NCBI RefSeq assembly: GCF_004210375.1
Contig: NC_134828.1
Span: forward strand, 23,738,400-23,802,399
DNA: 64,000 nt
Origin: Tachypleus tridentatus
Lineage: Eukaryota; Arthropoda; Merostomata; Xiphosura; Limulidae
Direction: 5' to 3'
Shown: one piece after another, positions 1-64,000 of the stretch
Position numbering within the stretch: position 1 is the first letter of the stretch
How the letters are laid out: each line of letters begins with the position of its first letter
Position numbers and translations under genes: made by a program
The notes under the pieces: generated by a model
Told to the model about the DNA's origin: nothing
Databases searched by the model: none
The model's input: only the letters and a program-made list of their open reading frames with translations

Positions 1-639
1 ACTTTTAACTTCTGATTTACTATTGTCAGACTGGTATCAGCTATGGTTATCTAGTCTGTAACCTAAAGGGTCGCGACACGAGCATACGCGATCACGTGAA
101 AGCACGTGGCTTCCACGTGAAGAATTAGCACCCTCCAGTATAAACCCTGGGGTTGTTACTTAATATTCAATTATAATTTAAAAGTGGAATTTAGAATTTA
201 CCTGTATTACTTTTAATGCATTCGTGACCAGTTTGCGGCAAAAGAACACAAACCATAGAAAATCAGGTATCTAATAATTATCTTCGATATTAAATTACAT
301 TTTTATTAAATCTTCTAACCGTCTATTTTCTGATTAATATGTATGCGTGTTTTATTACCAAAAGATTAAACTTTAGTGCAACTCTAAAAACAGTCAATTT
401 GCTAACCCTATCATCTGGCTTAAACGCTTACCGATAATACAGAAACAGTTTTAAAGTAACAGATTTAAACAGGTAGGACACTTCTGTGGTAAAAGATGTA
501 TTTTAACTTGACACTCTAGAAACACTTCGCTCATCACAGGACTCAAAGAAAATCCTGATAAAAATCAATACCATTGACCAATTAGAAACGGACAACCTTG
601 TAAATCGGTTGTTTGTTCCTGGTTACTAAAGGTTCATGT
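1..639. other. 3' flank of the ABCG gene, no feature recognised
   Basis: AT-rich unique-looking sequence beyond the 3' end of the ABCG gene. I see no long open frame, RNA gene or clear repeat in it. Confidence 0.4.
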
Positions 640-667
640 AACATCGTAAGTGGACGTAGTTTTCTAT

Positions 668-793
668 GTGTTGTTGTTTTGAATTAAGCACAAAGCTACA
701 CAATGGGCTATCTGTGCTCTGCTCACCACGGGTACTGAAACCCGAATTTTAGCGTTGTAAGTCCGTAGACATACCGCTGAGCCACTAGGGGGC
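668..793 (-). mobile_element. Short tRNA-derived SINE (subfamily 2), inserted in a minisatellite
   Basis: On the minus strand this reads as a tRNA-like head with an A box ('tggctcagcggtatgtct') and B box ('gggtttcagtacccg'), then a tail with 'agcccattgtgtagctttg'. A 10-bp target-site duplication, agttttctat, flanks it at 658-667 and 794-803. This shows insertion by target-primed reverse transcription into a pre-existing minisatellite unit. Confidence 0.8.
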
Positions 794-852
794 AGTTTTC
801 TATAATTCACTAGAATGAACGACACTGTCGAAAGATGTCTAGACTTCAAGTC

Positions 853-886
853 TTACAAGTTTTACTTCAAGTGGGTTTCTTATCAT
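853..886 (-). repeat. Fragment of the inverted-repeat element
   Basis: The stretch 'acttcaagtgggtttctt' matches the outer edge of the elements near 38.5, 39.35 and 49.6 kb. Only about 35 bp are present. Confidence 0.35.
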
Positions 887-1305
887 CACAAAAAGAAAGT
901 CTAGTTTCTGTAATTCAGTAGAGCGAATACCACTAGCAAAAGATGTCTAGGTAAGTGGACGTAGTTTTATGTAATTCAGTGAGTGAACAACTGATAAAAG
1001 ATGTCAAGGTAAGTAGACGTAGTTTCTGTAATTCAGTAGAGTGAACACCACTGACAACAAATATCTCGGTAAGTGAACGTAGTTTTATGTAATTCAGTGG
1101 AGTGAATAACACTCACAAAAGATGTTTTGGTAAGTGGATACAGTTTCCTGTAACTTATTAGTTTGGAGCACACATTAAAAAGGTGTCTATGTTTGTATGT
1201 ATAAATTTTAGAAGTTCATGTAATATTGCACGAGTGTAGCTCTCGGATTAGTATTGTCCCTTCTTTACAAAATAATCCCCAAATAATTAAGGTTTGAGCT
1301 TTGCT

Positions 1306-1423
1306 TGATTGGAATTAATCGGAAGAAGATGTCACTACGTTATTTAGTCGCGGAATTTTGATTTGATTGGAATTGATCGCAAGAAGATGTCACTACGTTA
1401 TTTAGTCGCGGAACTTTGACTTG
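1306..1423. repeat. 58-bp tandem duplication spanning the ABCG stop codon
   Basis: Two nearly identical copies begin at 1306 and 1364, both containing 'gtcactacgttatttagtcg'. The right-hand copy holds the last codons and the TAA stop of the ABCG gene. The left-hand copy therefore repeats the same C-terminal codons and stop within the 3' untranslated region. Confidence 0.9.
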
Positions 1424-1774
1424 ATAAATGCCGGAAGCGGAAGTAGATATATGATGATGTTGACGAACCACATGCCTCCAACGAATACGTAACACATTCC
1501 AAAATTGAGCCAGTATTGTAAAGACTGTTCGAAACTTTCCCTTTGAAAGTGATACTTGATGGACAGGTAATGTGTTCCGTTCAACCAGTAGCATTCTCCT
1601 GGAACATTGTTGTTGGAACAGGGAAGTGACGCACCGGAAGTCATATTAACAGATGGTGCATTCATTAACGAAGGATTTTGGTCAAACTCATTTTCGTTCA
1701 GAAAAGCCCCTGCATAACGGTAGATGACTCCGTAACTTAAGTAATACAACCAATCCGGCAAAGCCGCCATTGTC
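1402..1774 (-). CDS. ABCG exon 10: extracellular loop, last membrane segment, stop
   Basis: The acceptor is tttttttttcag/GACAATG. The exon starts in phase with exon 9 and runs to TAA at 1404-1402. It encodes residues 521-644: [19 protein letters not shown], a loop with two Cys and two sequons (NMT, NGT), the hydrophobic segment around residues 608-634 and a basic end, FIKSKFRD. This tail and loop are typical of the ABCG5/8 group. Confidence 0.88.
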
Positions 1775-4700
1775 CTGAAAAAAAAACTTATATTTATTAC
1801 AAATATTTTATTTTACCCGAGTAATGAAACACAGTAAATAAAATTCATGAAAAAATTATAAGTAAGTAATTAAATTAATAAAGAGCATAATTAATTGTTT
1901 GGGTAATAGTTTAAAACTATAAATCTTCGTTTATATAAGATGAAGAGATATTCGTAACATGATAAAAACAAAGAAATTTACGAGCTTTAAGTATTGTCAT
2001 TTTAAGCTTTTAAACTTACTTTAAATAAATCTCTTTCTTTTGAACATATGGAGATATAAATGGAGGTTTACAATAATTGTAACGTTTCAGTTACTTGTTT
2101 ATACCATACTCCACAATTTTAGTTTGAACGCTACTCAGTGCTGCCACCTTTTGGGTTAATGATAAACTTGAAAAAAAGTTTATAAATAATTTACATACCG
2201 TATGCAAATAACTAGTAATTGGCTAATTATATAATATGTTTTACGTTTATGTACGTATCCAAGTAAAGTTTAACAAGAATTGACGTAACTATCAAAACAT
2301 TTATTTTTATTTATCTTTTAAAGGAAAACAAAATTACCAGCCACATTTAAAGTTAACTTACCTGACTGTTCCACTAGCTAGTATTATGTATACCAGCAAG
2401 ATGCATGTACTAGTAAGAAAGGCTGTGTACGAGCTGCGAACAAATATCATTAAAGCAATGGTCTGTTGCTCGGCAAAGGTGTAAACTGCCCATAACACTC
2501 CGCAAAAAGTAGCCCACCTATCCCAGTCTTGACGTAAACGTGTTCCTCTTGAAATTATTATTAAAAAAAAAAAAAACAACAACGGAAGTTGTGAATAAAC
2601 AAATCGAGAACATTTAACGAACCATTAAAAGAAAAGAAAAGATATGTTTTGTTATAGTCATCTGATAACTCTTTGGACTTATAACACTAAAAATCGAGAT
2701 TCGATTGCCGTGGTGTGTAAAGCAGAGATAGCACATTGTGTAGCTTTGCGCTCAACAACGATAAATAACGAAACAACACGATAATCTGAAAGGGAGGAAT
2801 AATAAATGAATGCAGGAAATAGCAATTGCACATTTGGTTATCGTGATCCTGCTAGCTTCTGTACTGATGGGAATAGTATGCAGTTGGTTCATGATCCCAT
2901 GAGAAACGTTACTTCTTAGTAAACACAAATGACGTTTAAAATACGTATATTTTAAAACGTTAAACGGAGGAAGGATAACCATGGATCTTCATCAAACTGT
3001 CGTTTTTAAATTATTCATTGAATTTTTAATTTGTTTGTTTATAGGCGTAAAGCTTCACAGTGGGCTATCAAAAGTACAACATTCGCAGGTATCGAACTTA
3101 TTTTTAACGTTATAAGCCCTCTAGCTTGCCATTAAGTCACAAGGGAACTTTTTCTTTTTTCCATTAAATTATCATGATATTATACGTTAGTATGGTTTAT
3201 AAACACTACAGAAGTAATATCACTTTAGATATACTATTAACGACCAGAATTAAAATTTATATAAAAGTTTGGGTCAACGTATTTCGTACCATATTCGATT
3301 CAGTTCACTTATGTTTAACAAAAAAAACAACAACAAAAGAACTCGGATGACGGACTCATTATATCAGTAAGAAATAACAATATAGAAATAACTTTTACTT
3401 ACGTATAAATGATTGTTGCCCCGGCCCAGACTGTCATAAGATTTAGTGGTACACTACAAACGATACGACTTAATATAAACAATGGCCCTCGATACATGCC
3501 TTGGCGAGACTCATTGTAATATCTTGTCCGATGCACACCATCTGGTGAATAAACTATAAATGTGTATTTGTGACACTTCACAAAACCTATTCAACGATTT
3601 CTTACTTGCTACTTTCACTTAACACTAAAACCCTGACAATTCATATATCACACAAATATCTATTAAGCCTAATAGTCCATAATGGCAGAACCGAGGGGAC
3701 TAGTTCCCTCTAAATTTCGAGAGGTTTATGATTTGCACAACTAGATTTCAGTTTTAATTATAAAATGATAGCTCATTAATAAATAGGCAGACAATCTAAA
3801 AGTGATGTAATCCTTGAGGAACAAACAAAAAGAGCCGAGAAGATAAAAGATGAGATTATGTTAAAAAAGTAGAAGGTAAATGAAACTGTTTAAGTTAACA
3901 TAAAAGTCGCCTGTTGTATTTTTCTCGTATCGTGATGTCTCCTCCATTCGAACAAATTTGCCTCCGAGGCCCAAATAAACTTGATACAATTTGTTGCCAT
4001 CCTGTGAGATACGATGCAAAAACAGATTAACATTATAACATTCCGAAACTTTATTAGAACATAACGAACTCTTAAAGTACAAATGAGTCATACTAGCCAC
4101 ACGGTTATTGTGCTTTCTGAAACTGACAAGTTATAATTTAAACCTACAATGCTTATTTTATTGTGCAGCTGACACAATTTGCCAACAGTTTTAGAAGGAT
4201 TCTGTTATTCATTTGGAAAGGACGTCGTCAAGGCGACGTTACTAAGGCAAAGAGGAATAAAAAAGAAACCTCGGAGGTGTAAGTTACTCTCTAATTTATA
4301 CACTTACAACGATATAATTTTAAAAGTTACTTTACTCCGAATATTTTAAAAGCTTTAAAAGTTTTAACTTACAGGTCAGTGCTGTGATTCCTGCTCCTAG
4401 AAGAGATATTCCGACTAGACAGTTGAACAGCAAACCATTTCGTGAAATGTAACTCTGTTGTGTATTTCCCAATGGAAAATACAACAGGTAGAGAATGGTG
4501 AAGAAAACAGGAAGCGCCACCACGTGGAGAGTAAGGCGCTCGAAGGCGCTGTTGTTGACGTTAAATAAAGACGTAAATGATCTTCTGTAAATAGGCAATA
4601 AAACGAACAAGACGGTGAAAAAAGATAATAAAAATAAACTTCTATAATAAACGTAAAAGACCCCTAGTGGGACAGCGGTAAATCTACGGACTTAAAACGC

Positions 4701-7700
4701 TAAAATACGCGGTTCGATTACCCATGGTGAACATAACAGATAATCCAATTAACTTTGCACTAAATCAAACAAACAAATTAAATGTAAGTACTCCATCTGA
4801 AACAAAATTTACTGAATTAACTTTACAGTACTTTAATTGTTAACGCATGCCAACATATAACAACTTCTTTCATCGACACAATTCATTAGTTATTATTTGT
4901 TCTGGTTCTTTCTCAGAGTCGTCACGCGATCGATATTTTATATTACTCTGTATCTATATAAACTTACGAATAAATAAATCAACTACTACAACGTAAAACG
5001 TTTAGACTCAAGCATAAATCGATATAAAAAATCAGACGCAAAACTTTGCTTTATGTCTTTATAGTGTGCTTAGCAGCTCATAGATGGCAATAAAATAGCT
5101 CCATCTCCGTACGCATATTATGTGGTCGTCTTGCTCGTTGTTCAGTAAACAAAACTTACACGATGGTTCTTCTGTGCTGTGTCCATTGAAGGCACGAAAA
5201 TCCTATTTTTAGACTTCTAAATCCTCAGACTTACTGCTGAGCTCCTATAGGCTAAACAATAGCAATAAATATCCTGTATATATATATATTTTGTGTGTGT
5301 TTAAGCGTACAATGGACTGTCAGCGCTGTGCCCATCGAGAGATGCCATAACCCGATATTAGCGTTATAAACCTACAAGTTTTCATTTGAGTCATCGAGGG
5401 GTGCCATTCTGTGCATCAACATATATAATTTAAATATTCTAAATACAATTCTAACTTTGAATATTATTCTTATGAATTGACGTGCATGTTCATATTAATA
5501 TGTGCTACCGCATAAGGGCCGTGAACACCTTCCATCCTGATGGCTGACCATATGCCGTCAAAGGTAGCTTCCATTGGGTGTCTCCATTTTTCAAAATTCC
5601 GGTTTTCTGTGTTGACACCTTGCGATATTTAGTGCCTACCGTTTTGAATCTCTCCACCAAGTCAACAATTTGTGAACTGGATTCAAAGAACCTTTCTCGG
5701 GTACGACGATCCACAGTAGACAGACACACTAATATGAAAACATTATTAAAATAATATGAAATTCAAACAAAAGTCTGCAGTAATAAATTTTTAACTTTTG
5801 TAATAGAAAGAAGAGAATCTCACGACTAAAATGTTGATTATTTTTAAAGAATATATTCTGAATTGCCGTAAACAACAGCCTAATATAACTTTTTTTTTTG
5901 TATCCATTAGGGTTTTTTTTAGTAATTTTGGCACAAATTTTCACTCATCAGGTGCGATTTACTAAAATTAACTGGTTACGCCTACATGCAGATTTGGCCC
6001 ATCATACTAGCAAACACTTATTTGCTTGCTTTACTTTGACAAGTGAGGCCTATCCAACTGTCACACGTTTATTTCCATTAGATTTATTTGATAATAAAAT
6101 TTGGTAGGTTAGGCTTGATATATCCTCGTCCATTATATCTTTGAGACGAACTTCTTTATATACTATTACTGCAGAATGAGTAAACCATAATGACTGGGTA
6201 AATCATATTACGTCAAACTGTAATTTTACAATTTAATAAACAGCGATGACGATACAAAAAATACAAAACATAAATACATTTTCATTTAAGGATAAGTTGT
6301 TAAAAGATATTTTTTTAAAAATTATGAAATTTATTTAAATTGATTTTTCAAATAAAGTCTATAAGTTAACACCGCCAAAACAAACCTATTATAAATAGTG
6401 CACATTAATAATTAATAAAACAGTTGAAAAACACAAACAAGAAAAATTCGCTGAAACTTCAAATCGAAAAATTCGCTGAAACTTCAATGACCGAAGAAGG
6501 TCGAAACGTTGTTCGCTCTTCTATGTAACAAAACGCGTTTTGCATTCGTCACTGATTATTAAATCGGTTATTGTGAACAAGCGATTCGTAATTAATTATG
6601 GACAGTGTCCTATGTAAGTTTAATTTTCAACAAAATTTAGTTAGGCCTACGAATACAAATACATCATGTTTTAACTTGCATATATATCTAACAAATAATA
6701 ACAAATCTATAAATTAACGCGTTAATTTTTAATTATTTCGACGTTTTGTAACGATAAACAGCTCAGCACTTACAATAGTATGTTAACGGATTTTCCCGGT
6801 CAGGGCATGGAAAACCGACACTACGGAAGTATTCCATCATCATTCTTGTGCTACCTGTACACAAAACCAAATTTCCTTAAATGTCTCGTCACCAAGAATA
6901 AAAAATTTGCTTAAATAGTTTCGTTTTGAGCTTACAGATAAATTATATTTCTTACAACTTGCTTTAGTTTTTGTTTCAACTTTTTATAGCATCTCTCTCC
7001 TGTTGCTTTACTCTAAGCCTAATGCGAACGAACGAATGTTACTATAGGGAGATAAAACCCGAATATTCAACGAAATGGTTCAAAGTAGAAAATAAAAATA
7101 CGTTTTCAAAGATTCGGACAAATGACATTCATCACGTTGACAGACATTCTTGCACTTTCGCAGAATTCTTAACCATTTCTTTTTGTATTTTGAGATGTAA
7201 AATCTACATGTATATTAATCTATTTTTACAGGAATAAAAAACGATTATTTTTTTTGCTGGAAGTTGTAACAGACGAAAATTTTCATAGTGTATGTCCTGC
7301 TAACTTTTTTTGGACGCTCATTAACATTGGTTTAGAACATATTTGAAATTTTCTAAGATAAAGAATGTATAAAATGAGTAGATAATGAAAACAGATAAAA
7401 AAGGAAGTTGAAATATTTAGTCAGTAGAAAAGTGGTATATATGAGGAAAAAATGTTTTATTTCTAGCGTGGTAGGTTATCATACGCATTTGGCTCACCAA
7501 AACAATGACAAAAGCAAAAAACAACTTTTAATCTATAAAGAACTTCGTGATTTGTTTTGGTTGTCCCCTAATTTTGAAATGATAAACCAGAAAGTTTGCA
7601 ACTATCCAACAGCAACAGTGCCTACCGTTACCCTAATAGACTCTCTTTTTTGTAATGCAAATGAAGTTCATAAGTGAGGAACATACATAAAATGCGCGCG

Positions 7701-10700
7701 CGTGTGTGTGTACGTGTGTAAAATAAATATGAAATACTGAAATCGTGTACGAATTCAACTGATTAAGAATTGTTGTAAAAGAGTATTTCTAAGAACATGC
7801 ATTTAACTAATTAACAGTTATAAGAAAACGAAAACATCGCATCTTCAGTTAGGCTTTATTAACTCTTAAAGAGTTATTAAAGCTTCAACGTAAATCGTCA
7901 GCACTTTCACCCCTCCTCCGTTTCTGAAGGTTAAATTGCATGAGTCACGACGTTTGTGCGTTATTTTCAAAATTTTTATTAAATAGCACTGTTACTACTT
8001 ACGTCAATAAGATTAGCATCAAAACGTAGTTTGTAATTTAAGTTTCAAAATTATATGTTTTAATTTCCTAATTTAAAACTAAATGTTAAGAAAAAATGTT
8101 AAGTGTCAGTTTTTGTGTATCACATAACATGTCCAGTTACCTTACTGCTCAGTCTATATTTTATTACGCTCACCATACAACACGTACAGGTATCTAACTA
8201 GTTAGAAACTCGAAGTGGAGATATAGACAAGCTAAATATAAAATAAGAACCTCCCACCTTTATGATTTGTTGAGATATCAATATATTTAGCAAATCTACT
8301 GAAGTGGCTCCGCCATTAAAACCAATCATTTGAAAATTCTTAATTAATACTACCTACTACTAATTAGCTCAACTTTATAACCAATATAAAAACGATTTAA
8401 TCCTCTACATTTTCGGCAAAATTCTTTCTCTCATCTTTAAATCACTCATAAACAACTGTCAGAATTATGTAGGCTTCAAAAATTATTGTCTTTACACACC
8501 CCACCCGGGTCCAAACAAGGCTTATGGATAGTACGTACGTCCGAGTGCAAAATTTCGTAACACGGGTACGCACATGAAATCAATGTTTGTCTATGTATTT
8601 CTCATTTACTTTCTATGTTTTAAGAAATATAACTAAAATTTAAACATTTAAGAGTAAATAGTGATGTGTATATTTGTACATATATGTAAAGTAAGATAGT
8701 AGAAATAGTATACTTTTGTAGGGTGTGTGTGTGTTTTCTTATAGCAAAGCCACTATCTGCTGAGCCCACCGAGAGGAATCGAACCCCTGATTTTAGCGTT
8801 GCAAGTCCGTAGACATACCGCTGTACTTGCAGGGGGCACTTTTGTAGGACAATACATAGTTACGCCTACTGCATTTGTGTTATTCTAATTGTCTAAACTG
8901 AGGTAAATTTAAAACCACAATATACCACATTCGAAACTTGACAACTTTATAACAAAAGAAAAGTACATTTTATAAGTATGTGCCCAAATAACACCACATA
9001 TGCTGCGTAATTCGACAGACATCAAATAAATGGGCAGTACTACTGAAATACCTACTTAGTAAATGGATCGACGAGGTTCAAAATCTACAATGTTTATTGA
9101 ACCAGAGCAACTTTCAACCATATAATAAATTTTTCATATATTCTAATTGCAATTTTATTACCTTTGGAAGTTTCTTTTGTAAGTGTTGTAGGAAACATAA
9201 GCCACTTAGCCCAATATTGTTTTTTTGAAGCAGGGGCATGTATGACACTTTTCTGTTTCGCACTTGCATTCTTGCTCTCGAGAGTGTCGTGTTACGAGTA
9301 TCGTGTACAATGACGTACGTTGAGACGGTCCGTGATGTCAGCTTTATTTACAGTTGGTTTAACTTTAGATATTGAAAGTAAAATAAACACAGAAAATTTA
9401 TGGGATATGTTTAACAGTTGAAACTCTCAGAATACGTACTTTGAAACATCGTGATTAAGAGGATGAAATATGAGAATCTTGAGACAAAGAAAAGTACATT
9501 TAAATATAGAATGAAAACCGCTTTGTTCTCGTACTAGTTAAATATAATTGCCAATTTCACAGACAAATATTAATAAAATATACTTCATTAAAAATATGAA
9601 TCTTAGTGTGCAAAAGCCTCATAATGTTTATTAAAACTCTACCAAATTTTGTGAAGATACACTTAATATATTAAAAGTTACTAGCATATAAACTGTAATG
9701 AGTAGAAATGGTTACGAGATTGGTTCGATGACTGTGTACGAATGTAAATTATTAAGAATTATTATAAAAGAGTATTTTTTCAAGAACATGCATTTAATTA
9801 ATTAACAGTTATAAGAAAACGAAAACATCACATCTTCAGTTAGGCTTAAGTAACTCTAGAGAGTTAAGAAAGCTGCCACGTAAATCGTCAGTTAGTCTGA
9901 AATTATCCTGAATTATAGCTTTAACTTTACATGGAACATCATCCGAGTTATTGTTCTTTAAGTCTTGTAATTCTTTTTGTATTTCGATTTTTGTATGTAA
10001 AATAATTTCCTGTTTTGTGAGTGTGTGTGTGCTATTTACGTTTTCATGCTTGGCTACTTTAACCAATCTTTTCCATAACATTTTTCAATAAATAATCTGT
10101 AAGACTTATAGCCATGATCCATGTTTTCTTTGTTAACTGTGTATTAGCTGCAATATTTTTAGTAATATTTTATTTTTTTATGTTGCGATTAACTCTAAGA
10201 TATTTTAGTAATGTTTCCTGTTGCTTTTGTTTTTAAACTGTAACTTACCTTTCAGAATTTTCGTTAATGATTTCTTCTCTTTTTTTTTTTCATTATATTT
10301 TTCGATTACTTTACAAATCTTACCAATAATTTCGTTTTGATAAATTACCCCAGCGTTCCCAGAACGATCACGTTTAGCTATTTTAAGCGGAGTGATACAT
10401 AGTTTCTCACAGTGTTTTAGATGTTTTGAGAGCCATCAACCACAACATTGACCTAACTTTTCTAGACGGCTGCTTTCAATTTTGTGCAAATTTTTATAAA
10501 CTAAATGCAAATAAAATAAAGATGAAACATGTTATAATCAAAACCGTGGGAAGTACTGTTTCCAGAAAGAAGAGCAGCTTTCCATGTGTAAAACTGCTCA
10601 ACAAATTCGCAGGAGAACCATTGACTTGGAAAATAATGCGTGACTCATATGAATAGCCTTTTCCCAAATTCCCAGAGCTTTTGGGTTTTTAACAAGTGCA

Positions 10701-13700
10701 ATTACCATTAAATGCAACTTTATTGAATGTCCGGTTGATAATTTCTAAAATAATAGGTTAATTGTACATTTAATGCTTGAGACTTATTCAATATATGCTT
10801 TTTTTTCTCTCGTAAACTATTTTCATAAAGCGTTTAGATCTACATTTACCAAATATTGGGATTATTATTTTAGAAGAGGTACCAGTTGTCATACAGACAC
10901 CTATAAGACCCAGCTTAGATTACAAACACCCCTCATGACCTGAATAAATGTTGGATGAAATTCAAATTTATAATTTTCAAATTTTCCATCTTCCCGATGA
11001 AGACTTCTGAATTTCAAATTTTCTTTCGCTATTGAAATGTTCACTATAGCTGGCAATCACTGTTAACTGTTGAATAAATAACAGGGGGGAAGCTCACGTG
11101 AATTAAACAAGAAAAGAGATGATATAACGAAGTAATCATATAAAACCAACAAAATATTTCTGATACAAATTACTATTTAAAATATGCATACATTATATGA
11201 AATAAAAACTTAGACCACACATTTTAATAGAACATTCATCACGATTTCAACGTTCTACTCTATACGGTCTCTGTTTCGTCTATACACCTACAATGTATAA
11301 CAACTCCGGGCTTGTGAAGTAGCTATTAAAGAAGGTTAGGCCTCCGAATGTTTGTTATATCTCTTTCTCTGTGCGTATATTTTGTATTGTTTTAGTAAGT
11401 ATACTGATTTTCAAAGTGAGGAACTTGCAGATATAATGTATTTAAATGAGCAGAAATGAATAAAAAATCAATCACGATATTTTTGTAATATTAGGGCTAA
11501 TAAACTTTGAAGATGGAAAGCAATATTGCATTAAATGTGGGACATTAAGCCTAATATACTTTGAAAATTAAATGGTGTATTACATTAAATCTGTATTATT
11601 AAGGCCAATGAACGTTGAAATAAAATATTATAATGACCTAGAACATTAGCAAGATGAAACATTATGTCATTGATTAGACTCCTTATTTATTTATTTTATT
11701 TTAAATTTAACTGTTTTGTTTTTCATGAACACAATTAAATATTCTACATTACAAGTTGCAAAGTTATTAGCTCTTGTTGAAGAGACTTGTAACTAATACA
11801 GTGATGGGTTATATAATATTTCAGTTGAGTAAACAATAATTATTACTATCGGAACATTAAGGATTATTAATTAACCATTACCGAAGTTTAAATGTTATGA
11901 CGGACATGAGTTATTTTCTAAAAGTTACCTGTGTACACTACATCTCCGAGACACAGATAAGTCACTCGGTCCAAAAATGGAAAAATGTCTGATCTTGGTT
12001 GGTCTATGCTGATGATAGCAATGCGTTTGTACTTTTTAGCATGATTGGACAGGCTAGATAAGATGAAATAGCTGTTTAAAGGATCCACTTCGTAGGTAGG
12101 TTCATCCAAGAGTACAAGAACTGTCGAAGAATAATTAAATTATTAAAGACCAACATTTTAAGGGTTGATGTCTTCCAACAGCGATAAACATATTAATCTG
12201 ATCCTAAAAAAATTGGAAAACAAGAGTAAGATGGTTCGATATCGGTAAATAACAAATACTCTTCTGTAATAATATTAGTATAGACTTTAAACTTCTGAAA
12301 AAAACAATAACTTCAGACTCTTCATTTTAAAAGTCCATTAAGTATTAAATGAATCTAGTTTTAACGAACATAGTTCAGTATGTCTTAATCACGCTACCTG
12401 GATTGCGCACTAAGAAACGTGCTGCGAAAGGATTCCATGATAGAAAGGAGGAGGAGTTGTGTTTATGTCCGTGCTAATCTCAGCTAGCGTGTAAATCAGT
12501 CAAACTGTATTGACCTTTTATTATAATACAAAATTTTTAGATATAAGGAATCATTTGAAGCGTATATAATTGATACGTTTGCTACTTCAATAACATAAGC
12601 TTTGTCTCATAACGTTCCTCTTCCTACATTGGACTATCTACTGACTGACAGACATACAAAAAAGTTAAAAATACAAAGACAATGGCCTGCAGCTATGCAG
12701 ACACACGGATAAATAGATTTATAATATAGCCTAAAGTAAGGCACACATAAGGATAAGTACATTTACAGTATGACCTGGAGGAAACCATAGTTATGGACAA
12801 ATACAGTACTAGTACACGAACGGTCTGAAGTTTAGTATATAATAATATAATATGTATTTATTAATGACACATCTACTAAGGCTATTTGCAACGGTTCTTA
12901 ATTTTAAGCGAGGGAAGGGCAGCCAGTCAGGAACTCCCACACACCACCTACGTTAAAGGACTGACTGTCACTTTTATAACGCACTCACAGGGAATATGCC
13001 ATGTCATCGCCAGATATGAATTCGATACTTCAGGTCCGAAATGAGTATACTAGTAGAATAATTTATTTCTTGTTAATAAGTAACCCTGCATGGTTAAGGC
13101 GCTTCACTAGCATTCTGAGGGTCAGAAGTAAAAATGCCTGTCCCACCGAATATGCTCGTTCTTTCAGCCGTAGGAGAGTTATAATGTTGCAGCCATTCTC
13201 ACTATTCGTTGGTAAAAGAGTAGTCCAAGAGTTGACGTTGGGTAATAATGACTAGATGCCTTCCCTCTAGTCTTTTGCTGTTAAATTAGGAACGGATAGT
13301 ACAGGTAGCCCTCGTGCATCTTTGCGCGAAATTCAAACAAACAATTGTTGTTAAGCGCAAAGCTACACAGTGGGCTATCTGTGCTGTGCCTATTATAAGT
13401 ACCTAAACCCGAGTTTGGTACAAAAAACATGGCTATATTATCAAAGCTACACGGTGGGCTAGCTGTGCTGTGCCTATTACAAGTACATAAACCCGAGTTT
13501 GGTACAAAAAACATGGTTATATAATCAAAGGAAACGTGAAAGTAATAAATATTTTTTGTGTATTTTAAACAATTAACACGTGTTGTTATGACATAAGTTC
13601 TGAAACAACAATACTTGTGTACTCTAAACAATGAAAGAATCTTGTTGCAACGTAAGTTCTGAAACAACAATACTTGTGTACTCTAAACAATGAACGAATC

Positions 13701-16700
13701 TTGTTATGAGATAAGTTCTGAAACAACAATACTTGTGTACTCTAAACAATGAATAAGTCTTCTTATGACATAAGTTCTAAAACAGTAACATTTGTGTGCT
13801 CTAAACAATGAATAAGTCTTCTTATGACATAAGTTCTAAAACAGTAATACTTGTGCACTCTAAATAATGAATAAGTCTTCTTACGACATAAGTTCTAAAA
13901 CAGTAGTACTTGTTTGCTCTAAACAATGAATAAGTCTTCTTATGACATAAGTTCTAAAACAGTAATACTTGTGTATTCTAAACAATGTATGTCTTCTTAT
14001 GATGCAAATTCTAAAACAGTAATACTTGTGTTCTCTAAAGAATGAACAAGTCTGGTTGTGACGCAAGTTCTAAAACAACAATACTTGTGTATTCTAGACA
14101 ATGAACAAGTCTTCTTATGACAAATGGTCATAAATTTGAGAACAATTTGATGATTGTCATCAGTTTTCTTGTACTTAACATGCTATTAAATTAATTAAGA
14201 CTCCGACGTTCTTAGTGAGGACAATTCTGATAGATTGCTGCTTTAGTCTGTTTTGTTTTTTCCTGATGACTAAGAAACCTTGACCAGAAGTTGTCGTATG
14301 TCTACAAAGTGTCAAGCAGTACTTACCAGGATCTTTAACTAGTTCCGTTCCGATGGCTAAACGTCTGTAATCACTGACAGCGAGAGTGCTGACTTCTCTA
14401 TCGGACACCTGGTTCAAGGCTAAGTCTGTCATGACTTGTTTAACCTAGATGGAAAGCAATCGAGTTATCCAGCACACAAAAAGTACCGTGAGAGGTTTAC
14501 AGATACGACCTCGCGTGACTGTTGTCTATTTCGTAATAGGTATCGTTTGAACCCAAACATTCAAATACTTATGTTTCTCGGTGTGTATTATTTTATTATT
14601 ATTTAATATTTCTTGTGATTATATTTATAACCACAATGTTAACGTTGAGAAGAGGTTTTATTCTATTACTTTATGAGAATAATTGTAACAGTTATCGACA
14701 TTTTTCCACAACATTACTGTGTTGAACAATAGGGTTAGCTGACACTGGGTTTGGAAAAGGTACTTATCGAAAACATTTATTCATTGCTTGTTATCCTTTG
14801 TATTCATGACCTCATGTTATCGAAAACATTTATTCATTGCTTGTTATCCTTTGTATTCATGACCTCATGTTATCGAAAACATTTATTCATTGCTTGTTAT
14901 CCTTTGTATTCATGACCTCATGTTATCGAACACATTTATTCATTGCTTGTTATCCTTTTATTCATGACCTCATGTTATCGAAAACATTTATTCATTGCTT
15001 GTTATCCTTTGTATTCATGACCTCATGTTATCGAAAACATTTATTCATTGCTTGTTATCCTTTGTATTCATGACCTCATGTTATCGAAAACATTTATTCA
15101 TTGCTTGTTATCCTTTGTATTCATGACCTCATGTTATCGAAAACATTTATTCATTGTTTGTTATTTTTTGTATTCATGGCTTCATGTTCTACGTTTCAAC
15201 TTAACATCTATGTTTTCATAACTTGTTATCTTACATTTTCATGAGTTGATATCTTATGTTTACATGACTTGAAATCAAATTATTTCATGACTAGATATCC
15301 TATGATTTCATTATTTGTTATTATATCTTTATATCCTTTGTTTTTTAGTACTTGATGTTCTGTATATTCGTAACTAGATATCCTACGTTTTTGTGACTTT
15401 ATATCGAATGTTGTTCATTAATATTACATTTATCAACTTAGGACGGTGCAATCCTTTGTAACGTAGAACGACTACCATACATACAAAATGTTGAAATAAC
15501 TATGTAACTAAATATTAACCATTCTATGGTTACATTTATCACATTACGGTTACTGTATATCACACGCATTTGTTTCTAGTGATTGTGAACGGATATATAC
15601 AAACAGTACAAACTTGTATCCCATCTGAGAGAAACTACATGATAACACTGGCACAAAAATCTGTTCGGTGTATTTTGTTGTTTTTGAAACAAATCAACAA
15701 TATTACATTGTATTTTGTCGCATGGCTAAATAATTTTACAAACTTTACGTAGGCTACTAACACATGAAAGAAACACGTTTCACTTCCCTCATTTTTACAG
15801 TATAACAGATAAACTTAGCTTCCCTTTCACCCATCCTTTCCAACAAATTTAGTCAATCGTGATACATTGCTGTAACACACAACTTTGAAGAGAAAAGAGT
15901 CTATAACACGGCACTTACCCGGCTTTACTGTAACACACAACTTTGAAGAGGAAAGAGTCTATAACACGGCACTTACCCGGCTTTACCGTAACACACAACT
16001 TTGAAGAGGAAAGAGTCTATAACACGGCACTTACCCGGCTTTACTGTAACACACAACTTTGAAGAGGAAAGAGTCTATAACACGGCACTTACACGGGTTT
16101 ACTGTAACACACAACTTTGAAGAGGAAAGAGTCTATAACACGTCACTTACTCGGCTTTGCTGTAACAGATAACTTTGAAGGGGAAAGAGTCTATAACACG
16201 GCACTTACCCGGCTTTACTGTAATAGATAACTTTGAAGAAGAAAGAGTCTATAACACGTCACCTACCCGGCTTTACTTTAATAGATAACTTTGAAGGGGA
16301 AAGAGTCTATAACACGGCACTTACTCGGCTTTACTGTAACAGATAACTTTGAAGAGGAAAGAGTCTATAACACGTCACTTACCCGGCTTTACTGTAACAG
16401 ATAACTTTGAAGAGGAAAGAGTCTATAACACGTCACTTACCCGGCTTTACTTTAACAGATAACTTTGAAGGGGAAAGAGTCTATAACACGTCACTTACCC
16501 GGCTTTACTGTAACAGATAACTTTGAAGAGGAAAGAGTCTATAACACGTCACTTACCCGGCTTTACTGTAACAGATAATTTTGAAGGGGAAAGAGCCTAT
16601 AACACGTCACTTAACCAGCTTTACTGTAACAGATAACTTTGAAGAGGAAAGAGTCTATAACACGTCACTTACCCGGCTTTACTTTAATAGATAACTTTGA

Positions 16701-19700
16701 AGGGGAAAGAGTCTATAACACAGCACTTACCCGGCTTTACTGTAACAGATAACTTTAAAGGGGAAAGAGCCGATAACACGGCACTTACTCGGCTTTGCTG
16801 TAACAGATAACTTTGAAGGGGAAAGAGTCTATAACACGGCACTTACCCGGCTTTACTGTAACAGATAACTTTAAAGGGGAAAGAGCCTATAACACGGCAC
16901 TTACTCGGCTTTGCTGTAACAGATAACTTTGAAGAGGAAAGAGCCTATAACACGTCACTTACCCGGCTTTACCGTAACAGATAACTTTGAAGAGGAAAGA
17001 GTCTATAACACGTCACCTACCCGGCTTTACTGTAACAGATAACTTTAAAGGGGAAAGAGTCTATAACACGGCACTTACCCGGCTTTACCGTAACAGATAA
17101 CTTTGAAGGGGAAAGAGTCTATAACACGTCACTTACCCGACTTTACCGTAACACACAACTTTGAAAAGGAAAGAGTCTATAACACGTCACTTACCCGGCT
17201 TTACTGTAACAGATAACTTTGAAGGGGAAAGAGTCTATAACACGTCACTTAACCGGCTTTACTGTAACAGATAACTTTGAAGGGGAAAGAGTCTATAACA
17301 TGTCACTTAACCGGCTTTACTGTAACAGATAACTTTGAAGGGGAAAGAGCCTATAACACGTCACTTACCCGGCTTTATCGTAACACACAACTTTGAAGAG
17401 GAAAGAGTCTATAACACGGCACTTAGCCGGCTTTACCGTAACACACAACTTTGAAGAGGAAAGAGTCTATAACACGGCACTTACCCGGCTTTACTGTAAC
17501 AGATAACTTTGAAGAGGAAAGAGTCTATAACACGTCACTTACCCGGCTTTACTGTAACAGATAACTTTGAAGGGGAAAGAGTCTATAACACGTCACTTAC
17601 CCGGCTTTACTGTTACAGATAACTTTGAAGAGGAAAGAGTCTATAACACGTCACTTACCCGGCTTTACTGTAACAGATAACTTTGAAGGGGAAAGAGCCT
17701 ATAACACATCACTTACCCGGCTTTACTGTAACAGATAACTTTGAAGAGGAAAGAGTCTATAACACGTCACTTACCCGGCTTTACTGTAACAGATAATTTT
17801 GAAGGGGAAAGAGCCTATAACACGTCACTTAACCAGCTTTACTGTAACAGATAATTTTGAAGAGGAAAGAGTCTATAACACGTCACTTACCCGGCTTTAC
17901 TGTAACAGATAACTTTGAAGGGGAAAGAGTCTATAACACGTCACTTATCCGGCTTTACTGTAACAGATAACTTTGAAGAGGAAAGAGTCTATAACACGTC
18001 ACTTACCCGGCTTTACTGTAACAGATAACTTTGAAGAGGAAAGAGTCTATAACACGTCACTTACCCGGCTTTACTGTAACAGATAATTTTGAAGGGGAAA
18101 GAGCCTATAACACGTCACTTAACCAGCTTTACTGTAACAGATAACTTTGAAGAGGAAAGAGTCTATAACACGTCACTTACCTGGTTTCTTTTCATGGCGT
18201 TAGATACTTTGGATCCAATATTCAGTTCTCCTGCGTACATTAGAGTTTGGTGGACAGTGAGTCCAGGTATAAAGGGCACATTTTTGGGAACATAGCCACA
18301 CTGCTCTTGGAATAGGCGGGTGGACATTGGGACGTCATTCAAGAGAATTTGACCACGGGTAAGTCCCATAGCTCTTCGAGCTATTACCTCCAGTAAAGTC
18401 TTCTTTCCACTTCCTAGAAAATTTAGACCACATGGTAACTGGACTTTGTACCCTCCTGGCACATATTAACGTATACTGAGTGAATTTTGTACCCTTTTGG
18501 TATATGTTAAGGTATACTAACTGAAATTTGTGTTCTTGTGGTACATGTTAACGTATAGTAACTGGATTTTGTGCTCTTTTGGTACATGATAACATTTACT
18601 AACGGGTCGTTTTTTGCTCTTCTGGTACACGTTAACGTATATTGACTGGATTTCGTCAGTCTAAAGAACAGACAGACACAAAGACATGACTAAGGGAAAT
18701 TTAGAATATTAATTTCCTTCTCCTGATATTATCCTGTGTATGGTTATAGTTTCAGGAAGATCGTGGTTGGGATCCCGTTACCAAACATTCCCACCCTCTC
18801 AGCCTTAGGAGCGTGATAACGTTATAATGTGATGTCCAGTCCCACTTTTCATCAGTGAAAAATAGTCCCAAGAGTTGGTGGTCAGTCTATCGCTTTTAAA
18901 TTAGGAACAGTTAGCAAAGGTAATATGTGGACACCTTTCCTAATTAGTGGGCTCGACTATTTCAGCCACACCGATCGCTAACAGGCACATAAAATCAAGC
19001 AAACAGCCATTCAATCTCCATAGACAAACATTGGCAGTAGAATGGGTCGTACTGAAGAGCCCAGTGACTTTCAAGGTTGTACTGTCATAGGATGCCACCT
19101 TTCCAATAAGTCAGCTCATCCGATTTCTGCCCTGCTAGAGCTGCCTCGGTTAACTGTAAGTGCTATTATTGTGGAGTGGAAACGTCTAGGAGCAAAAACA
19201 GCTCAGCCACGAAGAGGTAGGCCACACAAGCTCACAGAACGGGACCACCGAGTTCTGAAGCGCATAGCGCGTAAACATCGTCCGTTCACAGTTGCAACAC
19301 TCACTACTGACTTCCAAACTGCCTCTGGAAGCAACGTCAGTACAAGAACTGTTCGTCAGAAGCTTCATTAAATGGTTTTCCATGGCGGAGCAGCCACACA
19401 CAAGCCTAAGATTACCACGCGCAATGTCAAGCGTCGGCTGGAGTGGTATAAAGCACACCGCCATTGGACTCTGGAGCAGTGAAAACGCGTTCTCTGGAGT
19501 GATGAACCACGCTTCACTGCCTGGCAGTCAGACGGACGAATCTGTGTTTGGCGGATGCCAGGAGAACGCTACCTACCTGAATACATAATGCCAACTGTAA
19601 AGTTCTATGGAGGAGGAATAATGGTCTGGGGCTGTTTCTCATGATTTGGACTAGGCTCGTTAGTTCCAGTGAAGGGAAATCTTAATGCTACAGCATATAA

Positions 19701-22700
19701 TGAAATTCTAGAGAATTGTGTGCTTCCAAGTTTGTGGCAACAGTTTGGGGAAGGAAGGCTCTTTTTGTTTCAGCATCATAACATTGCCCCGTGCACAAAG
19801 CGAAATCTATGAAGACATTGTTTGCCAAGGTTGGTGTGGAAGAACTTGACTGGTCTGCACAGAGCCCTGACCTCAACCCCATTGAACAACTTTGGGATGC
19901 ATTGGAAAGCCGACTGCGAGCCAGGCCTTCTCACCTGCCATCAGTACCCGACCTCACTAATGCTCTTGTGGCTGAATAGGAGCAAATCCCCGCAGCCATG
20001 TTCCAAAATCTAGTGAAAAGTCTTCCCAGAAGAGTGGAGATTATTATAGCAGCAAAGGGGGGGACCAACTCCATATTAATACCCACGGTTTTGGAATGAG
20101 ATGTTCAACAAGCACACAGAGGTGTGACGGTCTGGTGTTCGCATACTTTTGGCCATGTAGTGTAGCTCTTGAGCAGTTTCGTGCAAAATTAAACAAATAA
20201 GCAAAACCAAGAAACAGGGCTAGTGCCTACTGCCAGTAATTATGATTGTATCGTCATTCGATAGGGCAAAACAGTTTTTATGAGCTTTGACTACCTATTT
20301 TATTTTATCATTCTGTGCAAAATTTATAAAGCTTAAGAATATACTCTACAACCCAGTAACCCCTGTACGCCATCTTACAAAAAAAATTAAACAAACAAGT
20401 TTAAGGTAAAAAAAATGGGCACTTCTCATTTCACACATAAATAATTTTAACGTTATAGTTCGAGATAATGGCAATGTTTGTACACTGACAGAGAAGTCAT
20501 GTTTATTGTAGTCAATTCATTAGGTGAGTTCAAACACTCTCATATTTAAACATTACCCTAGTCCCTAAACCACGAGGCATCAAGTGTGATAAACATTACC
20601 CTAGTCCCAAAACCACGAAGATTTAAGTGCCATAAACAAATCCTATCTTCCTAAAAGTATCTCATGTGCGAAAACAAAAAGGAAATATATGAAGGGGGAA
20701 CTTTCTCTGTCAGAAGTAAAGTCTAAAATAGTATTCCTGATACAGCATGTTTACTAGAAGTAAACAATATTTATTAAAAATGAAAAATAAATTAATGAAT
20801 GCTTCTATTGAATCATTTATATTCTCTCTACGATTATGTCTACAATTTTCAATCACATATTCCAGGTATCGGTATTTAGGTCTTGTAGACCTGAAAGGAT
20901 CAGTTTCTTGTGTTCCAGATATCAGTATTTAGGTCTTGTAGACCTGGAAGAGTCAGGTTCTTGTGTTCCAGATATCAGTGTTTAGGTCTTGTAGACCTGG
21001 AAGGGTCAGGTTCTTGTGTTCCAGATATCAGTGTTTAGGTCTTGTAGACCTGTAAGGATCAGGTTCTTGTGTTCCAGATATCAGTATTTAGGTCTTGTAG
21101 ACCTGGAAGGGTCAGGTTCTTGTGTTCCAGATATCAGTGTTTAGGTCTTGTAGACCTGTAAGGATCAGGTTCTTGTGTTCCAGATATCAGTGTTTAGGTC
21201 TTGTAGACCTGTAAGGATCAGGTTCTTGTGTTCCAGATATCAGTATTTAGGTCTTGTAGACCTGGAAGGGTCAGGTTCTGAAGATCTCTTTTTCCCTCCT
21301 GCACTTGTTTAATATCTGTTCTATGTTTACTTAATTACTCGTAAGAGGGCTAGAGTTTAACTAGTCCACTTTTTTACTCTAACTACGTTTAGGGTGAGGA
21401 TCATGTATGTAACTATATTAACACTGCTGTGTTGAATACATTTTCTATTACGTTAAAGTCCACACCACACCAACCGATCCCATTATACTTTTTACATTTT
21501 AAATTTTGGCAAGAGTATTTACACCTAAAAACAGTTTTTAATGATTTCGCAGTAAATTGTATATATATATGTCTAGTTTTAGGAAATCTTAATTTATTTT
21601 TATTCCTAATATAAGTGTTAATAGTTAGAGGTACTTAGGACTATTTTCGTCGAATATCCATAAACGGTCGAGCTCACACAGTAGATTATTATTATGCCAA
21701 TTTTTCGCGAAATAATTTAGCGAACTGTGTTTTTATATTCGCGTATTGATGTGTAACTATTGAGGAAACTCATTTAAATAATCTGTATGTTGTTGTAAGC
21801 AGTGTGCTCTGTAGTTTTTGTAATTTAGGTTTAATTTGTTCTATTGCTTTGTTATTCATAAATGTTTACTACGTTTCTAGCCGATGCTCTGCTATTTTTA
21901 CCTGTTAGACTTATAAAGTTCGTGTGCTGCCAGTCTTTGGTCTTGACATTGCTTAAGTGTTCAATCCATGTTAAGTTTGTGTCATATATTAGGCCTAGCT
22001 GATGTTTTCGTCTAGAGCAGTGTTTCATTTATATCCAGTTCTGTAGTGTCTATTTTTTTTCTGCGTTTAGTTAATTTTGCGAAAACGACTAATGGAGTTT
22101 TAGGTACTTTGATTTTTAACTTGATATTTTTGGCAGTATTCTTTTATTTCATTAAGTTGAGGTTGAATATTTGTAACTGCGATAAACAATATGGTAACAA
22201 CTTTTCCAAACTGCTACACCATCTGCGAACTGCGACGAATACCCATGATTCTCATCATTTAAAGACATGTTGTTAACGTACGTGGCGAACAGAAGAGGGT
22301 TAATCACTCCTCCGTGTGGGATAACTGCCTCCTGAATAAAAGAGTCCGAGAAGGTTCTTTCAGCATTCATTTAACATTTTCTATTTTCCAGAAAGTTGTT
22401 TTTGTTTTAATTTCGCGCAAAGCTACTCGAGGGCTATCTGCGCTAGCCGTCCCTAATTCAGCAGTGTAAGACTAGAGGGAAGACAGCTAGTCATCACCAC
22501 CCACCGCCAACTCTTGGGCTACTCTTTTACCATCGAATAGTGGGATTGACCGTCACATTATAACGCCCCCACGGCTGAAGGGACGAGCATATTTTGGTGT
22601 GACAGGGATTCGAACCCGCGATCCTCGGATTACGAGTCGAACGCCTTAACTCGCTTGGCCATGCCGGGCCTCAGAAAGTTGGATAACCATAATTGATAGA

Positions 22701-25700
22701 CTAGAGGGAAGGCAGCTAGTCAACACCGCGAAATAGCGTAATGTTTACAACACGAGCTATGAACTCTCAGGTTTATAGTCCGAACACGTTGACCAGTAGA
22801 CCATATCCGACCGCCAGTGCAAGACCTCTGAATTTTAACTGAAGCTTTATCTTTAATAAGGTCGAAACTGGGTGCATAAACAAAACGCTTTTTCTGTATA
22901 AAATGAAGGGAAACTTAGTCAGCGGTATCCACCGCCAACTCTGAGACTACTATAATAGAATGGTGTAATTTGACTGCTACTTTTATAATACAACTATGGC
23001 GATTGTGCAGTAAAGAGACTCCAGTCTTCGATCGAATTCACATTCCGACGTGCTAACGACTAGGCCACGCTTGCCCCAGTAAAAAGTATATACTTTTAAC
23101 TGACACATTCAGTATTAACATATAGTTTTGAGGCCTTCCCGGTAGCACAGCTGTATGGCTGCGGACTTAAGCGCTAGAAACCGAGATTTGATACCCGTGG
23201 TGGGCAGAGCATACACAGCTACACCGTGTAGCTTTGTGTTTAATTATAAGTAAATAATTTTGAGTTGGATGAAGGGCGCAGGGCGCATCATTTACGTTAC
23301 AGCCAAAATTTCCTTGCAGTATATGATTCTAAAATAATTTTACCTAAAATACGTGTACAGGGTAATGTTGTTGTTGTTTTTAAATTTCACACAAAGCTAC
23401 TCGAGGGCTATCTGCGCTAGCCGTCCCTAATTAAGCAGTGTAAGACAAGAGGGAAGGCAGCTAGTCATCACCACCCACCGCCAACTCTTGGGCTACTCTT
23501 TCACCAACGAATAATGGGATCGACCGTCACATTATAACCTTTCCACGGCTGGGAGGGCGAGAATGTTTGGTGCGATCGGGATTCGAACCCGCGACCCTCG
23601 GATTACGAGTCGAACGCCTTAATACGCCACTGTGTCGAGCCACTGTACAGGGTAAAGATGGTGTTTAATTACATAAAACACAAGGGTTAAAACATGTAAC
23701 AGTTACAGTTAAAAAAAAAGATAATCCATCAACCTTATCATTATTCAATTCCAGAAACATTTTGTTTCCTAAGAAAATTAAGAAATGTGAATAATATAAA
23801 GAAATTTATATTAATAATAATGATTATTAATGATTAATAATAAATATAGCAAAATTATTTGTAATAGTAGAGCAACTATTATCTGTATCATATAAGATTA
23901 GTGTAAATTTGAAATAACTATTAGCCTCCATTACACGTTATTACTACCCAAACATGTTTCATGTACTTCACTTGGATTATTTATATTTTAAATTACTGAA
24001 GTTTTTCTAAATGATGTTGAAAAATAAACTAATTTGTTGTTACTGTTTAAAAAAAGGTTAGCAAAAATATCTTGTCGATCTTTTGTCACGAATAACAAAA
24101 CTACAAAATAGGCTTCACAAAACTGATGAAAGTAAGCTTCAATTCACTGGACTGTTGTGTTAACACTAGATGGACTAGATATGGTTGTGTTAACACTAGA
24201 TGGACTAGATATGGTTGTGTTAACACTAGATGGACTAGATATGGTTGTGTTAACACTAGATGGATTAGATTTGGTTGTGTTAACACTAGATGGATTAGAT
24301 TTGGTTGTGTTAGCACTAGATGGATTAGATATAGTTGTGTTAGCACTAGATGGATCAGATATGGTTGTTTCAACACTAGATGAATTGCATATGGCTGTGT
24401 TAATAGTATATTAATTACATATGGCTGTGTTAACACTAGTTGAATTATATACTGTTCTGCTAACATTAGATGAATTAAATAACATCAGATGGATTACATA
24501 TGGTTGTGCTAAAACTAGATGGATTAGATTCTATGTATTAACAGCAAGATGAAGTAAATATGGTTGTGTTAACACTAGATAGATTAGATACTGTTGTATT
24601 AACACCAGATAAATTAAATATGGTTGTGTTAACACTAGATAGATTACATACTGTTGTATTAACACCAAATGGATTAAATATGGTTGTGTTAACACTAGAT
24701 AGATTAGATACTGTTGTATTAACACCAGATAAATTAAATATGGTTGTGTTAACACTAGATAGATTAGATACTGTTGTATTAACACCAGATAAATTAAATA
24801 TGGTTGTGTTAACACTAGATAGATTAGATACTGTTGTATTAACACCAAATGGATTAAATATTGTTGTGTTAACACTAGATAGATTAGATACTGTTGTATT
24901 AACACCAGATAAATTAAATATGGTTGTGTTAACACTAGATAGATTAGATACTGTTGTATTAACACCAGATAAATTAAATATGGTTGTGTTAACACTAGAT
25001 AGATTAGATACTGTTGTATTAACACCAAATGGATTAAATATTGTTGTGTTAACACTAGATGAACCACATATGGCTGTGTTAACACTAGATGGACTACACA
25101 GTTTTATGTAAAATATTTAAAACTAAAACGGAGGAGATTTATGGATCACTAATTATTTACAAATACTGGAACAGATTTCACACTACTGAAATCTTCTTCC
25201 TGGTTTTTGATGGACTATGAAACAAGGAAACGCATGTGACAAACAGCAATAGAATCGTAACTTTCTTAAATTATTGTATTGGTTAAACAAAATAAAAAAC
25301 TTGTGATTGAAGTTTATCATAAAAAAACGACTTACATTACTTATGTTTTTAACAATCGTCCAAAACTAGTAAAATTAGATATCTCGAATTACCAGAACTG
25401 AAATAAAAAGACAGAATGTCATTTGTATAGAATATTGTTGACAAGTGCTTCATTTTGGTTAATAGGGTCCGTTTGTTACATTTCACGAAAAGCTACCCGT
25501 TGGTTATTTGTGCTAGCTCTCCCTAATTTCCTAATTTAGAAGTGGTCAACTGGAGGAAAAGTACTTAGTTAACACCACCAGCTCGTGGGCTACTCTTTAT
25601 GAACAAAATGTGGAAGTTACCGTCACATTATAACACTCCTACGATTGAAAACGGCGAACATGTTTGTAAGGGAATACGAACCTGGGAGCCACGGACTACG

Positions 25701-27481
25701 AGTCGAGTGACCTCATCACCAGGCCAGGCTCCTTCCCAAAGAAAATGTCATTAGGACTACAAATATCATGTCGCTATTCATCATCAAGAGATATCGATTA
25801 ATATAAACGTTATGTTAAATTACTAATAAAGTTGTAGGTAAAAAGTTAATGGTGCAATTATTCGGTTTATTATTCTCAAACTTACTATATGTGTTGTTAT
25901 TTCTTCAACATTTCGAGCGGTGTGTTCTCTGACCGTCGTCAGATATATTAAACATTTTTTTGTAAATGCTATTTATGTACTTAACAGGAATCGAAATCCC
26001 GAACCGAGGATCCCGAAAACGGGCGCCTTAACCACTCTTCTATCAGAAGGCTGTAATATTTCTCTTGACAGGGATTTCGATTTTAAACCATATTACTTCA
26101 AACTCTAAAAGGAATGCGAGGCCAAATGTAACCATGGGTTTTCAGAAATAAGAATTTCTTTTCGTCCCGCCCACAATACGGTATAACCAGATTGGTTAAT
26201 AACTTGAACTGTTATTGATGGGGTAAAAGCTACAAAACGGTTGTTATATTGTCATATCTCTTTAAAAATAATAATTTGGAAAAGTGGTTTTAACAAGCAG
26301 AAGGTACTTCAATCCCACTGGACCACACCTTTGGGCACAACAAAATTCAAGCCCACTGGACCACATCTTTGGGCACAACACAATTTAAGCCCACTGGACC
26401 ACACCTTTGGGCACAACACAATAAGCTACCTTCTTTTATAGTTTTATACTGCTCTGAGAATACCGAAAATTTGGGTAGGGATGGATAGATCCAAATACCC
26501 TTAATTTTGATGTGGTAATCCATCGTCCATGCTAAGACCCTTCAAGGATCTAAACTTATCTCTGTCTCAGACCTTTTCAGGGGTTTCAAAACTAACTACG
26601 TTCTTCGCTGGTCACCCCTAATGCAATCATTACTACCATATTCACAAGGAGGTTGTGAGTTATACAATAATTCCTGATGCAACACCAGACGATGTCCGGA
26701 GAACTCGCTAGAAGAAATATTACGAAACTAATAAAACTGATAATAAAGTCCAGAACGACAGTCCAAATATTTATACCGTTAGTAATAGTGACATCTCGTC
26801 TCAATCATTCTGTTAAATTACAGGAAGCTACAGAATAACTCAGGCATAAATCAGGTTAGGCATAGTTGTTTTAGTGTTAACGCGTTATTCTTTACAGGCA
26901 TACTGCAAGAAAAAAAAAACACCTTACCGAGAATATCTCACTGCTGTAAGATCCGTTTGAGAATACAGGGGTATGACAATATCGGTATTTCATATCTGGA
27001 ATATCTCATTGATACATAGTTGTTTTGAAAGTATGTGGGTGTGATAATATAGGTATGGTCTATCTGAATTATCTCATTGACACACAAATGTTTTGAAAGT
27101 ACAGAGGTATTACAGCATTTGCATGATTTCACTACACGTTAACAAAACTTATAAAATCCACGTCTAAATCTGTTGTACTTTTAATAATGAAGTTATTTGA
27201 ATTTTTCTAGTACAAATAAAGTGCGTTATTACGCTACTAGAACGAAACCTAACTGTAACACACAGTACTAAAATGATTTTATCGTAATGCTAAAAAAACT
27301 TGTCGTTATTACCTTTAGAGCCAAGTATTGCCATCACTTCTCCTGCGTGGACTTCAAAAGTTACATCTTTTAAAATAATTCCCATAGGAGCGGATCCCAG
27401 GATTTTCTGGACGTACGACCCTCCGCCGACCTGTCCCATGTGGAAGACACTAATTAATTCTAACACGTGGTCACCATCCAT
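1402..27481 (-). CDS. ABCG8-like: ABCG5/ABCG8-type half-transporter, ABCG8-like, ten exons
   Basis: This spliced gene encodes about 644 residues if the ATG at 27481 is used; human ABCG5 and ABCG8 have 651 and 673. The order is the reversed ABCG layout: nucleotide-binding domain (about 1-240), linker with the family sequence [10 protein letters not shown] (about 267-276), then six membrane segments (about 357-374, 389-409, 432-457, 470-493, 497-517, 608-634). The large loop before the last segment carries Cys573 and Cys582 and two N-glycosylation sequons, NMT (564) and NGT (586). ABCG5 and ABCG8 act as a heterodimer that exports sterols across the plasma membrane. Here Walker A reads GSKGSGKKT, the Q-loop Gln is Lys (100), LSGGE is LAVSD (155-159) and the H-loop His is Asp (213), while Walker B LVLLDEPT is intact. 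I infer an ABCG8-like subunit needing a catalytically normal partner, which is not in this window. All junctions are GT..AG and in phase. ABCG5-like remains an alternative name. Confidence 0.88.
1775..2361 (-). other. ABCG intron 9
   Basis: 587 bp of AT-rich intron. I recognise no repeat or exon in it. Confidence 0.6.
2362..2547 (-). CDS. ABCG exon 9: membrane segments 4 and 5
   Basis: Junctions are ttcaag/AGGAACA and GTCAG/gtaagt. It encodes residues 459-520 with [14 protein letters not shown] followed by two hydrophobic stretches and the family end LASGTVR. It is in phase with its neighbours. Confidence 0.88.
2548..3402 (-). other. ABCG intron 8 with SINE-2 remnants
   Basis: 855 bp. Two decayed short-SINE pieces are visible: about 2690-2765 (+ strand, 'agcacattgtgtagctttg') and about 3040-3145 (- strand, 'cttcacagtgggctatc'). 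The rest is unremarkable. Confidence 0.5.
3403..3553 (-). CDS. ABCG exon 8: membrane segment 3
   Basis: Junctions are catttatag/TTTATTC and TATAC/gtaagt. It encodes residues 409-458. [17 protein letters not shown] is the ABCG cytosolic helix (E-S-x-x-G-x-Y) leading into the third hydrophobic segment. Confidence 0.87.
3554..4372 (-). other. ABCG intron 7
   Basis: 819 bp. No repeat family recognised. A small perfect hairpin (acgtcg...cgacgt) lies near 4222-4239. Confidence 0.5.
4373..4584 (-). CDS. ABCG exon 7: membrane segments 1 and 2
   Basis: Junctions are cctatttacag/AAGATC and CTGACCT/gtaagt. It encodes residues 338-408: the amphipathic RRSFTSLFN start, a first hydrophobic segment (about 357-374), the sequence SRNGLLFN and a second segment ending GAGITALT. 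Confidence 0.88.
4585..5508 (-). other. ABCG intron 6 with three decayed short SINEs
   Basis: 924 bp. Pieces of the short SINE family are recognisable at about 4662-4765 (+), 5155-5250 (-) and 5305-5405 (-), from their A-box and B-box remnants and 'gctgtg' tail sequences. All are old and lack clear target-site duplications. Confidence 0.5.
5509..5728 (-). CDS. ABCG exon 6: linker between ATPase and membrane domains
   Basis: Junctions are catattag/TGTGTCTG and TTATGCG/gtagca. It encodes residues 265-337. [17 protein letters not shown] is the hallmark sequence at the end of the nucleotide-binding domain in ABCG5/8 relatives, followed by a polar linker and [11 protein letters not shown] leading to the membrane domain. 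Confidence 0.88.
5729..6773 (-). other. ABCG intron 5 with a short tandem copy and hairpin motif
   Basis: 1045 bp. Near 6446-6490 'aaaaattcgctgaaacttca' occurs twice in tandem. It is followed by a hairpin, gacc-gaagaa-ggtc, and 'gaaacgttgttc' (6491-6513), the motif also found in the inverted-repeat elements near 38.3, 39.4 and 49.7 kb. Confidence 0.55.
6774..6854 (-). CDS. ABCG exon 5: end of the nucleotide-binding domain
   Basis: This 81-nt exon has junctions tgtgtacag/GTAGCAC and TACTATT/gtaagt. It encodes residues 238-264, including [20 protein letters not shown]. The F-x-x-x-G-[FY]-x-C-P-x-x-x-N-P signature of ABCG proteins is clear. It fits in phase between exons 4 and 6. Confidence 0.88.
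7745..7900 (+). repeat. Dispersed direct repeat, copy A
   Basis: Shares long blocks with 9727-9890, such as 'aattaacagttataagaaaa', 'cgaaaacatc', 'catcttcagttaggctt' and 'acgtaaatcgtcag'. It carries a perfect palindrome, aactcttaaagagtt. No coding capacity is seen, and the family is unknown to me. Confidence 0.75.
8723..8837 (-). mobile_element. Short tRNA-derived SINE (subfamily 3) with target-site duplication
   Basis: On the minus strand it has a tRNA-like head with B box 'ggggttcgattcc' and a tail that ends in 'gctttgctataagaaaa' plus CA repeats. The 11-bp direct repeat acttttgtagg at 8712-8722 and 8838-8848 is the target-site duplication. Confidence 0.85.
9727..9890 (+). repeat. Dispersed direct repeat, copy B
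   Basis: Second copy of the repeat at 7745-7900, in the same orientation about 2 kb away and in the same intron. The palindrome here reads aactctagagagtt. The two differ by scattered substitutions and small indels, so the duplication is old. Confidence 0.75.
11929..12120 (-). CDS. ABCG exon 4: Walker B, D-loop and H-loop
   Basis: Junctions are tcttcgacag/TTCTTG and ACACAG/gtaact. It encodes residues 174-237. Walker B is LVLLDEPT with the catalytic Glu180 present. The D-loop region reads YEVDPLNS instead of SGLD. The H-loop reads [10 protein letters not shown], with Asp213 where active ABCG proteins have His. Confidence 0.9.
12905..13060 (-). mobile_element. Diverged SINE-1 fragment
   Basis: Recognisable on the minus strand by degenerate central-body sequence ('gagggaagggcagccagtca' on the plus strand) and a weak B box. 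No flanking repeats are visible. Confidence 0.45.
13084..13344 (+). mobile_element. SINE-1 copy, near full length but diverged
   Basis: It has the tRNA-like head ('catggttaaggcgcttcact'), the body 'cactattcgttggtaaaaga' and 'gagtagtccaagagttg', and the tail 'ctttgcgcgaaattcaaaca'. Order and length match the family. Confidence 0.75.
13345..13505 (-). mobile_element. Two partial SINE-2 copies in tandem
   Basis: The block 'aaagctacac(a/g)gtgggcta' through 'cccgagtttggtacaaaaaa' occurs at about 13357-13430 and again at 13444-13514, suggesting local duplication of a truncated short SINE. Confidence 0.6.
13550..14125. repeat. 59-bp minisatellite, about nine to ten copies
   Basis: 'aagttctgaaac' or 'aagttctaaaac' recurs every 59 bp from 13595. 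On the gene strand the units read pyrimidine-rich sequence ending TTTCAG or TTTTAG, so they resemble weak splice acceptors. Confidence 0.9.
14327..14444 (-). CDS. ABCG exon 3: degenerate signature motif
   Basis: Junctions are tccatctag/GTTAAAC and GATCCTG/gtaagt. It encodes residues 135-173. The position of the ABC signature (LSGGE/Q) reads LAVSD, followed by YRRLAIG and ELVKDP, which align with the ABCG consensus RRRVSIG and LV-DP. The exon is in phase with both neighbours. Confidence 0.88.
14768..15180. repeat. 53-bp minisatellite, about eight copies
   Basis: 'cgaaaacatttattcattgc' recurs every 53 bp from 14768, nearly identical between copies, one with a 1-2 bp deletion. The last copy is diverged and blends into AT-rich sequence. 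Confidence 0.95.
15871..18180. repeat. 58-bp minisatellite, about 40 copies, abutting a splice donor
   Basis: Each 58-bp unit contains 'gaaagagtctataacac', 'cacttacccggctttactg' and 'taaca(gat/cac)aacttt'. The phase shifts by two bases per 60-base line, confirming a 58-bp period over about 2310 bp. The right edge coincides with the exon 2 splice donor at 18180/18181. Read on the gene strand, each unit gives CCGG/GTAAGTG preceded by TTACAG and a pyrimidine tract. Variants alternate at several fixed positions (gcac/tcac, gagga/gggga, acacac/acagat), suggesting higher-order shuffling. Confidence 0.97.
18181..18413 (-). CDS. ABCG exon 2: Walker A completion and Q-loop
   Basis: Junctions are attttctag/GAAGTGG and AACCAG/gtaagtg. 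It encodes residues 57-134. The split Gly57 completes Walker A as GSKGSGKKT, with Lys61 in place of the Mg-binding Ser/Thr. The Q-loop reads [10 protein letters not shown], with Lys100 in place of Gln. [15 protein letters not shown] is typical of ABCG proteins. The donor is directly followed by the 58-bp repeat array. Confidence 0.9.
18760..18922 (+). mobile_element. SINE-1, left part, interrupted by a Tc1-type element
   Basis: Contains the SINE body ('cgttataatgtgatgtccag', 'agtcccaagagttggtgg', 'aaattaggaacagttag'). It stops at a TA at 18921-18922 and resumes at 20163 after the transposon. Confidence 0.8.
18923..20162 (+). mobile_element. Tc1/mariner-type DNA transposon, decayed
   Basis: About 1.24 kb. 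The right terminal inverted repeat is 'cttttggccatgtagtg' (ending 20162). The left repeat is incomplete, beginning at 'atatgtggacacc', so its outer ~17 bp are missing. TA dinucleotides flank it, and SINE sequence lies on both sides. The interior encodes a Tc1 transposase broken by stops and a frameshift. The sequence closely resembles, from memory, a Tc1 family abundant in fishes and lampreys. Confidence 0.88.
19042..20099 (+). pseudogene. Tc1-type transposase, inactive
   Basis: The ATG at 19042 opens a frame with the paired-like helix-turn-helix DNA-binding part ([20 protein letters not shown], then [10 protein letters not shown]). The frame is closed early by TAA at 19369. Translation continues in the same frame after the stop and then meets a TGA at about 19480 and another at about 19642. 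A one-base loss near 19786 shifts the rest into another frame, which is cut again by TAG at about 19977. The catalytic triad is Asp (WSDEPR), then a His where the second Asp is expected (QHHN), then Glu in [10 protein letters not shown]. Intact family members have about 340 residues. It cannot mobilise itself. Confidence 0.88.
20163..20203 (+). mobile_element. SINE-1, right part, after the Tc1 insertion
   Basis: 'tagctcttgagcagtttcgt' followed by 'gcaaaattaaacaaataa' is the SINE tail. With 18760-18922 it reconstructs one SINE split at a TA target. Confidence 0.75.
20865..21285. repeat. 53-bp minisatellite with internal palindrome, about eight copies
   Basis: 'aggtcttgtagacct' recurs every 53 bp from about 20877. 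AGGTCT and AGACCT are perfect inverted repeats around a TGT loop, so each unit can form a 6-bp hairpin. The end of each unit is 'caggttcttgtgttccagat'. Confidence 0.95.
21660..22375 (-). mobile_element. 3' part of a jockey/CR1-like LINE, decayed
   Basis: The minus-strand frame at 22370-22152 contains a reverse-transcriptase palm: [17 protein letters not shown] followed by [12 protein letters not shown]. The catalytic FADD has become FADG. The lower part (21.7-22.1 kb) resembles the region at 40.8-41.1 kb, which belongs to the same family. The 5' part is missing. Confidence 0.75.
22399..22671 (-). mobile_element. SINE-1, full length, with target-site duplication
   Basis: The complete element runs from tail ('aatttcgcgcaaagctact') to tRNA head ('ggccatgccgggcc'). 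The flanking repeat cagaaagttg at 22389-22398 and 22672-22681 is the target-site duplication. It sits immediately beside the LINE fragment. Confidence 0.92.
22698..22815 (-). mobile_element. Truncated, rearranged SINE-1
   Basis: 'gactagagggaaggcagcta' is followed almost at once by degenerate head-like sequence, so the central body is lost. Confidence 0.5.
22903..23078 (-). mobile_element. Diverged SINE-1
   Basis: Contains 'caccgccaactctgagacta' and a decayed head ('ctaggccacgcttgcccc'). The tail is missing. Confidence 0.6.
23132..23250 (+). mobile_element. Short SINE (subfamily 2)
   Basis: Head 'ggcttcc..agcacagctg' type with B box 'gatttgatacccgtggtggg' and tail 'gtgtagctttgtgtttaatt'. Moderately diverged. 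Confidence 0.7.
23366..23643 (-). mobile_element. SINE-1, full length, with target-site duplication
   Basis: The tail is at the left and the tRNA-like head at the right ('gattcgaacccgcgaccctc'). The direct repeat tgtacagggtaa at 23354-23365 and 23644-23655 marks the insertion. Confidence 0.92.
24147..25110. repeat. 30-bp minisatellite grading into a 60-bp higher-order array
   Basis: At 24147-24540 30-bp units read 'gtgttaacactagatgga'. From 24541 two 30-bp variants alternate ('gtgttaacactagatag' and 'gtattaacaccaga/aatgga'), giving a 60-bp unit repeated about nine times, with a further A-A-B pattern in the 'caaatgg' variants every 180 bp. Each unit carries the palindrome gttaac or a one-base variant. 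Because 30 and 60 are multiples of three, long open frames exist on both strands; I do not consider them genes. Confidence 0.95.
25478..25733 (-). mobile_element. Diverged SINE-1
   Basis: Carries tail, body ('agctcgtgggctactcttta') and a decayed head ('accaggccaggctcc'). A short internal duplication of 'ctaattt' is present. Confidence 0.75.
26312..26425. repeat. 38-bp tandem repeat, three copies
   Basis: 'cccactggaccaca(c/t)cttt' followed by 'gggcacaacaca/aa' repeats three times with few differences. Confidence 0.9.
27313..27481 (-). CDS. ABCG exon 1 (first recognised): start of the nucleotide-binding domain
   Basis: The donor is TCTAAAG/gtaata at 27313. From the ATG at 27481 it encodes residues 1-56: a short lead with [18 protein letters not shown], then the first strand [20 protein letters not shown], which runs into the split Walker A. 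The frame stays open upstream of this ATG to a possible acceptor at 27497, so the true start may lie in an unseen exon. Human family members have 20-60 more residues before this strand. Confidence 0.82.
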
Positions 27482-27496
27482 GTTCGATTTTTTTTT

Positions 27497-27526
27497 CTGT
27501 TTTCAGAAGAAGAAGAAGAAGAAAAA
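27497..27526 (-). promoter_or_regulatory. Possible splice acceptor upstream of the first ABCG ATG
   Basis: On the minus strand a TTCTTCTTCTTCTTC pyrimidine tract is followed by TGAAAACAG. Fifteen in-frame bases (encoding KKKSN) then lead into the ATG. This could be a real acceptor joining an upstream 5' exon, or chance sequence in a 5' untranslated region. Confidence 0.4.
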
Positions 27527-27784
27527 TGGATGATAGAATGACCCTAATGATGATACCATAAACTCGGATAATTTCGTCTACAATTAGTGAAATACTATCG
27601 TAGTTGTTACAGAAACATACATGAGACCGAGATTAAACGACTCGTAAACAAACAAACGTAATACTGATTACCGCAATGTTTTCTTAGTCTTAATTAAACC
27701 GTAAGTCTAAATAACTTCTAAAAGGCTTAGGCTACAGCGTGTGTTATTGCCTGTCACATTCAGAAGTTTTCTGTTATTCTGTAC

Positions 27785-28145
27785 GCATTAGGTCAAACCA
27801 TCACGACCACATTCAGCCTCAGAGGACGAAGCCCTTGTGTCGAAGACAACGCCCTCTTTCCTCTTAAAATAAGCACTCAGTCGAAACGTTACAAAGCCCA
27901 ACTCGATTCTTCTTCGTTGTGGAGGTTCGGTAACCTGGACAGAGGTGGAACAAACGCGTTCTTTTTTGAAGGATATCCGCACTCCACAAGGGTTGTATTA
28001 TTTTAACAACACTCTTCTGCCATTCTGAAATTTGTATATATAAAAAAGAAGCTATGCCCTGGGCTAAAATTATAAATCCCTTCAAGCCCTCGTTTACGCG
28101 TAAGGATGCCGTGCGGTACTTAGTATGTGCCCGGGGCACTTTTGT
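27785..28145. other. GC-richer block of unknown origin
   Basis: Distinctly less AT-rich than its surroundings. On the minus strand it contains 'gtaacgtttcgactgagtgc' and several GAAG/CTTC-rich inverted pieces. It overlaps two partly open frames in different registers. It looks like a transposon end, but I cannot name the family. Confidence 0.35.
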
Positions 28146-28499
28146 TAGTGGCGTAGTGTTATTTGGAGAAACAGAAAGTTTGATTTAAATTGGGTAAATT
28201 ATTCATAAAAAAAAAAAAAAGTTTCACGAGTTTCGCTGGAACAGATTGGCTTTCCTGGGAAAACAGTGTGAACTGGTGTGAACTTGGTGTAGAATGAAAC
28301 ACTTACAGGTTTAAAATGTAATAAGATATGACAAAATCAGCAGTTCTTCGTAAACCAGAAGAACGTTATTATTCGGTAATTTTAAACATTACAAGCAGGT
28401 TAGGAGAACAATTTCGTTGTTAGTAAATACTCGAGTGACAGCGTTATGGACGTACTAAAAACGGCTCGAGGGCCAGTACTGGGTACCACACGTGGAGCT

Positions 28500-28622
28500 A
28501 TTTGTTTGGAGCTGAGCAAAAAGCTACACAATGGGCTACCTGTGCTCTGCGCACCACGGGTATAAAAACCCGGTTTATAGCGTTTTAAGTCTGCAGGTAT
28601 AACACTGTGCCACTTGGGGAAG
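28500..28622 (-). mobile_element. Short SINE (subfamily 2)
   Basis: 'aaagctacacaatgggctac' and 'gcgcaccacgggtataaaaa' give the tail and B-box side; the head ends at 'cactgtgccacttgggga'. Confidence 0.75.
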
Positions 28623-29032
28623 GGGAAGGAACACACATCACTAAAGCTATTTCTGCAAATTTCTAACAATAATAATAACGTGTAGTTTTATATATTAATT
28701 TGTCACTAGAAAAAGATGACAATTTATTTAAATAAACTTAGGTTTCTAGCCAGTTAGAAATACGTTTCTGGATCAGTTCCATTTTGATAATTTGCTTCAT
28801 GGAGTTATCGTTTTGTCTTAAGGACATATTAATTTCAAATTGTGGGGGTTCCACTACTGGTGGCTGCTAAGGTCATCTTTTAGGCTGTCTTGTACTGATT
28901 TATATGGAGTTCAACTGTTGCTAAATAAGACCATTTATTACTTTTTCTTCAACTAATTGCTCATGTTAAACTTTATTTTCTTTGTGAAGTCGTACAATAA
29001 TTGTAACCCGTGTATAGTGCAATCCATTTAAT
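28623..29032. other. Unannotated stretch
   Basis: AT-rich sequence between SINEs. Nothing recognised. Confidence 0.4.
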
Positions 29033-29298
29033 GTTTGATTGCTTGTTTGCAAGCTACACGAAGGCTATTTGCACTAGCCGTTTCTAATCAAGCAGTGTCA
29101 GACTAGAGGAGAGGCAGCTAGTCATCATCACTCACCGCCAACTCTTGGGCTACTCTTTTACCAAGGAATAGTTAGATTGACTTAACATTATAACGACCAC
29201 ACGGCTGAAAGAGTGAGCACATTTAGTGTGACAGTAATTTGAGCCCGCGACCCTCAGATTTCGAGTCGAGTGTCGTAACCACCTGGCCATGCCGGGCC
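29033..29298 (-). mobile_element. SINE-1, full length, moderately diverged
   Basis: The tail side is 'gcaagctacacgaaggctat'; the head ends with 'ctggccatgccgggcc'. No clear target-site duplication. Confidence 0.85.
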
Positions 29299-29626
29299 AA
29301 TAGCTTTGGTGCAGGGCCAGTATTTTTTCGTTTCTTGAAGCACTTCCATTGTAACTTAAAAAAACAAAAGATGTGAGTAGACCTGAAAATCTTCTCCTTA
29401 CACTAATTTACATCTTGATATATGTGTGGATTTCAAAAACAATAGAGGCCACGTGAAAACAAGCACGGTCTAGCCACTGCCTTCCTATTCAGCTCAATTA
29501 CTAAACAACCTACCATCTAACATTGACAATTCAAATACGAACCTTGTGCAAGTAACAGCACCAGGTGACCCTTGACGAACTTCCTCAATCTGTCATAATT
29601 ATTAAATTCCTCAGGAGTTCAAGTCT

Positions 29627-29902
29627 TTTTTTTGTTTTGAATTTCACGCAAAGCTACTCGAGGGCTATCTGCGCTAACCGTCCGTAATTTAGCAGTGTAA
29701 GACTAGAGGAAAGGCAGCTAGTCATCATCACCTACCGCCAACTCTTGGGCTACTCTTTTTACCAACGAATAGTGGGATTGACCGTAACATTATAACGTCC
29801 CCACGGCTGAAAGGGCGAGCATGTTTGGTGCGACCGCGATTCGAGCCCGCGACCCTCGGATTACGAGTCGAACGCCTTAACACGCTTGGCCATGCCGGGC
29901 CC
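29627..29902 (-). mobile_element. SINE-1, full length, with target-site duplication
   Basis: Tail 'gaatttcacgcaaagctact', body and head are all present. The repeat ttcaagtct at 29618-29626 and 29908-29916 flanks it. Confidence 0.9.
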
Positions 29903-29984
29903 AAGAATTCAAGTCTCTCCTTTTGATATTAAATATATGGATATAGCTTGTCATGGTGGGGAACTATATTGGAAGAAAATTAAG

Positions 29985-30203
29985 TTGCTCTATTCTCGTG
30001 GTCTGGTGGTTTGGACAATCTACTCTCTGTCTCAGACTCGTGGATTCGGATCAATATCAGCGGGGGTGGAACGAAATTATGATGTGTGGTGAATCACACT
30101 TTTCATTGGCAAAGAGTTTGCAGTGGGTGGTGCTGTATTCCTGTCTTGTCTCTAGTCTATCCAAAATCAGGAATAGCTTTGCGTGACATTATAAACAAAC
30201 AAG
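29985..30203 (+). mobile_element. Old SINE-1 relative
   Basis: Degenerate body ('cacttttcattggcaaagag', 'cagtgggtggtgctg', 'ttgtctctagtct') and tail 'agctttgcgtgacattataa' with A-rich end. The open frames over it are shadows of the element. Confidence 0.6.
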
Positions 30204-30654
30204 AATCAGCTGATGGTGTACATAAATGGACCGAAAACGACACGACTTGCATGACGCAGAAAACGTTTAGAATTAACAACATTTAAGATGAGGTCCGTAT
30301 GAATGAATATCTGTGCGTGCTAAGAGGGGGTATGTGTAGATTCCGTTTCTATTCTATTCGTATTGTAAACCGTATCCAAAACTATTAACTTACAAATGAA
30401 AAATGTAATTTATTATTATTTCGTTGTTTTGCTTTACTTTTCTAGTCACGTGTTGAAGGCTGCAGACAAATATATCAGTTTCCTGTATCTTGATTTTTGT
30501 TTTTTGTAATTTTCAGCTCGTGAACACCAAGTGATTTTCCCCAAAAAAACAACAAACAATAACAACCGTTGATAGTGAAATTAAACAAAAATATTGTGTA
30601 AAACCCGATTAGTGTCTCTCTCTCTCTTTTTATATATATAGATCACGCTTGTCG

Positions 30655-30885
30655 GTTAGTTGGCCTGTTGGGTTAAGAATCAAAGTCCAAGGTTCGAGCC
30701 ATGATTCTGTTAAATATGTTCCGACTTTTAAATTGTGGATGCATTGTAATAGCGACAGTCAGCTCCATTTCTCGTTTTAATGTCGAACAAATGCAAGGGT
30801 TGACGGGTGCTACTATGTAGGTAATTCTCTTTGGTAAGGGGTTCAAAATTAGAGACGGCTCTACCTGAACCCCAGAGGTCTCTAA
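30655..30885 (+). mobile_element. Old SINE with a different tRNA-like head and a SINE-1-like core
   Basis: The head 'ttagttggcctgttgggtta' with B box 'ggttcgagcc' differs from SINE-1. The body then follows SINE-1 loosely ('ttgtaatagcgacagtca', 'tttggtaaggggttc', 'aaattagagacggct'). The 80-residue minus-strand frame here (30970-30728) is therefore probably not a gene. Confidence 0.5.
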
Positions 30886-31029
30886 CCTGACTCTTACTCA
30901 TGAGGTACTGGTTTTGTTCAATGCGCCAATATTTCCGAGTACAATGAAAACTAACCTTCTTATGCGACAATGTACTTTAGGGCGGCGATGGTAATCTTAT
31001 CCACCTTGTTAATAAAACAATGCACGTGT

Positions 31030-31215
31030 AGTATCACATGTTAGAGATTGGGCGTGACCCATCGGTTAAATACCAAATTGTGAATCTGCCCTATTGGCCA
31101 TCGATGCAATAAAATCGTAATAGTCAAATCTCACTATTCGATACAGTAGTCTAAGAATTGGCGACAAGCGCTGTTGACCAGTTTCCTTCCTTACAGCCTA
31201 TCAAATTAGATAACC
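31030..31215 (+). mobile_element. Old SINE-1 relative
   Basis: 'aatcgtaatagtcaaatctc', 'actattcgatacagtagtct', 'aagaattggcgacaagcgct' and 'ccagtttccttccttacagc' track the SINE-1 body with many substitutions. Confidence 0.6.
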
Positions 31216-31614
31216 CTCGTGAAGATTGATATGTCTGTCCTGTTAAAGTCGGTTTTCTCTGGGATCTCCCCCACATACAACAATTTTCGCGGCGCTCTTG
31301 GATTTTCTGATCCCAACAACGTAAATGAATCTATAGATCACAGCTACTAGGTTACCCTGTTTATAGAGTGTTCATTGAGAAGTGGTTTATCAAGTACTGT
31401 TGTCTAGCTTGTTCTCGTCAATGTTTTCGTCACCAGTCTGTGGTCTTATCTCTGCCTTACGGACCACCACGCATCTGCCAAATCTCTCTATGGAAGGATA
31501 ATAATATCCCTACACACCCGAGTTTAGAAAAGTGCAATTTTTTCTTTTAAAAAACCAAATACCTTCCAAGTTTTATTTATTTGGTTTTGTTAAGATCAGT
31601 AGTTTATTTCGACA

Positions 31615-31747
31615 GTCATTCATGTGACGTAATCACGGTTCCAATAGGTGGCACATAATGTTTCTCTCACACTTTGCAACAAGACGCAAACTATGGACCC
31701 TCGAATTAACAGTTCGGTACCCTAAAGACTGGGCCACACCTGGCTCG
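31615..31747 (-). mobile_element. Old SINE-1 head fragment
   Basis: On the minus strand it reads 'gccaggtgtggcccagtctt' and 'ttaattcgagggtcc', a decayed tRNA-like head plus the start of the body. Confidence 0.5.
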
Positions 31748-33892
31748 CATTTGTAAGTACTGTCGAAAGTTGCGTTGGGTGTCTTTATATCTGATTGCTT
31801 TTATTCAAAACAATAACTCAGTAGATGACCTCCAATGAATCAGAGGTGAGCTCTTGGGAATATAACGCTCAAATTCATGGCTGAATCTCCGCGGTATGCC
31901 CAACGCACATGGCTCGTTACATAGTTATGAGCTGTAACTTACAAACGAAACGACAGAACAGGCTTATATTCAAGTATTTTACCCCCTCCTTTCCCGTATT
32001 GGTTCGTTATATTTTTTCACAAGAGGTAATTTAAATTGTGTTTGTATTTTTAGTTTGGTTTGTTTTGAATTTCGAGAAAATAAGAAAATTTAAAAAAATA
32101 TGAAATTTTTAAATAATTGAAAAACAAATCCTGACATCATTTTAATTTGTGAAATACGTCACTAGTTCCGGAACTGGATATAGAGGGAGACACCTACACT
32201 GCATAACCGACCTCTATAATGACAAGTGTAACCTACATGAGGCATTTGTCACACAAAAATACCCTTTACACCGGAAATATGTCTCATGTACCTGACAAGG
32301 AGGATACGTGAATCAATGCACTGTTACAATGCAAACTAGAGTCAACATTATTAAATGATCTGTAAAAACAGACCCGCCTGTCGCGACATCTATACTCATA
32401 TAAGTTAGTTCTGAGGGCATGGCGGGTAGGATATTCACAATAAATACATTACCTCAATCGTTCCAAAACACGCGTGGACTTGTTTTTCAGTTACCAGGAG
32501 GGAAAATGATTATAAAAGATGTATTTTCCGTTTTCTCCAGAGCCACAAGTACATACTGCCAATTAAATGTATAAAATTAGCTCTTTCTTTTCAAATCAAT
32601 TTAATATTTGGTGTATCAATCACGTTAATCTCATAAGAAGAGAGAGAAAAAAGTTCCAAGTGATTTAGTAACTTGCATCCTAATATACGATAAGATACTG
32701 GAGAAAAAATACACTTTATTAAGCCTGTGTATTTTAAAGTGTTAAATCATTCTTTCACTTTATTGTACAGTGTTTTTAGATTATAAAAAAAATCGTGAAT
32801 ATTGATCCTGTCTAATGAAATTCATGAATATGTTTTGAGTTTTTTTTTTTTTAGTTTTTCTCTTCTTTCCAACTACGAGAAAACGAGTTGAGACTTTACA
32901 TAATTGGACACGAAAAATAAAATTAGATTCTTTTGCCATGTTCAGATATTTTTGTTCTTATGTGCAGCTGGTCTGTTATTAAATTAGTTTAAAATTGGAA
33001 CCAAAAATTACAAAATTCCGACATCAGACGTTCTGAAGCCTGGTACATAGTGTTTATTATGACACACCTTAAGGACCACGTTAAGGTTTGTTTGACAAGT
33101 AACACCCAGTCAGTATAAAAATAGAAAGGTAACTTACAAACAAACATGGCACCAAAATTTCTTTTTCTAATCTTGTTAAGTATAAATACATATTTCTTTC
33201 TATTAGTTGAAAATCTAGTAGGCGTGGCGTCTAGGTATGATATTTACAGCGTAGGATATGGTGTATAATTAATATATTCAAATCAAATCGTAATAACTGG
33301 AATATGTTTTCAGTTCTTGTTAGAATCAACCTCGGGTATGGGATCATTTTTTTCCTTCTCTGTACTGCAAATTGTTTGTAGATTCATAAGGGTACATTAA
33401 AAATGTGGAACACTTTTGAGTGTTATTGGTGTTAAAATTGACTTTTGAGACACTTTACACTTTTATTTGTCTTTTTTTTGGAGAAAAAAGACGAAGTCTT
33501 CGTTAGAAGAAACGGGAAAGAACGAAATGTAAGTTGGGTCCTTATTTCGTTCGAAAAAAATGTTGATATTTATAAAATTGGGAAGATTACATTTAGTTAA
33601 ATTGAAATGATCTTCAACTTGTCTTGAACAAATACACTTTTCATAACAACATCAGAACACGCATGGATTTCTTTTTTAATGAATAAGAAAAGTAAATTTG
33701 CTGTTTGTTCCACAGCCTTAGTGCAACTGATAAGCTGAAAATTGAAGCCATAAAACATATATCAAGATATAGGGATTAAAAGTATTTCTGGTTCTCTGAA
33801 AACTAAAGTTATTAATACCTTAAAGACGTTCACCATGACGTCACCATATCTGTCTTACATTTCACTCAACTTACACATTCGTAATTTGCCCA
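31748..33892. other. Unannotated stretch
   Basis: 2.1 kb of AT-rich sequence. I find no gene, repeat family or regulatory element that I can support. Confidence 0.4.
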
Positions 33893-33902
33893 TAATCAAG
33901 AA

Positions 33903-34025
33903 TTTGTTTTGAATTAAGCACAAAGCTACACAATGGGCTATCTGTGCTCTGCCCACCACGGGTATCGAAACCCGGTTTTTAGCGTTGTAAGTCCGCAGAC
34001 ATACCGCTGAGCCACTGGGGAGCCG
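33903..34025 (-). mobile_element. Short SINE (subfamily 2), with target-site duplication
   Basis: Nearly consensus: 'gaattaagcacaaagctaca', 'gcccaccacgggtatcgaaa', 'acataccgctgagccactgg'. The repeat taatcaagaa at 33893-33902 and 34026-34035 flanks it. Confidence 0.92.
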
Positions 34026-34265
34026 TAATCAAGAAAGATCCAGCTTTCGAGAGCGCTCGTGATACAATTTTTTTTCTTTTTTTGTTGTTGTCTGTAATGA
34101 ATATTTTGAACCTACGCGTTTTTCTAACATCGTTAATTAACGTGTATACATATATCATAATTATGCAACAATATTAAAGGTGTCGACAACGTTTTTTTAA
34201 CGAACAGTTAGTTGGACTAAGATTTTGACGCAAGAGAACAAGAGATGGAAATTTTCTGAATGTAG

Positions 34266-34545
34266 GGGCCCGGCACGGCCAGGTGGGTTAAGGCGTTCGA
34301 ATCGTAATCCGAGGGTCGCGGGTTCGAAGCCCGATCGCACCAAACATGCAAGCCCTTTCAGTCGTGGGGGCGTTATGATGTGACGGTCAATCCCACTATT
34401 CGTTGTTGAAAGAGTAGTCCAAGAGTTGGCGGTGGGTGGTGATGACTGGCTGCCTTCCCTCTAGTCTTACACTGCTAAATTAGGGACGGCTAGCGCAGAC
34501 AGCACTCGTGTAGCTTTGCGCGAAATTCAAAACAAACAAACAAAA
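34266..34545 (+). mobile_element. SINE-1, full length, with target-site duplication
   Basis: A good reference copy of 280 bp. The tRNA-like head ('ggccaggtgggttaaggcg', B box 'gggttcgaagccc') is followed by the central body and the tail 'ctttgcgcgaaattcaaaac' with (CAAA)n. The near-identical 12-mer ttct(g/a)aatgtag lies at 34254-34265 and 34546-34557. Confidence 0.95.
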
Positions 34546-34890
34546 TTCTAAATGTAGATGTTGGAATGAAAATTTCTAATTTGGTTTCGTTTTCAAACCC
34601 TAAAAGTACATATCACTTTTTATTTCTAAAACAGAAAAATATACATATAAATAATTAATTACAAATAAACAAATGTATATGCTAACTTCGTGGTCCACTA
34701 ATATTTGGAAATAAATATACTGTTTTGTACTTATTTGGGTTATATTTATGTGTATTATTTTCATTCTATATTCTGTTGTGTGACAAAAGCATGTGAAAAT
34801 GTTAATATACATATTGCAAAATTCTTGTTGTTTCCTTCTTGCATTCCTTACACTGAAAGGACTCGAACCCCGAGTTTAGTTTTGTAAGTT

Positions 34891-35172
34891 TATTTTGTTT
34901 GTTTATTGAATTTCGTGCAAAGCTGCACGAGGATTATCTGCGCTAAGCCGTCCATAATTTTGCAGTGTAAGACTAGAGGGAAGGCAACTGGTCATCATCA
35001 CCCACCGCCAACTCTTGGGCTACTCTTTTACCAACGAATAATAGGATTGACCATCATATTATAACGTCCCTACAGCTGAAAGGGCGAGCATGTTTGATGC
35101 GACAGGGATTCGAACCCGCGACCATCAGATTACGAATCGAGTGCCTTAACCATCTGGCCATGATGGGTCAGC
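34891..35172 (-). mobile_element. SINE-1, full length, with target-site duplication
   Basis: Complete from tail ('gaatttcgtgcaaagctgca') to head ('catctggccatgatgggtc'). The repeat tttgtaagtt lies at 34881-34890 and 35173-35182. Its B-box side supplies the start of a spurious 152-residue open frame at 35094-35552. Confidence 0.92.
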
Positions 35173-35182
35173 TTTGTAAGTT

Positions 35183-36730
35183 CATGAAACTTATCACTGT
35201 CTCATCGGCAGCACCCATGTTGGAAAAAACAACAAAAACAATATCATATCCAGTTATACTAGAGAGTTATACTAATGTTCGAGATGTCTCACCTTTGTAC
35301 ACCTTAAAAATAGGATTTGAGGCAATTTATGGGACTCGTACACTTAAATTGAAAACATACTTATTAATATGTGTTCTGTTGATCTTACACTTACCTTCCT
35401 GTTATAATATCAGTTTCCCTGGTGGCTGTTGCAAGTTTCATTTTTTATTTCAATATTTTCGACTATTTAATTATTTCTTAGCTTACAGAAAAAATAAAAG
35501 AGTCGTCATGTGGATGAACACGGTAATTCCAACACATCACTCCCTTAGATAGTCATAAACTCACGTGACCTATGCCGTAGGCAATGGCTTGAAAGCCGAG
35601 TCTAATTCATGTTCTGATTGGCTCTTAGTCAGAAAAATCCAAATGGCGTTGTGCATCAGCCACTCACCTGGTGAACTGAGAGAATAAGGTAGGGAAAGAA
35701 CGTGTCAGGAAGAGGGGGGAGGGGTGTAATGGCACCGGAAGGGAAAAAGCATGATGGTGGCTTATACTTGGTTATAGTCCGACCGGTTTTGCTGTTACCA
35801 CTCCGCCATGTCTTAAACGCAGTCGACTGTGGGTAGCGAGAAGTCGGCGTCACCAGTGGGTCAGTAGACAGCTTTGATTTTGGTTATTTCGTTTTTCTTT
35901 GTGAAAGTGAGAAATAACTAGTCCAATCCCACGTGCAGGGATGTAACGTCACCACTTCTACAAAGATCACCAAACCACACCTGAGATTTCTCTAAATCCG
36001 CCCGGGTGTAGGTTGAACAGTCTGTTGGTTAGGGTTAGCACAGATTTTATCTGCCAGACTTCCATCGGGAAAATCAGGCCTAAGATTCAGTAAAAGGTAA
36101 GCTTTGCTTTTAATCATAGACCATTTTGAGATACATTATTTTATTTGCTGTTTGTGGTGTTTCTTAGTAGTTTTTAGTGGAACTTGGTTCTTCACGGAAA
36201 TCTTTGAATTAGTTTTTATTTTTAAGACCAAACACCTTGTCTAATTTTAAAATGTTTTCGTATAGAAGTTTTTTTTTTTATCTCCAGACATGTTAATAAA
36301 ATTCCTCTCCTTAGATACTTTTCCAAAAACGTTCGTTATTGATTGGTATAGAGAGACGGCAATATGGCCGAAACAATGCATACATATCGTTTTGAATTCT
36401 CGACGAAAATTCAATTGGGAACTAGTCTTAAAGTAATTTAATGTGTAATAGATTAAATTGGGAACGTGGTTTTTCGGACTCTTGTGATCTTGCATCTACA
36501 GCCCATTTTAAGATATATTAACAATAACACTGATCACAAGAACCGTTAAACGTTAAGAAAACCTTAATGTTAAACCTAGGTTAGGGCTTAAATTAAGAGT
36601 TTTAGTAAAAAACGGAAGTCTTTGAATTTTTAAAGACGTAAGTTCACGTGAAGGAAGAGGAGTTGTATAATGATCGTACAGAAAGATTGCGAGTTCTGTG
36701 GGATATAAATAGATACAAAAGGTTAATAAA
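35183..36730. other. Unannotated stretch with a GC-richer part
   Basis: 35.55-36.08 kb is less AT-rich. It contains a CCAAT-like 'ctgattggctct' and, on the minus strand, 'gacatggcggagtgg', which resembles a YY1-type initiator. It could be a promoter, but nothing downstream on either strand confirms a transcript. Confidence 0.25.
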
Positions 36731-36734
36731 AACT

Positions 36735-37035
36735 ACGGGTCGCGAGATCTAATGGTCACTATACTCGGACTGCATAATCCGAGGGTTCGTGGTTCGCAGT
36801 ACGTTACCGGCGATTGGAGTCATGAATGCACAAAATGCTAAAGGTCAAGCGTAGCATACCGGACTGTGGGTTCAAGGGTCAATTATTCACATCCCTTTGC
36901 TCAAAACAAAATCGCAATCCGCATTTTTGGGTCATAGGTGCAGTAGAAGAGCTACAAACCGAGTTTCGACACCCGTGCTGGACAGGGCACGGATAGCCCA
37001 TTGTGAAGATTTGTGGTTAACTTCGAACAAGCAAA
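36735..37035 (+). mobile_element. Cluster of tRNA-like SINE heads and a SINE-2 tail
   Basis: 'cggactgcataatccgaggg' resembles a SINE-1 head. A second head-like piece follows near 36850. 'gagtttcgacacccgtgctg' and 'ggatagcccattgtgaag' form a decayed short SINE at 36955-37035. Confidence 0.5.
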
Positions 37036-38214
37036 CAAATATAAAAATGTAACATTAGTTCAGAATTAATTGCACAGAAAGCCCTTGTGCTGAAGTGGCA
37101 TGGCTTCGCTTCTTAAAATCAACCACCCAATAGAAACTACGGAGAATGATTGAATACTGATAATAAGCGATGACGATTTTTAAATTGGCAACGTGCCAAG
37201 TGTGGAAAGTAAAATTGTGTTTAATAATAGCACTCCTGCCACTTTGATTCTTTTTTATTCACCATTTTAAAAAGCATTTTGTTAGTAATAACTCTTCCAA
37301 GTATTGTAACTGCGTGTGATTAAAACTGGAATTGTCCATCTAATTGTTTCTTATACCCGTTTATTTTCTCACGAAAAACAGTATTGGGTAATAATAATAG
37401 TATTTCAGATGATATAAGAATATTATGGTCGGATTCTCAGAAAATTAATAGATGGTGTGAAATAAGTTATAATGTGTTTTTTTACCCCTTTTGGTATAAG
37501 AACCAATTAGAAGCATCCTTGCGAATCCAATTTGTAGAAGATTAATTTACTAGAGGCTGGATAAAACAAAACCTTCTTAGTCTCAATTTTATCAGCACCA
37601 TTTGGACGTTTTGCTAGATTTTATTTAGGTGACAGTAAAAAGTGGCCCTAAAAGTACGTGTTACCTATTTCTGTCGGTTTAATAAACTTGAGTGTTTGTT
37701 TGTTTTTTTCATGCCTTCCGCTTTGCGTTTGCTATCAATAAAATATACATGCTTTTACATTTGAAAGACAGTCGGTATTTCCTTTTAACAGGAGGTCATG
37801 CTAATTCCAGAACAAGCATTTTTTGCTATGCTAAGTAATTTAAATAATTTGTGATCGCACAATTGAACGAATCAACTTCTGCAGGATTTAGATTTCCTAA
37901 AATATTCGGCTTTCATGTGATTTAGGTATTATGAGATTTCGGAGTGATTTACGGAAAGATTTAATGTTCCACGAAACATGAATAATCCATTTTCTAAAGT
38001 TTATGTTTAGTAACCTGAATAGTTAACTGTTTCATACAATGTGGTTGCAATACGGTATTCATTTACAAAGTTGTACTAGAGGTAGTTGCTAAAATGCATC
38101 ACTTCGGTATAAATATAGGCGAGGAAACCACTTAGTTATTTGTAAGATACTGGGATGATTCGGGTATGAACTTGCTAAACAATTGATGATGAAATGTTGT
38201 GATTGTAACCACGG
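37036..38214. other. Unannotated stretch
   Basis: AT-rich sequence with no recognised feature. Confidence 0.4.
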
Positions 38215-38550
38215 CATGGCGGCTCTAGAATGGATCTTCGTTTTGTGTCTCAAGACTGTTAGTATGGGTATTGAAACTTTTATTACAATAAAGTAGAGAA
38301 GAACGTTCCAACCTTCATAGGTCATTTTTAGGTCGCTCCCCGCTAGTACAGTGGTATGTCTCCGGATTTACAACGCTAAAATCAGGTGTTCGATTCCCCT
38401 CGGTGGGCTGAGCAGATAGCCCGATGTGGCTTTGTTATAAGAAAAACACACACAGACTCATCTTTAGGTTATTAATAAGTTTTAATACCTGTACCAGCCG
38501 TCTTGAGATACATTTTTACTTCAAGTGGGTCTCGCGGATCTCGAGTTTGT
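38215..38550 (-). mobile_element. Inverted-repeat element split by a SINE
   Basis: The outer arms 'ctcaagactgttagtatggg' (left) and 'accagccgtcttgag' (right) are inverted copies. The inner part carries the conserved hairpin/GAAAC-type motif on the minus strand. A SINE (38334-38457) lies inside with a 12-bp target-site duplication. Related copies are at 39.34-39.52 and 49.60-49.73 kb. Confidence 0.65.
38334..38457 (+). mobile_element. Short SINE (subfamily 3), nested, with target-site duplication
   Basis: Head 'cccgctagtacagtggtatg', B box 'ggtgttcgattcccct', tail 'gatgtggctttgttataag' with CA repeats. tcat(t/c)tttaggt at 38322-38333 and 38458-38469 is the duplicated target, which lies inside the inverted-repeat element. 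Confidence 0.9.
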
Positions 38551-38574
38551 TTTCCAACTACAAACTTTCATCTC

Positions 38575-38770
38575 ATAGCGCCATCTTTTAACTGACTTGA
38601 GATTTAATTATAGTTTTTGACTCGTAAGATAAAATCCGATTGATTCTGTGTTCACGACTAAAGTTTCATAGATTAATTTACTCCAACCCTGCCTAAACGA
38701 ATTTTAAGTGCTGCGGCTACTGACGATTCCCTCTTGTTTTCGTAAAGCAACAGGTGGATTTGTTGGCACT
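38575..38770 (+). repeat. Dispersed repeat related to 55990-56215
   Basis: 'attaatttactccaaccctg' followed by 'cctaaacgaattttaag' matches 'attaatttactgtaatcctg' plus 'cccaaaataatttcaag' near 56160-56200. 'ctcatagcgccatcttttaa' corresponds to 'cagctccatctcttgacca'. Family unknown. Confidence 0.45.
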
Positions 38771-39339
38771 GGTCTGTTTTTGTGTATATAATTACCATAA
38801 CGGTATTAGCAGTTTCGCCTAAACAGCCTTTCTAGGTATTGTGGCGCCTCCTACCTTGTATGTTGCTTGTAGCATGACTCCAGTCGTGTTGCTGTATCTT
38901 CCACCCATATACGTGAGTTTATTTTGTATGACTCAGGCTTGCCTTGAACTGTTTTCTTGGAAGGTGAAGTCAAAGAATCAGTGACGAGAAGTCCTTGAAA
39001 CTGTGCACGTGACGTGTAGTTAATGTTAATGGAAGAGCGATATTGGATTAAATCATGTAAACATTATACCAAAACCTTATATTACCTCCTACTATCCATG
39101 CATTTCATTTTCCTACGATTCTTTGCGACGGTAATAAAGGGGGGGGCAGAGAATGGTTTCGCGCTCTCCTCCTGTGACGTCATGTTTCCGAAAGCGTTAA
39201 GGGCACCTTCAACTGACCGTCTGCGTGGTTGTCCATCTGTTCATCTTTGTGTTGAACACTTTTATTTATTTGTTTTTGTGGAAAATATTTTTGTCTAACG
39301 CGGTGTTCGAACCACTTGTCTCTTGATGTATAATAGGGC

Positions 39340-39515
39340 TAGTCAGTTCGTGATGACGAGAAACCCACTTGAATTAAAAATATTATCCCGGGACGGCTGG
39401 TATGGTTATTAACTTGAAGATGACCTAAGAAAGTTCAAACGTTGTTCTCTGCTTTATTAGTAAAAGTTAATGTTAATACCGATACTAGCCGTAATGAGAT
39501 ATATATATCTTTAGG
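39340..39515 (+). mobile_element. Inverted-repeat element with hairpin motif
   Basis: Left arm 'gggacggctggtatggttat' and right arm 'ataccgatactagccgt' are inverted copies. The centre reads 'cttgaagatgacctaagaaa' and 'gttcaaacgttgttctctgc'. Same family as 38.2 and 49.6 kb, in the opposite orientation. Confidence 0.65.
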
Positions 39516-40104
39516 GTTAGTTCAGTTTTTACTTTTTCTCGCATAGTCGGTCCGTATTTTGATTATAACACAAGACACTTTCACTACACTCAATTATTTG
39601 TTTTTATTTTCAACATGAATTATCACTTACTGCTACTAAATACTGTTGTTACCGGTGCTGTAAACTTGTAATACTTGCATCAAGAACTTAACGTGTGGAT
39701 AACCAGTCGGTATACGTTGGTTCTTGTAACGTTAATACGTATATTTTCTTTGTTTTTTAGAATGTTAACTCTCTACTGGAATCATTAAGAAAATAAGGTG
39801 CAAAGGTTTTTGCTCTGAATTTCTCTTGTAAATAGGTCTACGTAGATCAAGAAACCCTCCTATAATCGGATCACTTTCTAAAAGTGGACCCTTCTTTAGA
39901 GGCGAACTGGGAGTGGTATTTTATAAATGGGTTTGTAACCTGGAAGTAACTGGACAACTGATGAACCAATATAAACAATTCCATGTTTTGTTTAGGCTGT
40001 AATAGTATGAGAGTAGAGAGTACATACATGTAGATGTGTTACCTCTACGTTACAATAGACTGTTAAGCAAGTGATAGAAACTCATCAGGGATCACTCTCT
40101 CCCT
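39516..40104. other. Unannotated stretch
   Basis: Nothing recognised. Confidence 0.4.
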
Positions 40105-40205
40105 CTCATGGGTATTTGGGTATTGATTTTTATATACCCAGGAGGGTCAGGTTTCGTTATTTGGGTATTGATGTTTATATATCCAGGAGGGTCAGGTTTC
40201 GTTAA
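40105..40205. repeat. 45-bp tandem duplication
   Basis: 'ggtattgatttttatatacc' and 'caggagggtcaggtttcgtt' occur twice in succession with two or three differences. Confidence 0.85.
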
Positions 40206-40489
40206 CTTCTTCCTCCTATCTTCATATTTTAGTTTTACAACTGTCAAGTGTATTTATGTATGGTACACGAGGGCCAGAGTAACCCACACTTACTCAAGAA
40301 CCTTTCAGGGCAATGTCCATGTACTATCTGCATATACACTTGGTGCAAATACATCATTTCATTTATAGTTCCATAATTATTTACACTTTCATTAGTTAGG
40401 TATTAACTATAAATCATTTACATAAAAAACCCTTTCAATGTTTAGTAATTAACCACTAAACTAATGTGGAGTCTAGTTTATAGGTGGCT

Positions 40490-42165
40490 TTTTTATTATT
40501 TTGAAAATGTATATTCACTGGGGAAAGGTGTTTAGTATTATCCTCATCATGTATAGAGTATCTGTCAAGTTCGCTTACTAGCTTATTTTTTCTCCAATTT
40601 TTGTCAAAATAATTTATTGTACTATGTAGGAGTCTGTTTGCTATTGTTTCTATGTGTGCGTATTTATGTATGAATTCATATGATGTTGTTCTTGGTACTT
40701 TTGTGAGTAATGTATTTTGTATTGTTTGTAGTTTTGTTTGAAGTAATTTTTTACTTACATTTGTCCATCCAGGGGCTGTATAGTCAATGACGGGTCTAAT
40801 GTATGTTTTATATATTTTTTATGATGTTACCTGCTGTTGCTCCACTGTTTTTACCAGTTAGACTCCTAGCATAGTTTTTTATTTACCAAAGTTTTGTTCT
40901 AATATTATTTATGTGGTTTATCCATATTAGTTTTAAGTCAAATGTAAGCCCTAAAAATGTTGCAGATGTAGCAGCCTAAAGGAGTGCTCTATTCATATAG
41001 ATCTATGATTGTACTTGTTTATGTTTAGTTAACGTTGTGAATACAACTAGTTGTGTTTATTTTGATTCTATATTTTTGGCAATATTCACTTATTCTATTT
41101 AATTGTGGTTGTATGTTTGTGGCTGCTGTTGTTGGTGTTGGTGAACTTTCCAGACAGCAATGTCGTCTGCGAAATGTGAGAAGTATCCATTATTTGGATC
41201 TTTTAGAGGCATGTTATTCACGTACATGATGAATAGGATAATGTTAACCATCCCTCCTTGAGAGGCACCAGCTTCTGGAGTAAAACACTCTGAGAAGGTC
41301 CCTTCAACATTAACTCTATATATTCTGTTTTTCAAAAAGTTAGATAGCCAGCGAATAGCTCTCTGCGGTAGTTCCATTTCTTGCATTCGGAACCGGAGAC
41401 CGTTATATCATACAATGTCGAATGCCTTCTCAATATCGATAAAGCAAGCGACAGTGCATTCTCGTTTATTAAAACTATCAACAATTGCTTCGGTTATTTT
41501 TGAATAAATGGTCTGTTGTTTGTCTGAGTTTTCTTAATCCATTTTGTTCTTCTGGTAATTTTGATGTTATCTCCAGGAATGTGGACAGTCTGTTATTGAT
41601 TATTCTCTCAAGAATTTTGCCTACACAGCTGATCAGACTGACTGGTCGGTAGCTATTTGGGCTATTGGCTAGCTTTCCTTCTTTATGAAACATTAATACG
41701 TTTGCATGCTTCCAAGAAACCGTGATATATCCAGAATATAATGATAAATTAAAAATTGCTGTGAAATGTTCAAATAATTTCGGAGTGCATGTTTTAAGAA
41801 GGATGACTTGCATACCATCTTCTCCTGGATGTTTATTTTTTGTGTTAGTTATTGCTCCCATGAGTTCTTGTGCGGAAATTGTGTTTGTTAGCTTTGTGTT
41901 TATGTATTCGTTTGTGTTGTTGATTTGATAGTTATTTAAGTTGACTGGGAAAAGTTGTTCAGATAGTCACTGTTATTCGTTATGAAGTTGTTTACTTTGT
42001 TATAAAACTACACGTTCATGTCTGGGTCGTTATGTGTTTTAAACGTGTTTTGAAGTTGTTGTTTGAATGTTTCGGCTTTTTCTTTGGTTGTTTGTGCTGT
42101 GGTATTATTGTGTTCTAATGGTGTATATTTTCTTGTGTTTCCATTTGTGAGTCTTGTAGTGGTGC
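40490..42165 (-). mobile_element. Jockey/CR1-like LINE, 5'-truncated and decayed
   Basis: Minus-strand frames at 41861-41478 and 41386-41099 carry reverse-transcriptase parts in the right order: SYRPVSLISCVGKILERI (finger/palm), then RWLSNFLKNRIYRVNV, QGGMVNIILFIMYVNNMP and the catalytic FADDIAVWK at about 41158-41175. The frames are separated by stops or shifts. The upstream endonuclease is absent. The lower part is a 3' untranslated-like region similar to 21.7-22.1 kb. Confidence 0.82.
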
Positions 42166-42171
42166 CACTGT

Positions 42172-45000
42172 TGATTGATCAGCATGTACCCACCCTGTCT
42201 TTGCCACTCGACGCATCCTTGGAGGCCGAAGCCATCCGTGTTTCCTTGGATCATACCATCACTATTTGTTCTCTATTCCTGTCGCCTAGAGACCTATAAT
42301 CAATCAGACCTTGATGCTCTCATTGAACAGTTGCCGTCTCCCTTTTTAATCCTGGAGGACTTTAATGGACATCATCCCCTCTGGGGAAGTGCTGATGTTG
42401 ATGGGAGGGGTCGCTCCATAGAGCATATGCTCTCTGATCACAACCTTTATCTTTTCAATACTGGCTCTTCTACTTATTTTTATGCACCTAGTCAGTCCGT
42501 AACTGCTGTTGATCTCTAAATTTGCTCCCCTTCACTTTTCCCTTACTTTTCTTAGAGGGTTGACAGTTACCCACTGGGCCGTGATTATTTTCCTACAGTT
42601 TTTAGAGATACTGGCTGTGGTTGTTGCCAATCGACCCGCGTGACCCAATGGAAGCTGGATCAAGCAAACTGGTTCTTTTCACTGCTCTCGCAGAACTTGA
42701 TCTTGCCATCGTATGTAAGCCATCAGTGGATGACTGTAGGGCAGCAGTAACTGACTGTATTATACAGACAGCTGCTCAAAGTATTCCTAAAACTTCGACA
42801 CGTTTTCCACAATATTCCCGTCCATGGTGAAATCCTGCCTGCCACATGGCACAGAAGGCTCAAAAACGGGCTAACTGCATCGCTTTTCAGCAGGCCTCTG
42901 CACATGTTTGGTAGGTAAAACGTCAAAGCGAGAAGGATTCTCGAATTAAGTTCACAACTAGCATATCTTCTATCACCAGTTTCAAAGTTATATAGGACAA
43001 GATTCGAAAGGTCAGTGGGCAATATAATTCTGTCTCCCTCTCAATCTTGTTCTCTGGCCAGGAAGTAGCTGATACCCAGAGCATCGCCGATACTCTAGGT
43101 GTAAGCTTTTGCCAGGTGTTTAGCACTTCTGTTTCATCCTCTTCCTTAGCCATCAAGACTTGAGCAGAGCGATCACCTCTTTCCTTTCAAGCTGATTGTC
43201 TCTATGATTACAATCGTCGCTTTACACTTGTGGAACTCAAACTGGCCCTTCAATGGTCTGGCAGTACATTGGTTGGATCTAATGAAGTACACTACAAAAT
43301 ATTGCGCCGTCTGTCTTCTTTTGCTATTCTTCCGATTGCTTTTAACCCGATCTGGCAGGAGAATGTTTTGCCTGATGCCTGGTTTCGGGCTATTGTCCTA
43401 CCTTTCTATAATCCTGGGAAGGATCCCAAGATTCCTTCAAATTACCGTCCAATTACTTTGACGAGCTGTACCTGTAAGACCTCAGAGAAAATGGTTAATC
43501 TTTGTCTTGTTTGGTTCCTCGAATCAAACAACTTCTTCTCGCCCACCCTGCTTCGACTTGAAACGTCAATCAGAGCAGCCTTTCTCAAACGACAACATCT
43601 TGTATCAATACGAGATACAAGATTTTATTGACATTGAGAAGGCTTATGATTCAACGTAGAGGTATGGCATTTTGCGAGACCTCCATATATATGGGTCACG
43701 TGGCCATTTGCCCATTTTATATAATATTTTTTAATGGACAGGCGATTCCAAGCTCGTGTGGGTTCGACACTTTCCAGTTCTTTTATACAGGAACTTGGAG
43801 TCCATCAGAGCTGTGTTTTGAGTGTCACACTTTTCAATATAAAGATTAATGCCAGCACTGAACAATTTCCTCTTATTGTTGTAAACGGGCTCTATGTCGA
43901 CAACTTTCACATCCTTCCTCAGTGGACCATATTTTTTTCAGAACAGACGATCTGCTATTACTCTTTTGGCCTTCGTATCCACACTTAGTTGGGTGAACTG
44001 GGTGTGCTCTTGGATAACATTGCTGCATGCACTGGTCATCCCATTCCATTTTGGCTTCTTACAATCCCCAAATGTGACCTTTCTTTAAGTCATCTGAGAA
44101 AAGTAGACACTCCTGATTGGAAAATACTGTCTGTTATTTGCTGAACATCCTTTCAAACCATCCTTCTATTCCTATTTATACAGATGGTTCAAAATCAGGT
44201 AACTGTGTGGGCTCTGCCATGGTTTGTTGTAGTTCGGTAGTTGTGTGCAGAGCTACTCTACAGCTTCTGTGTTCACTGCTGAATTGTATGTAATTTCTCT
44301 TGCCCTGGATAACATTGAAGTTAAGCAGTACTCAAACTGCACTATTTATACTGACTCACTTAGTTCTCTACTGGCCCTGGAATCACTTCATGTTAGTTCA
44401 CACCCTGTCCTCGCCGACATCCAAAACCGACTGGCCCATTTCTATTTAACATCTACTTCTATTCACTTCTTCTGGATACTATGCCACGTTGGTATTCGCT
44501 GGAACAAGCTCGTCTACACTACAGTTAAATCTGGCTGCTCTGGCACTATCACTGCTGTGCCTGTTCCATACATGGACTATGGTCCTGTATTCAAGGCTCC
44601 GTGCCAGTTGGCAGTCGACTTGCAGTGAGCAACGTAAAAGCAAGCTTTTCCAAATAAAACTCTCTATTGGATTTTGGCCGTCTTGCTTCTGTAAGGATCA
44701 GAAAGAGGAAGTTGTTCTAACTAGACTGCGCATTGGTCAGTTTTTTAACTCATCGTTTTCTTTTATTTGGAACTGATGTTCCAATGTGTTGTCTGTATAA
44801 CACTCGGATCACAATAAGCCACATTTTACTGTCTTACCGTCGTTACGACTCTAAACGATGGCACCATTTTAAACATGTTTTGTCTCAAGGTTTATCCATA
44901 ATGTTAGACAGTGTTATTGGCAATGATGACATGGTCCACCTTGGAGATGTTTTTAGTTTTTTAAAAGCCATTACTATTTTTAATGCTATTTAAGTTGTTT
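42172..45000 (+). mobile_element. Non-LTR retrotransposon of the APE-RT-RNase H type, decayed
   Basis: Plus-strand pieces occur in order over 2.8 kb. An APE endonuclease end is at 42178-42519 (LILEDFNGHHPLWGS, then TAVDL). Reverse transcriptase follows at 43204-43990 in several frames (SNYRPITLTSCTCKTSEKMV; then QELGVHQSCVLSVTLFNIK; the expected YADD is replaced by YVDN). RNase H is at 44170-44530 (IPIYTDGSKSG, AELYVISLALD, IYTDSLSSLLALES, WILCHVGIRWN). An RNase H after the reverse transcriptase points to the I/LOA/R1-like groups. Many stops and frameshifts make it inactive. Confidence 0.85.
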
Positions 45001-45116
45001 AATTTATACATTAGACCTTTTCTAATGTGATAATGATAAATTATTTAATGAAATAATATTTGTATTTAAACACTTTCACGTGCAATGTAGTTTTATGATC
45101 ATAAGGTTATTTATTG

Positions 45117-46025
45117 TGTTATGTACTGTCAAGATTTTGAAATTGTATAATTGTTTGACACTATATTGTTTTAAATATATTGTTATCAGTGTGTGTGCAC
45201 AATAATTAAAAATTGGCTTTAGACTATTTTTAATTCTCTAAGTCTAAGGAGTGAGGAGTGACGGATTTACTGTTATACATTTAACATTACGTTTGTATCA
45301 TTTGAATGCGGGTAATGTATATTATTGTGTACTGCGCAAGTTCGGCCTGCTTTCGAAGTTTGTAGAAGATTCTAGATTGTAGCAATCGACAATGTGGTTG
45401 TTAGCGTATCTTCAAATATTGTTGCACTTTTCAGAATCTCACTTAATGACTATAAAAGCTAGCCATCGCAAGGCACCGAGAGACAGTTATAGAATATTGT
45501 TCAGTAGCTACAGTCACTATATAATAAATCTCGGAAGCTATAATTGTGACAAGTGCTTATTAATCAGCAAACTACAGATATTTGACCAGGAACTTTTATA
45601 TATTTCGAACATCACGAACTTCAGTAAATTAGCTTCGGACGTTAGTATATATAGACGTTAGATATTGTCGTAGGGGAAAACTCTCGTGTAAAGAATAGAG
45701 CTAGCTTGCATTCCGGTCAAGTGTGTCAGTCTTTCAACATAAAATTAAGTCGATCGTCGGTCTGGTCCGTTGATAAAATATTCCGTTTCAGAACAGGTAG
45801 AAGAATAAATATTGTTTGTGAGTTTGCAAATGTTTTGTATCTAAATAATTATTTGCAATAACTGTTATTATAAATTGTATTTTTTGTATATTTAAAATAT
45901 ATTTGTGTTAAGATAGTTGTGTATCAATTTTGTTGTCAGAGATAAATTTGATATATATATTGAATTTTAATTAACTTCTAAATTAAACTTTCCAGCTTTT
46001 TGAAATCATAATGCGTAACATAACA
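45117..46025 (+). mobile_element. Possible solo LTR
   Basis: The unit begins TGTTATG and ends CATAACA, a 7-bp terminal inverted repeat of the TG..CA type. It has TATAAAAG at about 45451 and AATAAA at about 45807, in the order expected for a promoter and polyadenylation signal. I find no matching target-site duplication and no partner LTR or gag-pol in the window. It could instead be part of the 3' region of the neighbouring LINE. Confidence 0.35.
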
Positions 46026-46032
46026 AATCGGA

Positions 46033-46139
46033 TAACATCCCGCTAGTACAGCGGTAAGTCTACGGATTTACAACTCTAAATTCAGGGGTTCAATTCCCCT
46101 CGGTGGGCACAGCAGATAGCTCGATGTGGCTTTGCTATA

Positions 46140-46170
<31 letters not shown>
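46033..46170 (+). mobile_element. Short SINE (subfamily 3) with (CA)n tail and target-site duplication
   Basis: Head 'cccgctagtacagcggtaag', B box 'ggggttcaattcccct', tail 'gatgtggctttgctataag', then about twelve CA units. acaaatcgga at 46023-46032 and 46171-46180 is the duplicated target. Confidence 0.93.
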
Positions 46171-46175
<5 letters not shown>

Positions 46176-46180
46176 TCGGA

Positions 46181-46834
46181 GACTCGTCCGAGATAATTTA
46201 TCATGTAATAGGTAATACTATCCACGCATGTTCGTTGGACACATGAACAAACTATGCTCTTTTAGAACAGGCAGTTTTCTAACTCCAATTTAGCAATATA
46301 ACTTCCCTACCTGTTATAAAATGTAACAGTCCGGTGTCGCTTCATGATTATATTACCGGTTTGGTGACTGTTGAGGACTCCATTTGCTTATGGAAAAGTG
46401 TTTCGAAATTGTTTTACTCAAGCGTGGTTATTAGCGATTCTTCTTTCTCAGAAAATGAAGCAAAAACTCGACAAATCGCTTTCGAGAAGACAATATAATG
46501 CCCCAATTCATTTTTTTTTTTAGCAATTAATAATCTTCCTTCAGACTGTAACTACATTCTGATTGGATTTATTTTTTAAGCTGCTGTTCCAGTTTAGGTT
46601 AATTCATGAAAACGGTTATTTGATTTAAGACTTAGAACACTCGCATTATTCGTTTAATTAACACGAGTATTGTTGATGCTGCGGGATATAACGTAATTCA
46701 CTGACTTCATCAACAAGACCGAATTTTACTGAATAAAACATTTGTAAACTTCCTGATACAGTTTATTTTACTTTAACTTACAAAACACGACAGAAAATGG
46801 ACTGGATTTGAAACCTATGCATGTTTTAATGAAT
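46181..46834. other. Unannotated stretch
   Basis: Nothing recognised. Confidence 0.4.
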
Positions 46835-47090
46835 TGTTTTGGTTTTTGAATTTCGCGCATAGCTACAATAGGGCCACCTACGCTAGCCGTCCTTAATTTT
46901 GCAGTGTAAGACTAGAGGGAAGGCAGCTAGTCATCACCACCCACCGCTAACCCTTGGGCTACTCTTTTACCAACGAATAGTGGGATTGACCGTAACATTA
47001 TACACCCCCACGGCTGGGAGGGCGAGCATGTTTAGCGCGACGCGGGCGCGAACCCGCGACGAGTCGCACGCCTTTTGCGCTTGGCCATGC
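46835..47090 (-). mobile_element. SINE-1, head partly deleted
   Basis: Body nearly consensus ('caccacccaccgctaaccct'). The head lacks about 14 bp between 'cgcgac' and 'gagtcgcacg'. It shares 'tagcgcgacgcgggcgcgaa' with the copy at 60819-61108, so both belong to one subfamily. Confidence 0.88.
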
Positions 47091-47400
47091 ATTTAAAGAG
47101 GGAAGAGGGGTGGGTAGGCGTTACTTAGTAAATAGTCCATGTGTTGTGGATCTAACAGCCCAAAAATTCGAGGTGTGCTATTATTGAACGCGCTCCGCAC
47201 CATCTGCAGTGACCGAATTACCACGTGATAGTCAATAGTTTTCTTAGTTTGTACAGTCAACTGGACCAAACCCTTTGTGGTAGCGAGTACTGCTTGTTTT
47301 CTTCCTTCCGGTCAGTAGCTGTGAATGGAGATGTCTAATTGAATGCTAACGTTATCAACTAACCTGGACTTTTAGCTCACATGCGCATATGGTATCGTTT

Positions 47401-47605
47401 CGGGGCCAGGCATGTTCAAGTGGGTTAAGGCGTTCGACTCGTAATCTGGGGGTCGCGGGTTCGAATCCCCGTCACACCAAACATGCTCGCCCTTTCACCC
47501 ATGGGTGCGTTATAACGTCACTGTCAATCACACTATTCGTTGGTAAAAGAGTAGCCCAAGATAGCCCTTGAGTAGCTTTGCGTGAAATTCAGAAACAAAC
47601 TAAAA
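47401..47605 (+). mobile_element. SINE-1 with ~80-bp internal deletion
   Basis: Head and first half are normal ('gggttcgaatccccgtcaca'). At 47559 'gagtagcccaag' jumps directly to 'atagcccttgagtagctttg', removing the central body. The junction falls at a shared 'agccc'. Confidence 0.88.
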
Positions 47606-49268
47606 ACAACAACAGTATTATTTAAGCTGTAAGATCCCCATCCAATTCCTAATGCAGCAAAACTAAAAGTTTATAATTTTTATAATTTCAACGTTTTTTT
47701 CTCCATTCTAAAACATTAATGTTTTTTATTATTATTATCCCTAGCCGGACGTTTGTTAAGAATGGTTTTAACGCTATATTTATATTCGGTGGAAAGAGGA
47801 ATTGACGAATGTATTTGTCCAGTATTCTGTTAAAACGCAATAATTTTTAATGCACTTAATCACACCATGTGGTGTAGCTAAGTCCGATATACACGAAATG
47901 TGTAATCTTGCTTATATTTTTATAATAATAGAAAATACTTTTCAACCCTAGCGGTCAAATTCAAAATTATCTTATTTTAATGTTCTCAAAGCTTGATTGT
48001 ATGAAGGGGTCAAGGACGAGCTGAACGTTGTCTCATCTTTACTTCTGTTTTCTAAGCACGCGAACAGGAGGCCACAATAGGTAACAGAACAACTACCACG
48101 TGCAGCACGAGCCACTTTTACGAGCCGTATAGGGTTACGTTATGCAGTTTAAATAGAAGCATGCGAGTGACCGTACTAATAAACTCTATAGAATTGCCTT
48201 ATTATTCGGTGCTACTGTTTTTAACCCTTATTGACGCAAATGTTCAGTTTATATTTGATGTCGCAATAGTCTCGACTATTCTGGGGGTCCGATATGTACA
48301 AGAAGCGTATATAACAAACCTACAGCGTGTGTGAGGGGTGAAGCAGCTGGTGTCACAAACCAGTGAAGATAATATTAGTAACAATTAGTAATATTAATAT
48401 GAATTCGAGTTTTAACAGGGAGAAATTAACTCAACTTTGTGCCAGTTGTGAAAATTACACATAAAGGTGTAAAAATTGTGTAAAACCGATCTAAGGGGTG
48501 GATCAACAAAGACAGGAATACTATTGGCTGCGTATCCTCCTGCCAACAGCTGTACTCAGGGTTAGCTTGGCAGTTAACTCTGTGTTGGCTTTGGAAAACT
48601 ATAGCAGTTTTAACAATTAGTTTAAAATATTGATGTAATACCATTACTGTAACAATACTGTGAAGGTTAAATAACTTTATTAGCTTTTAATATTGCTATA
48701 TATCTGCCGCCTCGTGTACCTGACATCGCGAGCCGAATCGTGTGGGTGTCGTAGCTGTGGAATTGTTAAGTTTAGTCAACTGTAAACATCAGATTTCCTC
48801 TCCATGGATCGTTGTATAAAGGTAGATCTCAGTGTCGTAATATTGGTAGACGTGTCGGTTTTTTGTTTTGTCTACTAACACATTCTTCAAAAGTAAAATG
48901 AAATGATTGTCTATCAATGGACAGCTGCAAGAGATGTATATGTAACAAAGGAGAAATATATGATATGCACTTATTCTGTGTTACTTCTTCCAGAAAGGCT
49001 TAGCTTGTAATTCGACTCGGTATATTTTTCGAAAGCACAAAGCAAGATACAATAATTACTCCTGGACAGAACTGTATTTGGTTGTAGTACAAAAATACTG
49101 TCGATAAATACAAAATTTACGAATTGAAGTTGTTTCCATGCACTTATAAGGAAACCTAACCACAAAAGAATAACAAAAACAATTTTAAAATTTACATCGA
49201 AAATAATTAATTTACAAGTAATCGCATGTTTCAGTTGAATTGTGGTGTTTTCGAGTGAACCAAAATAT
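47606..49268. other. Unannotated stretch
   Basis: 1.7 kb with no recognised gene or repeat. Confidence 0.4.
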
Positions 49269-49279
49269 TTTAAATATTT

Positions 49280-49558
49280 TGTTTGTTTGTTTTAAATTTC
49301 GCGCAAAGGTACTCGAGGGCTATCTGCTCTAGCCGTCCCTAATTTAGCAGTGTAAGACTAGAGGGAAGCCACCTAGTCATCACCACCCACCACCAACTCT
49401 TGGACTACTCTTTTACTAACGAATAGTTGGATTGATCGTAAAATTATAGCGCCCCCACGGCTGAAAGGGCGAACATGTTTGGTGCGACCGGGATTCAAAC
49501 CCGCGACTCTCGGATTACGAGTCGAACACCTTAACATGCTTGGCCATGCCGGGCCGTC
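49280..49558 (-). mobile_element. SINE-1, full length, with target-site duplication
   Basis: Complete copy. The AT-rich target tttaaatattt is duplicated at 49269-49279 and 49559-49569. Confidence 0.9.
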
Positions 49559-49602
49559 TTTAAATATTTAAAAGACAAGGGAGCGGGGGACATAATTGTC
49601 TC

Positions 49603-49725
49603 ATTCTTGATGACAAGAAACTCGCTTGAAATAAAAAATATCTCAGAACAGGTTGTATAGGTATTGACACTTTTATTGATAAGGAGAGCACAATGTTTCG
49701 ACCTTCCTAGGTCATCTTCAGGTTA
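49603..49725 (-). mobile_element. Inverted-repeat element, one arm plus hairpin motif
   Basis: On the minus strand it reads 'cctgaagatgacctaggaag' and then 'gtcgaaacattgtgctctcc', followed by 'cttatcaataaaagtgtc' and the arm 'aacctgttctgagata'. The second arm is not visible. Confidence 0.6.
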
Positions 49726-50157
49726 ATAGAAGAGTTTGTAACTGACCGTTGCCGGACACATATCTTAGGGACGAGAGTATAAACGGGTACGAGATTGTAG
49801 GGGGCGATGCAGTTGGATGTTAGGTTATTAATTAGTATAGGTATAAAGGTCTTCCGTTATGCTGGTTTAATTTTGGTTTTAGTTGATGTATAAGTTAGGG
49901 ATTCTCTGTCTCATTGTGTGGCCCGATGCCTTTAAAATATCTTATAGAACGCGTGCCACTCCTTTCCACATGTGATATTGTTTATATTTTTTATGCTCGT
50001 TCATTATATTAAGTAAGTTATTTGTTCATGTACTTCTGTTTTTATTTTTTATTAATAATATATAAAACCAACTCTGGCAGGGACATCTTTCCTTTAACAG
50101 ATTCATATACACCTCTTGGAAGGACAACAACTAAAAAAAAAAAAAAAAAGCTTACAC
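49726..50157. other. Unannotated stretch
   Basis: Ends in a 17-bp poly(A) tract near 50133-50149. No other feature recognised. Confidence 0.4.
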
Positions 50158-50494
50158 GTTGTAGAAACATTTTGTTGACAATTAGGCTTAGCGTATATGG
50201 ATATTTTGGGTAAATCCTACAAAATTTGTATGTCTACTTGAAAGTTATTTGCTTTTATTAGTATTAATTGTATTTCCAAGAAGCTGTTCCAAGTTTTTAA
50301 ACAAAATGTCTTTTCGACTACACAATGTTGTAGAAACATTTTGTTGACAATTAGGCTTAGCGTATATGGATATTTTGAGGTAAATCCTACAAAATTTGTA
50401 TGTCTGCTTGAAAGTTATTTGCTTTTATTAGTATTAATTGTATTTCCAAGAAGCTGTTCCAAGTTTTTAAACAAAATGTCTTTTCGACTACACT
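50158..50494. repeat. 169-bp tandem duplication including part of an exon-like frame
   Basis: 'gtagaaacattttgttgaca' occurs at 50161 and 50330, and both copies run to 'aaatgtcttttcgactacac'. They are nearly identical (one-base indel, few substitutions), so the duplication is recent. The right copy overlaps the 3' part of the minus-strand frame at 50618-50415. Confidence 0.93.
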
Positions 50495-50606
50495 CCTGTA
50501 TAATTTTCGTAAACCGGTTTTGTTTAGCGAGTTCGTTGTCCCAGTATATAAATGGTCGTTTTTGACGTTTTGTGACGAAGCGTTCGTAATCTTCCAACAC
50601 TGAATA
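50415..50606 (-). pseudogene. Exon-like fragment, possibly a RhoGEF (DH) domain piece
   Basis: On the minus strand an acceptor-like tctctgttgtattcag (ending near 50602) leads into an open frame. It has helical, charged sequence: LEDYERFVTKRQK, YWDNELAKQNRFTKIIQEC and NLEQLL. The pattern loosely resembles the middle helices of a DH (RhoGEF) domain, in which a PxQR motif would come next. Instead the frame runs on as GNTINTNKSK and stops. Its 3' end is duplicated in tandem. I see no donor. It may be a gene fragment or retropseudogene, or a real exon whose donor I missed. Confidence 0.3.
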
Positions 50607-50618
50607 CAACAGAGACAT

Positions 50619-51845
50619 CTATCGCTATACTACTGAATAATTTGTGAAACTTTCATTTTTGCCGCGTGGGAAGCTTTATCATGAACTACATTAATGGTTC
50701 ATAATAAAGATCGCTAAGAATTACAGAAGACTGTAACTGAACGTTTCTTAACCAGTAAAGATCCAGTTCAAACATTACTTCAAAACATTTACAGTTAAGG
50801 CTATACACGTATCAAACCACGCATGTTAGACTTACAAGGAAAATAAAATCAACGTAAACCAGCCTGATCATAATTCTCATTAGTACTCTCTTGTCAACCT
50901 ACAAGTAAAACAGCAGCTTGGTATATTGTACCTTAACCCTTTATAGAATACTAAATAAGTCACTGTGAGGGTCGTAGAGGTATTGAAAAGTCGGTTTGTT
51001 CTGTATTTCACACAAACTAAAAAGTAACATTAGTGTTAACAATGTTACCATTACCCCTAAAAGTTAGCTTTCTTACGAACATTGTGTTCTTTTAAAAAGC
51101 TTAAGTACAGGGTGAAAGAGGGATTACCAGCTATTAGATGACTGCGGCACGTCGATACTCAATGCTTTGTACACTATACAATCGGTATCTTTCGGGATCT
51201 AATCCATACATTGCCTACGAAATTAAGGAGTAATAAAAAGAAAAAAGAAATACACGTAATATTACATTTTATTACACGCATTCGTAGAATAATTACTTCA
51301 AAAGACACGAAGAGTTATTTAAAGCGATGCTTTACAATTCTCTGCTGGTAATATTTTATATGCTCTTAGTAGGGATTGTGTCTTAGATTATGCATATATT
51401 TTATCTTTGTTGTGCATTATATATAAAGTAAGAAAAGATACTGTAAACGTTATTTAATCAAACTACAAATCCATATTTTGACTGTACCAAATGTAATGTT
51501 ACGTCATCGTGGAGACAGTAGTGATTTGTAGTTTCGGTAAATATATATAGTATCTCCAGACTTGTTTCCTCCCTTTCTGAAATGCAGGTTTGCAAATTCC
51601 CAATTGTTTTGTATATCCCGTGTCAACTATTTTTCCACCTTAATTTAGGTTACGTAAGGAAATATATTGCTAGGAATTATAAAGGTAATGCTGCCAGACT
51701 TTTCCCATTCCATTATTTTTTGTTATGGAAACTCACCTGACATTCCATGTTCACATGATGTTGTTTTCTGTGCACCGTAATTAAAAGGTTGGTGTTTGCC
51801 TGTTACGTTATATTACTTTCACGGACTTTTAAATAAGTTACTGTC
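50619..51845. other. Unannotated stretch
   Basis: 1.2 kb of AT-rich sequence. Nothing recognised. Confidence 0.4.
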
Positions 51846-51855
51846 TTACTAAAAT

Positions 51856-52110
51856 TTAGGGTCCGGCATGGCCAGGTGGTTAAGGCGTTCGACTCGTCAT
51901 CTGAGTGTCGCGGGTTCGAATCTCCGTCGCACCAAATATGTTCGCCCTTTCAGCCTTGGGGGCGTTATAATGTAACGGTTAATCCCACTATTCTTTGGTA
52001 AAAGAGTAGCCCAAGAGTTGTTGGTGGGTGGTCTTACACTGCTAAATTAGGGATGGGTAGCGCAGATAGCCCTCGTGTAGCTTTGCGCGAAATTCAAAAA
52101 CAAACAAACA
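51856..52110 (+). mobile_element. SINE-1 with small internal deletion and target-site duplication
   Basis: Head 'ggccaggtggttaaggcg' and tail are intact. About 25 bp after 'gttggtgggtgg' are missing. ttactaaaat is duplicated at 51846-51855 and 52111-52120. Confidence 0.92.
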
Positions 52111-52120
52111 TTACTAAAAT

Positions 52121-52732
52121 ATACGAATCGTATCCCTAAGAATGTGACATTGATCTCACCTATCACGATTTGCACCCATGCAGGCAGGGCTCTTGGGGTG
52201 GGTAACGTGTGTCCCTCCTCAGGACGTCCTCTCCAAGATACGGCAAAATTGACATTACAATTACCATACAGGCCACAATATTTGCCTAGGGCTGGCTCTC
52301 TCTGTATGCAGGTGTGAAGGAGATGTCTGCCTATACTAACTTGTCGCTTCTACAAATATGTGATGTGCTGCTACGTCATTTTTAAAACCGTATTATGTGT
52401 CAATAATAAAAAAGGCACTTCGCAGCGCCATCTTTCGGAATCCTAGCGTAAACTGTGCTTTCCAATTCCCTGGAGTAGAAATTATAAAAAAACAAACCTA
52501 AAACGTGTCTTTGAGTGGAATGTGAAACTGAATCTTCATTTCCAGCTCAGATGTTTAGACAAAACTAGTGTTATTCGACTTTTCTCTATAAATATGTTTT
52601 TAAGGCACCTTAGGCTAATTTAGTTGGTATTCCTCACAGAAGTATTGTTGGAATATTGTTTATGCTTGTGAATAGGAGCTATTTCTATTGAAAACATTTT
52701 GATAAAATCGACCTTTACTTGAGAGACTGCCT
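52121..52732. other. Unannotated stretch
   Basis: No feature recognised. Confidence 0.4.
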
Positions 52733-53350
52733 GTAGATGTATTACGTAAATGTGATAGTTTGACAGGGCTTAGTACCACTTAGCCTGTAGATGTATTATG
52801 TAAATGTGATAGTTTCACAGGGCTTAGTATCACTCAGCCTGTAGATGTATTATGTAAATGTGATAGTTTCACAGGGCTTAGTATCACTCAGCCTGTAGAT
52901 GTATTATGTAAATGTGATAGTTTTACAGGGCTTAGTACCACTTAGCCTGTAGATGTATTATGTAAATGTGATAGTTTCACTTAGGGTAGATGTATTATGT
53001 AAATGTGATAGTTTCTTAGTACCACTTAGCCTGTAGATGTATTATGTAAATGTGATAGTTTCACAGGACTTAGTACCACTTAGCCTGTAGATGTATTATG
53101 TAAATGTGATAGTTTTACAGGGCTTAGTACCACTTAGCCTGTAGATGTATTATGTAAATGTGATAGTTTCACAGGACTTAGTTCCACTTAGCCTGTAGAT
53201 GTATTATGTAAATGTGATAGTTTCACAGGGCTTAGTACCACTTAGCCTGTATATGTATTATGTAAATGTGATAGTTTCACAGGGCTTAGTACCACTTATG
53301 TATATGTATTATGTAAATGTGATAGTTTCACAGGGCTTAGTACCACTTAT
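52733..53350. repeat. 54-bp minisatellite, about twelve copies
   Basis: 'tagatgtattatgtaaatgt' recurs, mostly every 54 bp. Two or three units near 52975-53035 and 53290 are shortened by internal deletions of the 'cacagggcttagtacc' or 'agcctg' part. Confidence 0.95.
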
Positions 53351-53409
53351 TTTTATATTTCAGAAGTAGAAGAAAAAACGTTATTCTTGATGGAACTCCA
53401 AGTACTTAC

Positions 53410-53470
53410 CTTCTCGCATTAATTCAGTTTTAAAGAATTCTAACTTGTCAGTGTGTGAGTTTTTGGAATA
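53410..53470 (-). CDS. Weak exon candidate
   Basis: On the minus strand a 61-nt segment between an acceptor-like aaaactag and a strong donor GAGAAG/gtaagt has an open frame ending KLEFFKTELMRE. Its donor lies 60 bp from the 54-bp minisatellite. I recognise no family and have no neighbouring exons, so it may be chance. Confidence 0.18.
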
Positions 53471-53672
53471 CTAGTTTTTGTGCTGCCACCATGCGACGAA
53501 TGTGCCTTACCGAACACAATTTTTTGTATGCAAATGTTTGTGCCAGGAAGGTGTAAAAATAGACTCAAACGATTGATAATACATAACGCTACATGCTTGA
53601 CGTGCGAAAGGTTTGGTGCAGGGACATACAAAGATTGGATTACACACTACCTATATATAATCAAAATATTGC

Positions 53673-53941
53673 CCTGGCCCGATATGGCCAGGTGGTTAAG
53701 GCACTCGACTCATAATCCGAGGGTCACAGTTTCATATCCCCGTCACGCCAAACATTCTCATCCTTTCAACCGTAGGGGCGTCATAATGTGTCAGTCAATC
53801 CCATTATTAGTTGGTAAAAGATTATCCCAAGAGTTGGCGGTGGGTGGTGATAACTACCTGCCTTCCCTCTAGTCTTACACTGCTAAATTAGGGACGGCTA
53901 GCGCAGACAGCCTCGTGTAGCTTTGCGCGAAATTCCAAACA
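53673..53941 (+). mobile_element. SINE-1, full length
   Basis: Head 'atggccaggtggttaaggca', body and tail 'ctttgcgcgaaattccaaac' all present. No clear target-site duplication. Confidence 0.88.
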
Positions 53942-54344
53942 AGAACTATGCAGCTTATGTTATATTGACCAATAAGGTAGATAAATAGATGGATACCTTC
54001 TTTTATTTATCTTACCTTTTGAACACTTTCTTGTTACGCAGTTAATCATTTCCGTTTCCGCTGTTTCAGTTCATCGTTCATTGCATTAAATGTTCTAAAA
54101 TTGCCTACGTAATCTAAGCCCATTACTTGACTGTGTGCGTGTCCACTTATAACTGGCGAAGCGCTAGACCGATTGTCACCAAACCTAACACGAAGGGACT
54201 AGTATTCGGACTTGGGGTTGCTATGCCACCTACATACCCTGGAGCCTATATGTCTCCCCTATGTGTACCTGAATATATAGGTTCGATACGAGTTTATTTC
54301 TTCTTGTTATTATCTTAAACTTGGCCACCAGGTTCATATAGTTT

Positions 54345-54550
54345 GGTTTGTTTTGAATTTCGCGCAAAGCTACACGAAGACTATCCGCGCTAGCCGTCAC
54401 TAATTTAGCAGCGTAAGACTTAGAGGGAAGGCAGCTAATCATCGCAATCCATCGCCAACTCTTGGGCTACTCTTTTACTAACGAATAGTGGGATTGACTG
54501 CACATTATAACGCCCCCACAGCTGAAAGGGCGAGCATGTTTGGTGTGACG
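54345..54550 (-). mobile_element. SINE-1, head missing
   Basis: Tail and body are present up to 'catgtttggtgtgacggggg', where the sequence jumps to unrelated DNA, so the tRNA-like head is lost. Confidence 0.85.
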
Positions 54551-54725
54551 GGGGTGTTCATATAGGTTGCTGTAAAACTATGAATTTTTGATAATTTTCA
54601 TTTTGCTGGGGAGTTTTTCTCCAATCATAAAAAAAATAACTCTTGAGAAATTAGAGATAGTAAATAAGACGTGATATAAGAAAATTATTGTTTTCAGTAT
54701 TAAACAAAATTACGTATTTTTCAAA

Positions 54726-54730
<5 letters not shown>

Positions 54731-54757
<27 letters not shown>
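54731..54757. repeat. (AT)n microsatellite
   Basis: About thirteen AT units followed by a short A run. Confidence 0.95.
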
Positions 54758-54762
<5 letters not shown>

Positions 54763-54914
54763 AAAACCCACAATTTATTTTCAGAGGGCTCTGTTCTCGT
54801 CCTTAAACTGTTGTTAAATGTGTATTGTCTGTCATGTTGCCAGATAACGTTTGACGGAGAATTGCGTCGCATGTTTCAGATTTGATAAGCTTGCATTTGC
54901 TGTAAGATTTAACT

Positions 54915-54985
54915 TCTAATAGAGCAGAGAGAAAGTTTGCGGTCGCTGTACAAATAGCCCATTGTTTAGATTTGTTCTCAACCAC
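54915..54985 (+). mobile_element. Short SINE tail remnant
   Basis: 'acaaatagcccattgtttag' and 'atttgttctcaaccac' resemble the SINE-2 tail. Very short. Confidence 0.35.
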
Positions 54986-55171
54986 AAATTATAATACTTG
55001 ATGAACAGATAAGCTTTGGAAATAGATATAAAATTAAGGTAATCTTTTGTTTGAAACCGGATAGTTAATATAGTCCTGAACAATTTGTGGGTTTGCTTAT
55101 GAAAATATTTCTAAAATATCCAAACTGTAGTTGACTTAATAATTACGCAAAAATTCGTGATGCATTACACT

Positions 55172-55425
55172 ACCATTTGAATTTCGCGCAAAACTGCATG
55201 AGCGCTATTTGCGCTAGCTGTTCCTAATTTAGCAGTATAAGACTAGAGGGAAGACCGCTAGTCATCACCGTCCACCGCCAACTCTTTTGCTACTTTTTTC
55301 AATGAATAGTGCGATTAATCGTTGGATTATAATGCCCCACAGCCGAAAGGGCAAGCATGTTTGGTGAGATGGGGATTCGAGCTCGCGACCCTCAGATTGA
55401 GTCGAGCGCCCTAACTACTTGTAAT
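55172..55425 (-). mobile_element. SINE-1, diverged
   Basis: Tail 'gaatttcgcgcaaaactgca', body with several deletions, head 'gattcgagctcgcgaccctc' to 'ctaactacttg'. Confidence 0.8.
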
Positions 55426-55979
55426 AAGTAGTGAATTTCCGAAGATAAACCGAAATGTCCATCTAATTTATCTAGGAATATTCTCTAGGTGTTTCTTTAA
55501 ATATGATTCCTGTATGGATATCGTAATTTCTTTGGTTTGCGCGTGAGAGCGAGGGAGAAATAGACAGTTTTAAACTTGAGACAGCAACATGTTTTCGGAC
55601 TTGCTTCTGGGGTTCGATTTCTAGCCAGAGCAAAGAAACAACTGACTGCAAGAACACTTCCACGTATGACATAAAAAGTAATTTGGCACATACCAAGTAG
55701 TTGAACGGGCTGTTATTGTGGTTTACCTCCATACGAAACCTTGAAGTAATTTTATGATTTCTGAGTATTTCCAAGGAAACACTTATTACTAGTGCAGCTT
55801 TATATGTTTGGGTAATTTTCTAGGTTGTTGAACGCTAATCGAAAGACATCTCTGTTATTTGAACGAAGGGAATTACATATACCATTTGATGTATTTTTTA
55901 TTTATTGTATCCGATGTAGCTTGAATGACTGGTTTTTATATCGACGATGACGTATCTGTTATTTCTTTTGCAAACTCTT
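55426..55979. other. Unannotated stretch
   Basis: A 100-residue minus-strand frame crosses it, but I see no family likeness or splice context. Nothing else recognised. Confidence 0.35.
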
Positions 55980-55989
55980 GCGTGTCCTA

Positions 55990-56215
55990 CCTTACCTTGA
56001 TATCAACAGCGATGAGTGGTTCATAGAATGTCTCGGAGCTTTTGTTTTTGCAGCGCAAACGTTTAGCTTACAGCTCCATCTCTTGACCAATTTGAGAAAT
56101 AATTGTGGTTTCGACACAGGATTTCGATTGATGTATTTGACCACGTTTACAGTGTCGTACATTAATTTACTGTAATCCTGCCCAAAATAATTTCAAGTTG
56201 AAGGTAGGCGAGTAG
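55990..56215 (+). repeat. Dispersed repeat related to 38575-38770
   Basis: Second copy of the unknown family described at 38.6 kb, in the same orientation. Shared blocks include 'attaatttact' and 'cctgccc/taaa'. Confidence 0.45.
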
Positions 56216-56519
56216 TAGTTATCCTGATTGGTAATAATACTGAAGTGGGTATACGCATGGTATTGTTAGCGCACAAACGTAAAGTATAGCTAATAAAGAG
56301 GGAATTAAAGGTCTAGTTAATTAGTTTAATCCTACTTGTATTAATTATCCGGTTGACTGTGGAAGTAAGTTCCATAAAACTTTGAGGAAAATGGAATACC
56401 CTCTTGTTTTCGAATGTTGGTAATAAGAGAGGATCGCACCTCTGCCCGGTAATTTTATTTTGGCTTTTATAATCTGTTTATTGATGAATTCAAATAAGGG
56501 GAAAAATAAATGGGGTGGC

Positions 56520-56792
56520 GGTGGTTTCTTTGAATTTTGTTCAAAGCTACACGAGGGCTATCTGCGCTATCTGTCCCTAATTTAGCAGTGACAGAGTGGA
56601 GGGAAGGCAGCTAGTCATCACCACTCACCGCCAACTCTGTAGCTCTCTTTTACCAACGAATACCGGGATCGACCATCACATTATAACGCCCCCACGGCTA
56701 AAAGGGCGAGCATGTTTGGTGTGACAGGGATACGGACCCCCTCAAACAGCAAACTGTGGGTCAAGCGCCCTAACCAGCAAGCCATGCGGGGC
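56520..56792 (-). mobile_element. SINE-1, full length
   Basis: Tail 'caaagctacacgagggctat', body, and head ending 'agcaagccatgcggggc'. Moderately diverged. Confidence 0.85.
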
Positions 56793-56808
56793 TTACTTTG
56801 TTTGCGAA

Positions 56809-56838
56809 AGAGAGAGAGAGAGAGTGTGTGTGTGTGTG
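56809..56838. repeat. (GA)n(GT)n microsatellite
   Basis: About eight GA units pass directly into about seven GT units. Confidence 0.95.
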
Positions 56839-57624
56839 TATGGGGACAGATGTTTTTGTACCTGGTGTCATCGGGTTAAACGTGCACTGTTTTAACATTA
56901 GCCTTGACTTGTAGACTACTGAGAGCGAACGTGTTAAAACCAGACCTGAAGCCATTTCGTATATTTGTTTTTAATATATTTTTGGTTAAACTGTCTGGAG
57001 TCAAGCTACCTTTTATGGCGTTGTGTTTTAGACGTTATTAACCGACTTTTCTTACTTCTGAAGCTACGAGTTCATTGCTTGCCGCCATCGAACATGATTA
57101 CTTAGAAATTAGATTTTAACGTGGTCAAATTAGGGCAAACGTTTATTTTATCAGTACAGCAGTAAGCTTTTTTTTTTTTAAGAGTAACATAGTTAATCTA
57201 TTAATTAAACTTTCATTGTGCAAAGAGCATAAACAATGGAAATTGAAAAACTTGTGAAGCGAGAAAATTCCTTACAAACAAGGAAGAATACAGAGAATCC
57301 GTACAAAACTAGGCCTATAAAGGATGTTTATTATTTGACATAGTTACGAGTGAAACAGCAGCGCCACGTTGCAGAGCTTCGACTAAAGTATGGAATCAAC
57401 ATGACAATGAAAAAAAATATCTAACGCATAACATGAAGTGTCATGATACATCAGTGATATAAAAACAAGAACATTTTAAAAGTGATAATTTCAGTCGTAA
57501 AATAAAAGCATACATACGGATGGATATATATTTAGTTTTATATCTATTAAAACTTCGCTTTGGACATTTCAGGACAGCATTCTAGTTTTGTATATTTCGC
57601 TAACAGATATTTATTGCTCTCCTG
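56839..57624. other. Unannotated stretch
   Basis: Nothing recognised. Confidence 0.4.
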
Positions 57625-57912
57625 TTTATGAGCCAACACAATCTAGTGGTCAGCATCTTACAATGACTCCTAATGTCCTAGCGGTCAAGGCTTTCGATAA
57701 GTAACTTTCGGGTCGCGAAATCAAATACCGTGAACGAACATACTCGCTCTTTCAGCCGTGGGGGCGCTATAATCGCACTTTTTGTTGGTAATAGAATAGC
57801 CCAAAATTTGGTGGTGGGTGGTGTTGACTAGCTGCCTTCCTTTTAGTATATCACGCCTTAATTTCGGCTGATGTAGATAGCCCTAGAGTAGGTTTGCGTG
57901 AAATTGAACAAA
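57625..57912 (+). mobile_element. SINE-1, old copy
   Basis: Decayed head ('agcggtcaaggctttcgata'), good body ('tttcagccgtgggggcgcta', 'ggtggtgggtggtgttgact') and tail 'ggtttgcgtgaaattgaaca'. Confidence 0.75.
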
Positions 57913-58734
57913 CATACATGTACAAATGAATTGGTTCGTGAATGTCCAACGTTATTCACAAACGCATTTATTTTTACTAACGAAAACTTTAAATCTGCCA
58001 TATACCATTAATAGTACGAGAGAAGACGGTTTTATGGACTCTTTTCAGCAGTATTTCTGTGTACGTATGTGTGTGTGTAACATTTGTTCAAGATGTAAAA
58101 GGTATATTAAAAGATGTGCGATAAGAATCTGATGCAGTAATTTACGACAGTAGAAGCAAACCAACGCAAACATTCAAAGACGTTTTCAAAGTTGGTTACT
58201 ACTGTATAAATAACTATAATTCTAATTACTTGCAAGATTTTCTTTCAATATCCAAGGTCTCTCTTTACCTGGCGATTTCTGACTACTGACTGATGGTGCC
58301 ATCTGTAGTTAATCCTGATTGTAATTTACTTGGAAATTTCAATGAATAGATGTCCACAATTATTTTTAATATATTAAACTATACATAGATATTACACCCT
58401 TAAATAGTTAATCTGCCAGAAATTTGACATACTTTTCACACAAGTAGAAAAAAAAAGATAAAATTATGTTGTTTTTTTTTCAGTTCTGGTTAAGTAACGA
58501 GAACCCGAGTCACATTTAATTTAAAGTAATACGAGATACTGTTAGTTGATAAATATTAGAAATGCTTACTTCGCCTATTAATTAAAACGTAATTAATTTA
58601 AAATTACTTCAAAAACTGTAATTTCGGAAGCAATTAGGTGAATTTTCTGTATCTTTGGATATCTCGAGTTTTTCAATAGTTTAAGCTTGTGAAATTAGAC
58701 TATTCTAATAATATATAAAAATATATTTTGAGAG
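57913..58734. other. Unannotated stretch
   Basis: Nothing recognised. Confidence 0.4.
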
Positions 58735-58990
58735 TAATTGCGATCTAGAAGCACTGAAGATTAGAACGCGAGTTCGAATCCCCATCACAAAGGATAGATA
58801 TCTCTTTCAGCCATGAGGGCATTATAATATCACGGTCAGTCTTACTAATCGTTGGTAAAAGAGTAGCCCAAGAGGTGGAGGTTGGTGAGTGATATTAACT
58901 ATCTGACTTCCCTTATTGCATATCGCTGCTAACGTAGTCCCGGCTGGTGAAGGTAGCCTTCGCATAGCTTTGCGCGAAATTCAAAGCTAA
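58735..58990 (+). mobile_element. SINE-1, old copy
   Basis: B box 'gagttcgaatccccatcaca', body 'taatcgttggtaaaagagta', tail 'agctttgcgcgaaattcaaa'. The A-box part is mostly lost. Confidence 0.75.
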
Positions 58991-59059
58991 GATGTTAACA
59001 GTTCAGAAACGATAAAAATAATAATTTCCCGACAGTATTTCGAAAACAAATTGCCAAAG

Positions 59060-59165
59060 CTGGTTTGGTGTTTAGATTTGTGGGCTCAAGCCACTTACAA
59101 TCGGAGTTCGATTCCCAACGGTGAACAGAACGCCGGTAGCTGTGTAAATTTGTGTTAAAATAAAC
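59060..59165 (+). mobile_element. Short SINE (subfamily 2/3), diverged
   Basis: B box 'ggagttcgattcccaacggt' and tail 'tagctgtgtaaatttgtgtt'. Confidence 0.6.
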
Positions 59166-59269
59166 AAATAAAATAAGTATTCAGCTAGATATAGTACGAA
59201 TAAATTAATATTAATTTATTTTGGCGACCTGTAGTTTTATCATTCCGCGCTACTTTCGTGACTGTTCAC

Positions 59270-59365
59270 CAGGTGGCTCAGCGGTAAGTCTACACACTTA
59301 CGACGCTAAATACAAAAGATGGTGAGAACAGATAACGTACTGTATACTTTGTGTTCAACTAGTCA
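59270..59365 (+). mobile_element. Short SINE (subfamily 2), diverged
   Basis: Intact A box 'ggtggctcagcggtaagtct' and 'cttacgacgctaaa'. The B box is deleted; the tail 'ctttgtgttcaact' remains. Confidence 0.6.
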
Positions 59366-60807
59366 AAATCAAAAGTTAAATCGTGGCTGCATAAACGTAT
59401 AACGTAGGTCAGAATCTCGGATGTTGGCCACAAAAATAACTCAAAAATCGGTTTCTAATGTTATCAGTTTTAGGGGCTTGATTATATTAATTTCCTCCGA
59501 ATATGCACTGTATATTGATAGGTAGTTAAGCCTTTCTAGTGATATTTAAAAAAAAATACAGTGAAATATAACAAATTACTAAGACTAGATTAATTTCTTT
59601 TTTTTTCAGTAGTTTCTACCAAAATATAAAAAATGTATATTTTTTGAACTATTAAATTTAAATGTTCTCTGGATTTTCTTTCGAATTACGTCATGTTTCC
59701 TAAAAAAAAAATTCTTCAGGGTTGTTGGCCACCCAGTGGACTATTATAAAGTTTTCAGAGGTATTTTACTGGCTGTGGGAAAAATTTGTTTCTCGGCCCT
59801 GTGAATTTTGAACGTCTTGCATATTTTTTCCTTAATTATCAAAGTTAACATGAACAAATACATCTTAATGGTGGCACAAGTTAGTCATAATTATTATTTA
59901 TGCATCAATTCTATTTTTATAATAAAATCTGATTTTGCAGTAATACATTTTTAACTTTATCGAAATATAGCCTAGGAATATTATCTGTAGCAAATTAGAA
60001 GAACCCTGGCGGCTAAATGGTGTAAGCATGGTTAGTTAACAGCAACCGCGTTTTTCGTGGAATCGTGTATTATGGAGGTTATTCTAAATCAGCCTAACAC
60101 AGGAGTCTGATTCGAAAGACAAGCTTGGGAAGGTACATCTCTTTATAGATTAACATTCTGCCCTCGTTTTATGTTGTTACTTTAATTACTGTTTCATCAA
60201 ATGTAATTTACTTTTTGACGTGCGTCAGTTCAAAATAATACCATCTGTAAAAAACCGGCGAACCTGAACAATACGCCTGATTTATTATGAAACTTGATGT
60301 GCATTCATAATTGCAGTTCCAAGGTTATTTGAATTATTTCGTGAATCGGGCAAGCCAGCTTGGCGTATTAATTTTTCGTTTTATGGGTGAATATTGCTGT
60401 AAGGGTGCTTCGGGTACACGAAATTTTTGGTTTAAAAAGCGAGCTCAGTGTCGTTGTTTATCGAAGCCTTTCAGTTGTCGTCCAAATGTACAGCATGAAA
60501 ATTTGAGCAGTCCATAATGTTCCACAACCGTAAGATTGTTTACTTGTTTATATTGTATTTTTAATTAATAATGTATTAATTATTTCCCGATTTGGTTCGA
60601 TTCTATATCGTGCAAAGAAATGTAATATATTGTTCGCTTTATTTTGATAAGCGTGTTTTTTTCGGATTAATGAGTTAAAACGAAACACTTGAGTGTAAGA
60701 CAAATGACAAACTTTCTTCCATGACTGCATTATTGGAGTAGTAACAACAGACACCTAACGACGAATACTTTCGTCTTTTAAAAACTTGCTATAATAAATT
60801 TATCGAT
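59366..60807. other. Unannotated stretch
   Basis: 1.4 kb of AT-rich sequence with no recognised feature. Confidence 0.4.
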
Positions 60808-60818
60808 ACTTCAGTCTG

Positions 60819-61108
60819 TTTGTTTGTTTGTTTGTTTGTTTGTTTTGGAATTTCGCACAAAGCTACTCAAGGGCTATCTGTGCTAGCCGTCCCTAATTTA
60901 GCAGTGTAAGACTAGAGGGAAGGCAGCTAGTCATCACCACCCACCGCCAACTCTTGAGCTACTCTTTTACCAACGAATAGTGGGATTGACCGTCACATTA
61001 TACACCCCCACGGCTGGGAGGGCGAGCATGTTTTAGCGCGACGCGGGCGCGAACCCGCGACCCTCGGATTACGAGTCGCACGCCTTACCCGCTAGGCCAT
61101 GCCGGGCC
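60819..61108 (-). mobile_element. SINE-1, full length, young-looking, with target-site duplication
   Basis: Begins with (GTTT)6 and then a near-consensus element. acttcagtctg is duplicated perfectly at 60808-60818 and 61109-61119. It shares the 'tagcgcgacgcgggcgcgaa' variant with the copy at 46.8 kb. Confidence 0.95.
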
Positions 61109-61199
61109 ACTTCAGTCTGAAACGAGCAGTTTGAAACGAGCAGTTTATTACAAAAACTACGGCCAGTGCACTTATAGAAAAGACGTAATAGTCGTTGGC

Positions 61200-61470
61200 T
61201 TAGCGTGGCAAGGCCAGGTGGTTAAGGCACTCAACTCGTAATCCGAGAGTCGCGGGTTCGAATCCCCGTCACACCAAACATACTTGCCCTTTCAGCCGTG
61301 GAAGCGTTATAATGTGACGGTCAATCCCACTATTCGTTGGTAAAAGAGTAGCCCAAGAGTGGGCGGTGGGTGGTGACGACTAGCTTCCTTCCCTCTAGTC
61401 TCACACTTCTAAATTAGGGACGGCTAGCACATATAGCCCTGGCGTATCTTTGCGTGAAATTCAAAACAAA
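61200..61470 (+). mobile_element. SINE-1, full length
   Basis: Head 'aaggccaggtggttaaggca' with B box 'gggttcgaatccccgtcaca', body and tail 'ctttgcgtgaaattcaaaac'. Confidence 0.92.
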
Positions 61471-61476
61471 CTAAAT

Positions 61477-61630
61477 TTAGCGTGGGCAAGTAGTTAACGT
61501 GACTTGACCTAGAGGTCGCGAGTGCGCTATAAGTGTAACGGTGAAATACTAGTAGTTTGATCAGACTATAAAAGTAGCTCAAGTGTTGACGGCGGATATT
61601 TTTTACTATCTGTCTCTTTTATAACGACAT
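61477..61630 (+). mobile_element. SINE-1, old and shortened copy, directly after another
   Basis: 'agcgtgggcaagtagttaac', 'gcgctataagtgtaacggtg' and 'aagtagctcaagtgttgacg' follow the family order with large losses. Confidence 0.6.
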
Positions 61631-62068
61631 TTTATTGTAGGGGCGCTTTTACTAAATAATCAGTATATTGACTTAGTGAATGGTCATCTGTTTCATGACA
61701 CCAAAACTTCTGTAAGTTTACCTTGTGATATTTCCAGAGATGCCAACCATTGCGATTTGAGCGTAATCATTGCGATTTTGGTGTATACATTACCACTATA
61801 CGCTCATACAAACAAATATTACAACTTGTTGCAACTCCCAAATTATTATATATTATATAGGCCTATACAATAAAGTGATAAATTGTTCCCCAGGGTTGAA
61901 AGGGGTGAAAAGAAAATTTCTAGTGAGATACAAATAAATTTTGATAATAAATAAAAGACGTAGTCCAAATGGCTACTTGCGATAATCATGTTTGTGCTTA
62001 AAATAATAAAAAAAAATATTTGTATCTCCGACGTCTGCCAATAGTTTGAGTGCGGTGCTTCTCCATAC

Positions 62069-62348
62069 ATGGCCCGGCATGGCCAAGCGTGTTAAGGCGT
62101 GCGACTCGTAATCTGAGGGTCACGGGTTCGCAACCCCGTCCCGCCAAACATGCTCGCCCTTCCAGCCGTGGGGGCGTTATAACGTGACGGTCAATCCCAC
62201 TATTCGTTGGTAAAAGAGTAGCCCAAGAGGTGATGGTGGGTGTGATGACTAGCTGCCTTCCCTCTAGTCTTACACTGCTAAATTAGGGACGGCTAGCGCA
62301 GATAGCCCTCGAGTAGCTTTGTGCGAAATTCAAAAAACAAACAAACAA
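62069..62348 (+). mobile_element. SINE-1, full length, with target-site duplication
   Basis: Consensus-like head 'ggcccggcatggccaagcgt', body and tail with (CAAA)n. gcttctccatac is duplicated perfectly at 62057-62068 and 62349-62360, so it is probably a recent insertion. Confidence 0.95.
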
Positions 62349-62561
62349 GCTTCTCCATACTGGGTACCTGGGGGAATCCATAGTTACGTCATCAGTGCTT
62401 GTGAGCCAATAAGCGCTCGTGTAGATGGATATTTCTCGTTTTCTAAGCGGCATAGAAACATCAATACGATCTTTCACAAGATGGAAAAAAAGAGGCCTCG
62501 TTCACCAGATTGTTTTGTTTCTGACAAATCTAAAAGGACTAAAACTGTGAAAGGGCTCTGA

Positions 62562-63179
62562 CTACAATCATTACACTCAGTCATCTGAAATAGTTGGCAT
62601 CTCTGTATTTCACGTTTTGTTTGTCTGGCTCTCTCGATACCTTTTTTATTTATTTCTTCGTAATTTAAATTGATATTAGTAAGCGACTGAAAAACGTGTA
62701 ATGTTAGATGTCACTGAGTGAACTTCTGCTGAAATCCTCTGCTATATTTATATTTGTACTGGGATATTTGTATACACAATTTATGTGAACAGTTGCTCCT
62801 CGGGTTTTGTACTTCTACAATTTACGTATCAATTTATTGTGTACTACTGTGACATAGTGAGTTTAATGGAATATGTTATCTTGCCAACAATAACAATATC
62901 ATGCTTAAATCTCCGTTCGATTAGTGATTAAACTTTCAGATTAATTACAAGTATTGCAACATTTTAAAAGTATCTTAACTAACTAGAATAAATAACTACT
63001 AATTGCGCTTGCAACAAGCGATTAAATATTGTATGGGAGAACTTTACGACAGCGGAATTGTTGTCTTTCCTAAACAACTACTGATTTTATTGTATAAACG
63101 TACTTATTTGTTGTACTAAAAGTAGGCTTTGATTAGTAATATTGCTTTCACTTCTATTATTTAAAAATTTAACTTCAAA
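62562..63179. other. Unannotated stretch
   Basis: Nothing recognised. Confidence 0.4.
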
Positions 63180-63425
63180 AGCGGGCCCAAGTAGTTAGAA
63201 CGATTGATTCGTAATCTGAGGGTGGCGGGCTCAAATCCCCATTACACCAAACATGCTTGTTCTTTCAGCCATGGTGGCGTTATAAGTGACGATCAATCAC
63301 ACTATTCGTTGGTAAAAGAGTAGCCCAAGAATTGGTGGTGAGTGGTGATGACTAGCTGCCTTCCTTCTAAGTTAGGGACGCTTAGCACAGATGGCACTCG
63401 CGTAGCTTTGCTCGAAAATTTAAAA
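63180..63425 (+). mobile_element. SINE-1, with deletion near the tail
   Basis: Head 'gggcccaagtagttagaacg', body 'cactattcgttggtaaaaga', tail 'agctttgctcgaaaatttaa'. 'cccttctagtcttacactgctaaa' is shortened to 'ccttctaa'-type sequence. Confidence 0.82.
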
Positions 63426-63814
63426 GCTACTTTTCTGCGCACGAGATAGCAGGCGCTTCATCCTTAAAGGTGTACAATGGTTTTTGTTATATAGGGATTA
63501 ATGAACAGCAGTCGTAAATTTTAAGGTGCCTGTGTTTTATTTGCGGATGTTTTTTGATCAATAATATATTTTCTTTTCGTGTGTGACAGTACATTGAATA
63601 ATAATAGTTTTGTAGGCCGTTCTCGTCAGTGAGGCGGAAAATCTTTTCAGACGACTCGTCCTAGTTTCTATCGGTAACAAACTTCACTGCTTTGTCGCCA
63701 CTTACGTTTCTTCGGTTGACAGGCGTCGCTTTTTATCTCTTTAATGTGTTTTTCAGCCCGTTCACTCGAGAAGAGTAGACTTACCATTGTTTTCGGGCGT
63801 GAGATGGCACTGTG

Positions 63815-64000
63815 GTTTGTTTATTTCGAGGGTTATCTGCATTAGGCGTCTCTGATTTTAAAGTGGTAAACCAAAGAGAAGGAAGCTAGTCAACACCATT
63901 CACCGCCAATCCTGAGGCCATTATTTATCAATTAATATTGGAATTAAGCATCATATTATAACATCTCTCGCATCTGAAAGGGCGAGCACGCCCAATAAAG
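63815..64000 (-). mobile_element. SINE-1, old copy running off the window
   Basis: 'cgagggttatctgcattagg', 'gaaggaagctagtcaacacc' and 'tgaaagggcgagcacg' match the tail and body on the minus strand. The head lies beyond the end. Confidence 0.7.

Follow-up and report, generated by a model that had tools for sequence, protein, structure and literature searches.

A 58-bp minisatellite that starts at an exon's own apparent splice donor in an ABCG8-like gene of Tachypleus tridentatus

Two minisatellites anchored on a splice donor provide the background to the locus considered here. One, reportedly described by Turri in 1995, belongs to the human gene IFI6 (6-16) and has a unit of 12 bp. It is characterized as a donor minisatellite (PMC4526556, PMC2915984). 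The other occupies intron 18 of human ABCA7, where the VNTR opens with the GT of the exon 18 donor (De Roeck 2018, PMC5954066). Its unit is C-rich, 25 bp long and present 23.7 times in the reference, with alleles of up to ~10 kb, and several observations on splicing and expression are reported: retention of one unit, which is out of frame, at 2 +/- 1%; lower expression and higher skipping of the next exon with longer arrays; and skipping of exon 19 by up to 45 +/- 10% in one brain area, in which the alternative transcripts combined exceed the canonical one in 90% of the samples (PMC5954066). An earlier note on the DNA analyzed here knew of no described system with a donor amplified in this way; that view is wrong, as the ABCA7 VNTR and the IFI6 minisatellite precede it (PMC5954066, PMC4526556, PMC2915984). 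These two human cases are the only donor-anchored arrays that we found in print, and no donor-site minisatellite of an invertebrate was found in the literature as judged by titles and the openings of abstracts.

The present array lies in a window of 64,000 nucleotides of Tachypleus tridentatus (NC_134828.1), to which all positions below refer. Its host gene, on the minus strand, is, judging by the predicted exons, an ABCG8-like membrane transporter. The coding part of exon 1 runs from the ATG to AAAG/GTAATAAC (27313..27481); exon 2, the second coding exon found (18181..18413; 233 nt; ABC_tran match, E 2e-06), follows the acceptor TTTTCTAG/GAAGTGG and ends in phase 0 with AAC CAG; intron 2 measures 3736 nt (14445..18180); exon 3 (14327..14444; 118 nt), for which ABCG8 and a paralog were aligned, has the acceptor CATCTAG/GTTAAACAAG and the donor CCTG/GTAAGTAC; and exon 4 lies at 11929..12120. 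When splicing was checked on the sequence, with exon 1 contributing its last base only, exons 2, 3 and 4 joined in frame. The donor of exon 2 is very probably real, since the frame runs into exons 3 and 4, the ABCG8 alignment spans the junction and the corresponding border of the paralog matches. Scans of the whole window against Rfam (at the gathering threshold) and for tRNAs gave no matches.

Directly behind this donor stands a minisatellite of 40 units of 58 bp (15861..18180, minus strand), each beginning at the donor position, that makes up 62% of intron 2 and whose first bases are the canonical donor of exon 2, as predicted from frame and homology. Tandem Repeats Finder places it at 15870-18181 (period 58, 39.9 copies, 93% matches, 0% indels); cut from the donor, the unit is exactly 58 bp long, with unit 40 decaying at the far end. 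The earlier description of exon 2 as ending AACCAG/GTAAGTGACGTG with a 58-bp array adjoining is exact (on the minus strand, AACCAG ends at 18181), and the claim that the array begins at the real donor is upheld by units that keep register from 18180. Across 39 units, the array consists of adjoining, near-identical tandem copies (mean pairwise identity 0.927), with 28 distinct sequences in a non-periodic order and only four exact runs of at least 120 bases between units. Unit 27 is identical to unit 1, and a 201-base exact run that begins in unit 1 reappears 26 units further on; hence, the unit bearing the real donor apparently exchanges with the interior of the array. Mean mismatches to the consensus amount to 1.7 in units 1-13, 3.5 in units 14-26 and 2.5 in units 27-39, the trend along the array being non-significant (p 0.07).

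The dinucleotide GT is kept in 33 of the 40 units (31 GTAAGTG and two GTAGGTG) and seven are dead. Behind the true donor there are thus 39 copies, of which 32 retain GT (30 GTAAGTG, two GTAGGTG) and seven do not (five TT, one AT, one CT). The first decoy, unit 2 (18065..18122), is itself dead, beginning with TTAAGTG, and its sequence recurs unchanged in units 7 and 28. For pairing with U1 we used what we take to be the sequence of its 5' end. The true 5' splice site, CAG/GTAAGT (18175..18183, minus strand, first intron base 18180), scored as CAG/GTAAGTG, pairs best of all 40 sites at -12.9 kcal/mol, followed by 27 decoys at -11.9 to -12.5 kcal/mol, whereas an A or T at position -1 leaves another five decoys with GT weak, at -6.4 to -6.7 kcal/mol. 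The tandem row of about 40 near-consensus donors that had been announced behind the true one is therefore real as a row, but it has to be trimmed by the seven dead copies, unit 2 among them, and the five weak ones. Minus-strand GT sites pairing at -10 or better number 28 in the 2.32-kb array (12.07/kb) and 16 in the remaining window (0.26/kb); the donor density of the array exceeds chance, as follows from its tandem structure.

The donor word decays neutrally, like the remainder of the unit: 30 of the 39 units have it intact, the mean across the 58 seven-column windows being 28.2. G+1 is the sole column in the 39 units to show all four bases, which could be selection against the decoys, with p ~0.003 for that column alone and ~0.2 over the 58 columns by a hand estimate. 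An AG behind a pyrimidine-rich stretch occurs in 34 of the 40 units, and both GT and AG in 28. A recursive splicing site, or ratchet point, consists of an acceptor AG followed immediately by a donor GT. The units fail as such sites, for in the 27 AG-GT pairs that were counted the AG is separated by nine bases from the GT that follows; these spacers start with an in-frame TAA in 24 pairs and with CAA in three.

Taking these features together, we propose as the probable explanation a minisatellite seeded at the junction, of which the first donor is used and the other copies are tolerated decoys. Briefly, a stretch that spanned the exon-intron junction, or that took in the first bases of the intron, would have been duplicated in tandem and then amplified through unequal exchange or slippage. 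Growth on one side would have been halted by the coding sequence of the exon, and this would leave the edge of the array exactly at the donor. The spliceosome would then mostly pick the first donor, as the one that ends a real exon and offers the best match to U1, while transient binding of U1 to the later copies would have little effect. The rare transcript made from a later donor would meet a stop codon five residues on and be expected to undergo nonsense-mediated decay. In ABCA7, the length of the array can affect splicing, and "little effect" may be wrong here too; the ABCA7 data on skipping and expression therefore count somewhat against the tolerated-decoy reading.

As to origin, the idea that the array grew from the junction holds up as the likeliest account, a duplication including the junction, on the strength of the exact edge; the likeness of the unit to the exon is weak. 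A paralog on C13 of the same genome shares the exon borders of the host gene and has an intron 2 of 640 nt. An array that in relatives ended well inside the intron would have spoken against the idea of the earlier note; the paralog, the sole relative found, has no array in this intron and thus does not contradict it. The last six bases of the unit, AGCCGG, agree with the end of the paralog's exon, AGTCGG, at 5/6 positions and with the end of its own exon 2, AACCAG, at 4/6; over 12 bases, the agreement is 6/12 with each. There are weak hints that a few exonic bases may lie inside the unit, and the single best match to AGCCGGGTAA in the 3.2-kb paralog locus is the junction (9/10). Beyond ~6 bp, the unit is unlike either exon end. 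It is possible, though we doubt it, that the array was instead born within the intron and extended from there as far as the exon, with its GTAAGTG replacing an older donor, in which case the junction would not have seeded it; this alternative bears on origin alone and is compatible with the other readings. Such a birth would agree with the lack of clear exonic homology past ~6 bp and with the genomic background described below, but less well with an edge falling exactly at the donor or with an exon-proximal third that lies nearest the consensus, though here the trend is that at p 0.07.

Minisatellites abound in this genome: in 19 pieces sampled from it, 190,000 bp in all, arrays with periods of at least 20 take up 27,254 bp, 17,753 bp of this in two of the pieces. 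A triple-word array pattern with GGTAAGT has 21,844 matches genome-wide, in line with five anagrams of the word (9,949; 17,801; 18,768; 35,211; and 14,487), and the full word CAGGTAAGT has 390 against 703 for its reverse; these are complete totals, good to an order of magnitude only, since an array gives many non-independent matches. With GGTAAGT the second highest of six words, we reject a genome-wide enrichment of donors in arrays. Upstream flanks were examined for 10 of the ~20 GGTAAGT arrays on C1 among the matches listed: one (L035) begins exactly at the GT behind an open frame, a candidate exon whose frame matched nothing in Pfam and reached E 0.16 at best against PDB; another (L034) is masked upstream and uninformative. 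We estimate that exact edges among the 10 are about as many as chance predicts. Within the window, a further array with a period of ~41 or 82 bp (18436..18653, minus strand) comes within 23 bp of exon 2 on its acceptor side and showed no likeness to the 58-bp unit, and the array at 905-1153 has a 17-column local match to it that includes the donor word; we do not rely on kinship with the latter (p 0.033 on either strand, uncorrected for 22 comparisons). Three of 15 arrays lie within 25 bp of exon edges of the host gene (random mean 0.56, p 0.017, with partly approximate edges, exon 2 being entered as 18422 rather than 18413). We do not rely on such crowding either, p being 0.05, 0.21 and 0.07 at 2, 10 and 60 bp.

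As to consequence, the array might act as a length-dependent brake, titrating U1 or stalling splicing so as to lower output or skip exon 3 according to copy number. The 27 strong decoys and the 28 units with both GT and AG favor this, as do the skipping, expression and brain transcript data on ABCA7 (PMC5954066) and the decoy exons that reportedly hold introns back in OGT (PMC12017769). We nevertheless regard it as unlikely: the decoy word decays without sign of retention, and the ABCA7 authors favor transcription-factor or splice-factor motifs or chromatin over U1 titration (PMC5954066).

Intron 2 also holds a second array of eight 53-bp units (14764..15188, minus strand), ~0.7 kb downstream of the donor array, in which nine of the 11 minus-strand AATAAA hexamers of the intron sit. 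Telescripting work underlies the idea that U1 shields transcripts. On a reading that we hold quite improbable, the donor array could be a copy-number dial on the transporter: the real donor and its 27 strong decoys, 28 strong U1 sites within 2.3 kb, would hold U1 on the nascent RNA upstream of these AATAAA signals, and array length would set the escape of the transcript from premature cleavage or stalled splicing.

Very improbable is an IFI6-like role in which the extra donors yield alternative productive transcripts, as do two downstream IFI6 units that are described as acting as donors for three mRNA species (PMC4526556). Every later donor would include the frame past exon 2, which encodes VSDVL and then a stop, so that the sequence gives no sign of a productive role for the extra donors; moreover, the nearest decoy is dead. 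Finally, arrays are hard to assemble, but the many distinct units, their non-periodic order and the scarcity of long exact runs make it scarcely credible that copy number is inflated or collapsed by an assembly artefact.

The locus extends donor-anchored arrays to a different kind of genome, with units longer and reference copies more numerous than in ABCA7. It offers a natural test of how the spliceosome chooses one among some thirty near-equal donors, with the array-free paralog as a built-in control. There may also be a hazard: with seven dead donors and unit 1 exchanging with the array, conversion could overwrite the real donor with a dead copy.

Against the known systems, the comparison is as follows. 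With ABCA7 the locus shares an array directly beside an exon, first two bases that are the canonical donor, an ABC transporter gene as host and later donors whose use would be out of frame and lead to a stop; unlike it, the next unit here lacks the GT, whereas retention of one unit is seen in ABCA7, where length variation and splicing were measured, as against the sequence of one assembly here. With IFI6 it shares a minisatellite that provides one exon with several splice donors; the downstream IFI6 units are reported to be used, giving three mRNAs, whereas here the later donors would lead to a stop, and we do not class the array with alternative-donor minisatellites of that kind. With the decoy exons of OGT-type retained introns it would share intronic splice sites that are recognized and rarely used, the difference being that OGT is described as having a single cassette with weak 5' sites (PMC12017769), whereas the sites here form a tandem row that sets out from the donor of exon 2 itself.

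The 58-bp array adjoining exon 2 of the ABCG8-like gene, described in the earlier note from the minus-strand junction AACCAG/GTAAGTGACGTG, is real and well-formed: Tandem Repeats Finder reports it at 15870-18181 with 39.9 copies, a period of 58 and zero indels. Counted from the donor, it comprises 40 units, running from 18180 to 15861 on the minus strand. The accompanying claim that nearly every unit presents a donor needs tempering: GT is kept in 33 of the 40 (GTAAGTG in 31 and GTAGGTG in two), but the other seven are dead, starting with TT (five), AT (one) or CT (one), and include unit 2, the neighbor of the true donor unit. An AG follows a pyrimidine-rich stretch at columns 48-49 in 34/40 units, and both GT and AG are present in 28/40.

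The minus-strand exons specify an ABCG8-like half transporter. The joined translations of exons 1-4 match ABCG8 (PDB 7jr7 chain B, which we take to be the human protein) over query residues 37-238 with an E-value of 2.6e-31; the alignment is unbroken over the junction of exon 2 (18181-18413) and exon 3 (14327-14444), and exons 2, 3 and 4 join in frame. The array accounts for 62% of the 3736-nt intron 2. The later exons were placed by eye from open frames; with these included, phmmer support for ABCG8 is confined to the portion from exon 4 and a handful of residues after it, and that for ABCG5 covers a longer stretch, which makes the gene model tentative in its 3′ half. The final coding exon of this tentative model overlaps at its end with another 58-bp array (1299-1425; 2.2 copies), whose unit includes the stop codon and the codons just before it; thus, a second border of the gene is duplicated. 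Reading frames point to what is presumably a broken Tc1/mariner-like transposon inside intron 1, at about 19020-20140. The ABC signature is not recognizable in exon 3, where the ABCG8 chain has LSGGERRRVSIG at the same place, nor in the equivalent segment of the gene's paralog (1064-1181 of sequence piece L040); the lack of a recognizable signature in both ABCG8-like copies suggests a conserved degenerate ATP site.

This paralog, found on another contig of the 2.17 Gb, 205-contig genome, matches exons 1-4. The end of its exon 2 reads AAACGCAGTCGG/GTAATTAAT and falls at the codon corresponding to the end of the host gene's exon 2, and its exon 3 starts at AG/GTAAAGCAAG. Tandem Repeats Finder reports zero arrays in its 640-nt intron 2 (L040 424-1063), the sole array reported nearby lying behind exon 4 (55 bp, 2.7 copies; 2868-3017 of the piece L039). 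Hence, the exon 2 array was either gained after the copies parted or lost from the paralog. The unit's last six bases, AGCCGG, match the paralog's exon end at 5/6 positions and the gene's own at 4/6, and the single best match of AGCCGGGTAA in the paralog locus (9/10) falls at the junction; over 12 bases, the unit end is 6/12 like either exon end. This weakly suggests that an older junction may have contributed a small number of exonic bases to the unit. Comparison of 39 units gives 28 distinct sequences: unit 1 is identical to unit 27, units 2, 7 and 28 are identical to each other, and a 201-base exact run from unit 1 onward recurs 26 units farther. By these identities, the real-donor unit probably takes part in exchanges with the array interior. 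Units in the third nearest the exon are closest to the consensus (1.7, 3.5 and 2.5 mismatches per unit by thirds), with a Spearman coefficient of 0.29 (p 0.07) for divergence along the array.

Retention of the donor word is that expected of neutral decay: the seven-base word is intact in 30/39 units, with a mean of 28.2 and a median of 28 over the 58 possible seven-column windows. The GT dinucleotide alone is intact in 32/39 (mean over all column pairs 35.6; 8/58 pairs lower), and G+1 is the only column showing all four bases, a hint of purging that is not remarkable over 58 columns. T+2, A+3, G+5 and T+6 are invariant across the 39 units, a pattern at odds with purging of decoys. Exon 2 ends in phase 0 and read-through yields VSDVL followed by a stop, so any later donor would lead to the same premature stop. 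The nine-base segment between the AG and the next GT starts with TAA in 24/27 cases; in 3/27 it would, if included, add QSR in frame.

Scored by pairing energy with the familiar 5′ end sequence of U1, the true exon 2 donor is the best of the 40 (-12.9 kcal/mol), followed by 27 decoys at -11.9 to -12.5. The five GT decoys that carry A or T at position -1 score -6.4 to -6.7, and the seven dead units -6.1 to -6.6 kcal/mol. The placeable donors of exons 1, 3, 4, 5, 7 and 8, those of the last three being placed tentatively, score -6.6, -10.5, -8.0, -6.5, -5.4 and -12.1. By these scores, the 27 strong decoys outdo five of the gene's six other placed donors.

Across 19 pieces of 10 kb, sampled at round coordinates from five contigs, arrays of period at least 20 occupy 27,254 of 190,000 bp, 17,753 of these in two pieces (L013 and L019). 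GGTAAGT occurs in the consensus of 0/27 sampled arrays, GTAAGT in 2/27, and GGTAAGT in 2/18 arrays of the window. That donors are favored in arrays can be rejected, as the 21,844 genome-wide matches to three GGTAAGT words spaced 37-65 bp are bracketed by the counts for five anagrams (9,949 to 35,211). Donor-word arrays are thus common here because arrays are common; what is peculiar to the exon 2 locus is the exact fit of the array to a supported exon border.

Several other arrays carry splice-like words. At 905-1153 (plus strand), where no exon was identified, a 61-bp array of 4.1 copies has GGTAAGT in its consensus and also carries a TTCAG acceptor-like word. Elsewhere in the genome, a 65-bp tandem unit (C1:1761700-1762480) resembles a complete small intron running from GTAAGTTAACAG to CATCCTCTCTTTCAG, with one additional G; the array extends to 1762857, with nine consecutive donor words among the matches listed. 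At C1:9642690-9643400 (minus strand), a short open frame is followed by an array of 52-bp units whose first bases are exactly GTAAGT, making this a candidate for another array anchored at the donor of a putative exon. Genome-wide, arrays of the perfect U1 word CAGGTAAGT give 390 matches, fewer than its reverse (703), GGTAAGT not being rare; this rarity possibly reflects selection against arrays of perfect donors, although the counts are clumped.

Most likely, the exon 2 array is a minisatellite seeded at the junction, with splicing from its first donor and the others being tolerated decoys. It is not new in kind: the earlier note's assertion that no such system had been described fails because the human ABCA7 intron 18 VNTR directly adjoins exon 18, its first two bases being the canonical donor (PMC5954066). 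The same study reports one-unit retention at 2 ± 1%, out of frame; more exon 19 skipping and lower expression with a longer VNTR; and, for 90% of cases in one brain area, more alternative transcripts than canonical transcript. That copy number would likewise alter splicing of the ABCG8-like gene is a less likely reading, though one to which these ABCA7 results lend weight. Differences notwithstanding, the exon 2 array of the ABCG8-like gene belongs to the same kind as the ABCA7 VNTR and adds another case to it.
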